NCBI RefSeq assembly: GCF_008001015.1
Contig: NZ_CP042862.1
Span: 2,046,001 to 2,110,000, forward strand
Source: Serinicoccus profundi
GTDB lineage: Bacteria; Actinomycetota; Actinomycetes; Actinomycetales; Dermatophilaceae
Length of the DNA: 64,000 nucleotides
Direction of reading: 5' to 3'
Shown here: positions 1 to 64,000 of the stretch, in pieces
Layout: each line of letters opens with the position of its first letter
How positions within the stretch are numbered: position 1 is the first letter of the stretch
Made by a program: the position numbers and the translations under genes
Notes under the pieces: generated by a model
What the model was told of the DNA's origin: nothing
The model's input: the letters and a program-made list of their open reading frames with translations, nothing else
Databases searched by the model: none

Positions 1-575
1 CCCTCGCCGGTCTTGCCCGACACCCGCATGACGTCGCCCGGGTCGCACCCGATGAGCCCGGCGAGCTCCTCGGCATACTTCTCCGGCTGCGCCGAGGGCA
101 GGTCGATCTTGTTGAGCACCGGGATGATGGCGAGGTCGTTCTCCATCGCGAGGTAGAGGTTGGCCAGCGTCTGGGCCTCGATGCCCTGCGCGGCGTCGAC
201 GAGCAGCACGGCGCCCTCGCAGGCCGCGAGGCTGCGGCTCACCTCGTAGGTGAAGTCGACGTGGCCCGGGGTGTCGATCATGTTGAGGATGTAGGTGCGG
301 GTGTCCGAGCTCCACGGCATCCGCACGGCCTGGCTCTTGATGGTGATGCCGCGCTCGCGCTCGATGTCCATGCGGTCGAGGTATTGCGCGCGCATGGCGC
401 GCTCCTCCACCACGCCGGTGACCTGCAACATCCGGTCGGCCAGGGTCGACTTGCCGTGGTCGATGTGGGCGATGATGCAGAAGTTGCGGATGACCTCGGG
501 CGGGGTCGAGGCCGGTTGGGGCACCGAGTCGGGACGGGCGAGCGGAGACAGGGCGGGCACCTCGTAGACGGACAT
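1..575 (-). CDS. lepA: Elongation factor 4 (LepA), N-terminal part
   Basis: This is the 5' part of a translational GTPase that back-translocates stalled ribosomes; the rest lies beyond the window edge. The start is the ATG at 575, reading [15 protein letters not shown]. The G-domain motifs are in order: P-loop AHIDHGKST, switch I region [18 protein letters not shown] (G3) and NKIDLP (G4), followed by the EF4-typical [10 protein letters not shown] stretch. LepA differs from EF-Tu and EF-G by the very short N-terminus and this spacing. No strong ribosome binding site is visible before the start. A hairpin at 659-697 separates it from the fasciclin gene upstream, so it is probably transcribed on its own. 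Confidence 0.93.
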
Positions 576-658
576 CGTGATGGGCGGTGGGCGGTGGTCG
601 TCGGCCCCAGTCTCCCACGACAGGGCGGTATGGGCGTCACGGCGGCCCGTGTGGCACA

Positions 659-697
659 GACCTGCCCACGTCCCCGAGGTGGGGACGCGGGCAGGTC
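659..697 (-). terminator. Hairpin downstream of the fasciclin gene
   Basis: A 17-bp inverted repeat with one mismatch (arms 659-675 and 681-697, loop 676-680) lies just after the fasciclin stop at 744 on the minus strand. It has no T-tract, as is common for actinobacterial terminators. It would separate the oxidoreductase-fasciclin unit from lepA. Confidence 0.65.
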
Positions 698-743
698 CAT
701 CTCATCCGCCGACCGGTGTCTCGGTCCGGGCGGCGGCAGCGGG

Positions 744-1442
744 TCAGCCCTGCGGCATCAGCACCCCGTCGATGAGGTAGACGGTGGCGTTGGCGGTCTG
801 GACTCCGCCGCAGATGACCGAGGCGTCGTTGACCATGAGCTCGTCGCCGGAGCCGGAGACCTCGAGGGTCTCGCCCTGCGCCGTGGTCTGCTCGCCCACG
901 ACCTCGTCGGGGGTCAGCTGACCGGGCACGACGTGGTAGGTGAGGATCGAGCTGAGCAGCTCGCCGTCCTCGGCGAGGGTGGCCATCGTCTCCTGGTCGA
1001 TGGCCTCGAAGGCCTCGTCGACCGGCGCGAAGACGGTGAACTCGTCGCCGTTGAGGGTGTCGACAAGGTCGACGTCCGGGTTGACCTCGCCCGAGACGGC
1101 GGCGGTCAGCTGGGTGAGCAGCGGGTTGTTGCTGGCGGCCACGGCGACCGGGTCCTGGGCCATGCCCTCGACCGAGCCGGCGCCGTCCGGCACGGCCTCC
1201 GCGTAGTCCGCGCAGCCCGCACCGACGAGGTTGGCGGCGGGGTCCATCTCGTCGCCCGCCATGTCCTCCTCGGTCTCCATGTCCTCATCGGCCATGTCCT
1301 CCTCGGACTCCATCTCCTCCGAGGCGGTGTCCTCGGCGGCGGCGTTGGTGTCCTCGGCGGCCATGTCCTCGCCGCCACAGGCGGTCAGGGCGAACATGGA
1401 GGCCATCGAGACGGCAAGCATTCCCTTGGAGATACGCATCAT
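744..1442 (-). CDS. Fasciclin-domain lipoprotein (MPT70/MPB83-like)
   Basis: Secreted lipoprotein of 232 residues. The signal peptide ends in the lipobox LTAC with Cys22 as the expected lipid anchor. Residues about 25-65 form an extremely acidic spacer built from imperfect EEDM/AEDT units. The rest is a FAS1 domain, with the motifs [26 protein letters not shown] and [15 protein letters not shown]1 proteins mediate adhesion or protein contacts at the cell surface; the partner here is unknown. The gene starts 28 bases after the molybdopterin oxidoreductase on the same strand, so the two are probably one operon. The start at 1442 has an AAAGGA sequence a few bases upstream; ATG 1439 is also possible. 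Confidence 0.9.
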
Positions 1443-1470
1443 GCATTCCTTTCTGATGGGGTCGGATCGC

Positions 1471-2994
1471 TCACGAGACCGAGACGGTCACGTTGTGCCA
1501 TCCGGTGGACCCGTCAGGAGCGATGGGCTCCCGCCGGGAGGTCTGGACGGTGCCCGCGCGATCGGTCGCGCGGACCTCGAGCCGGTGTGATCCCGGCTCG
1601 GCCGACCAGCGCCAGCGCCACGCGCGCCAGGTCTGGTCGGAGTCTTCGGCGCCGAGCTCGGCGTCCTGCCACTCCCCCTCGTCAGCGCGCACCTGCACGC
1701 GCTCGATGCCCACGGTCTGCGCCCAGGCGACACCGGCCACGGTGACCTCGCCCGCCTCGAGCTGGGCGAAGGAGCCGGGCACGTCGATCCGGGAGGAGAG
1801 CTTGATCGGGGCCTTCGCGGCATACCCGCGGTCGGTCCAGTAGGCGGTGAAGTCGGCGAACCGGGTGACCTCGAGCTCGGTCAGCCACTTGGTCGCCGAC
1901 ACGTAGCCGTAGAGACCGGGGGTGACCATGCGCAGGGGGTGGCCGTGCTCGGCCGGGAGCGGGACGCCGTTCATCCCCACGGCGAGGAGTGCCTCGCGGT
2001 CGTCGGTGAGGACCTCGAGCGGGGTGCCGGCGGTGTAGCCGTCGACGCTCACCGAGCGCACGGCGTCGGCACCGGCCTGCACGCCCGCCTCGGCCAGCAG
2101 CTCGCGGACGGGTATGCCGAGCCAGGTCGCGTTGCCGAGGAGGTCGCCACCGACCTCGTTGCTCACGCAGGTCAGGGTGATCCGGCGCTCGACCAGGTCG
2201 CGGGAGAGCAGATCCTGCATCGTCAGCTCGAGGGGACGGTCCACCATCCCGGTGATCCGCAGCACGTGCGAGGCTGCGTCGACCGACGGCACCTGCAGCG
2301 CCGTGTCGACGCGGTAGAAGTCCGGTGTCGGGGTCACGTGCGGGGTGAGACCGTCGATGTCGAAGCTCACGCCCTCCGGGATCGGGTCAGCCGGCGTCGC
2401 GGCGGTCGGGAGGTCCAGGCTGGTGGAGCCGGACGGCCCACCCACGGTGCGGGCCGCCGCGCCCGCTGCCCCCAGGGCGACCACGCTCGACGTCGCGAGC
2501 AGGAAGCGCCGACGGTCCAGGCCCTGGGCCCGCCCGACGCGCACCGGCAGCGCCGAGAGCAGCCAGGCCAGGCCTCCGACGCCGACGACGAGCATGGTGA
2601 GCACGGCGGCCACGAGGGCCGGGGCTCCCCCACCCTGCGCCGGGTCGAGCACCATCGCGAGCGCGGCGAGTCCGACGAGCGCGGTCATGCCGAGGAGGGC
2701 TACACCGCGGCGGCGGGCCCCCACCCACCCCAGGACGAGGACCGCCACGAGCAGGGTGACGAGCACGCCGCCCACGAGGACGGCCTTGTCGGCGGAGCCG
2801 AAGGTCGCGATCGCCCACTCCTTGAGCGGGCGGGGGGTGAGGTCCACGGCGCGGTTGCCGACGGCGACCACCGGACCGGTCACGTCCACGAGTCGGGAGA
2901 CGCCCTCCCCGGCGAGCACACCGGCCGCGCCGGCGAGCAGCCCGGAGGCCGCTCCGGCTGCGCGGTGGCCCCGCTGGATCGGTGTCGTCGTCAT
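1471..2994 (-). CDS. Membrane-anchored molybdopterin-dependent oxidoreductase (sulfite oxidase family)
   Basis: A 507-residue protein with about four to five N-terminal hydrophobic segments (residues 15-30, 70-90, 97-115, 120-145 and 165-180), the last preceded by DRRRFLL, which resembles a twin-arginine motif. The exported part (about 190-400) is an oxidoreductase molybdopterin-binding domain. [10 protein letters not shown] holds the expected molybdenum-ligand Cys, and [20 protein letters not shown] is typical of this family. The C-terminus (about 405-507) is an Ig-like dimerisation domain as in sulfite oxidase and YedY relatives. Its substrate cannot be told from sequence. The pairing with a fasciclin lipoprotein suggests a shared role at the cell surface. 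A Crp-like site lies just upstream at 3028-3043. Confidence 0.88.
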
Positions 2995-2996
2995 GC

Positions 2997-3013
2997 CCAG
3001 GATTCGAACCTGG
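2997..3013 (-). other. tRNA T-arm-like hairpin
   Basis: On the minus strand these 17 bases read CCAGG-TTCGAAT-CCTGG, a perfect T-psi-C arm. They lie directly before the oxidoreductase start codon. I find no matching acceptor strand or anticodon arm, so it is not a complete tRNA. It could be a tRNA remnant or a chance 5' UTR hairpin. Confidence 0.4.
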
Positions 3014-3027
3014 CGACGCCACGGATC

Positions 3028-3043
3028 TGTGACCTAGGTCACG
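3028..3043. promoter_or_regulatory. Putative Crp/GlxR-type operator
   Basis: The 16 bases TGTGACCTAGGTCACG match the Crp/GlxR consensus TGTGA-N6-TCACA at all but the last position and contain a 14-bp perfect palindrome. The site lies 34 bases upstream of the oxidoreductase start and just before the end of the adjacent acetyltransferase gene. The Crp-family assignment is inferred from the consensus only. Confidence 0.5.
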
Positions 3044-3049
3044 CAGGCC

Positions 3050-3478
3050 CTAGCTCAGCTGCACGAAGGCCCTCAGTCGACCGTCCTGGTGCTCCCGGAT
3101 CTCGGTCCACCCCAAGGACTCGTAGAAGGCGCGCTGACGAGGCTCGTCGTCGGTGAGCAGGACCTTCTGCCGACACTGCTCGAAGGGCTCGAGCGCCGCG
3201 GACACCAGGGCCCGCCCCACCCCCTCGCGCTGCAGCTCCGGGCGTACGAGCACGTCCTGGAGGTAGGCGATGGTGGCGCCGTCGGAGATGACCCGGGCCA
3301 GGCCGAGCAGCTCGCCGCCGTAGCGGGCGGTGACCACCCTCGAGGACCCCTCGACGGCGGTCTCCAGGGTGTCCGGGTCGGTGGTGTAGCCCGACCATCC
3401 CACGGCGTCGTAGAGACCCAGCAGTTCCTCCCGCGTCGGGCGGTCCTCGGCGCTGATGAGAATCTCGTGCCCAGTCAC
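3050..3478 (-). CDS. GNAT-family N-acetyltransferase
   Basis: A 142-residue single-domain acetyltransferase. The reading frame extends further upstream, but the GTG at 3478 gives a normal GNAT beginning (VTGHEILISAEDRPTREELL). The core beta strands are SRVVTARYGGELLGLARVI and IAYLQDVLVRPELQREGVGRAL, the latter carrying the acetyl-CoA pyrophosphate-binding Q/R-x-x-G-x-G/A loop. The C-terminal QRAFYESLGWTEI is also typical. The acceptor substrate is unknown. The ribosome binding site is weak. It diverges from the malate synthase gene. Confidence 0.85.
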   Translation of the reverse strand: MTGHEILISAEDRPTREELLGLYDAVGWSGYTTDPDTLETAVEGSSRVVTARYGGELLGLARVISDGATIAYLQDVLVRPELQREGVGRALVSAALEPFEQCRQKVLLTDDEPRQRAFYESLGWTEIREHQDGRLRAFVQLS

Positions 3479-3591
3479 GCGGCCCAGCGTAGCCACCGCC
3501 CGCGGTCCCCGCCATCGGCGGCGACACCTCCCACACTGGTGGACGGATCCCACTCCGGACGCTACGCTGCATTTCATCCAGTGAACTCAAG

Positions 3592-3608
3592 ATTCCGGCA
3601 TACGGAAT
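3592..3608. promoter_or_regulatory. Inverted-repeat operator upstream of malate synthase
   Basis: ATTCCG-GCATA-CGGAAT is a perfect 6-bp inverted repeat with a 5-bp spacer, 14 bases before the aceB start. Palindromes of this kind are bound by IclR-family regulators. An IclR-family gene occurs at the far end of the same catabolic block (11361), which makes it a plausible binder. Confidence 0.5.
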
Positions 3609-3622
3609 GATGCGGAGGCGCG

Positions 3623-5233
<1,611 letters not shown>

Positions 5234-5298
5234 GCCGGTCCCCCGGACGTGACCTAGGGTGGCGAGTCAGCGAGGCTCGGCCGAGAAGGAGACACGCG

Positions 5299-6774
5299 AT
5301 GACGCAGACGGACGGACAGGCCGCGATCCGAGGTCTCGATCGGGACCTGCGCGGGCAGCTGCCCGGTCACACCCTCATCACCGACCCGGCGCAGCGGGAG
5401 ACGTATGCCTGTGACGGGCTCGCGGCCTACCGCGTCCGGCCCGCGCTGGTCGTCCTCGTGGAGAGCGCCGAGCAGGTCGCCCAGGTCGTGCGGGCCTGCG
5501 CCCGGCACGGGGTGCCCTTCGTCGCCCGCGGCTCGGGCACCGGCCTCTCTGGGGGTGCCCTCCCCCACGCCGACGGCGTGCTCATCGTCACCAGTCGGCT
5601 GCGGACGCTGCACGAGGTGCGCCCGGAGGACCAGCGCGCCGTCGCCGACCCCGGCGTCATCAACCTGGCGGTGAGCAAGGCCGCCAACCCGCTGGGCTAC
5701 TACTTCGCCCCCGACCCCAGCAGCCAGCAGATCTGCTCGATCGGCGGCAACGTCGCGGAGAACTCCGGCGGCGCGCACTGCCTCAAGTACGGCTTCACCG
5801 CCGGGCACGTGCTCTCCCTCGACGTCGTCACCCCCGATGGTGAGCAGATCACCCTGGGCACCGAGGCGCCCGACGCCCCCGGTTACGACCTGCTGGGGGC
5901 CTTCGTGGGCAGCGAGGGCACGCTCGGCATCGCCACCCGCGCCACGCTGCGCCTGACCCGGCTGCCGCAGGACGTGCACACCTGTCTCGCCGGCTTCGGC
6001 AGCACCGACGACGCCGGCGCGGCCACCAGCGCGATCATCGCCGCGGGGATCGTGCCCGCGGCCATCGAGATCATGGACGCCCTGGCCATCGAGGCCGCCG
6101 AGGCTGCCGTCTCCTGCGGCTACCCCGAGGGCGCGGGCGCGGTCCTCGTCGTCGAGCTGGACGGCCCCGCGGTCGAGGTCGCCGACGAGCTGGAGCGGGT
6201 CGAGCAGATCTGCCGGGACCAGGGAGCCTTCGAGTTCCGGGCAGCGACCGACGCCGCGGAGCGCGCGGAGATCTGGAAGGGCCGCAAGTCCGCCTTCGCC
6301 GCGGTCGGGCGGATCTCGCCGGACTACATCGTCCAGGACGGCGTCGTCCCTCGGACCTCGCTGCCCGAGGTGCTGCGGGAGATGGGCCGGATCAGCGCCG
6401 AGCGCGGGGTCAGGGTGGCCAACGTCTTCCACGCAGGCGACGGCAACCTGCACCCTCTCGTCCTCTTCGACGCCGCTCAGGAGGGCGCGACCGAGCGTGC
6501 CGAGGAGGTCTCCGGCATGATCCTCGACCTGTGCATCGAGCACGGCGGGTCGATCACCGGGGAGCACGGGGTGGGCGCCGACAAGGCGAGGTACATGCCG
6601 CGCATGTTCGGGCCGGACGACCTCGACACGATGCAGCTCGTGCGCTGCGCCTTCGACCCGGCCGGGCTGGCCAACCCGGGAAAGATCTACCCCACGCCTC
6701 GGATGTGCGGGGAGCGCCCGCGGATCGTGCACGCGGCGGACGAGCCCGTCCTCGAGCAGGCGGAGGTCTTCTGA
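5299..6774 (+). CDS. glcD: Glycolate oxidase FAD-binding subunit GlcD
   Basis: Catalytic flavoprotein subunit of glycolate oxidase (glycolate to glyoxylate), 491 residues. The N-terminal PCMH-type FAD domain shows PFVARGSGTGLSGGALP and the stretch SIGGNVAENSGGAHCLKYG. The C-terminal FAD-oxidase domain has NVFHAGDGNLHPLVLFD, GGSITGEHGVGADK and the end motif FDPAGLANPGKIYP. D-lactate dehydrogenases share this fold, but the glcD-glcE-glcF order settles the assignment. AAGGAGA precedes the ATG. A -10-like TAGGGT at 5255-5260, overlapping a GTGACCTAGG half-palindrome, suggests a separate promoter. The stop overlaps the glcE start by one base. Confidence 0.94.
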   Translation: MTQTDGQAAIRGLDRDLRGQLPGHTLITDPAQRETYACDGLAAYRVRPALVVLVESAEQVAQVVRACARHGVPFVARGSGTGLSGGALPHADGVLIVTSRLRTLHEVRPEDQRAVADPGVINLAVSKAANPLGYYFAPDPSSQQICSIGGNVAENSGGAHCLKYGFTAGHVLSLDVVTPDGEQITLGTEAPDAPGYDLLGAFVGSEGTLGIATRATLRLTRLPQDVHTCLAGFGSTDDAGAATSAIIAAGIVPAAIEIMDALAIEAAEAAVSCGYPEGAGAVLVVELDGPAVEVADELERVEQICRDQGAFEFRAATDAAERAEIWKGRKSAFAAVGRISPDYIVQDGVVPRTSLPEVLREMGRISAERGVRVANVFHAGDGNLHPLVLFDAAQEGATERAEEVSGMILDLCIEHGGSITGEHGVGADKARYMPRMFGPDDLDTMQLVRCAFDPAGLANPGKIYPTPRMCGERPRIVHAADEPVLEQAEVF

Positions 6775-8048
6775 TGTCGGTGGAACAGCTGCTCGGCGGC
6801 GTCTGCGAGGTCCGCCCGGCGACGGCCGCGGACTCGGTCGACGGCGTGTCCCCCCAGGTGGTGGCCCGCCCGGCCTCCGCGGAGGAGACGTCCGCGCTGC
6901 TGCGCGTGTGCTCAGCGCACGGACTCGCCGTGGTGGTGCGTGGTCACGGCAGCAAGATGGCCTGGGGCCGTGCACCCGAGCGGGTCGACGTCGTCCTGGA
7001 GACGGGGGCGATGGACGGGCTGGTCGAGCACTCCCGGGGCGACCTCATCGCCACCGCCGGCGCCGGTATGCCGTTGGCCCGCCTCCAGGAGGTGCTCGCC
7101 GAGGGCGGCCACCAGCTCGTCGTCGACGACCTCGCCGCGGGGCACGGCGTCGAGGGCGCGGGGTCCACGCTGGGTGGTGCCGTCGCCACCAACCTCTGCG
7201 GTCCCCGACGGCTGTGGGCGGGCCCTCTGCGCGACCTCGTCATCGGGGTGCGGCTGGTGCTGGGTGACGGCACCATCGCCAAGGCCGGCGGCAAGGTCGT
7301 CAAGAACGTCGCCGGCTACGACCTGGCCAAGCTGCTCACCGGCTCCTACGGCACCCTCGCCGTCATCACCGAGGTGACCGTCCGCCTCCATCCGCTCCCG
7401 GCGGAGACCCGCTGGATCGGCGCGTCCGTCGACCCCCGGGCGCTGGGGACGGTCCTCCACGAGGTCGTCCACAGCCAGCTCGCGCCGCACGCCGTCGAGG
7501 TCCGGGTCCGCCCCGGCGTGCGGCCGGCCGTCGTGACGATGCTGTCGGGCACCGAGGCCGGGGTGAGCGCCCGCGCCGAGGCCCTGCGCGAGAGCCTGGC
7601 CGACCTCGACTGCCCCGCCGAGGTGCACGACGCTCCTCCGCCCTGGTGGGGTGTGCTGCTGCACCCGGGCCAGCGGGCCGGCACCCCGCCGCCCCCGGGC
7701 TCGCGCCCGGTGCTGGTCAAGGCCACCGCGCGGTTGAGCGGCATACCCCAGCTCGTCGCAGCCGTCGAGGAGGTGGAGGGCACGGCCACCGGGTCCGCAG
7801 GAGTCGGCGTGCTGCACGTCGCCCTGCCTGCCGACGGTGCCGCGGACCGCATCCACCGGCTGCGCGCCGCCACCTCCGGGCTCGGCGGCTCCACCGTCGT
7901 GCTGGACGCCCCGCCGGAGGTGAAGTCCGGCCTCGACCCGGACTCGACCTGGGGCCCGGTGCCCGGACTCGGGCTCATGCGGGCCGTGAAGGACCAGTTC
8001 GACCCCGGACGGATCCTCGCGCCGGGCCGCTTCGTGGGAGGACTGTGA
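6774..8048 (+). CDS. glcE: Glycolate oxidase subunit GlcE
   Basis: FAD-binding subunit of the glycolate oxidase complex, 424 residues. It starts at the ATG overlapping the glcD stop (TGATG). It has one PCMH-type FAD domain with VVVRGHGSKMAWG, GSTLGGAVATNLCGPRR and KAGGKVVKNVAGYDLAKLLTGSYGTL, as in GlcE, and lacks the long C-terminal oxidase domain of GlcD. The end, MRAVKDQFDPGRILAPGRFVGG, is typical. One-base overlaps on both sides imply translational coupling, which fits subunits needed in equal amounts. Confidence 0.93.
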   Translation: MSVEQLLGGVCEVRPATAADSVDGVSPQVVARPASAEETSALLRVCSAHGLAVVVRGHGSKMAWGRAPERVDVVLETGAMDGLVEHSRGDLIATAGAGMPLARLQEVLAEGGHQLVVDDLAAGHGVEGAGSTLGGAVATNLCGPRRLWAGPLRDLVIGVRLVLGDGTIAKAGGKVVKNVAGYDLAKLLTGSYGTLAVITEVTVRLHPLPAETRWIGASVDPRALGTVLHEVVHSQLAPHAVEVRVRPGVRPAVVTMLSGTEAGVSARAEALRESLADLDCPAEVHDAPPPWWGVLLHPGQRAGTPPPPGSRPVLVKATARLSGIPQLVAAVEEVEGTATGSAGVGVLHVALPADGAADRIHRLRAATSGLGGSTVVLDAPPEVKSGLDPDSTWGPVPGLGLMRAVKDQFDPGRILAPGRFVGGL

Positions 8049-9472
8049 TGACCGAGCCAGAGTCGCGACGCACGCTGCTCGGGATGCCCCGGGTGCGCTC
8101 GACCGAGTCCGAGGTGGTGGCCGACCCTGCCTTCGACGCGCTGCGCCCGCCGGACCCGGACCTGCTCGACGACTGCGTGCACTGCGGCTTCTGCCTCACC
8201 ACCTGCCCCACCTACCAGCTGTGGGGCGAGGAGATGGACAGCCCACGTGGTCGCATCGACCAGATACGCGCCGCCAGCGAGGGAGCCCCCCTGACTGCCG
8301 CGACGGTCGGCCACCTCGACGCGTGCCTGGGCTGCATGGCCTGTGTGACGAGCTGCCCCTCGGGGGTGAAGTACGACCGCATCCTGGAGTCGACCCGCGC
8401 CCAGGTCGAGCGGCGCGTCACCCGGCCCCGGCGCGACCGCGCGCTGCGCTCGCTGATCTTCTCCCTCTTCCCCTACCCCTCCCGGCTGCGGATGCTCCGG
8501 GGCCCGCTGCGGCTGGCGCAGCGCACGGGCGCCCTCGCCCTGGTGGGCCGCACGGGGCTCGTCGGTCGGGTCAGCCCCGAGCTGGAGGTGATGCAGTCGC
8601 TGGCGCCACCGCTCGGCCCTCGCGTCGAGGTGCCCGAGCGGACGCCCGCGCAGGGCACCCGGCGCGCCGTCGTCGGGATGCTCACCGGGTGCGTGCAACG
8701 GGAGTTCTTCGGTGACGTCAACGCCGCCACGGCCCGCGTGCTGGCCGCCGAGGGCTGCGACGTCATCGCCCCCGCGCGCCAGGGCTGCTGCGGCGCCCTC
8801 TCGGTCCACACCGGTCGCGAGGAGGAGGGGATGGCCTTCGCCCGCCGCCTCATCGACACCTTCGAGGACGCCGGGGTCGAGACGGTCGTCGTCAACTCCG
8901 CCGGGTGCGGCTCCACGATGAAGGAGTACGTCCACCTCCTGGCCGACGACCCCGCCTACGCCGAGCGGGCCCGCGCCTTCAGCGGTCGCGTCCGGGACCT
9001 GGCCGAGTTCCTCGTCGAGCTGGGGCCGGTGGCCGCACGGCACCCGGTGTCGGAGGGGGAGGTGACCATCGCCTACCACGACGCCTGCCACCTGCGGCAC
9101 GCCCAGGGCATCGTCAGCGCTCCCCGCGAGCTGCTGGGCGGCATACCCGGGGTGGAGCTGGTGGAGATCCCGGACGGGGAGATCTGCTGCGGATCGGCCG
9201 GGGTCTACAACATCCTCAACCCCGAGCCGGCCACCGAGCTCGGCGACCGCAAGGCCGCCTCCATCCTGCGCACCGGCGCCGACCTGCTCGTGACGGCCAA
9301 CCCAGGCTGCCTCATGCAGATCAGCCAGGCGCTGGAGCGCGGCGGCCGCCCGCTGCCTTTCGTGCACACCGCGGTGGTCCTCGACGCGTCCCTCACCGGG
9401 ACGTCGCTGCCCGCGGCTGAGGCTCAGCCGACCCCGGTACCCGCGAGCGAACGCTCGCGGCGGTGGACGTAG
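8048..9472 (+). CDS. glcF: Glycolate oxidase iron-sulfur subunit GlcF
   Basis: Electron-transfer subunit of glycolate oxidase, 474 residues. The start is the ATG overlapping the glcE stop; the open frame upstream of it is the glcE region read out of frame. Two [4Fe-4S] motifs are present: [12 protein letters not shown] (Cys43, 46, 49, 53) and [12 protein letters not shown] (Cys93, 96, 99, 103). Two CCG domains follow (about 185-270 and 320-400), marked by [10 protein letters not shown] and [10 protein letters not shown], as in heterodisulfide reductase-type proteins. The last 49 bases overlap the 3' end of the convergent permease gene. Confidence 0.94.
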
Positions 9473-11223
9473 ACGGTGAGCCCGACGAGCAGCGCCACGA
9501 GCAGGACGAGCTGCAGCAGGCCGAGGTTGAAGCCGATGCCGTAGATCCACAGATAGCTGATCGCGCCAGCGGCCAGGCAGTAGTAGGCGGTGATCAGCGC
9601 GGTCTTGCGGATGAGGTCGCCCTCACGACCGAGCAGGCCGACCGTGGCCGAGGCGGCGATGATGTTGTGGATCGCGACCGGGTTGCCGCCCGCCCCGCCG
9701 AGGGCCTGGGCCGCCACGACGCTCTCCGGAGCCACCCCGATCTCCTCGCCGGTGGCGAACTGGAAGAGCGAGAAGGTCAGGTTGCTCACCGTGTTGGACC
9801 CGGCGACGAAGGCCCCCAGTGCGCCGATCCACGGAGCGACCAGCGGCCAGTTGGAGCCGGCCACCGCAGCCGCTCCCTCGGCCAGCGTCACCGGCATCGA
9901 GGCGAGCCCGGAGTCGGTGAACTCGGCACCGGAACGGATGAGCAGGCGGACCAGGGGTACCGCGAAGAGCAGCGCCACCCCGGTGCCGAGGATCTGCTTG
10001 CCGGCCACGGCCCACGTCGTGCGGATCTGCTCCCTGCTCATGCGGTGCAGCCCGTAGGTGATGAGGCAGGTGAGGATGAAGACCGTCCCCGGGCTGTACA
10101 GCCACTGCCACGTCGTGGAGATGCCCGTGCCCAGGATGTTCTCGAAGGGCAGCGTCACCGCAGGGTTCTCCGAGCGCAACGCCGCGGTGAGCGGCTCGAT
10201 GAGCCGCGTCGCGAGCAGCAGCACCGCGATGAGGACGTAGGGAGCCCAGGCCCGCACCAGGCCCATCCGGCGCGTGTCGAGGTCGCCGAGGTGGTCGGTG
10301 TCGACGGTGCCCATCCAGCGCTCCTGCCAGCTGGCCCGCGGCCCGAAGTCGAAGGTGTCCTTGGGCATGAGGAAGCCGCGCGAGGAGGTGAACATCACCA
10401 GGGCGAGCCCGGCCAGCCCACCGAGCAGGGAGGGGAACTCGGGCCCGGCGAAGCGCGCCACGAGGACATAGGGCACGGTCATCGCCAGGGAGGCATAGAG
10501 GGCGAAGGGCCAGACCCGCAGGCCCTGGGCGAAGCTGCGGCGCTCCCCGAAGAACCCGGTGAGGAAGACCGCGATGAGCAGCGGGATGAGCAGTCCGGCG
10601 ATCGCGTGGATCGCCGCCACCTGGAAGCCGATCTCGGCGATGAGCCCGTCATAACCCAGCCCGAGCTCGGTGGCGCGCTCCTCCACTCCGGCGCCGCCCT
10701 GCAGACCGGTGCCCACCCCGACGATGATCGGGGTGCCGACGGCGCCGAAGGAGACCGGCGTCGACTGGATGATCAGCCCGACCATGACCGCCGCCATGGC
10801 GGGGAAGCCCAGCGCCAGCAGCAGCGGCGCCACGACGGCGGCGGGGGTCCCGAAGCCGGAGGCGCCCTCGATGAAGGAGCCGAACAGCCAGCCGATGATG
10901 ATGGCCTGGACCCGCCGGTCGGGGGAGATCGCGGTGAAGCCGGAACGGATGGTGGCCATGGCACCGCTGGAGATGACGGTGGCGAGCAGGAGCAGGGCAC
11001 CGAAGACGATGTAGAGCAGCGTCACCGCGATGATGAGGCCCTCGAGCGTGGCGGCGACCACTGCGGTAGGGCGCATCTGCCACACGGCGACCGCGATGAC
11101 GACGGTGATGACGTAGCCCACGGGCATGGCGTACTTCGCCGGCCAACGGAATCCGGCGAGCAGCACCCCCACGACCACGATCGGCGAGATCGCCAACAGG
11201 CTGAGCACGGCCAAGTTGTCCAC
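9424..11223 (-). CDS. lldP: LctP-family L-lactate/glycolate permease
   Basis: Polytopic membrane protein of 599 residues with about 13 hydrophobic segments, belonging to the lactate permease family that includes LldP and the glycolate permease GlcA. Family stretches include [29 protein letters not shown] and the C-terminal [20 protein letters not shown]. The GTG at 11223 is chosen because GAAAGG precedes it and the protein then begins in the first membrane segment; the longer frame has no membrane character. Next to glcDEF and malate synthase it may carry glycolate, lactate or both. It diverges from the IclR regulator and overlaps glcF by 49 bases at its 3' end. Confidence 0.92.
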
Positions 11224-11347
11224 GTCGACACCTTTCTCGAGGGGCACGACGTCGCAGCGGTGGGAAAGGCCCCTCACCAGGGACTCTAGCCGGTGGGCCA
11301 GGGATCCGCCATCGCCCGAGGTCCGTCGGCGGGCCGCACCCGACCGG

Positions 11348-11353
11348 TAGTGT
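11348..11353 (+). promoter_or_regulatory. -10 element of a leaderless promoter (IclR gene)
   Basis: TAGTGT fits the actinobacterial TANNNT -10 consensus and is separated from the ATG at 11361 by seven bases, so transcription would begin at or beside the start codon. Confidence 0.45.
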
Positions 11354-11360
11354 CGCTGCC

Positions 11361-12116
11361 ATGAGCCGGAGCGAGGAGCCCCCCCGCGGCGTGCAGTCGG
11401 TCGACCGCGCCCTCGACATCCTCGAGCTCCTCGCCACCGCCGGCGTACCCCTCGGGGTGACCGAGATCGCCCGCGGGGTGGGCCTGGCCCCCGGCACCGC
11501 GCACCGGCTCGTCTCCGGGCTGCTCGCCCGCGGGTGGGTGCGCCAGGAGTCGGACCGCAGGTATGCCGTCGGTCCCGCCGCGATGCGGGTGGGCGACGCG
11601 TCCTACCGCACTTTGGGGGCCTCCGCCGCACCGGCCCTGCGCGCCGCCGTGGTGGCCACCGGGGAGACGGCGAACCTCGCCGTGCTGGAGGGCCAGGTGA
11701 TGGTCTACGTCGCCCAGGCACCCTCGCCCCACACGCTGAGGATCTTCGCCGAGGTGGGCCGCCGGGTCCCGCTGCACTCGACCGCGGTCGGCAAGGTCGC
11801 CCTCGCCGCCCTGCCCCCCGGCACCTGGCCCGACGTGCTGGGGAGGTCGCCGCTCGAGCCGCGGACGCCGCATACCCTCACCAGTCTCGGGGCGCTCACC
11901 ACCGAGCTCGGCCGGGTGCGCGACCGAGGTTTCGCGCTCGACGACGAGGAGCAGGAGCTCGGCGTGCGGTGCGTGGCCGTGCCGGTGCCCGTCGCCGGGC
12001 TCGAGGTCGCCATGTCGGTGAGCGGGCCGACCGAGCGGATGACCCGGGAGCGCGCCCACGAGATCGTCCCCGAGCTGCAACGGATCGCCACGACCCTGGG
12101 AGACCCACCACGATGA
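11361..12116 (+). CDS. IclR-family transcriptional regulator
   Basis: A 251-residue DNA-binding regulator. The N-terminal winged helix-turn-helix (about 10-75) has [40 protein letters not shown] and [14 protein letters not shown]. The C-terminal IclR effector domain (about 80-250) has [17 protein letters not shown] and [23 protein letters not shown]. Divergence from the permease and proximity to glcDEF and malate synthase suggest it controls glycolate or lactate use and may bind the palindrome at 3592-3608. The gene seems to be transcribed without a leader. Its stop overlaps the next start (ATGA). Confidence 0.92.
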
Positions 12117-12622
12117 GAGCCCGACAGATCGGCCGGATCCTGCTGCACGGCATGCGGCTGGCGCAACGCTCGGCGGAGAGGGGGCGGCGGGCGGCGTCCC
12201 CCGCCCCCTCTCCCGCACCGCCGCCGACCGGTGCGGGCGCCCGCCTGGGGTATGCCCCGGTCGCCGACGACCGTGCGGACCCCGGCGAGGTGGTGTGGGC
12301 CTGGGTTCCCTACGAGGAGGACGCCAGCCAGGGGAAGGACCGCCCCGTCCTGGTCATCGGGCGGGACGGCGCCCAGCTGCTCGCCCTCCAGCTGACGAGC
12401 CAGGACCACGACCGCGACGCCGAGCAGGAGGCCGCGGCCGGCCGCTTCTGGACCGACATCGGCAGCGGCGGGTGGGACTCCCGCGGCCGCCCCTCCGAGG
12501 CTCGCGTCAACCGGCTGCTCCGCCTCGACCGTGACGCCGTGCGACGGACAGGCGCCGAGCTGGACCAGGAGATCTTCGAGCGGGTCGTGGCGCAGGTGCG
12601 CCGGCACTACCCCGGGCTCTGA
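12113..12622 (+). CDS. PemK/MazF-like domain protein
   Basis: A 169-residue protein. Residues 1-60 are basic, then Pro/Ala-rich and low in complexity. The rest resembles the PemK/MazF fold: PGEVVWAWVPYEEDASQGKDRPVLVIGRDG is the usual first-strand region with the GxVxW and RPVLV signatures. I see no antitoxin gene beside it; it overlaps the IclR stop by four bases instead. Proteins of this length and layout are often annotated as MazF-family toxins, but RNase activity cannot be assumed. The 3' end overlaps the convergent MFS gene by 16 bases. Confidence 0.7.
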   Translation: MRARQIGRILLHGMRLAQRSAERGRRAASPAPSPAPPPTGAGARLGYAPVADDRADPGEVVWAWVPYEEDASQGKDRPVLVIGRDGAQLLALQLTSQDHDRDAEQEAAAGRFWTDIGSGGWDSRGRPSEARVNRLLRLDRDAVRRTGAELDQEIFERVVAQVRRHYPGL

Positions 12623-13851
12623 GCCGCCCTCGATCGCCGGCCGCGCTCGATCCTGCCCACCCGGTGGGCCACCCAGCCACTGCCGATCAGGCACAGCGAG
12701 CCCACCGCGACGCACGCGGCCGCGAGGGGCACGAGCAACGTCAGCCCGGAGACGAGCAGCGGGCCGCCCAGCCCACCCACGTCGCCGGCGAGCCGGTAGC
12801 CGCCGAGGAACTGTGCCCGGCCCTCCTGAGGTGCCGTGTCGGCACCCAGCGTCATGACGATGCCCGACCCCAGGCCGTTGCCGACCGCCATGAGCAGGGC
12901 GAGGGCGGTGAAGCCGATGACGTCGGTGCTGAGTGGCAGCAGGAGTACCCCCAGCCCGATGAGGACCACGACGGGCACCGCCACCACCGTGCGTCCGGCC
13001 CGGTCCATCGTCCACCCGGCGGGGTAGAACAGGCAGATCTCGACCAGCGCCGCAGCCCCGAACACCAGCGAGGTCGTCGCGGCGGAGACGCCGATGTGGT
13101 CGGCCCACAACGGCAGCAGGACCATCCGCAGCGAGCGGGCCCCGGAGATGACCACGACCGCGCTGCCGACCGAGACCAGCGTCCGCCGGTGACGGCGCAG
13201 CACCGCCAGCACCCGTGGCGGCCGGACGCCGCCGACCCGCGCCGCGCGCTCGTGCTCGGCCGTCAGGTCGGGAGCCAGCTGGACCACGAGGGCCGAGAGC
13301 AGGGCCATGGCGGCGGCCAGCCAGAAGACCGAGCGCAGCTCCCCCGTCGCGGCCAGCAGGACGCCACCGAGAACCGGACCGAAGAACCCGCCGATCCGGT
13401 GCGAGCCGCCGAGCGTGGACATCGCCCTCGCCCGCAGGTGCACCGGTGCCACGACGATGAGGAAGCCCTGACGGGCCAGGAGGAAGACCGCCCACGACAT
13501 GCCGCTGGCGACGATCCCGGCACCGAGGACGAGAAGCGAGGGCGCGAGGGCGACGACCACGAGGGCGAGGGCGTCCGCCACCCCGGCGAGCACCATCGCC
13601 CGCCGCTCCCCGATCCGGGCGACGAGCGCGCCCGCGGGCAGGGCACCGGCGAGGCTCCCCACCCCGAGCAGCGCCACCATGAAGGCCGCCTGCCCCACGC
13701 TCGCCCCGAGGTCCCGGGCGAGCAACGCGAGGACCGGGGTGATCGCCCCCAGACCGACGGCGTTGACGACGCTCGGGGCGAAGGCGGGCACGGCGATGTC
13801 CCGCAGCCGGAAGACGGGCCCGGCGGCACCTGCGCGATCCCCGCCGGACAC
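12607..13851 (-). CDS. MFS transporter
   Basis: A 414-residue major facilitator protein with about 12 hydrophobic segments. The frame opens at 13887, but the GTG at 13851 (MSGGDRAGAAG...) has GAGGAGG six bases upstream and is the better start. Segments such as FMVALLGVGSLAGALPAGALVARIGERRAM and GSHRIGGFFGPVLGGVLLAATGELRSVF carry the loop 2-3 and helix 5 MFS signatures of drug-efflux types. The substrate is unknown. It lies directly downstream of the tRNA-Ala gene and its terminator. Confidence 0.88.
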   Translation of the reverse strand: MSGGDRAGAAGPVFRLRDIAVPAFAPSVVNAVGLGAITPVLALLARDLGASVGQAAFMVALLGVGSLAGALPAGALVARIGERRAMVLAGVADALALVVVALAPSLLVLGAGIVASGMSWAVFLLARQGFLIVVAPVHLRARAMSTLGGSHRIGGFFGPVLGGVLLAATGELRSVFWLAAAMALLSALVVQLAPDLTAEHERAARVGGVRPPRVLAVLRRHRRTLVSVGSAVVVISGARSLRMVLLPLWADHIGVSAATTSLVFGAAALVEICLFYPAGWTMDRAGRTVVAVPVVVLIGLGVLLLPLSTDVIGFTALALLMAVGNGLGSGIVMTLGADTAPQEGRAQFLGGYRLAGDVGGLGGPLLVSGLTLLVPLAAACVAVGSLCLIGSGWVAHRVGRIERGRRSRAAQSPG

Positions 13852-13876
13852 GGCATACCTCCTCGGACAGCGAAAA

Positions 13877-13904
13877 GGGCCGGGCACCTGATGGTGCCCG
13901 GCCC
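13877..13904 (-). terminator. Terminator of tRNA-Ala
   Basis: A perfect 12-bp stem (877-888 with 893-904 within 13.8-13.9 kb) and a four-base loop. On the minus strand it is followed by TTTT, making it the most classical intrinsic terminator in the window. It sits nine bases after the tRNA 3' end. Confidence 0.85.
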
Positions 13905-13910
13905 GGATCC

Positions 13911-13985
<75 letters not shown>

Positions 13986-14047
13986 GGGTCTCCCCGTGAG
14001 GACTGGACTACTTTACCCAGCGCGTTCGGCAATCGCCAAATCCCCCG

Positions 14048-14695
14048 TCAGGGCACGGGGTGGGCGATGGTGCTCGGCCCACCCCCGTCCGGGGCACCGG
14101 CGTTCCAGGACTCCAGGCGCCACCCGGAGGGGTGCTCGACGAGGTCGGCCCAGTGGCAGTTGCGCAGTCCGACGAGGCCCTGGGAGGCCTGCTGGAAGTC
14201 CAGTCCAACGACGGCGCAGACGAGCGCCCGGGTCGCGAGCCCGTGGGTCGCGAGGACCGCGATGCCGTGTTCGGGCAGACCCGCGACGACCTCCGCGAAG
14301 GCGGCCCGGGTGCGGGCGGCGACGTCGGCGACCCGCTCTCCCGTCTCGCCACGGACGACGTCCTCACCGCGCTCGAGGGCCCGCTGGGCCTCGGGGTAGC
14401 GCGCGGTGACCTCGCCATGGGTCAGGCCCTGCCAGCGCCCGACGTGGATCTCGCGCAGCCGCTCGTCGGGCTCGATCCGGAGTCCGGTGAGCCCAGCCAG
14501 CTCCTCGGCGGTCTGCATCGCCCGGGTGAGGTCGGACGCGACGAGCCGTCCGGCACCCCGACGCGCGAGGACCTGTGCCGCCCGCCGCGCCTGCTCACGG
14601 CCGCGCTCGGACAGCTCGGTGTCCAGCTGCCCCTGGAAGACTCCCCCGGCGTTGTGCGCGGTCTCCCCGTGCCGCCAGACGATGACCCGCCGCAT
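14048..14695 (-). CDS. Histidine phosphatase family protein
   Basis: A 215-residue phosphoglycerate-mutase-like phosphatase. The catalytic RHGET motif is at residues 8-12 (VIVWRHGETAHN). The second catalytic His lies in VLATHGLATRALV (about residue 157), and SDLTRAMQTAEELA and REIHVGRWQGLTHGE are also family features. In mycobacteria the gene beside rsfS and nadD is the glucosyl-3-phosphoglycerate phosphatase GpgP, so that role is possible but unproven here. It follows rsfS by eight bases and is the last protein gene of the nadD-rsfS unit before tRNA-Ala. Confidence 0.9.
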   Translation of the reverse strand: MRRVIVWRHGETAHNAGGVFQGQLDTELSERGREQARRAAQVLARRGAGRLVASDLTRAMQTAEELAGLTGLRIEPDERLREIHVGRWQGLTHGEVTARYPEAQRALERGEDVVRGETGERVADVAARTRAAFAEVVAGLPEHGIAVLATHGLATRALVCAVVGLDFQQASQGLVGLRNCHWADLVEHPSGWRLESWNAGAPDGGGPSTIAHPVP

Positions 14696-14703
14696 GAGGC
14701 GGC

Positions 14704-15096
14704 TCAGGCCTCGTCCGCGGCTGCGGTCCCGCTCTGCGCCGCCTGAGCGGGCAGGACGTGCGGGCAGTCCTTCCAGAGCCTCTCGAGGTCGTAGAACTGG
14801 CGGTCCTCGGAGTGCATGACGTGGACGACGATGTCGCTGAAGTCGAGCAGCACCCAGCGTCCTTCGTGCTGGCCCTCGCGCCGCAGCGGCTTGGAGCCGA
14901 GCTGCTGCAGTCGCTCCTCCACCGCGTCGACGACCGCGCCGACCTGGCGTTCGTTGGGCGCCGAGGCGATGACGAAGACGTCGGTCAGCGCCAGCTGCCC
15001 CGACACGTCGAGACCGACGACGTCCTGGGCGAGCTTGTCCTGGGCCGCGGCCGCCGCGGCCTGGGCCAGCTCGATCGCGCGTTGGGTGGCTGCCAC
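14704..15096 (-). CDS. rsfS: Ribosomal silencing factor RsfS
   Basis: A 130-residue RsfS/YbeB/Iojap protein that binds ribosomal protein L14 and blocks subunit joining when nutrients are scarce. Family motifs are DVSGQLALTDVFVIASAPNERQV and GRWVLLDFSDIVVHVMHSEDRQFYDLERLW. The GTG at 15096 directly follows the nadD stop (TGAGTG), so the pair is translationally coupled. The Ala-rich start and C-terminal tail (about 112-130) are variable in this family. Confidence 0.95.
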   Translation of the reverse strand: MAATQRAIELAQAAAAAAQDKLAQDVVGLDVSGQLALTDVFVIASAPNERQVGAVVDAVEERLQQLGSKPLRREGQHEGRWVLLDFSDIVVHVMHSEDRQFYDLERLWKDCPHVLPAQAAQSGTAAADEA

Positions 15097-15681
15097 TCAG
15101 CGGTCCTTCCGGTAGAGGTCGTACTTGCCGATGTACTGGACGACGCCGTCCGGCACGAGGTACCAGACCGGCTCGCCCTGGGCGGTCCGCTCACGGCAGC
15201 CGGTCGAGCTGATCGCCATGGCCGGCACCTCCAGGAGCGTGACCTTGTCGTCGGGGAGCCCGGCGTCGGTGAGGACGTGGCCCGGCCGGGTGACGCCCAC
15301 GAAGTGGGCCAGCTCCCACAGCTGGTCGACACCCTTCCACGACAGGATCTGGGCCAGCGCGTCGGCGCCGGTGATGAAGAAGAGCTCGTCCTGCGGCCGT
15401 TCGGCGCGCAGGTCGCGCAGGGTGTCCAGGGTGTAGGTCGGACCCTCGCGGTCGACGTCGACACGGCTGACGGTGAAGCTGGGGTTGGAGGCGGTCGCGA
15501 TGACGGTCATGAGGTAGCGGTGCTCGGCATCGGTGACCTCGCTGGCGTCCTTGCGGTAGGGCTGGCCGGTCGGGACGAAGACGACCTGGTCGAGCCCCAG
15601 CAGGTGGGCGGCCTCGCTCGCGGCCACGAGGTGGCCGTGGTGGATGGGGTCGAAGGTCCCACCCATCACTCCCAGACGCAT
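15097..15681 (-). CDS. nadD: Nicotinate-nucleotide adenylyltransferase
   Basis: Adenylates nicotinate mononucleotide in NAD synthesis. The protein is 194 residues when started at the ATG at 15681 ([18 protein letters not shown]), where the nucleotidyltransferase GGTFDPxHxGH motif is close to the N-terminus as usual. ISSTGCRER near the C-terminus corresponds to the ISSTxxR motif. The longer open frame upstream is the small membrane protein read out of frame. Its start overlaps that gene's stop by one base (TGATG), and its stop abuts rsfS. Confidence 0.95.
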
Positions 15682-15905
15682 CAGTGCTGGCTTCGACCGA
15701 GGTCGGGGTCGTGGTGTGCGTCGGCCACCCCGTGCGGGTCCAGGGCCAGCGTGTTGCGGAAGGCCCACAGGAAGCCCAGCAGCAGGAGGAAGGTGATCAT
15801 CCCGAAGACGCCGAACATGATCGGCGGGAAGGGCAGCTCGTTGACGACGTGGTGGCCGCCTTCCTCGGCGGCGGCGATGAGGTGCAGGCTCTGCGCGGGC
15901 GACAT
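15681..15905 (-). CDS. Small single-span membrane protein upstream of nadD
   Basis: A 74-residue protein with one transmembrane helix (about 29-50, [21 protein letters not shown]) and a His/Asp-rich hydrophilic tail. I do not recognise a named family; small membrane proteins at this place are frequent in related actinobacteria. The ATG at 15905 is chosen because a -10-like TAGAGT ends seven bases before it, suggesting a leaderless transcript; GTG 15914 is the alternative. Its stop overlaps the nadD start, so translation is coupled. Confidence 0.7.
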
Positions 15906-15912
15906 GGTGGAC

Positions 15913-15918
15913 ACTCTA
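15913..15918 (-). promoter_or_regulatory. -10 element of a leaderless promoter (small membrane protein-nadD-rsfS unit)
   Basis: On the minus strand TAGAGT (TANNNT) is followed by seven bases and then the ATG at 15905. This would be the promoter of the nadD-rsfS-phosphatase unit, separate from proBA. Confidence 0.45.
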
Positions 15919-15944
15919 CCTGCCGCCGCGCCCTCTCCTGCCGG

Positions 15945-17225
15945 TCAGCGGACCTGCCCGTCGCCCTCCACGACCCACTTGGTCGTCGTCAGCTCGGGCA
16001 GGGCCATCGGGCCCCGGGCGTGCAGCTTCTGGGTGGAGATGCCGATCTCGGCGCCGAAGCCGAACTCGCCCCCGTCGGTGAACCGGGTCGAGGCGTTGAC
16101 GAGTACCGCCGCCGCGTCGATCTCGGTGGTGAACCGCCGGGCGCCGGCCCGGTCCGCCGTGACGATGGCCTCGGTGTGGCCGCTGGTGTGCTCCTGGATG
16201 TGGGCGATGGCGGCGTCGAGGTCGTCGACGACGCGGGCCGAGATATCGAGGGAGAGGAACTCAGTGTCGTCGTCCTCCTCGGTCACCGGCTCGTACGCCG
16301 CTCCGGCGGACTCGGCATACCGACGCATCTGCTCGTCACCGTGGACGGTCACCCCGGCCGCGGCGAGCTCGGCCATGATCCCGGGGAGCACCCGCTCGGC
16401 GGCGTCCCGGTGGACGAGCAGCGACTCCGCGGCGTTGCACACCGAGGTCCGGTGGGTCTTGGAGTTGGTGACGATCGAGACGGCCATGTCCGGGTCGGCG
16501 CTGGCGTCGACGTAGACGTGGCAGTTGCCGATCCCGGTCTCGATCACCGGGACGGTGGACTCGGTGACCACGGTCTGGATGAGGCTGGCGCCGCCGCGGG
16601 GGATGACGAGGTCGACCAGCCCGCGGGCGGTCATGAGGGCGCGCGCGGCGTCGCGACCACCCTCGGAGAGCAGGTTGACGGCATACGGGTCGATCCCCTG
16701 CTCCTCCAGCCCGGCCCGCAGGATCGAGACGAGGGCAGCGTTGGTCGATGCGGCTGCTGAGCCGCCCCGCAGGATGACGGCGTTGCCGCTCTTGAGCCCG
16801 AGTCCGGCGGCGTCCACGGTGACGTTGGGACGTGCTTCGTAGATCATCCCCACCACGCCCATCGGCACGCGGACCTGGCGGATCTGGAGGCCGTTGGCCA
16901 GCGTCGAGCCGCGGACGACCTCCCCGACGGGGTCGGGCAGCGCGGCGACCTGGCGCAGCGCGTCGGCGACGGCGTGCACCCGGTCCTCGTCCAGGGTGAG
17001 GCGGTCCAGCAGGTTGGTCGGCAAGCCGCCGGACCGACCGCGCTCGAGATCCTCGGCGTTGGCGTCGACGACCTGCTGCGCACCGGCGTCCAGCGCGTCG
17101 GCGAGGGCGAGCAGGGCGGCGTCCTTCTCGGCCCGCGTCAGCAAGGCGAGCTGCCGGGCCGCGCGACGGGCGGCGCGCGCGACATCGGCGACGTGGTCCA
17201 CGACCTCGGGGGCGATGGTGCTCAT
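15945..17225 (-). CDS. proA: Gamma-glutamyl phosphate reductase
   Basis: Second step of proline synthesis: reduces gamma-glutamyl phosphate to glutamate semialdehyde with NADPH. The protein is 426 residues from the ATG at 17225, which has AGGAGA upstream; the much longer open frame above it runs antisense-like through proB and is not coding. Aldehyde-dehydrogenase superfamily motifs include [23 protein letters not shown] and the catalytic Cys region [18 protein letters not shown], plus [20 protein letters not shown]. It follows proB by 43 bases and is probably co-transcribed with it. Confidence 0.96.
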
Positions 17226-17268
17226 CGGGTTCTCCTGATCGAGTGGTGGTCGGGGGTATGACGTGGGT

Positions 17269-18393
17269 CTAGAGCACGACGAGGTCGTCGCGGCGGACGA
17301 CCGGTCGGGGGGCGGGGGCGCCGGAGCGCAGCGCCGAGTCGCGCACCAGCCTGCGCCCGACGAGGGCGCCGAGGTCGTCGGCGTCGTAGCCGACGAGGCC
17401 GCGGGCGACCACCTTGCCCTGCGGGTCGCACAGGTCGACGGTGTCACCGGCGCTGAAGCGGCCCTCCACCCGGGTGATCCCGACGGGAAGCAGGGAGGTC
17501 TGGCGCCGGACGACCGCCTCGACGGCGCCGTCGTCGAGCATGACCCGGCCGGTGACGCTGCTCGCGTGGGCCAGCCACCGCCTGCGGGCCGGGCTCTTGG
17601 TGCCGACCGGGGTGAAGAGCGTGCCGACGTCCTCGCCGAGCAGGGCCTGGTGCGCCTGCTCGGCACTGGTGAGCAGCACGGGGATCCCTTCACCGACGGC
17701 CATCTGCGCGGCGGTGACCTTGGTCTGCATCCCCCCGGTGCCCACGCCGGAGCCGGACCGGGAGACGTCGACCCCGGCGAGCGCCTCGGCACCCGAGACG
17801 AGGGGGATGCGGGCCGAGCCGGGGCGGGTGGGGTGCCCGGTGTAGAGCGCGTCGACGTCGGACAGCAGCACCAGCGCGTCGGCGTCGACGAGGTGGGCCA
17901 CCAGCGCCGCGAGCCGGTCGTTGTCGCCGAAGCGGATCTCGTCGGTCGCGACGGTGTCGTTCTCGTTGATGATCGGCACGACCTCCAGCTCCAGGAGGCG
18001 CTCGAGGGTGCGGGAGGCGTTGACGTAGTGGCTGCGCCGGTGCATGTCGTCGGCGGTGAGCAGCACCTGCCCCACCTGCACGCCGTGCAGGGTGAAGGCC
18101 TGGGTGTAGGCCGCCATGAGCGCGCCCTGACCGGCGCTGGCGGCCGCCTGCTGGGTGGCGAGGTCCTTTGGTCGGCGCTCCAGCCCCAGCGGCTCCATGC
18201 CCGCGGCGATCGCCCCGGAGGAGACCAGCACCACCTGCGTCCCGCCCAGGGCCAGCTTGGCCAGCGTCGTCGCCAGCGCCTGCAGCCGGAAGCCGTCCAG
18301 GCCGCCCTCGGGGCCGGTGAGCGAGGAGGAGCCGACCTTGATGACCATGCGGTGCGCGTCCCGGATGACGCTGCGGTCGACGGTCGAGCCCAT
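17269..18393 (-). CDS. proB: Glutamate 5-kinase
   Basis: First step of proline synthesis, 374 residues. The amino-acid kinase domain (1-260) has [51 protein letters not shown] and [18 protein letters not shown]-terminal PUA domain (about 280-374) is present, as in full-length bacterial ProB. The ATG at 18393 has no ribosome binding site. A -10-like TAGTAT ends seven bases before it, so the mRNA is probably leaderless. Confidence 0.96.
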
Positions 18394-18400
18394 GGGACGA

Positions 18401-18406
18401 ATACTA
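18401..18406 (-). promoter_or_regulatory. -10 element of a leaderless promoter (proBA)
   Basis: On the minus strand TAGTAT, inside the 11-base palindrome GAATAGTATTC (18399-18409), is followed by seven bases and then the proB ATG. The palindrome could also be an operator covering the -10. Confidence 0.5.
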
Positions 18407-18424
18407 TTCCACTCTCACGCATAC

Positions 18425-19006
18425 TCATGCATCCGTGACACCGTGCTGAGGCCGCCCGGGCGGGGGGCGCCTCCTCGCCTCAGCCTCGCGTCGTGACGAT
18501 CGTTCGGCATCATCGAGGTGCAGCTGGAGGACGGGCTCGTCGTAGAACTGGTGCTCGACGCCCCTCGGCCGCATCCCGCCGTGGAGGTACATGTCGATGG
18601 TGCGTCCTCGAGCCTGCCAGAGGGCGGTGAACCGTCCGGTCTCCGGCTCGCTCAGATACTCGGTCGGGTCGCCGAATCGTTGCGTCAACCGGTCTCTGAG
18701 CTCGCGGGCCATCCGCTCGGACGCCTGCATCGAGGTGCCTCGCCAGAGGAACCAGACCAGCCCGACGAACTCACCCTCGAAGGACCCCCACCCACAGCGG
18801 GGCCGACCCCAGTCCGCCGACCCGGAGCCCACCCACGACTCCCCGAGGCCCTCTCGCGGCAGCGACTCCGCGCCCTCCACGACCACGCCGTGCTCGTCGA
18901 ACCACACCAGGCGTTCGGCCTCCGTGGTGGGCCAGCGCGAGCCGACCAATGCGGCGATCAGATCGCCCAGCTCGGCTGGCGTCGGCCTCATGTCCGTCCT
19001 GGTCAT
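18425..19006 (-). CDS. Uncharacterised 193-residue protein
   Basis: I do not recognise this protein. It is soluble-looking and has no signal peptide or membrane segment. The central part is Trp- and Gly-rich ([43 protein letters not shown]), followed by a mixed alpha/beta part ([24 protein letters not shown]) and a basic Arg/Pro tail. It sits between obg and proB, which are normally close neighbours, so it looks like an insertion into a conserved cluster. GGAGG lies only one base from the ATG at 19006, so the ATG at 18991 is an alternative start. A 27-bp imperfect hairpin precedes it. Confidence 0.6.
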
Positions 19007-19025
19007 ACCTCCACCCTAGGGACCA

Positions 19026-19087
19026 ACCACGGTCTAGCACGGGCTTCATCGGGAAGTTCGCCGATGGAGGTCGTGCTAGCCCGTGGT
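19026..19087. repeat. 27-bp imperfect inverted repeat between obg and the orphan gene
   Basis: Arms 19026-19052 and 19061-19087 pair over 27 positions with two mismatches and two G-T wobbles around an 8-base loop. It lies after the obg stop and before the orphan gene on the minus strand. It could be the obg terminator or a small palindromic repeat element. Confidence 0.75.
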
Positions 19088-19132
19088 CGCTCCGGCGGAG
19101 GGGGGCGTGGTGGGCGGCGTGTATGGGGTGGG

Positions 19133-20638
19133 TCAGGCGTCGTCGGTCCAGTAGCCCGCGCGGCGCTCGGCGTCCAGCTCCTCGCGGGCCGCGGTGGCGG
19201 CGTCCTTGCGGTCGTGGAAGGCCTCGCGCTTCTCGGCGCGCGTGGGACGGGAGCGGTCGTCCAGGCGCAGGTCGGTGCCGCGCCCGCCCAGGACGTCCGC
19301 GCCACCGGCCATCGTCGGCTCCCAGTCGAAGACGACCGCGTTGTCCTCCGGACCGATGAGGACCGTGGACCCGGCGACCGCACCGGCCTTGAGCAGCTCC
19401 TCCTCGACGCCCAGCCGCGCGAGACGATCCGCGAGGTAGCCGACCGCCTCGTCGTTGGCGAAGTCGGTCTGGCGCACCCACCGCGTGGGCCGCTCCCCCA
19501 GGACGCGGAAGACCTCGTCCTCCCCGCCACCCTCGCGGCGGACGGAGAAGCCCTGGTCGTCCAGCGCCTTCGGGCGGATGACCACGCGGGCCGGCTCGAT
19601 CTCGAGGTGCTCGGCGCGCGCCCGGGAGACGTGCCCGGCCAGCGCGAAGGTCAGCTCCTTGAGACCGTGGTGAGCGACCGCCGAGACGACGTGCACCTCA
19701 TACCCCTGCGCCTCGAGGTCCGGCTGCACCATCTCGGCGAGCTCGCGCGCCTCGGGGACGTCGGCCTTGTTGAGCACGACGACGCGCACCCGCTCGGCCA
19801 GAGGTATGCCGCCCAGCTCACCGTGCGGGACGTAGGCGGCCAGCTCGGCCTCGATGACCTCGAGGTCGGTGAGGGGGTCGCGACCCGGCTCCAGGGTGGC
19901 GCAGTCGATGACGTGGACGAGGACGTGGCAGCGCTCGACGTGCCGCAGGAACTGCAACCCGAGGCCCTTGCCCTCGCTGGCACCCGGGATGAGCCCGGGG
20001 ACGTCGGCGATCGTGAAGCGCTCGCCGCCGGCGGTGACGACACCGAGGTTGGGCACCAGCGTGGTGAAGGGGTAGTCCGCGATCTTGGGCTTGGCCGCCG
20101 ACATGACGCTGACGAGGGAGGACTTGCCGGCCGAGGGGAAACCGATGAGGGCGACGTCGGCGAGCGTCTTGAGCTCGAGGACCACCTCGCTCTCCTCGCC
20201 CGGCTCGCCGAGCAGCGCGAAGCCGGGGGCCTTGCGGCGCGGTGAGGCGAGGGCCTTGTTGCCGAGCCCGCCGCGTCCGCCGCGGGCGGCGACGAACTCG
20301 GTGCCGTCACCGACCAGGTCGGCGAGCACCTCTCCCCCGCGGGTCGTGACGACGGTGCCGGAGGGCACGGCCAGCACGAGGTCCTCGCCCTGGGCGCCGT
20401 TGCGCTCATCGCCCTCGCCGGGTTTGCCGTTGGGGGCGGTGCGGTGCGGTCCGTGGTGATAGTCGATGAGCGTCGTCACCTGGGCGTCGACGCGCAGGAC
20501 GATGTCACCGCCGCGTCCGCCGTTGCCGCCGTCCGGGCCGCCGAGGGGCTTGAACTTCTCCCGGTGCACCGAGGCGACGCCGTGGCCGCCCTTGCCGGCC
20601 CGCAGGTGGAGCACGACGCGGTCGACGAAGTTGGCCAT
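19133..20638 (-). CDS. obgE: GTPase Obg
   Basis: Ribosome-associated GTPase needed for 50S maturation, 501 residues from the ATG at 20638 ([20 protein letters not shown]). The Gly-rich Obg fold spans about 1-158. The G domain has [34 protein letters not shown] and NKAD. A C-terminal OCT domain (about 350-430) and a charged tail follow, as in actinobacterial Obg. The frame opens further upstream but that part covers the hairpin after rpmA. It belongs to the rplU-rpmA-obg unit. Confidence 0.97.
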
Positions 20639-20667
20639 GGTGGGGATCCTCTCAGGTGGTGCAGACA

Positions 20668-20709
20668 GCGCGACGCCGGTGGGTCGGTCCGGACCCACCG
20701 GCGTCGCGC
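20668..20709 (-). terminator. 18-bp hairpin between rpmA and obg
   Basis: Perfect 18-bp arms (20668-20685 and 20692-20709) with a 6-base loop lie after the rpmA stop and 30 bases before obg. It has no T-tract. It could be a partial terminator lowering obg expression relative to the two ribosomal proteins. Confidence 0.65.
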
Positions 20710-20754
20710 GTGCCGGGTCTTCCCGGCCGGTCGTGAGGTATGCGGTGTCGCGCC

Positions 20755-21024
20755 TCAGGCGTCGACGGTCGCGGCCTCGCCGACGATGTTGACGGTCTTG
20801 CGGCCCCGCTTGGCGCCGAACTCCACGACACCGGGGACGAGCGCGAACAGCGTGTCGTCCTTGCCACGACCCACGCCCTCACCGGGGTGGAAGTGCGTGC
20901 CGCGCTGGCGGACGATGATCTCTCCGGCGCCGACGATCTGGCCGCCGAAGCGCTTCACGCCGAGGCGCTGGGCGTTCGAGTCGCGACCGTTGCGGGTCGA
21001 GGACGCACCCTTCTTGTGTGCCAT
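20755..21024 (-). CDS. rpmA: 50S ribosomal protein L27
   Basis: An 89-residue L27 beginning [29 protein letters not shown], which lacks the cleavable N-terminal extension found in Firmicutes. [19 protein letters not shown] is diagnostic. L27 reaches toward the peptidyl-transferase centre. It follows rplU by 30 bases. Confidence 0.98.
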
Positions 21025-21054
21025 CTGCTGACTCCTCCTAGGCTCGGCTGACGC

Positions 21055-21369
21055 TCAGGCGTCGATCGCGGTGATCTTGACCTGGGTGAGCGGCTGGCGG
21101 TGGCCCTGCCGCTTCTTGTACCCGGTCTTGTTCTTGTACTTCTGGATGACGATCTTGGGGCCCTTGACGGCGCCCATGATCTCGGCGGTGACCTTGGCCT
21201 TGCCGAGGGCGTCGGCGTCGGTGGTCACGGCGGTGCCGTCGACCAGGAGCACAGGAGCGAGCTCGACGGTGTCACCGGCCGCGGGGTTGCCGCCGACCTT
21301 GTCGATGGTCAGCACGTCGCCGACGGAGACCTTCTCCTGGCGGCCGCCAGCACGGACGATCGCGTACAC
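21055..21369 (-). CDS. rplU: 50S ribosomal protein L21
   Basis: A 104-residue L21 starting at GTG 21369 ([18 protein letters not shown]), the usual N-terminus of the family; the longer frame upstream is not conserved-looking. The end shows [24 protein letters not shown]. It is the first gene of rplU-rpmA-obg, with a promoter at 21499-21528 in the gap after the RNase E/G gene. Confidence 0.97.
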
Positions 21370-21498
21370 GTTGAACTCGCTTTCTGCTTCTGTCGCGGTG
21401 GGCTCGGACGCGCCCTCGGAGGCTGATGGACGAGGTCGAGCCGACACGGGATGTGTCGTCTGCGAGACCAGTCCAGCACCAGGGCGAACCGACGCACC

Positions 21499-21528
21499 AG
21501 ACTACCGTGCGGGACGCCGTGGCTCCAA
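21499..21528 (-). promoter_or_regulatory. Promoter of rplU-rpmA-obg
   Basis: On the minus strand TTGGAG (21523-21528) and TAGTCT (21499-21504) form a -35/-10 pair with an 18-base spacer, directly after the RNase E/G stop. This leaves an rplU leader of about 120 bases. Confidence 0.5.
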
Positions 21529-21530
21529 AC

Positions 21531-24152
21531 TCAGGCCGACGAAGGCGCCGGGGTGGCGTCGTCATCGCCCGAGGCCGGCTCCTCGGCGCTGCTGTCCGGG
21601 GTCGGGGACCCCGTCTCGACCTCGCCGACGGGCGGCCCGGCCGGGGCGACGACGCGTCCGCGACGGCGACGCTTGGGCGCCGGCGCAGCGGGCTCCTCGA
21701 CGACCGGGACCGCCGGCGCCTGGACGCTCTCCGCGGGCGCCGCTGCCGGCTCGGCCTGCTCCACGACGGCCGTCTCCGGCTCGGCGGCGACCTCGGGCTG
21801 CGTCGTGACCGGGGCGTCGGCCACCTCGCCCGCGGCGGCACCGGCCGCCGCGTCGGCGACCTCAGAGGTCGCTCCCGCGCTCAGGGCAGCGGCGTGCGCC
21901 GCCGCGGCGATCTGTGCCGGGGTCGGGCCGGAGGGGTTGGGTGTCGGCAGGACGTTCTTGGGCTCGGAGCCCCCGTTGCCGGAGGCGGCGTTGCCGCCGC
22001 GCCCCTTGCCGCGCCGCTTGCCGCCGCCATTCCCGTTGCCGCTGCCGTTGCTCTCCTCGGCGTGGCGGACGACGGGCTCGGTCTGCACCACGACCCCGCG
22101 CCCGGAGCAGTGCACGCACGTCTCCGAGAAGACCTCGATGAGGCCCGAGCCGACCCGCTTGCGGGTCATCTGGACGAGCCCGAGCGAGGTGACCTCGGCC
22201 ACCTGGTGCTTGGTGCGGTCACGGCCCAGGCACTCCAGGAGCCGACGCACGACGAGGTCACGGTTGCTCTCCAGGACCATGTCGATGAAGTCGACGACGA
22301 TGATGCCGCCGATGTCGCGCAGCCGCAGCTGACGCACGATCTCCTCGGCCGCCTCGATGTTGTTCTTGGTGACCGTCTCCTCGAGGTTGCCCCCGGAGCC
22401 GGTGAACTTGCCGGTGTTGACGTCGACGACGGTCATCGCCTCGGTGCGGTCGATGACCAGCGATCCGCCCGAGGGCAGCCACACCTTGCGGTCCATCGCC
22501 TTGGCGATGGCCTCGTGGACGCGGTATGTCGTGAAGACGTCGGTCGTGCCGGTGGCCTTCTCGACCCGCTCGGCGAGGTCCGGGGCGACCTCGTCGATGT
22601 AGTGCTTGACCTCGTCCCAGGCCTTCTCCCCGGACACCACGAGCTTGGCGAAGTCCTCGTTGAAGACGTCCCGGATGACCCGCACCGTCATGTCCGGCTC
22701 CCCGTGGAGGAGGGAGGGCGCGTTGGCCGTCTTCGCCTTGGCCTCGATCCGCTCCCACATGGCGGTGAGCCGCTCGACGTCCGCCCGCAACTCGGCCTCC
22801 GAGGCTCCCTCGGCCGCGGTGCGGACGATGACGCCGGCGTCGCTGGGGACGACCTCCTTGAGGATCTTCTTGAGGCGGCTGCGCTCGGTGTCAGGGAGCT
22901 TGCGGGAGATGCCGGTCATGGAGTTGCCGGGGACGTAGACGAGGTAGCGGCCCGGCAGCGAGACCTGCGAGGTCAGCCGGGCACCCTTGTGACCGATGGG
23001 GTCCTTCGTCACCTGGACGAGGACCGACTCCCCCGACTTGAGGGCGTTCTCGATGCGCTTGGGCTGGTTGCCCTCCAGACCCGCGGCGTCCCAGTTGACC
23101 TCACCGGCGTACAGCACCGCGTTGCGGCCCTTGCCGATGTCGACGAAGGCCGCCTCCATGCTCGGCAGGACGTTCTGGACCCGCCCGAGGTAGACGTTGC
23201 CCACCATCGTGGACTGGGCCGACCGGGACACGTAGTGCTCGACGGGGACGCCGTCCTCCAGCACCGCGATCTGGGTGCGGTCCTCGAGCCCACGGACCAC
23301 CATCACCCGCTCGACGCTCTCGCGGCGGGCGAGGAACTCCGCCTCGGTGATGATCGTGCGTCGACGTCCGGCCTCGCGGCCCTCCCGCCGTCGCTGGCGC
23401 TTGGCCTCCAGGCGGGTCGACCCCTTGACCGAGGTGACCTCGTCCTTGGCCGAGCGCTCGGTGCCGCTGCGGGAGCGGCGACGCCGCCGCTTGGTGGTGC
23501 TCGAGGAGTCCGCGTCGCCGTCGGCGTCCTTCGCACTCTCCGCGCCTCCGGCCTGGGGCTCCTCCCCCTGGCCCTGCGCGGCCTCCCCGCCCTGCGGCTC
23601 GTTCCTGCTCGAGCCGGAGTCCTTGCCGCCGCCACCGCGACGTCGACGCGAGGAGCCCTGCGGCTTGTCCTGCGCCGTGGCGCCGTCGGAGGTCTCCGAC
23701 CCGCCCTGCTCCTCGGCCTCCTGCTCGGGGCCGTCCTCACCGCGGGTGCGGCGGCCCTTGCCGCCGCGGCGCCGCCGGCGCCGGCCACGCGCACCGTCGT
23801 CGTCCCCGTCGTCGTCAGACGCCGCCGGGCCCTGGGTGTCGTCGGTCTCCGGCTCGACCTCGGGGGCCGGAGCCGGCGCGGTGGAGGCGGACGTCGCACG
23901 CCGCGACCGGCGCTTGGGCAGGTCCGTGAGGTCGGGGGCCTGGAAGACCAGACCGAAGGAGGGCTGCGGGGCGGCGGGGGCGGGCTCGTCCGCCGGCTCC
24001 TCGACCTCCTGCTCCTCCTCGGGCTCCTGCGTCTCGTCGGCGGGGGCGTCGTGGGTGTCCGGCCCCGGCACCTGCTCGGTGCTGCCGGTGCCCTGCTCGG
24101 TGGTCGAGGTCAGGGTCTCGTCCGCTTCTGCGGAGGTGCGCTCGTCAGACAC
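21531..24152 (-). CDS. rne: Ribonuclease E/G
   Basis: Endoribonuclease for rRNA processing and mRNA decay, 873 residues from GTG 24152 (GGAAGGA upstream). The layout is the actinobacterial one. There is a disordered N-terminal region of about 280 residues with acidic and Arg-rich blocks ([22 protein letters not shown]). The catalytic core (about 285-690) then has an S1 domain (GNVYLGRVQNVLPSMEAAFVDIGKGRNAVLY) and DNase I-like segments with the metal-binding Asp in TVVDVNTGKFTG and IIVVDFIDM. The CVHC zinc-link is near 677, and a Pro/Ala-rich tail follows. Flanking disordered regions probably bind RNA or partners. Confidence 0.94.
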   Translation of the reverse strand: MSDERTSAEADETLTSTTEQGTGSTEQVPGPDTHDAPADETQEPEEEQEVEEPADEPAPAAPQPSFGLVFQAPDLTDLPKRRSRRATSASTAPAPAPEVEPETDDTQGPAASDDDGDDDGARGRRRRRRGGKGRRTRGEDGPEQEAEEQGGSETSDGATAQDKPQGSSRRRRGGGGKDSGSSRNEPQGGEAAQGQGEEPQAGGAESAKDADGDADSSSTTKRRRRRSRSGTERSAKDEVTSVKGSTRLEAKRQRRREGREAGRRRTIITEAEFLARRESVERVMVVRGLEDRTQIAVLEDGVPVEHYVSRSAQSTMVGNVYLGRVQNVLPSMEAAFVDIGKGRNAVLYAGEVNWDAAGLEGNQPKRIENALKSGESVLVQVTKDPIGHKGARLTSQVSLPGRYLVYVPGNSMTGISRKLPDTERSRLKKILKEVVPSDAGVIVRTAAEGASEAELRADVERLTAMWERIEAKAKTANAPSLLHGEPDMTVRVIRDVFNEDFAKLVVSGEKAWDEVKHYIDEVAPDLAERVEKATGTTDVFTTYRVHEAIAKAMDRKVWLPSGGSLVIDRTEAMTVVDVNTGKFTGSGGNLEETVTKNNIEAAEEIVRQLRLRDIGGIIVVDFIDMVLESNRDLVVRRLLECLGRDRTKHQVAEVTSLGLVQMTRKRVGSGLIEVFSETCVHCSGRGVVVQTEPVVRHAEESNGSGNGNGGGKRRGKGRGGNAASGNGGSEPKNVLPTPNPSGPTPAQIAAAAHAAALSAGATSEVADAAAGAAAGEVADAPVTTQPEVAAEPETAVVEQAEPAAAPAESVQAPAVPVVEEPAAPAPKRRRRGRVVAPAGPPVGEVETGSPTPDSSAEEPASGDDDATPAPSSA

Positions 24153-24552
24153 GTGGTGTCCTTCCAGGTCGCGCGGTGCGAGTCCACACCCAGGCGCCAA
24201 GGCCTCCTGCCCGCGCGACGCGGGTGCTGTGTCGTCGTGGCCGGCCGGCCGCGACGGAAGTCGTCCTGTGTCACCGGCTGCGGCTCGCGCGCTCGCGCGG
24301 CACCGGTTCCGGCGCGGTGCCAGCTGTCGACGCGATGGTCCTCATCGCCGCCGCGTCCTGCGTGCTGACCTGGAGGGCCGCACCGCTAGGGCTCGCACCG
24401 GGCCGCGCGGCGGTGTGTGGGACGTCGCTCGACCGCTACGCAGTATCGCACATGCGGCGGCCCCGACGGCATACGACGCCGGCCGCGCCACGCCGCTCCC
24501 GGGTGCCTGCTCCACCGGCCGACCAGATGACAGGACACGCGCTCCTTGACGG
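24153..24552. other. Intergenic region between rne and serC
   Basis: About 400 bases between divergent genes with no convincing protein or RNA gene. It should hold the rne promoter and leader; the only AT-leaning patch is around 24436-24458. The serC -10 element is at its right edge. One GGCATAC word occurs at 24469. Confidence 0.5.
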
Positions 24553-24558
24553 TACGGT
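24553..24558 (+). promoter_or_regulatory. -10 element of a leaderless promoter (serC)
   Basis: TACGGT (TANNNT) ends eight bases before the second GTG (24567) of serC, which would place transcription start at that codon. Confidence 0.4.
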
Positions 24559-24566
24559 AGGTGCCC

Positions 24567-25646
24567 GTGCGAGTCTTCAACTTCTCAGCCGGTCCAGCCA
24601 CCATGCCGCTCGAGGTCCTCGAGCGAGCCCAGTCCGAGCTCACCGACTGGCGCGGGTCCGGGATGTCCGTCATGGAGATGTCCCACCGCAGCCCTGAGTT
24701 CGTCTCCATCGCCGCCGAGGCCGAGCGTCGCCTGCGCGAGCTGCTGTCGGTGCCGCAGGAGTATGCCGTCCTCTTCCTCCAGGGGGGTGCGACGGGGCAG
24801 TTCTCCGGCGTCCCGCTCAACCTCGCCGCCCCTGGCGCGACTGCGGCCTACCTCAACACCGGGTCGTGGTCGAAGAAGGCCATCACCGAGGGCAAGAAGT
24901 ACGTCGACGTCCGGGTCCTCGCGGACGAGTCGGCGTCGACCTACTCCACCGTGCCGGACCAGGGGTCCTTCGAGGTCCCCGGCGACGCGGCCTACCTGCA
25001 CTACACGCTCAACGAGACGATCGGTGGCGTCGAGTTCCCCTACGTCCCCGACGCCGGACCGGTGCCGGTCGTCACCGACGCGAGCTCGACGATCCTCTCC
25101 CGCCCGTTGGACGTCTCGCGCTTCGGCGTGATCTACGCCGGGGCGCAGAAGAACCTCGGCCCCTCCGGCCTGTGCGTGGTCATCGTGCGCCGCGACCTCC
25201 TCGACCGGGCCCGGCCGGACGTGCCCGCAGCCCTGGACTGGGCCGCGATGACCGAGGCCGACTCCATGCTCAACACCCCGCCCACCCTGGCGTGGTACCT
25301 CGTCGGACTCGTGCTGGAGTGGGTCGAGCAGCAGGGCGGTGTGGAGGAGATGGCCCGCCGCAACCAGGCCAAGGCCGACCTGCTCTACGGCGCGATCGAC
25401 GCCTCGGACTTCTACTCCAACCCGGTGCAGAAGCAGGCCCGTTCCTGGATGAACGTCCCCTTCCTCGTGCCCGATCCCGCCCTGGAGAAGCCCTTCGTCG
25501 CGGCCGCGGCCGCTGCCGGGCTCTCCGGCCTGTCCGGGCACCGCAGCGTCGGCGGGATGCGCGCCAGCATCTACAACGCCATGCCGATCGAGGGCGTCCA
25601 GGCCCTCGTCGACTTCATGACCGACTTCGAGCAGCAGAACGGCTGA
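24567..25646 (+). CDS. serC: Phosphoserine aminotransferase
   Basis: PLP enzyme converting 3-phosphohydroxypyruvate to phosphoserine. The protein is 359 residues from GTG 24567 (VRVFNFSAGPATMPLEVLE); GTG 24561 would add two residues. Motifs are MSVMEMSHRSPEF, LFLQGGATGQFSGVPLNL, the PLP-lysine region IYAGAQKNLGPSGLCVVIVR, and the C-terminal GHRSVGGMRASIYNAMP. It matches the E. coli-type SerC fold. The promoter signature suggests a leaderless mRNA. serA follows after 11 bases, giving a serine biosynthesis operon. Confidence 0.95.
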   Translation: MRVFNFSAGPATMPLEVLERAQSELTDWRGSGMSVMEMSHRSPEFVSIAAEAERRLRELLSVPQEYAVLFLQGGATGQFSGVPLNLAAPGATAAYLNTGSWSKKAITEGKKYVDVRVLADESASTYSTVPDQGSFEVPGDAAYLHYTLNETIGGVEFPYVPDAGPVPVVTDASSTILSRPLDVSRFGVIYAGAQKNLGPSGLCVVIVRRDLLDRARPDVPAALDWAAMTEADSMLNTPPTLAWYLVGLVLEWVEQQGGVEEMARRNQAKADLLYGAIDASDFYSNPVQKQARSWMNVPFLVPDPALEKPFVAAAAAAGLSGLSGHRSVGGMRASIYNAMPIEGVQALVDFMTDFEQQNG

Positions 25647-25657
25647 GACACCCCTTC

Positions 25658-26851
25658 ATGAGCACCCAGACCTACCCCATCCAGACGCTCAACGCGATCT
25701 CCCCCATCGGCCTCCAGCGCCTCGACCGGGACGTCTTCGACCTCGGCACCGACATCGCCGAGCCGCGGGGCATCCTGCTCCGCTCGGCCGACCTGCACGC
25801 AGCCCCGATCCCGGACTCGCTGTATGCCGTCGCCCGCGCCGGCGCGGGCACCAACAACATCCCGGTGGACGCGATGGCGGCGCGGGGCATCCCCGTCTTC
25901 AACACCCCGGGCGCCAACGCCAACGCGGTGAAGGAGCTCGTCATCGCGGGCATGCTGCTCGCCGCGCGCAACCTCTACCACGCGGCCGACTACACCCGCA
26001 GCCTCGTCGCCGACCAGGCGCTCTCGGGCAAGGAGCTCGACACGCAGGTCGAGGCGGGCAAGAAGCAGTTCGCCGGCTACGAGCTGCCGGGCAAGACGCT
26101 CGGCGTCATCGGGCTGGGCGCCATCGGCGTCCTCGTCGCCAACGCCGCGCAGTCCCTGGGCCTCAAGGTCCTCGGCTACGACCCGGCGATCACTGTCGAG
26201 CGCGCCTGGCAGCTGTCGCCCAACGTCGAGCAGGTGACCAGCGTCGAGGAGCTCTTCGCGCGCTCCGACATGATCACGACGCACGTGCCCCTCATCGAGG
26301 CCACCAAGGGCCTGGTCAACGCCGAGCGGATCGCGACGATGCCGGTGGGTGGCGTGGTGCTCAACTTCGCCCGGGCCGGCGTCGTGGACGAGCAGGCGGT
26401 GCTGGAGGCCCTCGACTCGGGTCACCTGCACGCCTACGTCAACGACTTCCCCAGCGAGGCCGGTGCCGTGCACCCCAAGGTCATCGCCCTCCCCCACCTC
26501 GGCGCCTCGACCAGCGAGGCCGAGGACAACTGCGCGGTGATGGCCGCCGACCAGCTCGCGGACTACCTGCTGCACGGCAACATCCGCAACTCGGTCAACT
26601 TCCCCGAGGTGGTGATGGCCCGCACCCCGGGCACCACGCGGCTGGGCATCTTCAACGAGAACAAGCCCAACATGATCGGGCAGATCACCGCCGCCCTCGC
26701 CGACGCCGGCCTCAACGTGGCCGAGTTCACCAACAAGTCCAAGGGTGAGGTCGCCTACACCCTCGTCGATGTCGAGGGCGAGGTCCGCGACGAGCTCAAG
26801 GACTCCATCCTCGGGATCGACGGGGTCATCCGCGCCCGCAAGATCGACTGA
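25658..26851 (+). CDS. serA: D-3-phosphoglycerate dehydrogenase
   Basis: First committed step of serine synthesis, 397 residues from ATG 25658. The long open frame upstream is serC read out of frame. NAD-binding motif GVIGLGAIGVLVANAA; catalytic Arg/Glu/His regions NFARAGVVDEQAV and IALPHLGASTSEAEDN; C-terminal ACT domain (about 320-397, GIFNENKPNMIGQITAALADAGLN). It lacks the long intervening domain of the mycobacterial type and resembles the short form that responds to serine through its ACT domain. Co-transcribed with serC. Confidence 0.95.
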   Translation: MSTQTYPIQTLNAISPIGLQRLDRDVFDLGTDIAEPRGILLRSADLHAAPIPDSLYAVARAGAGTNNIPVDAMAARGIPVFNTPGANANAVKELVIAGMLLAARNLYHAADYTRSLVADQALSGKELDTQVEAGKKQFAGYELPGKTLGVIGLGAIGVLVANAAQSLGLKVLGYDPAITVERAWQLSPNVEQVTSVEELFARSDMITTHVPLIEATKGLVNAERIATMPVGGVVLNFARAGVVDEQAVLEALDSGHLHAYVNDFPSEAGAVHPKVIALPHLGASTSEAEDNCAVMAADQLADYLLHGNIRNSVNFPEVVMARTPGTTRLGIFNENKPNMIGQITAALADAGLNVAEFTNKSKGEVAYTLVDVEGEVRDELKDSILGIDGVIRARKID

Positions 26852-26871
26852 CCCGGGTGGCCCGCGAGGGC

Positions 26872-26877
26872 TAGGGT
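26872..26877 (+). promoter_or_regulatory. -10 element of a leaderless promoter (MFS gene)
   Basis: TAGGGT is separated by seven bases from the ATG at 26885. This spacing matches the other leaderless signatures in the window and supports that ATG as the intended start. Confidence 0.45.
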
Positions 26878-26884
26878 GCGGGGT

Positions 26885-28222
26885 ATGTCGCACGTCCGTC
26901 ATCCCTCCGGCGAGGGTTGAGTCCCGATCCAGTCGCTGGCGATCGCCTACCGCGCGAGCCATGAGGCGATCCCGCTCTTCGGGATCTACGCCCTGCTCTT
27001 CGCCGACCGGGGTCTGAGCACGACCCAGATCTCGGTGCTGCTCGCCGTGTGGTCCGCGAGCGCCTTCCTGCTCGAGGTGCCCTCCGGCGCCTGGGCGGAC
27101 CTGCTGGACCGGCGGCGACTGCTCATCGCCTCGGGCCTGGTCTACGCCTCGGCCTTCGGGGTGTGGCTGGCCTGGCCGACCTTCTGGGGCTTCCTGCTCG
27201 GCTTCGTCCTGTGGTCGTTGTCCGATGCGATGCACTCCGGCACGTGGGAGGCCTACCTCTTCGACCAGCTCCGGGCGCGTGGGGTCAACGCGCGGTATGC
27301 CCAGGTCAAGGCGCGGTCCGAGAGCGTGGCGCTGCTCGTGATGGCCGGCGCGATCGCGGCGGCCGCACCGCTGCACCAGGCGGGCGGCTACGCCCTCGTG
27401 GGAGCGCTCAGCCTGGGTGTCGCCGTCGTCCACGTCGGCGTAGCCCTGCGGCTCCCACCGCCCGTGCCGCACGGCATACCCCCGGAGGAGGCCCGCGCCG
27501 ATGCCCATCCCACCTCGCCCCGCGTGGTGACACCGCCAGCCGAGCCGGCCACCGCCGAGGAGGTCGGCCACCCGAAGGGCTCGCCGGGCCTGCGCGCCTG
27601 GGGGCGCACCCTGCGCGCGGGCCTCGACCTGGCCCGGGCCCGGGGTCCGGTGCGACGGGTCCTGGTGGGATACGCCGCGATCGTCACCCTGGTCGGCTTC
27701 GACGAGTACTTCCCGCTCGTCCTCGCCGAGGATGGCTCCTCGGTCGGGCGGGTCGCGCTCGTCATGGCCGGGATCGTGCTGCTCGAGGCGCTCGGCACGG
27801 CCCTCAGCGACCGTGTGGCGGTGCTGACCGGCTGGCGGCACGCGGCACTGGTGGTGACGGCCGGAGTGCTGCTCGGCGTGGGTGCGTGGGGTGCGGGGTG
27901 GTCCGGCGCGCTCGCGCTGGGCATCGGGTATGCCGTGGCGAGCAGCCTCTACCTCGCCGACGACGCGCGCCTTCAGCACTCCCTGGCCGAGGACAGCCGG
28001 ACCCGGGCGACGGTGACCTCGGTGGCGAGCGTCGCGGGCGAGCTCGGCTTCCTCGTCACGTTGGCGGCGGTGGGGCTGCTCACCCTGCACCACGACCTCA
28101 CCTCGGTGATGACCTGGACCGTCCTGGCCCTCACCCTGCCGGCGGCGGCCCTCGCCTGGCGCCTTCCCGCGGGTGCGCCCCCCACCACCGCCTCGGACCA
28201 CCCGCCCGCCGAGGACCTCTAG
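26885..28222 (+). CDS. MFS transporter with in-frame TGA near its N-terminus
   Basis: A 12-helix major facilitator protein of unknown substrate; SAFLLEVPSGAWADLLDRRRLL carries the loop 2-3 MFS signature. From the ATG at 26885 the frame reads MSHVRHPSGEG and then meets TGA at 26918-26920. The same frame then continues without stop into the first membrane helix (AIPLFGIYALLF) and the rest. No ATG, GTG or TTG occurs in frame between the TGA and GTG 27035, which would remove helix 1. The gene is therefore either nonsense-mutated, carries a base error, or uses an unusual start. Its stop overlaps the convergent regulator remnant by four bases. Confidence 0.75.
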
Positions 28223-28775
28223 GCCCGCAGCAGGGCCTCGGCGGTGTCGTGGGTGGTGACCAGGCCGTTGACGAGGTCGCCCGTCATGGCCGCGCGCAGG
28301 GCCGCCACCTTGCCCACGCCGTGAGCGACGGCGATCACCCGCGCGATGCCGCGCAGCTGGTGGGGGGAGAGCGCGATGAGTCGCTCGGAGAGGCAGGTGT
28401 CGACGAGCTGGCCCTGCTCGTCGAAGCAGGCGCCGACGGACTCCCCGATGACGCCCGCCTCCGCCACCAGACGGCGGCACTCGGGGTCCACCGCGTCGTA
28501 GATGGTCGACTGGCCGGGCTCCCAGGCCCCCACCCCCACCATGGCGACGGTGACCGTGCTCGCCGCCGCGAGCGTCCCGCTGACCGCCGGGTCCCGGCGC
28601 ACGGCCTCGGCCCCGGCCGCGTCGGGCATGACGAGCGGGGCGAAGAACACCTGGCGCCCTCCCCCGGACATCCGGCCCGCGCGGCGCACGAGGTCGACCG
28701 AGCTGGAGTCCTCGCTGATCCCTGCCAGGGCACCGCTGAGCTGCACGATCTCGACCGGTGGCAGCGACTCCAGCG
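28219..28775 (-). pseudogene. SorC/DeoR-type sugar-binding regulator, 5' end deleted
   Basis: About 185 C-terminal residues of a SorC-family regulator, from LESLPPVEIVQLSGALAG to the C-terminus LVTTHDTAEALLRA. The sugar-phosphate-binding core is clear (SSSVDLVRRAGRMSGGG, VGVGAWEPGQSTIYDAV, ERLIALSPHQLRGIARVIAVAHG). The N-terminal helix-turn-helix and roughly the first 120-130 residues are missing. Upstream of about 28775 the minus-strand frame is only the antisense of the xylulokinase gene. It was probably the repressor of the adjacent sugar kinase and cannot bind DNA in this form. Confidence 0.75.
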
Positions 28776-28777
28776 CA

Positions 28778-30115
28778 ACCGGTGAGGTGGTCCGCGAGGG
28801 CCGGGGGGCACACCCCAACGGCACCGAGGTCGACCCGGAGCACTGGTGGACCGCCTTCGAGGAGGCCAGCTCCGGTGATCTCCTGGACGGCGTGCAGGCC
28901 CTCGCGGTCGGTGGGCAGCAGCACGGCATGGTGCTCCTCGACGAGGCCGACGAGGTGGTGCGCCCGGCCCTGCTGTGGAACGACACGCGCTCGGCGCAGG
29001 CCGCCACGGACCTGGTGAGCGAGCTCGGCGGCGCGCAGGCCTGGGCCGACCGGGTCGGCGTGGTCCCGCTGGCGGCCATCACCGTGAGCAAGCTGCGCTG
29101 GAGCGCCGAGCACGAGCCCGAGCAGGTGGAGCGGGCGGCCACCTGCGTGCTCCCGCACGACTGGTTGACCGGTCAGATCGCGCGCCGCCTGGGCGGCGGG
29201 GCGCAGGGCTGGGTCACCGACCGTGGCGACGCCTCCGGCACGGGCTACTTCGACGCCGCGACCGGCGACTACGACCGGGAGCTGCTGCGTCTCGCGGTCA
29301 GCCGCGACCTCGAGCTGCCGACGGTCCTCGGACCCCATGACGAGGCGGGGCGGACCGGCTCCGGGATGGTGCTCGGGCCCGGCACCGGCGACAACGCCGC
29401 GGCGGCCCTGGGTCTGGGCCTGTCCGCCGGTGACGTCGTCATGTCGCTCGGGACGAGCGGTACCGCATTCGCCCGGCACGGCTCCCCCAGCCACGACGCC
29501 AACGGCGAGGTGGCGTCGTATGCCGATGCCACCGGCGCCTTCCTCCCGCTCGTGTGCACGCTCAACGCGGCGCGGGTCCTCACCGCCGGTGCGCAGGTGC
29601 TGGGCACCGACCTCGCGGGCCTGGAGGAGCTGGCGCTGCAGGCCGAGCCCGGTGCCGGCGGCCTGACCCTGCTCCCCTACCTCGACGGTGAGCGCACCCC
29701 GAACCTCCCCGACGCCACCGGCACCCTGTCCGGGCTCACCCGCGACAACCTGACCCCGGCCAACCTCGCCCGCGCCATGGTCGAGGGCATGATCCTCGGC
29801 GTGGGAGCAGGGGTCGACTCCCTGCGGCGCGAGGGCGTCGAGGTCGAGCGGGTGCACCTCATCGGTGGTGCGGTGGCCTCCCGCGCCGTCCGGGAGATCG
29901 CGGCCGATCTCCTCGGGGTGCCCGTGGTGATCCCGGCGGCAGGCGAGTACGTCGCGCTGGGGGCCGCCCGCCAGGCGGCGTGGACCCTACGCGGCGGCGA
30001 CCTGCCGCAGTGGCCGGTGCCGGTGTCGGCGCAGCTCGAGGCCCAGCCCTCGGAGCAGGCCCGGAAGGTCAGGGAGCGCTACCCGGACCTGCTCGAGACC
30101 GTCCACGGTCGCTGA
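28778..30115 (+). pseudogene. xylB: Xylulokinase (FGGY family), 5' end deleted
   Basis: Xylulokinase body of about 445 residues. Recognisable parts are GEVVREGRGAHPNGTEVDPEHWW, VGGQQHGMVLLDEADEVVRPALLWNDTRS, DWLTGQIARRLGG, MSLGTSGTAFARHG and PYLDGERTPNLPDATGTLSGL. The first 20-25 residues, which in this family hold the GVDSSTQS phosphate-binding strand, are absent. Upstream codons in this frame are antisense to the regulator remnant. GTG 28787 could start a shortened protein, but it would lack part of the ATP site. Head-to-head fusion with the truncated regulator suggests one deletion removed both 5' ends and the promoter between them. Confidence 0.75.
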
Positions 30116-30128
30116 CGCACATCGGCCC

Positions 30129-31967
30129 TCAGTCGGTGTAGAAGCGGTCCAGCTCGTCCTTGTATTTCGCCGTCACGGCCCGCCGCTTGAGCTTCATGCT
30201 CGGCGTGAGGTCGCCCTCCTCGATCGACAGGTCATGGTCGAGGATGTGGAACTGCTTGACCTGCTCGTGGCGTGCCAGCTGCTGGTTGAGCTGGTCGAGG
30301 TAGCCCTGCACCATCTCCCGGGCGGCGTCGGAGGTGACGATCTGCGCGTAGCTGTCACCCGCCATACCGTTCTTGGCGCCCCACGCCGTGATGGCGTCCG
30401 GGTCGAGGGTGATGAGCGCGGAGACGAAGTTGCGGCCGTCGCCCTCGACGATGAGCTGGCTGGCGTAGGGGCAGATGCCCTTGAAGAGCGACTCGATGCG
30501 CGAGGGCGCGACATACTTGCCGCCGGAGGTCTTGAAGAGATCCTTCTTGCGGTCGGTGATCCGGACGTAGCCGTCCTCGTCGATCTCAGCGATGTCTCCG
30601 GTCGCGAGCCAGCCGTCCTGGAGGGCCTCGGCGCTCGCCTCGTCGTTCTGGTGGTACCCGGTCATGATGCCGGGCCCCCGCATGAGCAGCTCGCCGTCCT
30701 CGGCGAGGCGCACCTCGGTGCCGGGCAGCGGCCACCCCACCGTACCGATCTTGTTGACCCCGGCCTTGGGCCGGTTGACGATCGAGGCGGCGCTGGACTC
30801 GGTGAGGCCGTAGCCCTCGATGATCGTCAGCCCCATCGCGTCGAACCACCGGGCGATGTCGTGGTTGAGCGCCGCGGAGCCGGAGATGAAGAACCGGATC
30901 CGGCCCCCGAAGCGCTCTCGGATCTTGGAGAGCACGAGCTTGTCGGCGAGCGCGTGCTGCGCCTTGAGCAGACCGCCGGGCTCCCTGCCCGAGGCACGGA
31001 TCTCGGCGACCTGGGTGCCGACACCGCTGGCCCACCCGAAGAGCTTCTCCTTGACCCCGCCCTCGTCGGCCATCATCGTCGTGATCCGGCCGTAGGCCTT
31101 CTCGAAGATGCGGGGCGCGGCTCCCATGAAGGTCGGCCTGACCACCGCGAGGTTCTCGACGATCTTGTCGACGCGCCCGTCGACCGCGGTCGGGAAGCCC
31201 ATCTGCAGGGGCAGCACGAGCAGGCACTTGCCGAAGACGTGGGCCAGGGGCAGCCAGAGGTACTGCAGGTCCTCGGGGCCCAGCAGGTGGACCGCGTCGA
31301 CCCCGGCACCCTCGTAGGTCCACGCGGAGTGCGGGAGCCGCACGCCCTTGGGCCGACCGGTCGTCCCGGAGGTGTAGATGATCGTCGCGAGGTGCTCGGG
31401 GGTGAGCGCGTCGATCCGGGCGTCCACGACCCCCGGCTCGGCCTGCATCCGCCGGCGCCCGAGCTCCTCCAGCTCGGCGAGCGTGATGACGTCGCCGCCG
31501 TCACCGGTCCCGTCGATGACGACGATCTTGAGCACCGCGCCGAGCTCGGAGCGGTGCTCGAGCACCTTGGCGACCTGCTCGTCGTCCTCGGCCACGACCA
31601 CGCGGCTCCCGGAGTCGGTGATGATGAAGGCGACGTCGTCGGAGAGCGTCGTGGGGTAGATGGTGGTCGTGGCGGCCCCGGCACACATCACCGCGAGGTC
31701 GACCAGCACCCACTCGATGCGGGTCGAGCACGCCAGGGCCACCCGCTCCTCGGGCTGCACCCCGAGCTCGATGAGACCGGCCGCCATGGCGTAGGCACGC
31801 TCCCCCGTCTGGGCCCAGGAGAGGACCGGCCACTCCTCGCCCTCGGGGTAGAGGAAGGCGTCGGTGTCGGGGGTCGCGACGACACGGTCCCGGAAGAGGT
31901 GTCCCACGCTCGGGACGCGGTTCTCGATGAGCGCGAGGTCGGGCGTCTCGTCGGCAAGGCGGGCCAT
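30129..31967 (-). CDS. Long-chain fatty acid-CoA ligase (AMP-forming)
   Basis: A 612-residue acyl-CoA synthetase similar to FadD15 types. The ATG at 31967 has AGGAG upstream; the longer frame is not supported. AMP-binding motifs: TIIYTSGTTGRPKGV (P-loop), TIIEGYGLTESSAASIV, DGWLATGDIAEIDEDGYVRITDRKKDLFKTSGGKYV and the C-terminal lysine region MKLKRRAVTAKYKDEL. It activates fatty acids for lipid synthesis or degradation. It follows the rodA-type gene by 34 bases on the same strand. Confidence 0.93.
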   Translation of the reverse strand: MARLADETPDLALIENRVPSVGHLFRDRVVATPDTDAFLYPEGEEWPVLSWAQTGERAYAMAAGLIELGVQPEERVALACSTRIEWVLVDLAVMCAGAATTTIYPTTLSDDVAFIITDSGSRVVVAEDDEQVAKVLEHRSELGAVLKIVVIDGTGDGGDVITLAELEELGRRRMQAEPGVVDARIDALTPEHLATIIYTSGTTGRPKGVRLPHSAWTYEGAGVDAVHLLGPEDLQYLWLPLAHVFGKCLLVLPLQMGFPTAVDGRVDKIVENLAVVRPTFMGAAPRIFEKAYGRITTMMADEGGVKEKLFGWASGVGTQVAEIRASGREPGGLLKAQHALADKLVLSKIRERFGGRIRFFISGSAALNHDIARWFDAMGLTIIEGYGLTESSAASIVNRPKAGVNKIGTVGWPLPGTEVRLAEDGELLMRGPGIMTGYHQNDEASAEALQDGWLATGDIAEIDEDGYVRITDRKKDLFKTSGGKYVAPSRIESLFKGICPYASQLIVEGDGRNFVSALITLDPDAITAWGAKNGMAGDSYAQIVTSDAAREMVQGYLDQLNQQLARHEQVKQFHILDHDLSIEEGDLTPSMKLKRRAVTAKYKDELDRFYTD

Positions 31968-32001
31968 GGCAACTCCTGTGTCGGATGGTCCTACAGAGTG
32001 C

Positions 32002-33138
32002 TCATCTTGGCAGGTTCGGCCGCGCCCTCCAAGAGGAACGCGCCGCACCGTCCCGCCCGCTGGCGCACGCCAGCAGGCCGAGGGCCAGCCAGCACGCCAA
32101 CATCGAGGATCCGCCGTAGGACAGGAAGGGCAGCGGGAGGCCGGTGACCGGCATCAGCCCGAGGTTCATCCCGACGTTCTCGAAGATCTGGAAGCCGAAC
32201 CACGAGGCCACGCCGACCGCCAGCAGCCGGCCGAAGGGATCCTCGCAGCGCAGCGCGACGATCAGGCCTCGCACGACGAGGAAACCGAGGAGCACGAGCA
32301 GACCGGAGGCACCGACGAAGCCCAGCTCCTCACCGGCCACGGAGAAGATGAAGTCGGTGTACTGGTAGGGGATGAACCCTCCCTGGGTCTGCGGGCCCTC
32401 GCCGAGGCCGGTCCCCGACCAGCCGCCCGAGCCGATCGCCAGGCGGGCCTGGTGCGTCTGGTAGCCGATGCCCTCCGGGTCCAGGCCGGGGTCGCGGAAG
32501 GCGAGCAGCCGGTCGACCTGGTAGGGGTCGAGCAGCGGGATGCGGACGGCGGCCACGACGACGGCGCAGACCGCGACCACCGCGGTGGCCGTCCACCGCC
32601 ACGACGCCCCGGAGGTCGCCACGACGACGAGGGTGAGCACCCCGAGCACGAGCCCGCTGCCCAGGTCGGGCTGCAGCATGATGAGGCCGATCGGCACCCC
32701 GGCGAGGCACCAGGCCGGCAGGACGTCCCGCCACCCGGGCCGGGCGTAGGGGTCGCGGCCCTCGGCGAGGATCATCGCCAGCCCGACGACCAGGCCGATC
32801 TTGGCGAGCTCGGCTGGCTGCAGCGAGAACCCGCCGGGCAGGAACAGCCAGGACCTCGACCCGTTGACGGTCTGCCCCAGGGGCGTGAGCACCAGGACGA
32901 GGCCGGCGAGCCCCAGGAGGTAGACCCACGGGGCCGCGGCCCGCAGCCACCGCACGTCGAGACAGATGACCGCCAGCCCGAGGACGAGACCGATGGCGGT
33001 GTTGACCAGGTGTCGGACCGCGAGGGCGGGACCGGCCCACTCGTGGGTCGCCGACCAGATGAGGACCGCCCCGACGAGGCTCAGGCCGAGTCCGGCGACG
33101 AAGGGCGCCCAGTCCGTGCGCAGGAGTCGCTCGCGCAC
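32002..33138 (-). CDS. rodA: FtsW/RodA/SpoVE-family peptidoglycan glycosyltransferase
   Basis: A 378-residue SEDS protein with about ten transmembrane helices, starting at GTG 33138. Family motifs are NGSRSWLFLPGGFSLQPAELAKIGLV, QPDLGSGLVLG, GSGGWSGTGLGEGPQTQGGFIPYQYTDFIFSVAGEELGFVG and MPVTGLPLPFLSYGGSSML. The DFIFSVAGEE form favours RodA over FtsW. SEDS proteins polymerise lipid II with a class B penicillin-binding protein, but none is encoded beside it. It starts seven bases after ribF. Confidence 0.9.
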   Translation of the reverse strand: MRERLLRTDWAPFVAGLGLSLVGAVLIWSATHEWAGPALAVRHLVNTAIGLVLGLAVICLDVRWLRAAAPWVYLLGLAGLVLVLTPLGQTVNGSRSWLFLPGGFSLQPAELAKIGLVVGLAMILAEGRDPYARPGWRDVLPAWCLAGVPIGLIMLQPDLGSGLVLGVLTLVVVATSGASWRWTATAVVAVCAVVVAAVRIPLLDPYQVDRLLAFRDPGLDPEGIGYQTHQARLAIGSGGWSGTGLGEGPQTQGGFIPYQYTDFIFSVAGEELGFVGASGLLVLLGFLVVRGLIVALRCEDPFGRLLAVGVASWFGFQIFENVGMNLGLMPVTGLPLPFLSYGGSSMLACWLALGLLACASGRDGAARSSWRARPNLPR

Positions 33139-33145
33139 CGCCGGG

Positions 33146-34120
33146 TCAGTCCCGCGCGAGCAGGGCGCGGCTGCGGTCCACGTCGCGCCGCATCTGGTCG
33201 GTCAGCTCCTCGACCGAGTCGAAGCGCACGTTGCCGCGCAGCCGCTCGACGAAGTCCACAGCCACCTGCTCGCCGTAGAGGTCCAGGTCGGTGCGGTCCA
33301 GCACGTAGGCCTCGACCGTCCGTTCGGCGACGTCGTCGAAGGTCGGGTTGGTCCCCACCGAGATCGCGGCGGGCAGCCTACGGTCCGGGTCCTCGACGGA
33401 CCGGCCCGGCCGCTCCAGCCAGCCGGCGTAGACCCCGTCGGCCGGCACCATGCCGACCCGGTCGGGGCCGAGGTTGGCCGTCGGGTAGCCCAGCTCGCGC
33501 CCGCGGTGGTGCCCGTGCACCACCGTGCCCGACACCCGGTGCGGGCGGTCCAGGATCCGCAGGGCCAGCCCCATGTCGCCGTCGGCGATGGCCTGCCGCA
33601 GCGCGGTCGAGGACCACGTCCGCTGGCCGTGGTCGAGCGCCCCGGCGGTGTGCTGGACCACCACGTCGAAACCGTGGACCTGTCCCAGCTGACGCATCGT
33701 GCCCACGTCACCGGAGTTGTGCAGCCCGAACCGGGTGTCCTGGCCCACGACGACCGCTTGCGCCCGCAACGCCTCGACGAAGGTCTGCACGACGAAGTCC
33801 TCGGGCGGGAGCAGGGCATACTCCCGGGTGAACTCGATGACGACGACGCCGTCCAGGCCCGCCTGCTCGAGCAGGTCGAGGCGGTGCTCCAGACCGGCGA
33901 TCTCCTTGGGGGCCCGCTCCGGGTGCAGCACGGCGACCGGATGGGGGTCGAAGGTCACCGCCACGGCGGGCAGTGCACGCTCGCGGGCCAGGTCGGTCAC
34001 GGTCCGCAGGACCGCACGGTGACCGAGGTGGACGCCGTCGAAGTTGCCGAGCGTCGCCACGGTCGGGCCGAGGTCGCCCGGGAGATCCTCCAAGCTGGTC
34101 CAGCGATGCACGGGCGTCAC
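33146..34120 (-). CDS. ribF: Bifunctional riboflavin kinase/FAD synthetase
   Basis: Makes FMN and FAD from riboflavin; 324 residues. The N-terminal adenylyltransferase domain has TLGNFDGVHLGHRAVL, VTFDPHP and TWSSTALRQAIADGD. The C-terminal kinase domain has VVHGHHRGRELGYPTANLGP, DGVYAGWL and AYVLDRTDLDLYGEQVAVDFVERLR. GTG 34120 is chosen because it follows the likely restored truB stop by one base (TAG-A-GTG); GTG 34111 is the alternative. The truB-ribF adjacency is common in bacteria. Confidence 0.94.
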   Translation of the reverse strand: MTPVHRWTSLEDLPGDLGPTVATLGNFDGVHLGHRAVLRTVTDLARERALPAVAVTFDPHPVAVLHPERAPKEIAGLEHRLDLLEQAGLDGVVVIEFTREYALLPPEDFVVQTFVEALRAQAVVVGQDTRFGLHNSGDVGTMRQLGQVHGFDVVVQHTAGALDHGQRTWSSTALRQAIADGDMGLALRILDRPHRVSGTVVHGHHRGRELGYPTANLGPDRVGMVPADGVYAGWLERPGRSVEDPDRRLPAAISVGTNPTFDDVAERTVEAYVLDRTDLDLYGEQVAVDFVERLRGNVRFDSVEELTDQMRRDVDRSRALLARD

Positions 34121-34121
34121 T

Positions 34122-35050
34122 CTAACCGGCGTCGGCGGGAGCCAGGACCACGTGCGCGCGCGCCTGCTCACCGGACTCGTCGAGGACGGCCACGAGGTGC
34201 CCGTCGGGGGCGAACGCGGCGACGGGCTCCGCCCGGCCAGGCTGCGCGGAGGGTATGCGCTGCCCGTAGCCGAGCGCGCGGGTCGCGGCCTCGTCGAGCT
34301 CCCGCGCGGTCAGGTGGCCCGGGCCGCGTCGGCGAGCGGCAGCAGCCGGTGGGCCGCGACGCCCTCGGCGGCGAGGTCCTCCAGCGAGGTGGCGACATCG
34401 AGCCCGAGGCCACCGACCCGGGTGCGCCGCAGCGCGGTGAGGTGACCGCCGACGCCGAGGGCGGCGCCGAGGTCGCGGGCCAGCGCCCGGACGTAGGTCC
34501 CCGAGGAGACCTCGACCGTCACGTCGAGGTCGACGACTGCACCGCCGGGGCGGACGTCCTCCACGTCGAAGCGCGCGACCCGCACCGGTCGGGCCGCGAG
34601 CTGGACATCCTCTCCCGAGCGCACCCGCGCGTAGGACCGCACTCCCCCGACCTTGATGGCGCTCACTGCGCTGGGCACCTGCTGCAGGTCGCCCGTGAGC
34701 TCGTGGACCGCGGCACGCAGCTGCGCCCCGGACACCCCGGACGCGTCGCTGCTCGCGGTCACCTCACCCTCGGCGTCGTCGGTGAGCGTGCTCTGCCCGA
34801 GGCGGATGGTCGCGGTGTAGGCCTTGTCCCGACCGACGAGGAAGGTGAGCAGCTTGGTCCCGCGCCCCACCCCGAGGACGAGGACGCCGGTGGCCATGGG
34901 GTCCAGCGTGCCGGCATGGCCGACCTTCCGCGTGCCGCAGAGCCACCGGGCCCGGGCGACGACGTCGTGGCTGGTCCACCCGGCGGGCTTGTCGACGACG
35001 AGCAGTCCGTCACCCACGAAGGGTGGGCGGTGGGTCGTGGGCCCGCTCAT
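34122..35050 (-). CDS. truB: tRNA pseudouridine(55) synthase TruB, frameshifted near the C-terminus as sequenced
   Basis: Forms pseudouridine 55 in the T-loop of tRNAs. The catalytic region KVGHAGTLDPMATGVLVLGVG holds the nucleophile Asp. The frame from ATG 35050 (overlapping the rbfA stop as ATGA) runs to LPLADAARAT and stops at about 34310. In the -1 frame from that point a plausible TruB C-terminal domain continues, GHLTARELDEAATRALGYG and then PVAAFAPDGHLVAVLDESG, ending at 34122 beside ribF. One missing base in the G/C run around 34312-34322 would join them into a protein of about 309 residues. Confidence 0.85.
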
Positions 35051-35499
35051 GCGCCGGGGGCGCCGGTCTCGTCCTCCTCGGTCCGGGGCTTGCGGTAGGG
35101 GTCGGCCTCCCCGGCATACTCCGAGGCGCGACGGCCCGCCGCGAGCTCGGCGTCCCGGGCGGCGACCTGCCGCAGCAGGTCGTCCATGTGCTGGGCGTCC
35201 TCGGGCAGGGCGTCGAGGATGAACTCCAGGGTCGGCGTGAGCCGGATGCCGAGGCCCTTGCCCACGAAGCTGCGCAGTCGCCCGCGGTAGGCCTCGAGGA
35301 TCTCCGCTGCCACCTCGCGATCGGCGTCGTCACCGAGGACGGTGTAGAAGACGCTGGCCTGCTGAAGGTCACCGGTCACCCGGACATCGGTGATGGTGAT
35401 GAAGCCGACGCGCTCGTCCTTGACGACCTGGGCGAGCCCCTGGGTCACCAGCTGCTTGGTCCGCTCGGCGATCCTGCGTGCGCGTGCCTGGTCTGCCAT
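35047..35499 (-). CDS. rbfA: 30S ribosome-binding factor RbfA
   Basis: Cold-shock and 16S rRNA maturation factor, 150 residues from ATG 35499 with a strong CAGGAGGAG ribosome binding site. KH-like core: RRIAERTKQLVTQGLAQVVKDERVGFITITDVRVTGDLQQASVFYTVLG, and RLTPTLEFILDALPEDAQHMDDLL. A charged C-terminal tail of about 40 residues is variable. The stop overlaps the truB start by four bases. Confidence 0.96.
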   Translation of the reverse strand: MADQARARRIAERTKQLVTQGLAQVVKDERVGFITITDVRVTGDLQQASVFYTVLGDDADREVAAEILEAYRGRLRSFVGKGLGIRLTPTLEFILDALPEDAQHMDDLLRQVAARDAELAAGRRASEYAGEADPYRKPRTEEDETGAPGA

Positions 35500-35568
35500 G
35501 TCTCCTCCTGGGGGTCGCTGGCCTCCCCCGGGGCACCGGGGGCCGACCCATCCTACGGATCGTGGGCG

Positions 35569-35610
35569 CGCCTCCGGCCCCGCCCCACCGAGGGGACGGG
35601 GCCGGAGGCG
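35569..35610 (-). terminator. Hairpin between infB and rbfA
   Basis: Arms 35569-35586 and 35592-35610 pair over about 18 bp with one mismatch around a five-base loop, directly after the infB stop. It may partly terminate or stabilise the infB mRNA. No T-tract is present. Confidence 0.65.
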
Positions 35611-35626
35611 TGCCGTGGGATCCGCG

Positions 35627-38463
35627 TCAGGTGCGCGGGATCTCGCGCATCTCGTAGGTGGTGATGAGGTCGTCCGGCTGGACGTCGTTGAACGACCCGA
35701 GGTTGACACCGCACTCGAAGCCCTCGCGGACCTCGGTGACGTCGTCCTTGAACCGCCGCAGGCCGGCGATCTGCAGGCCCTCGGTGATGACGACCCCGGA
35801 GCGCGTGATGCGTGCCTTAGCCCCGCGCCGGATCTCGCCGCTCCTGACCATGCAGCCCGCGACGTTGCCGAACTTGGAGCTGCGGAAGATCTCGCGGATC
35901 TCCGCCGTCCCGGTCTCGACCTCCTCGTACTCCGGCTTGAGCATGCCCTTGAGCGCGTTCTCGATGTCCTCGATGGCCTGGTAGATCACCGAGTAGTACC
36001 GGATCTCCACGCCTTCCTTGTCCGCGTAGTCGGCGTTCTGGCCTTCCGCACGGACGTTGAAGCCGAGGATCACCGCGTCGGAGGCGACCGCGAGGTTGAT
36101 GTTGTTCATCGTGATCGCACCGACGCCGCGGTCGATGATCCGCAGGTCGACCTCGTCGCCGACGTCGATCTGCAGCAGCGCGTCCTCCAGCGCCTCGACC
36201 GAACCCGACACGTCACCCTTGAGGATGAGGTTGAGGGTCTCGACCTTGCCCTGCGCGAGCGCCTGGTTGAGGTCCTCGAGGCTGATCCGCTTGCGCGACT
36301 TGGCCAGCGCGGCCTGCCGGTCGGCAGCCTCGCGCTTCTCGGCGATCTGTCGGGCGGTGCGGTCATCGGGCGCCACCAGGAAGGTGTCACCCGCCCGGGC
36401 GACGGTGTCCATACCCAGCACCTGCACCGGCCGCGACGGAGTCGCCTCCTGCAGGTTGGTGCCGTGCTCGTCGAGCAGCGCACGCACACGACCGTGGCTG
36501 CCACCGGAGACGATCGCGTCACCGACCCGCAGGGTGCCCTGCTGGACGAGGACGGTCGCCACCGCTCCGCGGCCCTTGTCCAGGTTGGCCTCGATCGCCA
36601 CACCGCGCGCGTCCTTGTCGGGGTTGGCCCGCAGGTCGAGCGCCGCGTCGGCGGTGAGCAGCACGGCATCGAGCAGCTGGTCGATGTTGAGCTGGTTCTT
36701 GGCCGACACGTCGACGAACATCGTCTCGCCGCCGTACTCCTCGGCGATGAGGTTGTACTCGGTCAGCTGACCGCGCACCTTGGCCGCATCAGCACCCTCG
36801 ACGTCGATCTTGTTGACCGCCACGACGATCGGCACGTCCGCCGCCTGGGCGTGGTTGAGCGCCTCGATCGTCTGCGGCATCACGCCGTCGTCGGCCGCGA
36901 CCACGAGGATCGCGATGTCGGTCACCTTGGCACCACGAGCACGCATGGCGGTGAACGCCTCGTGACCCGGGGTGTCGATGAAGGTGATCGCGCGCTCCTG
37001 GCCATCGTGCTCGGTGTGGACCTGGTATGCGCCGATGTGCTGGGTGATGCCACCCGCCTCGTCGGCGCCCACGTCGGCCTGCCGGATGGCGTCCAGCAGC
37101 CGCGTCTTTCCGTGGTCGACGTGACCCATGACGGTGACCACCGGGGGCCGCGCCTCGAGGTCCTCGTCGGACTCGGCGTCGGCCTCGGCGTCGAGGTCGA
37201 TGTTGAAGGAGCTGAACAGCTCGCGCTCCTCCTCCTCCGGGGAGACGACGCGGATGACGTAGTCCAGCTCGGCGCCGAGCACACCGAAGGTGTCCTCGTC
37301 GAGCGACTGGGTCGCGGTGGCCATCTCGCCCAGGTGGAAGAGCACGGTCACCAGCGACGCGGGGTCGACGTTGATCTTGTCCGCGAAGTCGGTCAGCGAG
37401 GCACCACGGCGCACCGTGATGGTCGCGCCGTTGCCGCGGGGCACGTTGACGCCGCCGATGGCGGGCGCCTGCATCGCCTCGAACTCAGCGCGCTTGGCCC
37501 GCTTCGACTTCCGTCCGCGGACCTTGCCGCCGCCACGACCGAACGCGCCAGCCGTACCGCCGCGACCCCGGGGGCCGCCACCGCGACCACCTGCGGGGCC
37601 GCGGAAGCCACCGGGACCACCCGTGGGGCCACCGGGGCCCACCGGGTCGACCGCGGCCGCCGCCCCGCGCGGGGCGTTCGCCGGGGCGCGGCACTGCCGT
37701 GCGCTCGGGCATCATGCCGGGGTTGGGGCGCGGACCACCGGGACGGGGCCCGGCAGCGCCGGTCCCCTGACGTGCGGCCGGACGCTCCGCACCGCCGCCG
37801 CTGCCACCACGGCTGCCGCCCGGTCGCGGCATACCCTGGCTCGTCGCGAACGGGTTGTTGCCCGGACGCGGGGCGCACCGGGGCGATCCCCTGGCCGCCC
37901 TGACCACCGCGGCGGTCGCGCGACTGCCCCATGCCCTGGTTGGAGCTGTAGGGGTTGTTGCCCGGGCGCGGACCCGGCTTGGCGCCGGGGCGCGGGGCCT
38001 TCGGCGTCGCCTTGGCGGCGGGCGCCTGAGGGGTGGGCGCAGACTCGGGCGCGGCCGGCTTCTCCGGCGTGGCCTTCTCCGCCGGCACCTTCTCCTCGGG
38101 AGCGCTGGGCGCGGGCCGGGTCGGCGCGGGCTTCTCGGCGCGGGCCGGCGCCTCGAGCTTCTCCGGGCGCGCGGGCGTCTCGGTCTTCGGCGCCGCCGGT
38201 GCGGGCGTCGGCCCGGGGGTGGGCACCGGGCCCGGCCTGGGGCCTGGCGTCGTGGGGGCCTTGGTGGCGGGAGCCTTGGTCGCCTCGCCCGACGCCGACT
38301 CGGCGTTGGCGGGCGGGTTCTCCCGGATCTTGCGGACGACAGGCGGCTCGATGGTCGACGACGCCGACCTCACGAACTCTCCCTGGTCCTTCAGGTGGGC
38401 GAGCAGCTCTTTGCTCTCGACCCCGAGCTCCTTGGCGAGCTCATAAACCCTGAGCTTTGGCAC
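35627..38463 (-). CDS. infB: Translation initiation factor IF-2, two frame disruptions in the linker as sequenced
   Basis: Initiator-tRNA-binding GTPase. GTG 38463 has AAGGAG upstream and begins [30 protein letters not shown], the IF2_N domain. A long Pro/Ala/Gly linker follows, then a second IF2_N-like segment ([26 protein letters not shown]). The G domain has [32 protein letters not shown] and NKID, followed by domains II to IV. The N-terminus, the middle of the linker ([16 protein letters not shown] to GERPARGG) and the remainder lie in three different frames, with switches near 37870-37890 and 37640-37665. IF-2 is essential, so base-call errors in the GC-rich linker are likely. Confidence 0.88.
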
Positions 38464-38571
38464 GGTGTGGTGTCTCCTTGGTGTTGGCGCCACGACCGAG
38501 CCCGCTCGGGGAGGTCGCAGCTAGTGCTGGTGGGTGCTCATCGCTGAGTACTCATCGGGTGCTCATCAGCG

Positions 38572-38976
38572 TCAAACCCGCTTCCGGTGTCCTCGATGAC
38601 AGGCCCGTCGGGCCCGCCCGTGCTGCGTCTCACCGGTCCGGTCGGTCCGGTGAGGTCCTTTCATCCGTGCTGCTCCGGCGCCCCGTGGTGGCGCGTCCGC
38701 CAGGTCGATACGCGCCGTAGCCGTGAGGCGGAGGGCGCGGATGACGCTGCGACGAGCCACTGCGGACTCCACGCACTCGGGGCGGGGATGCACGTAGGCA
38801 CCTCGCCCCGGGAGACGTCTGCGCTCGTCGGCGACGACAGATGATGATCCGTCGTCGTCCCGTCGAGCGACCAGCCGCAGCAGCGCGGCCTGCTCGTCCC
38901 GGCGCCGACACCCCACACAGGTGCGGACAGGTCGCCCTGCCCGCGTGGAGGAGTCAACTCCGTTCCGACCCTTCAT
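38572..38976 (-). CDS. ylxR: YlxR-family (DUF448) RNA-binding protein
   Basis: A 134-residue protein starting at ATG 38976 (MKGRNGVDSSTRAGRPVRTCVGCRRRDEQAALLRLV). RTCVGCR is the YlxR signature, and RRLPGRGAYVHPRPECVESAVARRSVIRAL the second half of the domain. An Arg-rich tail of about 45 residues extends beyond the usual length. YlxR lies between nusA and infB in many bacteria and binds RNA. The start is one base after the nusA stop (TAG-C-ATG). Confidence 0.88.
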   Translation of the reverse strand: MKGRNGVDSSTRAGRPVRTCVGCRRRDEQAALLRLVARRDDDGSSSVVADERRRLPGRGAYVHPRPECVESAVARRSVIRALRLTATARIDLADAPPRGAGAARMKGPHRTDRTGETQHGRARRACHRGHRKRV

Positions 38977-38977
38977 G

Positions 38978-40012
38978 CTACACGCCGGGGTCGGCCGACG
39001 GTGCGCCGGCCTCGGCGTCGACCTGCTCCTCGGTGTCCGCCCTGATGTCGATCTTCCAGCCGGTGAGCCGGTTCGCGAGCCGGGCGTTCTGCCCCTCACG
39101 GCCGATGGCGAGCGAGAGCTGGTAGTCGGGCACGACGACCCGGACCTGCTTGGCCCGGGGGTCGACCACGAACGCCGAGGACACCCGTGCCGGGGACAGG
39201 GCCGCGGCCACGAAGGCTGCCGGGTCCTCGGCGTAGTCGACGATGTCGATCTTCTCGCCCTGCAGCTCGGCCATGACGGCCCGCACCCGCTGGCCCATGG
39301 GCCCGATGCAGGCGCCCTTGGCGTTGACGCCCGGGACGGTCGAGTGGACGGCGATCTTGGTGCGGTGCCCCGCCTCCCGGGCCAAGGCCTCGATCTGGAC
39401 GGTCCCGTCGGCGATCTCCGGCACCTCCAGGACGAACAGCCGACGGACGAGGTTGGGGTGCGTCCGCGAGAGCATGATCTGCGGGCCGCGCATCCCGCGC
39501 TTGGCGCTGACGACGTAGCAGCGCAGCCGCTGCCCGTGCTCGTAGGTCTCCCCCGGGACCTGCTCGGAGATCGGTAGCTCCCCCTCGATGGTGCCGAAGT
39601 CGACCAGGACCCGACGCGCGTCGTTGGACTGCTGGATGATCCCGGAGACGATGTCGCCCTCTCGCCCACGGAAGTCACCGAGGATGGCATCGTCCTCGAG
39701 GTCGCGCATCCGTTGGGTGATGACCTGACGGGCGGTCGAGGCCGCCACCCGGCCGAAGCCCTCCGGCGTGTCGTCGTACTCCGGGCCGGGGTCGCCGCGG
39801 GTGCCGTCCTCCAGCACCGGGGCGTCCTCCCGGGCCCAGACCGTGACGTGGCCGCTCTTGCGGTCCAGCTCGACACGGGCCTGCCGGGCGTGCCCGTCGA
39901 TCCGCTGGTAGGCGGAGAGCAGGGCCTGCTCGATGGCCTCAGCGATGACGTCCATGGGGATCTCACGCTCACGTTCGAGCAGGCGGAGGGCAGCCATGTC
40001 GATATCCATCAT
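38978..40012 (-). CDS. nusA: Transcription termination/antitermination factor NusA
   Basis: A 344-residue NusA of the short actinobacterial type. In order: RNA polymerase-binding N-terminal domain ([17 protein letters not shown]), S1 domain ([23 protein letters not shown]), and KH domains with [37 protein letters not shown] and [25 protein letters not shown]. It lacks the C-terminal acidic repeats of E. coli NusA. ATG 40012 or 40009 may start it; AAGGAC precedes. It overlaps the rimP stop. Confidence 0.96.
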
Positions 40013-40524
40013 GCGTCCTTCGCGTCGGTACGGGTGAACTCCACCTGGACCTGGGCCCGGGTCACCTCGGACAGCGGCAGCGGGTGGTCCAGGTCCTCCA
40101 GCTGCAGCTGCTCGGGCCCGGCGGAGGTCAGGCGGGAAGTGGTGCTGGTGCCGTCGGTGCGGACCACCTTGAGCAGCCGACCGACGTTGCGCCGGAAGTG
40201 CTCGGGGCGGGTGAGCGCCCGATCGATACCGGTCGAGCTCACCTCGAGGGTGTAGGGACGCTCGCCCATGATGTCGCAGCCGTCCACGGCGGCCGACACG
40301 AGCCGGGTCGCCTCCGACACCTCATCGAGGCTGAGCGGCTCTACGGGGGAGGTCAGGTCGTCGGCGGGCAGCGAGGAGAGGTCACGGGCGAGGAAGACCC
40401 GCACCAGGCGGCGTCGGCCGGCCTCCTGGACGGTGACCTCGTCGACGACCACGTCGAGACCACCACGGCCCAGCGCCTCGGAGGTGTGCTGCGTGATCGT
40501 CGCGGCTGCTGCGCGTGCGTCCAT
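40009..40524 (-). CDS. rimP: Ribosome maturation factor RimP
   Basis: A 171-residue 30S maturation factor. Typical segments are [76 protein letters not shown]. It leads the rimP-nusA-ylxR-infB-rbfA-truB-ribF series on the minus strand and diverges from a lipoprotein gene. The stop overlaps the nusA start codons. Confidence 0.95.
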
Positions 40525-40556
40525 GCGGAGCTCCTCGTCTCTTCTGCTGTGGTCGG

Positions 40557-40580
40557 GCCGGGCACCCAGGGATGCCCGGC
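40557..40580. other. Short inverted repeat in the rimP divergent promoter region
   Basis: GCCGGGCA (40557-40564) and TGCCCGGC (40573-40580) form an 8-bp inverted repeat with an 8-base spacer in the 96-base region between rimP and the divergent lipoprotein gene. It may be an operator or a hairpin in the rimP leader. Confidence 0.4.
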
Positions 40581-40606
40581 GCGGTGCTGCTCGGGGTCAC
40601 ACACCC

Positions 40607-40612
40607 TACCGT
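40607..40612 (+). promoter_or_regulatory. -10 element of a leaderless promoter (ferritin-like lipoprotein)
   Basis: TACCGT (TANNNT) is followed by eight bases and the ATG at 40621. Confidence 0.4.
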
Positions 40613-40620
40613 CTGCGAGG

Positions 40621-41598
40621 ATGGCGGTCATGCCCGCCATCGCCTCCTCCCGCCGCGGCCTGCTACGCGTGGGAGCGTGGGCTGGAGCCTGCGCGGTGTT
40701 GGCCGGGTGCAGCGGTGAACGCCTGCGGACGCCGTGGTCGCCCGACCCCACCGCCGCACCCGATGGTGGGCGCGAGGCGCCGGACCTCGCGCTGCTGCAG
40801 CAGGCCCGCGACCGGGTGGAGCGCTATCGGATGCTGCTCGCCCGGACCGCTCCTCCCGGCGCCCGACGCCGACAGGCGCAGGCGTTGGACGAGCTCTGGC
40901 TGGTGCAGGTGGAGCGGCTCGACCTGGTCATGTCGACCCTGCGAGGCGGAGCGGGGGACTCTGCGCCCGCGACCTCCGACGCCGCAGTTGACGATGCCGC
41001 GGTCTCCTCGGGTCAGCCCCTGGACCTGCTGGACGTCGGCCGTCAGGTGCGGGACGACCTCCCCGCGGTCCTCACCGACCTCGCGGGCTCGACCCCGGTG
41101 CACCGGCCCATGCTGCTGGCGCTCGCCGCTCAGCACCTCTCGGCCGCGGAGGGCCTCGGAGCCGGGACGGACTGGCCGGAGCTCGTCGGACCGACCGGCA
41201 CAGCGGCGGTCCCGGTGCTGGCCACCACACGACCTGCGGTCTTCGCCCTGGAGGTGGTCGCGGCCCGGTCCGGGGGCGAGGAGCGCGAGACCTATGAGTC
41301 CGTGCTGGCCGACCTGCGCTCGGTGACCCGTTCGCTCACCACCCTGGCGGGGGACGCCGCCCCGGTGCCGCCGCTGGGCTACGACCTGCCGGAGCCGTTG
41401 GCGGACGCCACCGAACGGCGGGCCCTGGCCCGTGCCGTGGTCCAGGACATCGCCCCGTCGGTGCTCAGGGTGGGCGACCGGGCGGGCGCCGACACCGAAC
41501 AGGTCGAGGCATACCTCCGGCTCGTCATGCAGGCCACCCTCTGGGGCGCGCAGCTGGGGACTCCGGAGGTTGCCTTCCCGGGGATGACCCTGCCCTGA
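40621..41598 (+). CDS. Predicted lipoprotein with ferritin-like (DUF4439-type) C-terminus
   Basis: A 325-residue exported protein. SSRRGLL near residue 10 and the lipobox LAGC (Cys30) suggest twin-arginine export and lipid anchoring. The rest is helical, Ala/Leu-rich, with two helical halves; the C-terminal part (about 245-325, [22 protein letters not shown] and [13 protein letters not shown]) resembles the DUF4439 ferritin-like domain often found beside rimP. I cannot verify metal ligands. ATG 40621 is supported by a leaderless -10; ATG 40630 has GAGG at a normal distance and is the alternative. Confidence 0.7.
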
Positions 41599-41644
41599 GC
41601 CGCCCCACCCGTGGGGTCTCGCACGAACGGGGCAGACTGGGCCC

Positions 41645-43576
41645 ATGCCGAACCGCCTGCAGAGCAGCACCTCCCCCTACCTCCTGCAGCACGCCCACAA
41701 CCCGGTGGACTGGTGGGAGTGGGGCGAGGACGCCTTCGCCGAGGCGAGTCGGCGCGGGTGCCCCGTCCTGCTGTCCGTGGGGTATGCCGCCTGCCACTGG
41801 TGCCACGTCATGGCGCACGAGTCCTTTGAGGACGAGGAGGTCGCTCAGGTGCTTCGGGAGGGCTTCGTCGCGGTGAAGGTGGACCGCGAGGAGCGCCCGG
41901 ACGTCGACGCGGCCTACCTGAGCGCCACCACCGCGCTCACCGGTCAGGGCGGCTGGCCGATGACCTGCCTGCTCACCCCCTCGGGCGAGCCGTTCTGGGC
42001 AGGCACCTACCTGCCCCGCGACCAGTTCCTGCAGCTGCTGCGGACCGCCGCCGAGCAGTGGGAGCAGGACCGCGACCGGCTCGAGGAGGGCGCGGGCCAG
42101 ATCACCTCCGCGCTGCAGGAGGCGCATGCGCGAGCCGCGTCCACGCGGGTCGGGACCGACCTCGACCTGCACGCGGCCGTGGCGACGCTGGGCACCGAGC
42201 ACGACCCGCAGTGGGGAGGTTTCGGCGGGGCACCGAAGTTCCCCCCGTCGATGGTGCTCGCCTTCCTGCTGCGCCACCACGCCCGCACCGGCGACGAGCG
42301 GGCGCTGCACATGGTCCGGTCCACCGCTGAGCACCTCGCCCGGTCCGGCACCTACGACCAGGTGGGCGGCGGCTTCTCCCGGTATGCCGTCGACCGGGCC
42401 TGGGTGGTCCCCCACTTCGAGAAGATGCTCTACGACAACGCCCTGCTGCTCGGGGTGTATGCCGACCTGGCGCGCACCGACGAGACGTCCCGCCCGTGGG
42501 CCGAGCGGGTGGTCCGCGAGACCGTCGAGTGGCTCGTGCGTGAGCTGTGGACCGAGCAGGAGGCCTTCGCCAGCTCGCTGGACGCCGACACCGACGGCGT
42601 CGAAGGAGCCACCTACACCTGGACCCGGTCCGAGCTGGCGGCCGCCCTCGGCCCCGAGGACGGCGAGCGGGCCGCCGACCTGCTGGGCGTCACGAGCCGC
42701 GGAACGTTCGAGCACGGCCGCTCGACCCTCCAGCTGCGCGAGGACCCCGCGGACTGGCGGTGGTATGCCGGGATCCGGCAGCGCCTGGACGTCACCCGCA
42801 GCCTGCGCGCGCAGCCGGGCCGGGACGACAAGGTGGTGACGGCGTGGAACGGCCTCCTCATCAGCTCCCTGGCCCACGCAGGGTGGGTCTTCGACGAGGA
42901 GGACTGGGTCGACCTGGCCGCTCGGTGCGCGCGCTTCCTGCTGCGCGAGCACGTCGTCGACGGACGGCTGCGCCGCAGCTCGCGGGACGGCGTCGTCGGC
43001 GGTGCGCTGGCCGTCGCCGAGGACTTCGGCAACCTCGCCGACGGCCTCCTGGCCCTGCACCGCGCCACGGGTGACCCGCACTGGCTGGTCGAGGCGGAGC
43101 AGCTGCTGGAGCGTGGGGTCGACCTCTTCGGCCAACCGGACGGAGGTTTCGCGGCCACCGGGCACGACGGCGAGCAGCTCTTCGTCACACCCACGACGAC
43201 CGGCGACAACGCCGAGCCGGGCGGTCTGTCGGCCCTCGCGCTCCCCCTGGTCCGAGCGGGGGCCCAAGGCGCTCGCCCCGACCTGCTGGAGCGTGCTGAC
43301 GAGGCGCTGCGCGTCGTGACAGCTCCCGCCCAGCACGCACCTCGCTTCGCCGGCTGGTCGCTCGTGGCGATGGAGGAGCTCGCCGCCGGGCCGGTCACGG
43401 TCCAGCTCGGCCCCGACGCGTCCCCCGAGCTGGTGCGGGCGGCACGGCATACCCCGGTGGGCACCCTGGTCATGGGTGCGGTCGGACCGGTCGACGGGCT
43501 CGAACCGGGGCAGGCGCTCGTCTGCCGAGGAACGGTCTGCGGCCTCCCGTCATCGGACCCCGCGTCGCTGCCCTGA
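41645..43576 (+). CDS. DUF255 thioredoxin-like protein (YyaL/SPATA20 family)
   Basis: A 643-residue cytosolic protein. The N-terminal thioredoxin-like domain (1-165) opens with [29 protein letters not shown] and holds the CHWC active-site motif ([18 protein letters not shown]). Then comes the long alpha/alpha-barrel part with [66 protein letters not shown], and [18 protein letters not shown]. The family resembles N-acylglucosamine epimerases in its second half; its reaction is not established. The gene stands alone. Confidence 0.92.
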
Positions 43577-43643
43577 CCCCTCGTCACGTCCATATCCGGT
43601 GCTGCGCGCCCCCACCGGTGCACGAGTTTGCGAGGATGGACCC

Positions 43644-44804
43644 GTGCGCATCTCCCGAGCCCTGGCCACGGCCACCGCAGCCCTCGTGCTGGCGTCCTGC
43701 GGCGGCGCCGACACCTCCTCCACCCAGGTCGCGCCCACCTCGGCGGACCCGGACAGTGCGACGGGGACGGCCAGCGCGGGGCCGGCGCCCGACACGGGGG
43801 TGACCTCCGCCCCACCGGAAGCCGACTCCCCCGCGTCGGCGGTCCCGACCACCGCGACCGACTCGGCCGGCGCGACCGGCTCGGGTGGCTCGACCGCCAC
43901 CGGCGACGACGACACCGCAGCGTCGGCCACGTCGACCTCGAGCAGCCCCGAGCCGACGACGCAGGAGCCGGAGGCCTCGCCGCTCGGGGGCGGCCCGGTG
44001 ACCATCCTGCTCATCGGCACCGACTCCCGCGATCCGGCCTCCATGGGTGGCGCCTCGGACACCATCATGCTCATGCACCTGCCCGAGGACCGCGAGGAGA
44101 TCGCCCTGGTCTCGCTGACCCGGGACATGTGGGTCGACATCCCCGGTCTGGGGCAGGGCAAGATCAACTCCGCCTTCGCCCGGGGCGGCACCGACACCCT
44201 GCGGGCCACCGTGTCCGATCTGCTCGGCGGGGTCGAGATCGACTACGTGCTGCAGTCCAACTTCCAGGGCTTCATCAACCTCACCCGATGGCTCGAGGGC
44301 TTCGAGGTGGACAACCAGCACGCCTCGTCGGTGACGGTCGGCTCGACCGGGCGGCAGGTGGTCTTCGAGGAGGGGGAGATCTGGCTGGAGAACACCGACG
44401 GGCTGATCTACTCCCGTGAGCGCAAGACGCTGCCCCTCGGCGACCTCGACCGCACCGAACGTCAGCGCGCCGTCCTCATCGGGATGATGGACCGGATGCA
44501 GGAGCGCCTCGAGGAGGATCCGCAGGACTTCCCCGAGCTCGTGGCCAACCTGCGCGACAACGTCAAGGTGACCGGTGACCTCGACGTCGCCGACTTCGTG
44601 GCGCTGGCGCCGCTGCTCACCGAGCTCGACCCGGAGGACACGATCTCCCTCATGGTCCCCATCACCGGCTTCGACATGATCGCCGGTCAGTCGGTCAACA
44701 TCGTGGACCGCGAGCAGACGTCGGCCCTCGGCGAGGCGCTCCGGGAGGACTCCCTGGAGGAGTATGTCGAGCGCTGGGGCACCGGCTACGCGCCGGGCGG
44801 CTGA
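43644..44804 (+). CDS. LytR-CpsA-Psr (LCP) family lipoprotein
   Basis: A 386-residue cell-envelope protein from GTG 43644. The signal peptide ends in the lipobox LASC (Cys19). A Ser/Thr/Pro-rich wall-spanning linker runs to about residue 112, followed by the LCP domain with VTILLIGTDSRD, SDTIMLMHL, VSLTRDMWVDIPG, GKINSAFARGG and the RxxQR-like DRTERQRAV. LCP enzymes attach teichoic acid, capsule or arabinogalactan precursors to peptidoglycan. Most LCP proteins use a membrane helix, so lipid anchoring is a variation. It converges with the TSUP permease. Confidence 0.9.
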   Translation: MRISRALATATAALVLASCGGADTSSTQVAPTSADPDSATGTASAGPAPDTGVTSAPPEADSPASAVPTTATDSAGATGSGGSTATGDDDTAASATSTSSSPEPTTQEPEASPLGGGPVTILLIGTDSRDPASMGGASDTIMLMHLPEDREEIALVSLTRDMWVDIPGLGQGKINSAFARGGTDTLRATVSDLLGGVEIDYVLQSNFQGFINLTRWLEGFEVDNQHASSVTVGSTGRQVVFEEGEIWLENTDGLIYSRERKTLPLGDLDRTERQRAVLIGMMDRMQERLEEDPQDFPELVANLRDNVKVTGDLDVADFVALAPLLTELDPEDTISLMVPITGFDMIAGQSVNIVDREQTSALGEALREDSLEEYVERWGTGYAPGG

Positions 44805-44860
44805 CCGGCACATCGGCGCAGCCCCGGGAGGTCGAGGGGTCGACCGGTCCCCCCGGTCGC

Positions 44861-45661
44861 TCAGCCGGTGAACTGCACCCAGGTGTCGTAGCCGATCTTG
44901 ACGACGAAGGCGGCGACCAGGACGACGAAGACCATGCGCACGAAGCCGCTGCCCCGTGACACCGCGACCCGCGCCCCGAGGTAGCCGCCCAGCACGTTGG
45001 CCGCCCCGATGAGCAGTCCCACCGACCAGACCACCGCCCCCTGGGGGATGAAGACGACCAGCGCTGCGAGATTGGTGGCCAGGTTGGCGATCTTGGCCTT
45101 GGCGCTGGCCTCGAGGAAGCCATACCCCAGGACGCTGACCAGCGCGAAGACGAAGAAGGAACCGGTGCCCGGCCCCAGCGCCCCGTCATAGGTGCCGACC
45201 GCCAGACCGATGAGGACGGTCGACCCGACGTGCCGCCGCCTCGAGTGCCCGAAGCGCAGGGCCTGCATCTGCCCCATCGAGGGCTTCATGAGTGTGTAGG
45301 CACCGACCGCGACGAGGACGCCGAGGATGATCGGGTTGAAGGCCGCCTTGGAGATGGAGAAGGCGAGCACCGCACCGGACGCGCCGCCGCAGAAGGCGGC
45401 CCCGGCCAGGGGCAGGGCGGTCCGCAGATCGGGTCGGATCCGCCGCAGGTAGGTGATCGCGCTGGTGGTGGTGCCGCAGATCGAGCCCACCTTGTTGGTG
45501 GCGAGCAGCTGCACCGGGCTCGCCCCGGGGAGGGCGACGAGCAGGGCCGGCAGCTGGATGAGGCCGCCCCCGCCCACGACCGCGTCGATGAACCCGGCCA
45601 CCAGGGCGGCGAGGGCGAGGAAGACCAGGACCCGAGGCTCGAGATCGAGAGCCTCCAGCAC
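44861..45661 (-). CDS. TSUP-family permease (TauE/SafE/YfcA-type)
   Basis: A 266-residue membrane protein with about eight helices in two repeats. The first repeat has ALVAGFIDAVVGGGGLIQLPALL and the second GTYDGALGPGTGSFFVFALV, the YfcA-like signatures of sulfite/sulfur-compound exporters. The substrate is unknown. GTG 45661 starts ten bases after the proS stop on the same strand, so it may be read through from proS. Confidence 0.9.
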   Translation of the reverse strand: MLEALDLEPRVLVFLALAALVAGFIDAVVGGGGLIQLPALLVALPGASPVQLLATNKVGSICGTTTSAITYLRRIRPDLRTALPLAGAAFCGGASGAVLAFSISKAAFNPIILGVLVAVGAYTLMKPSMGQMQALRFGHSRRRHVGSTVLIGLAVGTYDGALGPGTGSFFVFALVSVLGYGFLEASAKAKIANLATNLAALVVFIPQGAVVWSVGLLIGAANVLGGYLGARVAVSRGSGFVRMVFVVLVAAFVVKIGYDTWVQFTG

Positions 45662-45671
45662 CCCCGCGACC

Positions 45672-47480
45672 TCAGCCGGCCGAGGTGGCGGTCGAGCCCC
45701 GCACCTCGGAGAGCACCTCGGTCACCGTGGCGTCGAGCGTGACCTCGCGGCGCTCGCCGGACCGGCGGTCCTTGATCTCGACCACGCCGTCGGCGAGTCC
45801 CTTGCCGACCACGACGATCGTCGGGACGCCGAGCAGCTCGGCGTCCTTGAACTTCACGCCGGGGCTGACCTTGGGCCGGTCGTCGTAGACGACCTCCAGG
45901 CCCTGCGCCTCGAGCTCGGCGACGAGTCCCTCGGCGTGCTCGAAGACCGCCTGGTCCTTGCCCGTCGCGACGACGTGGACGTCGGCGGGGGCCAGCTCGC
46001 GCGGCCACACCAGACCCAGCTCGTCGTGGGTGGCCTCCGCGACGGCGGCGACCGCGCGGGAGACACCGACCCCGTAGGAGCCCATGGTCACCGTGACGAG
46101 CTTGCCGTTCTCGTCGAGGACCTTGAGGTCCAGCGCCTCGGCGTACTTACGCCCGAGCTGGAAGATGTGGCCCATCTCGATACCCCTGGCCAGGGTGAGC
46201 GTGCCGGCGCCGTCCGGGCTGGGGTCGCCCTCGCGGATCTCCGCGGCCTGGATGGTGCCGTCGGCGGTGAAGTCCCGGCCGAGGACCAGGTCGAAGACGT
46301 GCTTGCCGTGCTCGTCGGCGCCGGTGACCCATGCCGAGCCCTCGGCGACAGAGGGGTCGAGGAGGTAGCGGATGCCGCTGCCGCCCGAGTCTGCGGTGCT
46401 CTCCCCGAGGACACCCGGTCCGATGTAGCCCTTGGCGAGCATCGGGTAGGCGGCGAAGTCGGCCTCCTCGAAGGGGCGCCAGGTGGCGGGCGCGATCTGC
46501 GCCTCCAGCCGCTTGGCGTCGACGTCACGGTCACCGGGCAGGCCGATGGCCAGCGGCTCGGTGGTGCCGTCGGGGTGGGTGAGGAGGACCACGACGTTCT
46601 TGAGCGTGTCGACCGCCGTCCAGGGCCGGCCGTCGGCCCGCGGGTGCAGCGCGTTGCCCTGGTCCACCAGGGACGCGATGGTCGGGCTGTCGGGGGTGTC
46701 CTCGACATGGGCGGCGGGGATCGCCTCGACGACGGAGGCGTCGACGGCGGGCGCCTGGGGCACGACGACCGCCTCGACGTTCGCGGCATACCCGGAGGCC
46801 TCGCAGCGCACGAAGGTGTCCTCGCCGATCGGGCTGACCGCGAGGAACTCCTCGCTGGCCGAGCCGCCCATGGCGCCGGAGTCGGCGTAGACGATGACGT
46901 AGTCGAAGCCGAGCCGGTCGAAGATCCGGATGTAGGCCTCGCGGTGCCGCGCGTAGGCCTCGTCGAGCCCCTCGTCGCTCACGTCGAAGGAGTAGGAGTC
47001 CTTCATGATGAACTCGCGGCCGCGCAGCAGGCCGGCGCGGGGACGCGCCTCGTCGCGGTACTTCGTCTGGATCTGGTAGAGCGTCAGCGGCAGCTCCTTG
47101 TAGGAGCTGAACATGTCCTTGACCGCGAGGGTGAACATCTCCTCGTGGGTCGGGCCCAGCAGCATGTCGACGCCCTTGCGGTCCTGCAGCCGGAAGAGGT
47201 TGGGGCCGTACTCGGTCCAGCGGCCGGTCGCCTCGTAGGGCTCGCGCGGCAGGAGGGCGGGGAAGCTCAGCTCCTGGCCGCCGATGGCGTCCATCTCCTC
47301 GCGGACGACGCCCTCGACCTTGCGCAGGACCTTGAGCCCCAGCGGCAGCCAGGAGTAGACGCCCGGGGCGGCCCGCCGGATGTAGCCGGCGCGCACGAGC
47401 AGCTTGTGCCCGGGCAGCTCGGCGTCGGCCGGGTCCTCGCGCAGGGTCCGCAGGAACAGGGTCGACAGGCGCATGACCAC
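45672..47480 (-). CDS. proS: Prolyl-tRNA synthetase
   Basis: Charges tRNA-Pro; about 602 residues, the bacterial type with an insertion domain. Class II motifs: motif 1 region [21 protein letters not shown], motif 2 [31 protein letters not shown], motif 3 [16 protein letters not shown]. The YbaK-like editing domain is at about 235-385, and the anticodon-binding domain is C-terminal ([14 protein letters not shown] to [14 protein letters not shown]). GTG 47480 is preceded by GAGGAG at nine bases; ATG 47474 is the alternative. Confidence 0.95.
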
Positions 47481-47601
47481 GTGGGGGCACTCCTCGGTGA
47501 ACGGTGTCGCGGGGTATGCCGGGTTCCCGGCGCTACGAGGGTACCTTCCGGCCCCGCAGCGCTTCGACGCCAATTCCGGCCCGGGTGGGCCTGGCATGTG
47601 G

Positions 47602-48810
47602 TCAGCGGGCGGCCGCGACCTCGGCGACCCCCGCGAGCAGGCGGTCGACGTCGTCGGTGCTCGTGTAGGGCGCCATCCCTACCCGCACCCCGCCGGCCGG
47701 GCCGAGCCCGAGCCGGTGGGCGAGCTCCCAGGCGTAGAAGTGCGAGGCCGGCGCGTTGACGCCCCGGGTGGCCAGGTGGCGGTGGACGGCCGACGGCTCC
47801 ACCCCCTCGAGCGTGAACAGCAGCGTCGGGGTGCGGTGGGCGGCCCGGGACCACAGCGTGAGCCCCTCGACCTGTCGCAGCCCGTCCTCGGTGCGCTCGC
47901 GCAGGGCGTCCTCGTGCTCCTCGACGGCCGCGAAGGCGCTGGTGAGCCGCTCGGGTCGGGAGCCGCCCACGCCCCAGCCCGCGATGACGTCGACGGCCGC
48001 CGCCGCGCCGGCGAGCAGCTCGTAGGGCAGGGTGCCCAGCTCGAAACGCTCGGGCACCGCGTCGCTGGAGGGCAGCAGCTTGTCCGGCCGCAGCTCCTTC
48101 AGCAGGTCGGCCCGCGCCGCGAGGACCCCGAGGTGCGGGCCGAAGAACTTGTAGGGCGAGCAGGAGAGCAGGTCGGCCCCGAGCGCGGCCCGGTCCACCC
48201 GGGCGTGCGCGGCGAGGTGCACGGCGTCGACGTGCACCAGCGCACCGGCCGCGTGCGCGGCGTCGGCGAGGGGCCGGACGTCGGGCCGGGTGCCGATGAG
48301 GTTGGCCGCCCCGGGGACGGCCACGAGGCGGGTCCGGTCGGACAGGACGGCGGTGAGCGCCTCGAGCGGCAGCTCACCCGTCGCGGCGTCGACCTCGGCC
48401 CACCGGACCGTGGCACCTGCCGCCTCCGCAGCGAGGACCCACGGTCGGATGTTGGCGTCGTGGTCCAGGGAGGTCACGACCACCTCGTCCCCGGGGCCCC
48501 AGCGCTGCTCCCGGGCCAGGGTGCGGGCGAGGTCCATGGTCAGCGCGGTCATGCTCCGGCCGAAGACCACCTCCCCCGGCTCCACGCCCAGCAGGTCGCC
48601 CAGGGCCGAGCGGGCGCTGGAGACGACCTCCTCGGCGGCCTGCTCCGAGGCGGTCACCACGCCCCTGTTGGAGATGGCGCTGGTCAGCGTGGCGGCCACC
48701 GCCTCGGCCACCGCGCTCGGCGTCTGCGAGCCGCCGGGGCCGTCGAAGAAGGCGATCCCGGACTGCAGGGACGGGAACTGCGCGCGGACGGCGGCGACGT
48801 CGAGAGGCAT
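47602..48810 (-). CDS. Class V aminotransferase (cysteine desulfurase-like)
   Basis: A 402-residue PLP enzyme from ATG 48810. It has [18 protein letters not shown] near the N-terminus, [35 protein letters not shown] (PLP-binding Asp) and [17 protein letters not shown] with the Schiff-base Lys. It belongs to the cysteine desulfurase-like SAM... subgroup rather than IscS/SufS, as no Cys-containing RxGHHC loop is seen; the C-terminal [15 protein letters not shown] occupies that place. The substrate is unknown. It lies between the peptidase terminator and proS. Confidence 0.85.
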
Positions 48811-48865
48811 ACCCCTCAGCCTAGGTGTCGCCACCCGGCCACCCCACCTCTCGTCCACCCGTGGG

Positions 48866-48909
48866 GTGTGGTGGATGTGGGTCGCCAGGGCGACCCACAT
48901 CCACCACAC
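48866..48909 (-). terminator. 20-21-bp perfect palindrome downstream of the M28 peptidase
   Basis: The arms 48866-48885 and 48890-48909 are perfectly complementary with only four bases between them (the inner C-G can also pair). It lies 12 bases after the peptidase stop on the minus strand. No T-tract follows, which fits the actinobacterial hairpin type of terminator. Confidence 0.75.
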
Positions 48910-48920
48910 AGGCCGGGCGG

Positions 48921-50513
48921 TTACTCGTGCTCGCCCTCGTGGTCTGGGTCGTGGCCGTCGTCGCCACCGAGCGGACCGGCGAAGGTGTGCTCCGGCCCGG
49001 CCGGGGCCGGGATGGTGAACCGGCCGGGGACGCTCGCCCCCCGGACGCCGTTGACGCCCTCGGTCGACATGGCGTAGCGGAAGACGGCGAAGGCCACCGC
49101 ATCCGCGTTGACCTCGAGGGCCTCGTGGCTGAGGTTGTCGATCGTGTCGCAGGCCTGGTGGTAGCACTGGTCGAAGGACTCACCGGCCACGCCGCCCCAG
49201 ACCGCCTGCTGCTCCGGCGTCTTGACGACCTCGGCGCCAGTGAACAGACCACCGGAGGGGATGCCCTCATTGATGAAGGCCTGGTAGTCGCTGCGACCGC
49301 TGAAGGCCGAGTCGTCGTAGGGCTCGCCCCGCAGGGTGTAGAACGACTCGAAGGTGCCCTCGATGTGCTCCGACCCGGCGGGCACCGTGACCGGGGCCTC
49401 GAAGCTGGACTCGTTCGCGTCATACACGCCGAAGTAGTAGTTCGGCGAGGCGATCATGTCGAAGTTGAGGTAGAGCGCGATCTCCTCGAGCTCCTCGGGC
49501 GTCCGCTGTCCGACCCACTCGGTGGAGCCGATGAGACCGAGCTCCTCGGCGCCCCACCAGGCGAGTCGCACGGTGTTCTCGGGGCGGGACTTGCTCATCT
49601 GCTGGGCGACCTCGAGCAGCCCGGCGGATCCGGAGCCGTTGTCGTTGATGCCAGGACCAGCGGTCACCGAGTCGAGGTGGGCACCGGCCATGACGACATT
49701 GCCCTCCGCCCGGCCGGCGAGCTCGCCGATGACGTTGTAGGACGTGACCTCGGTGAACTGCACGGACACGCGGGCGGTCGAGCCGGCCTGGGCCAGCGAG
49801 ACGCCCGAGTCGAAGGAGGTGCCGACGACGGGGATGTCGACGATGTCCTGCCCGCCGAGCGTCGGGTTGAGGACACCGAAGCGGTCACCAGCGCTCGTGT
49901 CGCCCTGGTTGAAGATGATCACTCCGCCGGCACCGGCCGCCTCGGCGTTGAGCGCCTTGACCCCGAAGGCGCAACCCCCACGTTGGACCAGCGCGATCGC
50001 GCCGGCGGGGAAGCCGGCGAAGTCCGCCGCCTCGCAGCCGCTGGTGTTGGCCCGGTCGCCGACGAGGTTGATGTCCACCGGGACGACGGCGGCGGTGACC
50101 TCGCCCTCACCGGTGCCCGTGGCGTAGCGGTGCGGATGGCTCGCGGCCAGCGGGGTCAGCTGGTCGAGCTCGGAGTCGGCCGCGTCGTAGGTGAAGGGCA
50201 CGACCTCGGCCGACCAGCCCGACGCCTCCAGCGTCTCGACGACGTAGTCGACGCTGGCCTGGTAGCCCGGGGTGTCCGAGGCGCGGTTGCCGCCGTGGGC
50301 GTCCGCGATGGCCTGGAAGGCCTCCATGTGCTCCAGGACGCCGTCGAGGGTGACGCACTCCAGGAGCTTGGCGTAGGTGTTGTTGGTGCGGCTGTCGCAG
50401 CCGGTCTTCCCTGCCGGGGCGGCCCCTGAGGGCACGGCCACCAGCGAGGTGGTGATGAGGGCGGCGGCAGCCGCGGCGCCCAGCGTGCGCCGAGGGCGCA
50501 GGCGAGATGTCAT
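48921..50513 (-). CDS. Secreted M28-family aminopeptidase with PA domain
   Basis: A 530-residue zinc exopeptidase with a cleavable signal peptide (RRTLGAAAAAALITTSLVAVPSGAAPA). A PA domain is inserted at about 135-255 (FPAGAIALVQRGGCAFGVKALNAEAAGAGGVII). The M28 core has the metal-ligand regions VVMAGAHLDSV, GPGINDNGSGSAGLLE, LAWWGAEELGLIGS (catalytic Glu), YLNFDMIASPNY, and YHQACDTIDNLS. The C-terminus is acidic with His (DDGHDPDHEGEHE). It resembles Streptomyces aminopeptidase S-type enzymes. AAGGAG precedes the ATG. It diverges from the S9 peptidase gene. Confidence 0.93.
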   Translation of the reverse strand: MTSRLRPRRTLGAAAAAALITTSLVAVPSGAAPAGKTGCDSRTNNTYAKLLECVTLDGVLEHMEAFQAIADAHGGNRASDTPGYQASVDYVVETLEASGWSAEVVPFTYDAADSELDQLTPLAASHPHRYATGTGEGEVTAAVVPVDINLVGDRANTSGCEAADFAGFPAGAIALVQRGGCAFGVKALNAEAAGAGGVIIFNQGDTSAGDRFGVLNPTLGGQDIVDIPVVGTSFDSGVSLAQAGSTARVSVQFTEVTSYNVIGELAGRAEGNVVMAGAHLDSVTAGPGINDNGSGSAGLLEVAQQMSKSRPENTVRLAWWGAEELGLIGSTEWVGQRTPEELEEIALYLNFDMIASPNYYFGVYDANESSFEAPVTVPAGSEHIEGTFESFYTLRGEPYDDSAFSGRSDYQAFINEGIPSGGLFTGAEVVKTPEQQAVWGGVAGESFDQCYHQACDTIDNLSHEALEVNADAVAFAVFRYAMSTEGVNGVRGASVPGRFTIPAPAGPEHTFAGPLGGDDGHDPDHEGEHE

Positions 50514-50673
50514 GAGGACTCCTTCGTCACTCCGGACGGGTGCCCGGTCGGGTACCCAGGGGTCAAGGTAGTCCTGGCTCCGCGTCCGTGCGTGGATTGC
50601 TGCAGCGACACCTCCCCACCGCGGTGGGCCGAGGCCCCGCGGTGTCCTGGGACGCGTGTGATGAGGTAGGTGG

Positions 50674-52755
50674 GTGACTGAGCAGACCGAGCAGACCGAC
50701 GCCCACGTCTGGCTGGAGGAGGTCGAGTCCGAGCGAGCCCTGGCCTGGGTGCGCGAGCGCTCGAGCGCCAGCGAGGAGGGGCTGCGGGGCGACCCGCGCT
50801 TCGCGCAGCTCCACGGCGGGATCCAGGAGGCCCTGGAGGCCAGCGACCGGATCCCCCTCGTCGCCCAGGCGGGAGACCACCTCTACGGCTTCTGGACCGA
50901 CGCGGACCACCCGCGAGGGGTATGGCGTCGCACCAGCTGGGAGTCCTACCGCACGCAGGACCCGGAGTGGGAGGTCCTCGTCGACGTCGACGCGCTGGCC
51001 GCGCAGGAGGACGTGCCGTGGGTGTGGCAGGGCGCGAGCCTGCTCCGGCCCGGGTGCGACCGCGCGCTGGTCCACCTGTCGCGGGGCGGCGCCGACGCCG
51101 GCACCACCCGGGAGCTGGACCTCGGGACCGGTGAGTTCGTGCCCGCGCCCGAGGGCTTCGCCAAGCCCGAGGCCAAGGGCCGGCTGGCCTGGCGGGACCG
51201 CGACCACGTCTACCTCACCACCGCGCAGGACCCGACCGGCGCGACCCGGTCGGGCTACCCCCGCACCGCACGCCTCTGGCGCCGCGGCACCCCCGTCGAG
51301 CAGGCCGAGGTGGTGCACACCATCCCCGAGGACGACCTGGGACTCTTCGTGCACCACGACCAGGATCGCTCGCAGACCGTCCTCACCCGGGTTCCGGCCT
51401 TCTACCGCGAGCAGACCCTCGTCGTCACCGGGGACGGCGTGCAGGCCCTGGACCTGCCGGAGACCGCGTCCGTCTCCGTGCACGGCGACAAGGTCGCGGT
51501 CGAGCTCCGCCACGCCTGGCGGCCCGACGGCACCACCGAGCACGCACCGGGCTCGCTGCTCGTGGCCCCGCTCGCCGCGGTGCTCGCCGACCCCACGTCG
51601 GCACCCTGGGCCCGCCTCGTCACCCCGGACGACCGGTCCGCGCTCGTCGACGTGACGTGGACCGCCCACCAGCTGGTCACCACCACGCTGCGGGACGTGC
51701 GGCATACGGTCCAGGCGCACCGGGCCACCGCTGACGGGTGGGTCAGCACCGACCTCACCGACGCCCTGGAGATCGGTCTCCGCTCGGTCAGCGTGTCCGC
51801 GGTCGACGACCATGCGAGCGACGACCTCTGGCTGGTGACCACCGGCTTCCTCGACCCGATGACCCTCTCCCTGGCTCAGCTCGTGGAGTCCACCGAGTCC
51901 ACCGACGGCGTCGCGCTCGAGCCGCTGCGTCAGGCCCCCGCGCGCTTCGACGCCTCCGGGCTGGGCGTCACCCAGGAGTGGGCCACCTCCGCCGACGGCA
52001 CCCGGGTGCCCTACTGGCAGGTCGGGCCCGCCGACCTGCCGCTGGACGGCACGACGCCGACCGTCCTGCACGGCTACGGCGGCTTCGAGCATGCCCTCAC
52101 CCCCGCCTACGACCCCATCGTCGGGCGTGCCTGGCTGGCGCACGGTCACGTCCACGTCGTCGCGGGCATCCGCGGTGGTGGCGAGTTCGGCCCGCGCTGG
52201 CACCAAGGAGCCCTGCAGGAGAACCGCCACCGCGCCTACGAGGACTTCGTCTGCGTCGCCCGCGACCTCGTCACCCGCGGCGTCACCTCCGTCCCACGGC
52301 TCGGGACGACCGGCCGCAGCAACGGCGGCCTGCTCGTGGGCAACATGCTCACCGGCTACCCCGAGGACTTCGGGGCGATCGTCTGCCAGGTGCCGCTGCT
52401 CGACATGGCGCGCTACCACCAGCTGCTCGCCGGTGCGTCGTGGATGGCGGAGTACGGCGACCCGGACGACCCCGAGCAGTGGGGTTGGCTCCAGACCTTC
52501 TCCCCCTACCACCGCTTCGACCCCGAGCGCCCCACTCCCCCGGTCTACCTCGCGACCTCGACCCGCGACGACCGCGTGCACCCGGGGCACGCGCGCAAGA
52601 TGGCGGCGCTGCTGGAGGAGCACGGGCGCGACGTGACCTACTGGGAGAACACCGAGGGCGGGCACGGCGGCGCGAGCACCGCGGCGCAGTGGGCGACCTG
52701 GCACGCGCTCGCCTGGGCGTTCCTGCACGAGCGGATCACCGACCCGGTGTCCTGA
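50674..52755 (+). CDS. Prolyl oligopeptidase family (S9) serine peptidase
   Basis: A 693-residue cytosolic peptidase, GTG start. The N-terminal beta-propeller covers about 50-400. The alpha/beta hydrolase part has VLHGYGGFEHALTPAYDP, AGIRGGGEFGPRWHQGAL, the nucleophile elbow TTGRSNGGLLVG, YLATSTRDDRVHPGHARKM (Asp) and NTEGGHGGAS (His). It resembles prolyl endopeptidases rather than oligopeptidase B. It probably breaks down short peptides in the cytoplasm. The upstream 160 bases hold only the divergent start region of the secreted aminopeptidase. Confidence 0.92.
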   Translation: MTEQTEQTDAHVWLEEVESERALAWVRERSSASEEGLRGDPRFAQLHGGIQEALEASDRIPLVAQAGDHLYGFWTDADHPRGVWRRTSWESYRTQDPEWEVLVDVDALAAQEDVPWVWQGASLLRPGCDRALVHLSRGGADAGTTRELDLGTGEFVPAPEGFAKPEAKGRLAWRDRDHVYLTTAQDPTGATRSGYPRTARLWRRGTPVEQAEVVHTIPEDDLGLFVHHDQDRSQTVLTRVPAFYREQTLVVTGDGVQALDLPETASVSVHGDKVAVELRHAWRPDGTTEHAPGSLLVAPLAAVLADPTSAPWARLVTPDDRSALVDVTWTAHQLVTTTLRDVRHTVQAHRATADGWVSTDLTDALEIGLRSVSVSAVDDHASDDLWLVTTGFLDPMTLSLAQLVESTESTDGVALEPLRQAPARFDASGLGVTQEWATSADGTRVPYWQVGPADLPLDGTTPTVLHGYGGFEHALTPAYDPIVGRAWLAHGHVHVVAGIRGGGEFGPRWHQGALQENRHRAYEDFVCVARDLVTRGVTSVPRLGTTGRSNGGLLVGNMLTGYPEDFGAIVCQVPLLDMARYHQLLAGASWMAEYGDPDDPEQWGWLQTFSPYHRFDPERPTPPVYLATSTRDDRVHPGHARKMAALLEEHGRDVTYWENTEGGHGGASTAAQWATWHALAWAFLHERITDPVS

Positions 52756-52779
52756 CAGCCCGCCTGGGCCGGTGCCGCC

Positions 52780-53634
52780 TCAGAGCAGGACCGTGGCGAA
52801 GGTCCCCGTCTGCACCATGCCGACGCGGCGGTAGGTCGCGAGCGCCCGCGCGTTGAAGTCGTTGACGTAGAGGGTGACGACCGGGGCGACGTGGCGGATC
52901 GTGTGCTCGACCACGGCCGCCATCGCCGGCGCGGCCATCCCCTGGCCGCGCCACCGCGGATGCACCCACACGCCCTGGACCTGCGCCACCCCGAGCGCCA
53001 CCGAGCCGAGGTCGGCCTTGAAGACGACCTCGCCGTCCTCGACGCGCACCAGGGTGTGGGACTGGTCGATGAGCCCGGCCACGGCCCGCCGGTATGCCGT
53101 GGCGTTGCCGCGGTAGGGCGGGTAGCCGATCTCCTCGGTGAACATCGCGGCCGCCGCCGGGACGACGAGGTCGAGCTCCTCGGCCCGCGCCGGGCGGACC
53201 AGGGGGTCGATCGGCACCCCGACCGAGCTGGGCAGGGCCTGCATGGTCATCACGGGCTGGCTGCGGCGGACCTCGCGAGGCTCGCCCCAGTGCGGCTCGA
53301 GCCGGGCCCAGAGGTCGAGCACCTGGTCGGCCGGGCCGAAGATCGAGCTGGCGCTCGCGCGGCGCTTGACGACCTTGCCGGCCAGCGCCCCCAACGCGCG
53401 CGGCCCGGCCTCGACCGGGACGACGTTGGCGGCGCACCAGCACAGCGCGTGGTCCCCGCCGGACTCGTAGCCGAACAGCGGCCCCCGCGTGCCGATGAGG
53501 CCGCTCTCCCGGATGCGGGCGGCGACGAAGACGTTGGTCACCGGGTCCTGCGCGCAGACGTCGAGGGCACGGCGGACGTCCTGCAGGCCGTAGGCGCGCA
53601 CGCTCGACATACCGGAGCCCAGGGTGCGCAGCAT
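52780..53634 (-). CDS. GNAT acetyltransferase with DUF4081 domain
   Basis: A 284-residue protein from ATG 53634 (MLRTLGSGMSSVRAYGLQDVRRALDVC). The N-terminal DUF4081-like half (to about 140) has DPVTNVFVAARIRESG and FGYESGGDHALCWCAANVVP. The C-terminal GNAT domain has EEIGYPPYRGNATAYRR, VQGVWVHPRWRGQGMAAPAMAAVVEH (acetyl-CoA loop) and TLYVNDFNARALATYRRVGM. In mycobacteria a homolog lies beside ispG, which in this window is 9 kb away. The substrate is unknown. It is convergent with the S9 peptidase and diverges from glpD. Confidence 0.88.
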   Translation of the reverse strand: MLRTLGSGMSSVRAYGLQDVRRALDVCAQDPVTNVFVAARIRESGLIGTRGPLFGYESGGDHALCWCAANVVPVEAGPRALGALAGKVVKRRASASSIFGPADQVLDLWARLEPHWGEPREVRRSQPVMTMQALPSSVGVPIDPLVRPARAEELDLVVPAAAAMFTEEIGYPPYRGNATAYRRAVAGLIDQSHTLVRVEDGEVVFKADLGSVALGVAQVQGVWVHPRWRGQGMAAPAMAAVVEHTIRHVAPVVTLYVNDFNARALATYRRVGMVQTGTFATVLL

Positions 53635-53735
53635 GGCCCCAGCCTGCCGCACCCCGACCGACCGCGCGACACCGGCCACGCCGCGGGGGTGGACGCCACG
53701 TCATCCGGGCCCTGTGCCACCCCTTGCCAGTCGCG

Positions 53736-53741
53736 TAGTGT
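53736..53741 (+). promoter_or_regulatory. Possible -10 element of the glp operon
   Basis: TAGTGT fits TANNNT; GTGCCA 16 bases upstream is a poor -35. The leader to glpD would be about 48 bases and contains AGGAAGG as ribosome binding site. Confidence 0.3.
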
Positions 53742-53795
53742 CAGGGCAGGATCGGAACCCACCGCGGGACCGCCCCGCCACCAGGAAGGTCACCC

Positions 53796-55559
53796 ATGCA
53801 GCCACGCCCACTCGACCCGGCCAGCCGCGACCAGGCCCTCCAGGCCCTGAGGGACTCCAGCGCCGGGGGCGAGCCGCTCGACGTGCTCGTCATCGGTGGC
53901 GGGGTGACCGGGGCGGGAGCCGCCCTGGACGCCGCCACCCGCGGGCTGTCCACCGTCATCGTCGAGGCCCAGGACTGGGCCTCCGGCACCTCGCAGTGGT
54001 CGACCAAGCTCGTCCACGGCGGCCTGCGCTACCTCCAGATGCTCGACTTCAAGCTCGTCCACGAGGCGCTCACCGAGCGCGGCCTGCTGCTCAAGACCCT
54101 GGCCCCGCACCTCGTCAAGCCGATGCCCTTCCTCATCCCGCTGGAGCACCGCGTGTGGCAGCGCGCCTACTACGGTGCCGGCGTCACGCTCTACGACCTC
54201 CTGGCCAACATCATGCCGGGCCGTCGGGCGCTGCCGATCCACCAGCACACCACCCGCGGCGGGCTGAGCAAGCAGTTCCCCGACCTGCGCCACGACACGG
54301 CGATCGGCGCCGTGAAGTACTACGACGCGACCGTCGACGATGCCCGGCTCGTCTCGACCCTGGTCCGCACCGCCCACACCTACGGCGCCGAGGCCGCCAG
54401 CCGCACCGAGGTCGTCCGCATCGTCAAGGACGAGCACGGCACCGCGATCGGCGCCGAGGTGGCCGACCTCGAGACCGGCGAGCGCTTCGAGGCCCGCGCC
54501 CGGCACATCATCAACTGCACCGGCGTGTGGACCGACGACGTCTCCGAGCTGGCCGACACCGACGGCGGGCTCAACGTCCTCGCCTCCAAGGGCATCCACC
54601 TCGTCATCCCGCGCGAGCGGATCCAGGGCACCTCGGGCCTCTTCCTGCAGACCGAGAAGTCGGTGCTGTTCTTCATCCCGTGGTCGCGCTACTGGATCCT
54701 CGGCACCACGGACACCCCGTGGGAGCTGAACCGCCAGAACCCGGTCGCCACCGCGTCGGACATCGACTACGTCCTCGACCACGCCAACGCCGTCCTCAAG
54801 ACGACGCTCACCCGCGACGACGTCGTCGGCTGGTATGCCGGTCTGCGGCCGCTGCTGCAGCCCGGCACCAAGGAGGGCACCGACTCGGCGAAGGTCAGCC
54901 GGGAGCACACCGTCGCCAGCCCGGTGCCGGGGCTCACCGTCATCGGGGGCGGCAAGCTCACGACATACCGCGTCATGGCCAAGGACGCCGTGGACTTCGC
55001 GCTCGGCGGCCGCGCCGAGGACCTCCCGTGCATCACCGACCAGATCCCGCTGCTCGGCGCGGTGGGCGAGGCGGCGATGCGGCGACGGATGCCGCAGCTG
55101 CGCGAGCGGTTCGGGTGGAGCGAGCAGCTGACCGACCACCTCCTGCACCGCTATGGCTCCCTCGTGGAGGAGCTCCTGGCCCTTATCGAGCAGGACCCCT
55201 CGCTCGCGCGGACGCTGGAGCACTCCACGGCATACCTGCGCGCCGAGGTGGCCCACGCCTGCCGCACCGAGGGGGTCCTGCACCTCGAGGACCTCATGAT
55301 GCGCCGCACCCGGCTCATCTACGAGGCTCCGGAGAAGGGCCTGGCCACGGTGCCTGAGATCGCCGACATCGCCGCGGCCGAGCTCGGCTGGGACGAGGAG
55401 AAGAAGCAGGCCGAGATCGAGGCCTACTCCGCTCGCGCCCGGGCCGAGATCGCGGCCGCGCAGGAGCCGGACGACCAGAGCGCCGCCGGGGTGCGCGCGC
55501 ACCTCGGTGAGGTGGCCCCCCTGCAGGCGATGGGGTCGGTCGCCCAGACCACAGATTGA
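53796..55559 (+). CDS. glpD: Aerobic glycerol-3-phosphate dehydrogenase
   Basis: Membrane-associated flavoprotein oxidising glycerol-3-phosphate to dihydroxyacetone phosphate, 587 residues. The N-terminal FAD motif is DVLVIGGGVTGAGAALDAATRGL. SGTSQWSTKLVHGGLRYL, the substrate region WILGTTDTPWE and GLTVIGGGKLTTYRVMAKDAVD are family signatures, followed by the C-terminal DAO_C domain (about 410-540). A charged tail of about 30 residues follows. First gene of glpD-glpF-glpK, with glpF 51 bases downstream. Confidence 0.95.
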   Translation: MQPRPLDPASRDQALQALRDSSAGGEPLDVLVIGGGVTGAGAALDAATRGLSTVIVEAQDWASGTSQWSTKLVHGGLRYLQMLDFKLVHEALTERGLLLKTLAPHLVKPMPFLIPLEHRVWQRAYYGAGVTLYDLLANIMPGRRALPIHQHTTRGGLSKQFPDLRHDTAIGAVKYYDATVDDARLVSTLVRTAHTYGAEAASRTEVVRIVKDEHGTAIGAEVADLETGERFEARARHIINCTGVWTDDVSELADTDGGLNVLASKGIHLVIPRERIQGTSGLFLQTEKSVLFFIPWSRYWILGTTDTPWELNRQNPVATASDIDYVLDHANAVLKTTLTRDDVVGWYAGLRPLLQPGTKEGTDSAKVSREHTVASPVPGLTVIGGGKLTTYRVMAKDAVDFALGGRAEDLPCITDQIPLLGAVGEAAMRRRMPQLRERFGWSEQLTDHLLHRYGSLVEELLALIEQDPSLARTLEHSTAYLRAEVAHACRTEGVLHLEDLMMRRTRLIYEAPEKGLATVPEIADIAAAELGWDEEKKQAEIEAYSARARAEIAAAQEPDDQSAAGVRAHLGEVAPLQAMGSVAQTTD

Positions 55560-55610
55560 CCAACGGCCCGGGCGCCCGCCCGGTTCGTCCGCACGACAAA
55601 GGAGTCAACC

Positions 55611-56366
55611 GTGGGAGAGGTCTTCGTCTCGGAGGTGCTCGGCACCGCCACCCTGTTGCTGTTCGGCTGCGGCGTGGTCGCCAACGCGATCCTGCCCAAG
55701 ACCAAGGGCTTCGGAGGAGGTGGCGGCGGCGCCTGGTTGCTCATCAACTTCGGCTGGGGGCTCGGCGTCTTCGCCGGTGTCTTCGTGGCCTTCAAGTCCG
55801 GGGCGCACCTCAACCCCGCCGTGACGGTCGGCCTGTGGGCCAACGGGGCCGACTTCTTCCCGGGCAACCCCGACATGGGCCTGGCGGCCGTGCCGGCGAA
55901 CGTCGGCAACGCGATGATCTACTTCGCGGCGCAGATGCTCGGAGCCTTCATCGGCGCCGTCCTGGCCTGGGCGGCCTACAAGATGCACTTCGACCAGGAG
56001 GCCGACCCGGGCGTCAAGCTCGGGGTCTTCTCGACCGGCCCCGAGCTGCGCGGCTACGGCTGGAACCTCGTCACCGAGGTCATCGGCACCTTCGCCCTCG
56101 TCTTCGTCGTCATCGCCTTCGGCAGCACCCCCTCGGGGCTGGGACCGCTCGCGGTGGCCCTGCTGGTCGTCGGCATCGGCGCCAGCCTCGGTGGCCCGAC
56201 GGGGTATGCCATCAACCCGGCCCGTGACCTCGGTCCGCGCATCGCGCACGCGGTCCTACCGATCCCCGGCAAGGGCAGCAGCGACTGGGCCTACGCCTGG
56301 GTGCCGGTCGTCGGCCCGCTGCTCGGCGGCCTCCTGGCCGGCCTGGCGGCGATCCTGTTCATCTGA
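55611..56366 (+). CDS. glpF: Glycerol uptake facilitator (MIP family)
   Basis: A 251-residue aquaglyceroporin, GTG start with AAAGGAG upstream. The two half-helix motifs are HLNPAVTVGL and AINPARDLGPRI; the Asp after the second NPAR is typical of glycerol-conducting GlpF rather than water-only channels. Six membrane helices are visible. A short Gly-rich loop after helix 1 (GFGGGGGGAW) is unusual but in frame. It lies between glpD and glpK. Confidence 0.95.
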   Translation: MGEVFVSEVLGTATLLLFGCGVVANAILPKTKGFGGGGGGAWLLINFGWGLGVFAGVFVAFKSGAHLNPAVTVGLWANGADFFPGNPDMGLAAVPANVGNAMIYFAAQMLGAFIGAVLAWAAYKMHFDQEADPGVKLGVFSTGPELRGYGWNLVTEVIGTFALVFVVIAFGSTPSGLGPLAVALLVVGIGASLGGPTGYAINPARDLGPRIAHAVLPIPGKGSSDWAYAWVPVVGPLLGGLLAGLAAILFI

Positions 56367-56419
56367 CCACTCCGCAGACCAGCTCAACGACATCCACAAC
56401 GACGTGAAGGAGCAGACCC

Positions 56420-57961
<1,542 letters not shown>

Positions 57962-57979
57962 CCGGCGCCCCCCGCGGTG

Positions 57980-58013
57980 GTGAGCCCCTGCCCAGTTCTG
58001 GGCGGGGGCTCAC
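57980..58013 (+). terminator. Terminator of the glp operon
   Basis: A 15-bp stem with one G-T wobble (57980-57994 with 57999-58013) and a GTTC loop, 19 bases after the glpK stop. There is no T-tract. Confidence 0.75.
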
Positions 58014-58035
58014 CCACGTCGGGAGCAGGAGGACT

Positions 58036-58041
58036 TACAGT
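58036..58041 (+). promoter_or_regulatory. -10 element of a leaderless promoter (ABC transporter)
   Basis: TACAGT (TANNNT) is followed by six bases and the ATG at 58048. The nearest Shine-Dalgarno-like GGAGG lies too far upstream to serve the ATG. Confidence 0.45.
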
Positions 58042-58047
58042 GCCCTC

Positions 58048-58863
58048 ATGAAGAACTCGATGCTTCCTGTGCTGGCCCTGGCCGCAGCTACCCTCTCCCT
58101 GTCCGCGTGCGGTGGCTCCGACGACACCGAGGCGGGGGGCCTCGACCTCATCACCGACGGCACGCTGACCGTCTGCTCGGACATCCCCTACCCGCCGTTC
58201 GAGGTGGAGGACTCCTCGACCGAGTCCGGGTACAGCGGTTTCGACATCGACCTGATGCAGGCGATCGCGGATGGTCTGGAGCTGGACCTGCTGGTCAAGG
58301 ACTCCTCCTTCGACGCGCTGCAGTCCGGCCTGGCCCTGAACGCCGGGGACTGCGACATCGTCGCCTCCGCCATGACGATCACCCCGGAGCGCGAGGCCAA
58401 CCTCGCCTTCTCCGAGGGCTACTACGACTCCCAGCAGTCGCTGCTGGTCCCGAGTGGTTCGGACATCACCGGCATCGGTGACCTGGCCGGGGCCACCGTC
58501 GGGGTGCAGCAGGGCACCACGGGAGAGACCTACACCGAGGAGAACGCTCCCGACGCGGTCATCACCGCCTTCCCCAGCAACGCCGAGATGTTCCAGGCGA
58601 TCCAGGCCGGTCAGGTCGACGCCCTCCTGCAGGACCTCCCGGTCAACCTCGACAACGCCCGCAACGGCGACTTCGAGGTGGTCGAGGAGTACTCCACCAA
58701 CGAGCTCTACGGCTTCGCGATGGCCAAGGACAACACCGCCCTGGTGGAGGCGGTCGACGAGCAGCTGGCCGCCCTGCGCGACAGCGGTGAGTACGACGAG
58801 ATGTACGACACCTACTTCAGCACCGAAGGTGGCGACGACGACGCCGCCACCTCCGACGGCTGA
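58048..58863 (+). CDS. Amino-acid ABC transporter substrate-binding lipoprotein
   Basis: A 271-residue family 3 solute-binding protein. Lipobox LSAC places the lipid anchor at Cys21. The binding domain has [71 protein letters not shown] and [15 protein letters not shown], typical of polar amino-acid receptors; the Arg in TPERE contacts the ligand carboxylate in this family. The specific amino acid cannot be told. First gene of a three-gene import operon. Confidence 0.93.
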
Positions 58864-58881
58864 TCCGCGAGGCACCCTCCC

Positions 58882-59676
58882 GTGACCCGCACCCAGCGCC
58901 AACGCGCCGTCCGCCTCGTCCTCTACGCGCTCTTCGTCCTGCTCATCGTCGGCTTCGTCCTGGTGGCGGACTGGGAGGCGATCAAGGAGAGCTTCTTCCT
59001 ACGAGAAGGCTTCACCGAGACCTGGCAGGACTTCCTCTTCATCGGGGCCAAGAACACCATCCTCTACACGGTGATCGCCTTCGTCGGAGGCTTTGCGTTG
59101 GCGCTGGTGCTGGTCCTGATGCGGCTCGCTCCAGCAGCTCCCTTCCGGTGGCTCTCCACCGGCTACATCGAGCTGTTCCGCGGTCTGCCCGCGCTGGTGG
59201 TCATCCTCTTCATGGCCTTCGGCATCCCGATCGCCTTCGACTGGCGTCCGCCCGGCGGCCCGGTCGGGGCGGGGCTGGTCGGCCTCATGCTGGTCTCGGC
59301 TGCCTATATGGCCGAGACCCTGCGCGCCGGCATCCAGGCGGTGCCGAAGGGACAGACCGAGGCGGCCCGCTCGCTCGGCATGAGTGGTCCGTGGACCATG
59401 GCCACCGTCGTCATGCCCCAGGCGTTGCGCATCGTCATCCCGCCGCTGACCAACGAGCTGGTCATCCTCATCAAGGACACCTCGCTGCTCTTCGTCATCG
59501 GCATGGCGGCCAACCAGAAGGAGCTGACGGTCATGGCGCGCGACTTCATGACCAGCGGACCCTCGGCCGGCACCGCGACCTCGTTGGTCTTCGTCGCCCT
59601 GCTCTACCTGGCCATCACTCTCCCCCTGACCCAGCTGGTGTCCTGGCTGGAGCGCCGACAGAACAGGTCCCGCTGA
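58882..59676 (+). CDS. Amino-acid ABC transporter permease
   Basis: A 264-residue inner-membrane permease of the HisMQ type, GTG start. About five to six helices are seen; the EAA loop that contacts the ATPase is [49 protein letters not shown] is the family's first-helix region. Only one permease gene is present, so it may work as a homodimer. The stop overlaps the ATPase start by one base (TGATG). Confidence 0.93.
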
Positions 59677-60446
59677 TGACTGAACGACTGCACCCGACCC
59701 AGCAGGTCGACACCTCGGCGCCCGCCATCGAGGTCCGGGGTCTGCACAAGTCCTTCGGCGACAACCACGTCCTCACCGGCATCGACTTCCACGTCGACGC
59801 CGGCCAGGTCGTCTGCGTCATCGGGCCCTCCGGCTCGGGCAAGTCGACGCTGCTCCGCTGCGTCAACCGGCTCGAGGAGCCCACCAGTGGGCAGGTGCTC
59901 ATCGAGGGCATCGACATCACCGACCCGGAGACCGAGCTGGACGCCGTCCGAACTCGCATCGGCATGGTGTTCCAGCAGTTCAACCTCTTCAGCCACATGA
60001 CCGTGCTGCGCAACCTCACCGTCGCTCAGCAGCGGGCCAAGAAGCGCGGTCGCAAGGAGGCCGAGGAGGTCGCCCGGGCCAACCTCGAGCGGGTCGGGCT
60101 GGCGGAGAAGATCGACGCCTACCCCGCCCACCTTTCCGGTGGCCAGCAGCAGCGGGTGGCCATCGCGCGGGCGCTGTCGATGAATCCCGACATGATGCTC
60201 TTCGACGAGCCGACCTCGGCGCTGGACCCCGAGCTCGTCGGGGAGGTCCTGGACGTCATGAAGTCGCTGGCGGCCGAGGGGATGACGATGATGGTCGTCA
60301 CCCACGAGATGGGCTTCGCCCGCGAGGTCGGCGACAAGCTCGTCTTCATGGCCGACGGCGTCATCTGCGAGGAGGGCGACCCCCGCGAGGTGCTCGCCAA
60401 CCCCCGCCAGGCCCGCACCCGCGAGTTCCTCTCCAAGGTCCTCTAG
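59676..60446 (+). CDS. Amino-acid ABC transporter ATP-binding protein
   Basis: A 256-residue ATPase, start at the ATG overlapping the permease stop. Walker [22 protein letters not shown]-loop [14 protein letters not shown], signature [19 protein letters not shown], Walker [15 protein letters not shown] and the H-loop [10 protein letters not shown] are all intact. It matches the GlnQ/HisP class for polar amino acids. Last gene of the operon; a perfect 50-bp palindrome begins five bases after its stop. Confidence 0.95.
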
Positions 60447-60450
60447 ATCC

Positions 60451-60500
60451 ACCGGGCGTCGCAGATGGTTGTCGTACGACAACCATCTGCGACGCCCGGT
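60451..60500. repeat. Perfect 50-bp palindrome
   Basis: Positions 60451-60475 and 60476-60500 are exact reverse complements with no spacer; the centre reads GTCGTACGAC. It lies between the convergent ABC transporter operon and the SRPBCC gene and would act as a bidirectional terminator, or as a cruciform. Confidence 0.9.
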
Positions 60501-60577
60501 CGGTCAGGGAGCGACCATCTGCGACGCCCGGTGGGTCAGGGGGCGACCATCTGCGGCGCTCGGTGGGTCAGGGGTGG
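60481..60577. repeat. Three 32-bp tandem repeats continuing from the palindrome arm
   Basis: Units containing ACCATCTGCGACGCCCGGT start at 60482, 60514 and 60546, a period of exactly 32 bases. Each unit ends GGTCAGGG or similar. Unit 1 is also the right arm of the 50-bp palindrome. Units 2 and 3 differ from it at a few positions. No coding role is apparent. Confidence 0.85.
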
Positions 60578-60584
60578 GAGACGG

Positions 60585-61139
60585 TCAGCGCTCGACGAGG
60601 GCCTTGAGCCGGGCGAGACCCTTCTCGAAGTCCTTGCCGACGAGCCGGTCCATCGACATGACCCGACCGAGCACCCGCATGACTCCGGTGTGCTCGCCCT
60701 CCATGCTCCAGGTCACCAGCGTGCTCGCCCCAGAGCCAGACCCAGAGCCAGAGCCAGAGCCAGAGTCCGCGGCAGACCCCGAGCCGGACTCCGACGCATC
60801 CCCAGGCGCTGGCGACTGCGGCTCCAGGTCGAGCCGGATGCGGTTGTCCGCCGGGAAGGGCTTCTCGAAGTGCAGGTCGATGTGCACCGACCGCGGCGGC
60901 TCCACCGCGGTGATCTGCATCGAGCCCTCACCGGCCTTGCTGTTGCCGTCCCAGGCATACCCCGACCCGACGCCGGACTTGGGCCCGGAGTAGGTCCGCC
61001 GCATCGCCGGATCCACGCCCTCCCAGGGCGACCAGTCCCGCCAGCGCCGGAAGTCCACCAGCTCGACGAAGATCCGCTCCGGAGGCGCCTGGACGAGGAT
61101 GCTCCTGGAGGCGGCGTAGGGCAGGGGCGCGAGGCGCAT
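60585..61139 (-). CDS. SRPBCC-family (START-like) protein with a Ser-Gly repeat insertion
   Basis: A 184-residue polyketide-cyclase/START-like protein from ATG 61139 (MRLAPLPYAASRSILVQAPPERIFVELVDFRRWRDWSPW), with AGGAGG upstream. The core pattern FVELVDFRRWRDWSPWEGVDPAMRRTYSGP and YAWDGNSKAGEGSM is typical of the ligand-binding helix-grip fold. Residues about 115-140 are a low-complexity Ser/Gly/Asp run encoded by six 6-bp repeats (60730-60765), inserted before the strand STLVTWSMEGEH. The C-terminal helix MDRLVGKDFEKGLARLKALVE is intact. The ligand is unknown. Confidence 0.85.
   Translation of the reverse strand: MRLAPLPYAASRSILVQAPPERIFVELVDFRRWRDWSPWEGVDPAMRRTYSGPKSGVGSGYAWDGNSKAGEGSMQITAVEPPRSVHIDLHFEKPFPADNRIRLDLEPQSPAPGDASESGSGSAADSGSGSGSGSGSGASTLVTWSMEGEHTGVMRVLGRVMSMDRLVGKDFEKGLARLKALVER
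60730..60765 (-). repeat. 6-bp microsatellite (CCAGAG x6)
   Basis: Six consecutive hexamers, five CCAGAG and one CCAGAC, encoding Ser-Gly pairs on the minus strand within the SRPBCC gene. The length is a multiple of three, so copy-number change would alter the linker without shifting the frame. Confidence 0.9.
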
Positions 61140-61153
61140 ACGGGTCCCTCCTG

Positions 61154-61861
61154 TCACTGGTCGAACCACTGGGGCTCATCGGGGTCGGGCCAGACCAGCT
61201 CGGGCCGGGCGAGGTCGGTGTTGTCCACGATCCACTCCGGCGCCCAGGTGCGGGCCTGGAGCCGGTAGAGGCGCTGGGCCTCAACATAACGTGCGTTGGC
61301 CGGATGTCCCGGCACCTCGTCACCGGACACCCGGGAGGCGGGGAACCGGGCGTTGCCGCGTGGCACGGTCACCGACTCCGGGGCGGTGACGAGGCAGGTC
61401 GCGTCCCACTCCCCCCGCAGCTCGGGCCGACGCAGGAAGACCCCCTCGACGAGCAGGATGGCGTCCTGCGGCAGGGCCACCGGGTCCGGGGAGACCGGCT
61501 GGTCCCGGGTGACGTCGAAGACGGCGGGGACGATGTCCTGGCCGGCGCGGAAGGGCCACAGCACCGCGCGGCGCAGGGCGTCGTAGTCGTAGGAGTCGTG
61601 GTAGCAGCTCTCCCCCGTCCGGCCCCGGGCGTAGCGCTCGGCCCGGGGGTGGTGGAAGCCGTCCACCGACACCGCGTGCAGCGCGCGCCCTGCGACGTGC
61701 GGCGCGAGCGCCACGAGCTCGGCCGCGAGGCGTGACTTGCCGACGCCGTCCGGCCCGTCCAGGGCGATGATCGCCCGCTCCCCCGGCCGCACGGCGAGCA
61801 TGAGACCCAGCAGGTCCACGAGGACCAGCTGGCGCAGCGGCAGGAACCCCGGGGCAGTCAC
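61154..61861 (-). CDS. P-loop kinase of the uridine kinase-like family
   Basis: A 235-residue NTPase from GTG 61861 (VTAPGFLPLRQLVLVDLLGL); GAGGGG precedes. Walker A is ALDGPDGVGKSRLAAEL. HAVSVDGFHHPRAERYARG and CYHDSYDYDALRRAVLWPFRAG resemble uridine kinase substrate regions, and ILLVEGVFLRRPELRGEWD the lid/Walker B area. Such proteins are usually annotated as uridine kinases, but the real substrate is untested. It starts four bases after the cupin-GNAT gene and is likely co-transcribed with it. Confidence 0.82.
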   Translation of the reverse strand: MTAPGFLPLRQLVLVDLLGLMLAVRPGERAIIALDGPDGVGKSRLAAELVALAPHVAGRALHAVSVDGFHHPRAERYARGRTGESCYHDSYDYDALRRAVLWPFRAGQDIVPAVFDVTRDQPVSPDPVALPQDAILLVEGVFLRRPELRGEWDATCLVTAPESVTVPRGNARFPASRVSGDEVPGHPANARYVEAQRLYRLQARTWAPEWIVDNTDLARPELVWPDPDEPQWFDQ

Positions 61862-61865
61862 CCCC

Positions 61866-62720
61866 TCAGGGTAGGCGGTGGGTGTCGCCCCACTCCATGT
61901 AGACACCGTTGTCGAGCAAGGTGGCGTCCGGCGGGGCGGGCTTCTCGACGAACCCGACCGCGCGGTAGAGCGAGCGGGCGCGGGTGTTGTCGGCGCTGAC
62001 GTCGAGCCAGACCCGGTGGACGCCGGGGTTGGCCAGGGCGTGCTCGAGGAGCTGGCGCAGCAGCAGCCGGCCCAGCCCCTGCCCCCGGCCCTCGGGGGCC
62101 ACGACCATCCGGCGGATCTCCACGACCTCTCCCCCGGCGACCCCGACGAGGATGCCGAAGGCGATGACGCGGTCCAGCCGGTCCACCAGCACCCAGTGCT
62201 CGAGATCAGGGTCCTGCAGCGCCGACTCGTGCCACGCCATACCCCCCTGTCCCAGGAAAGGGCTGGTGTCCATGGCCTCCTCGAAGCTCACGACCGTCGC
62301 GAGGTCGCCGGGGCGCGTCTGCCGCAGGTGGGAGCCGACGACGAGTCCCCCGCGGTCCCGGCCGAGCGGACGCTCCCGCACGTGCGGTGTGCCGCTCGCC
62401 CGAGGGGTCGTCACGACGATCATCTCGAGGTCTTCCTCACCGTCGTTGCGCATGTGGTGGCGCGTGCGCGGGGGCACCTCGATACCCGACTCCGCGGGCA
62501 CCTGCACCTCGCGCTGGCCGAGCGTCATGGTGCCCGTGCCCGCCAGGACGTAGAAGAACTGGCGGGCACGCTCATGGGTGTGCGGCTCGCCGGAGGTGCC
62601 GGCGGGCATGTGCTCGTGCACGACGCTCAGGTCGGCGCGATCCACGAAGTGGAAGGCCCGACACACCTCGTGCCAGGTCGACTGGCGGGCCGTCTGCGTG
62701 CTGATCGGGTCCGGTGCCAT
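61866..62720 (-). CDS. Cupin-GNAT fusion protein
   Basis: A 284-residue two-domain protein. Residues about 20-110 are a cupin: VVHEHMPAGTSGEPHTHERARQFFYVLAGTGTM carries the first metal-binding motif with HTH and the later Glu/His positions, and VPPRTRHHMRNDGEEDLEMIVV the second. Residues about 125-275 are a GNAT domain: VVEIRRMVVAPEGRGQGLGRLLLRQLLEHAL holds the acetyl-CoA loop and VWLDVSADNTRARSLYRAVGFVEK the C-terminal core. The cupin may sense or bind the metabolite that the GNAT part acetylates; that is inference. It precedes the P-loop kinase by four bases. Confidence 0.88.
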   Translation of the reverse strand: MAPDPISTQTARQSTWHEVCRAFHFVDRADLSVVHEHMPAGTSGEPHTHERARQFFYVLAGTGTMTLGQREVQVPAESGIEVPPRTRHHMRNDGEEDLEMIVVTTPRASGTPHVRERPLGRDRGGLVVGSHLRQTRPGDLATVVSFEEAMDTSPFLGQGGMAWHESALQDPDLEHWVLVDRLDRVIAFGILVGVAGGEVVEIRRMVVAPEGRGQGLGRLLLRQLLEHALANPGVHRVWLDVSADNTRARSLYRAVGFVEKPAPPDATLLDNGVYMEWGDTHRLP

Positions 62721-62762
62721 GACAGGACGCTACCGGGTATGCCGTGCGCCGCGTCTCGGGCG

Positions 62763-63941
62763 TCAGCCGACGGTGACCGTGGGCGCCCCGGCGCCGCCGG
62801 ACTCCGTCTCCTCCAGCTCGCCCATCTCCTCGGCGATGCGCATGGCCTCCTCGATGAGGGTCTCCACGATCTGGCTCTCGGGGACGGTCTTGATGACCTC
62901 GCCCTTGACGAAGATCTGGCCCTTGCCGTTGCCGGAGGCCACGCCGAGGTCGGCCTCGCGGGCCTCCCCAGGCCCGTTGACGACGCAGCCCATGACGGCC
63001 ACCCGCAGCGGCACCTCCATGCCCTCCAGACCGGCGGTGACCTCCTCGGCGAGGGTGTAGACGTCCACCTGCGCGCGCCCGCAGGAGGGGCAGGAGACGA
63101 TCTCCAGCTTGCGCGGCTTGAGGTTGAGGCTCTGCAGGATCTGGTTGCCGACCTTGACCTCCTCGACCGGCGGCGCCGACAGGGAGACCCGGATCGTGTC
63201 GCCGATGCCCTGGGAGAGCAGCGCCCCGAAGGCCACGGAGGACTTGATCGTGCCCTGGAAGGCCGGGCCCGCCTCGGTCACGCCGAGGTGCAGCGGCCAG
63301 TCGCCCCGCTCGGAGAGCATCTCGTAGGCCCGCACCATGACGACGGGGTCGTTGTGCTTGACGGAGATCTTGAAGTCGTGGAAGTCGTGCTCCTCGAAGA
63401 GGCCGGCCTCCCACACCGCGGACTCGACGAGGGCCTCCGCCGTCGGCTTGCCGTACTTGTCCAGCAGCCGCTTGTCCAGCGAGCCGGCGTTGACGCCGAT
63501 ACGGATGGAGACTCCGGCGTCCTTGGCGGCCCGGGCGATCTGCTTGACCTGGTCGTCGAAGCGGCGGATGTTGCCGGGGTTGACGCGGACGGCCGCGCAG
63601 CCGGCGTCGATCGCGGCGTAGACGTACTTGGGCTGGAAGTGGATGTCGGCGATGACCGGGATCTGCGACTTGCGCGCGATCGCGGGCAACGCGTCGGCGT
63701 CGTCCTGGGTCGGGCAGGCGACCCGGACGATGTCGCAGCCGGTCGCGGTGAGCTCGGCGATCTGCTGAAGGGTCGCGTTGATGTCGGTCGTGGGGGTCGT
63801 CGTCATCGACTGGACCGAGATCGGGGCGTCACCGCCGACCTCCACCTTGCCGACCTTGATCTTGCGCGTCTGGCGTCGCGGCGCCAGGACGGGCGGCGGG
63901 GCGGACGGCATACCGAGGGAGATGGGGACACCAGCAGTCAT
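62763..63941 (-). CDS. ispG: 4-hydroxy-3-methylbut-2-en-1-yl diphosphate synthase (IspG/GcpE)
   Basis: Iron-sulfur enzyme of the MEP isoprenoid pathway, 392 residues. The TIM-barrel part begins [32 protein letters not shown] and includes [30 protein letters not shown]. The cluster Cys lie in [13 protein letters not shown] and [17 protein letters not shown]. It is the two-domain bacterial form. Upstream GACAAT six bases before the ATG could be a leaderless -10. The gene usually follows dxr and rseP, which would lie beyond the window. Confidence 0.96.
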
Positions 63942-63977
63942 GCGTCCATTGTCGCACCCCGGCCTGGTGCCTTCCTG

Positions 63978-63994
63978 GACACCCGCTGGGTGTC
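63978..63994. terminator. Short hairpin upstream of ispG
   Basis: GACACCC and GGGTGTC form a 7-bp stem with a 3-base loop near the window edge; possibly the end of the upstream gene's transcript. Confidence 0.35.
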
Positions 63995-64000
63995 TCAGCC

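Follow-up and report, generated by a model that had tools for sequence, protein, structure and literature searches.

Head-to-head remnants of a SorC/LsrR-type regulator and a xylulokinase in Serinicoccus profundi, very likely left by a single 5.4-kb deletion of a putative polyol operon

The closest described systems to this locus are the mtlE-Z operon of Pseudomonas fluorescens, a mannitol/arabitol/glucitol operon (PMC4514859), and the smo locus of Sinorhizobium meliloti, where MtlK acts on mannitol and D-arabitol and smoC represses the operon (PMC10433430). In Serinicoccus profundi we analysed a window of 64,000 nucleotides (G000:C1:2046001-2110000), from a genome that consists of one contig of 3.48 Mb and is 100% complete. 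A sequence-only reading of this window had described an N-terminally truncated regulator on the minus strand and a xylulokinase, likewise truncated, on the plus strand, and this description is borne out by domain matches that start late in both (profile position 75 of PF04198, 37 of PF00370 and 34 of TIGR01312).

The regulator remnant (28219..28776, minus strand) was delimited by its domain match and by sibling alignment. The match of the open reading frame to PF04198 (Sugar-bind; 128.6 bits) does not begin until profile position 75 and continues to the last one, 257, and the remnant keeps 185 residues from the C-terminal side of the sugar-binding domain. It aligns with 85% identity to residues 126-308 of an intact sibling protein; residues 1-125 of the ~311-residue intact regulator are gone, including the helix-turn-helix DNA-binding part. 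With respect to membership of the SorC/LsrR family, the C-terminal PF04198 domain is present and the N-terminal helix-turn-helix, found in the siblings, is absent. The intact sibling regulator matches the solved structures of SorC (2w48) and LsrR (4l5i) across nearly its full length, whereas the window copy corresponds to their C-terminal part only, without the helix-turn-helix.

The xylulokinase remnant (28778..30115, plus strand; FGGY family) is 445 residues long and 86% identical to intact sibling kinases. Its match to TIGR01312 (XylB, 481 positions) does not start until position 34, and that to FGGY_N (PF00370) not until profile position 37. Roughly 27 N-terminal residues have been lost, and with them the start codon and the phosphate-binding DTSTQS loop. 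The remnant scores 368 bits against TIGR01312, under the curated cut-off of 380.25, compared with 401.6 for an intact sibling, which lies above it. The solved xylulose kinase 3i8b is matched nearly end to end by the intact sibling kinase (E 9e-120) and shares the DTSTQS loop with the siblings, in contrast to the window copy, which lacks the residues that carry it. The missing parts had been predicted to be a helix-turn-helix end and a GVDSSTQS-like loop, and the siblings agree: one of them reads GISRFKVARLLDLA at the missing regulator end, and the siblings have GVDTSTQS at the GVDxSTQS loop, which is absent in the window. Kinase homologues with 81-86% identity occur in eight genomes of the same genus, and regulator homologues with 80-85% identity occur in the same eight siblings. 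Named matches of the kinase, also 81-86% identical, come from S. sediminis, S. kebangsaanensis and an uncultured Serinicoccus. A search of a plasmid collection returned no record with the regulator-kinase pair, only xylulokinases of ~65-78% nucleotide identity. Elsewhere in the genome, where the presence of xylA had been raised as a question, no xylose isomerase was found, and another kinase of 499 residues (L002), considered as a replacement, scores 173 bits to XylB, far under the cut-off, which does not identify it as a xylulokinase. Automatic annotation pipelines could list a functional xylulokinase for this genome, which calls for caution.

We next mapped the genes in ~19 kb around the locus in each of the siblings, eight species in or near Serinicoccus. 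In all eight, the regulator and kinase genes have the flanking genes that they have in the window: on the left a transporter-like, MFS-like membrane protein (27035..28222, plus strand, from the listed ORF start; the true start may be further upstream) and on the right a fadD-like, AMP-forming long-chain acyl-CoA synthetase (30129..32048, minus strand; 88-92% identity across the eight), both placed by synteny and named from reading the sequence. The regulator remnant is convergent with the MFS-like gene and the kinase remnant with the fadD-like gene; because the remnants abut convergent neighbours, no polar effect of the operon loss would be expected from the map. Further upstream in the window, a 980-residue antisense frame (21426-24368, plus strand) shadows a ribonuclease E/G-like ORF (21531-24200, minus strand) and is probably an artefact of GC-rich sequence.

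Alignment to intact divergent relatives, which had been put forward as a check, showed a complete operon between the same neighbours in seven of the eight siblings (G011, G017, G028, G029, G030, G007 and G026). The order is serA, the MFS-like gene, the regulator (minus strand), a solute-binding protein (PF01547), two ABC permeases (PF00528), a mannitol-dehydrogenase-family enzyme (PF01232, PF08125), xylulokinase and fadD (minus strand), and regulator and kinase stand 5.35-5.40 kb apart. The nearest solved structures to the sibling dehydrogenase are the mannitol 2-dehydrogenases 7rk4 and 1lj8, and it scores 340.7 bits against the DalD model, under its cut-off of 600. In G026, the binding-protein gene (G026:C31:156763-158160, within L069) was matched with two in-frame TGA codons in the aligned stretch, possibly further decay or a match that crosses a frame change.

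The transporter genes and the mannitol-dehydrogenase-family gene adjoining xylulokinase are present in the seven syntenic siblings and absent from the window. Relocation within the chromosome was rejected for the dehydrogenase and the binding protein by genome searches: the dehydrogenase has no match elsewhere in the complete single-contig genome, and the only relative of the binding protein there is 27% identical. Insertion in the relatives was also rejected, as it would not complete the N-termini of two conserved genes in several lineages. Between the breakpoints, the seven intact siblings span 5352 to 5403 bases. This stretch encodes 125 residues of the regulator and ~27 of the kinase, and holds the divergent promoter region and four complete genes (the solute-binding protein, the two permeases and the polyol dehydrogenase). 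We therefore consider it very likely that one deletion of ~5.4 kb took nearly the whole operon and left the 3′ parts of regulator and kinase head to head. The eight syntenic siblings thus support the earlier proposal of one deletion that took away both 5′ ends together with the intervening promoter region, but its size had been underestimated at several hundred bases, and the loss of four whole genes comes on top. The deletion is known from one genome of the species.

The junction could be mapped to a single base. In a DNA search of 31 genomes of the genus with positions 28600-28960 as query, left and right matches were separate in the siblings, and in the five with the best left match (G011, G017, G028, G029 and G030) the left match ended at 28776 and the right one started at 28778. 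Both joins are thus one point, within a few bases of the position near 28775 given by the earlier reading. Among the 31 genomes, no match spans the junction except in this genome itself. The junction base is an A (28777..28777); the corresponding left-side base is A in G007, G021 and G026 and G in the other five siblings, and the A may be either the last retained left base or a 1-base filler.

The sequence-only reading had also pointed to a 7-base repeat, ACCGGTG, as the possible mediator of the deletion. Both copies do exist (28754-28760 and 28778-28784, plus strand), 24 bases apart with 17 bases between them, but the rest of the proposal fails. A repeat-mediated deletion leaves a single copy of the repeat at the join, whereas here both persist; the left copy belongs to the coding sequence of the surviving regulator part, whose homology runs 16 bases past it to the join at 28776. 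Such pairs are also no more frequent than chance, with 13 identical 7-mers within 30 bases of each other in 1.9 kb versus ~16 in shuffled sequence. Recombination between the two copies is therefore exceedingly improbable, and the pair (28754..28784) is coincidental rather than a breakpoint repeat.

Sibling alignments revealed no repeat common to both breakpoints, with at most one base unassigned. This also bears on assembly collapse, in which the strain would still carry the missing segment and the assembly would have dropped it at the junction. Collapse needs a repeat, which the breakpoints do not share, and the lost dehydrogenase is nowhere in an assembly that forms one complete contig, so we regard this explanation as very improbable. 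A Ku homologue over the Pfam cut-off is encoded at G000:C1:536708-537259, inside a 717-residue open frame (L112), and the genome may be capable of non-homologous end joining (NHEJ). Given this gene and the lack of a breakpoint repeat, an illegitimate, NHEJ-like join is a reasonable, if unproven, cause of the deletion.

Neither remnant shows decay. Over 443 kinase and 183 regulator codons there are no stops, at a branch dS of ~0.3, and we found no frameshifts, no raised dN/dS and no measurable nonsynonymous excess. On its own branch, dN/dS was 0.124 (0.083-0.181) for the kinase remnant and 0.187 (0.092-0.347) for the regulator remnant, compared with 0.135 and 0.192 for the intact genes of sibling G017. 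Neutral evolution beyond about a tenth of the branch should have been visible, and the deletion is therefore probably recent relative to the split from the siblings; continued constraint on the remnants is a less likely explanation.

That the truncated genes are in use, as a sugar sensor lacking its DNA-binding domain and a kinase with an altered N-terminus, fits with the absence of relaxed constraint in either remnant and with both frames being open across the junction. Altered products would perhaps begin at upstream in-frame codons, in ORFs of 307 and 537 residues that each cross the opposite remnant in antisense. These extensions, however, are sequence of neither protein, have no Pfam match and are typical of GC-rich antisense frames, and the kinase lacks its start and the DTSTQS loop, which is conserved in the siblings and in 3i8b. 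A search for consensus promoters found none, which is weak evidence in this phylum. The source of xylulose is also gone, with neither a homologue of the operon dehydrogenase nor a xylose isomerase in the genome. We consider such use highly unlikely, and give equally little credence to the idea that the sugar-binding domain and the kinase body, both without relaxed constraint, were retained in a new function once the rest of the operon had gone.

Together, these results suggest a simple history, beginning with the divergent polyol-catabolic unit seen in the siblings, a SorC/LsrR regulator opposite an operon of binding protein, two permeases, mannitol/arabitol-type dehydrogenase and xylulokinase. 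One illegitimate deletion of ~5.4 kb, with its ends inside regulator and kinase, removed everything between, and end joining of the NHEJ kind would have sealed the break. The regulator is left without its DNA-binding domain, the kinase has neither its start codon nor its phosphate-binding loop, and the promoter region is gone; since all of these are missing, both remnants are very probably dead. The polyol of this operon, probably D-arabitol and/or mannitol, should no longer be usable by the strain. The operon seems dispensable in the group, since a sister species (G021) independently lost its transporter part. There, a deletion has taken ~3.1 kb by comparison with G007: the solute-binding protein gene stops after 48 bases, permease 1 is absent and permease 2 resumes at codon ~260. 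Regulator, dehydrogenase and kinase are kept, and the join (around 8319-8326 of L067, G021:C1:2029300-2048000) has six unassigned bases. The S. profundi case is one of ordinary gene loss and pseudogenisation, of interest as a clean, apparently recent operon loss with a base-mapped junction in a Ku-bearing actinobacterium.

A literature search on polyol use in Serinicoccus found no paper, and the substrate is suggested by how the sibling operon compares with P. fluorescens mtl (PMC4514859) and S. meliloti smo (PMC10433430). On these grounds, the most likely function of the intact operon is uptake and oxidation of D-arabitol, mannitol or a comparable polyol, and the xylulokinase most likely serves the D-arabitol branch. 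Like the intact sibling operon, P. fluorescens mtlE-Z contains a binding protein, two permeases, a mannitol dehydrogenase and a xylulose kinase, but between regulator and kinase the siblings carry neither an ATPase gene nor one for a fructokinase, and their adjacent SorC/LsrR-type regulator contrasts with the distant AraC/XylS-type MtlR (PMC4514859). The S. meliloti smo locus resembles the operon in its ABC polyol transporter, its polyol dehydrogenase and the regulator gene within the locus; it differs in that smoK supplies an ATPase and smoS a further dehydrogenase (PMC10433430), while the window has lost both transporter and dehydrogenase. Compared with the P. fluorescens mtl operon, the window holds remnants only.
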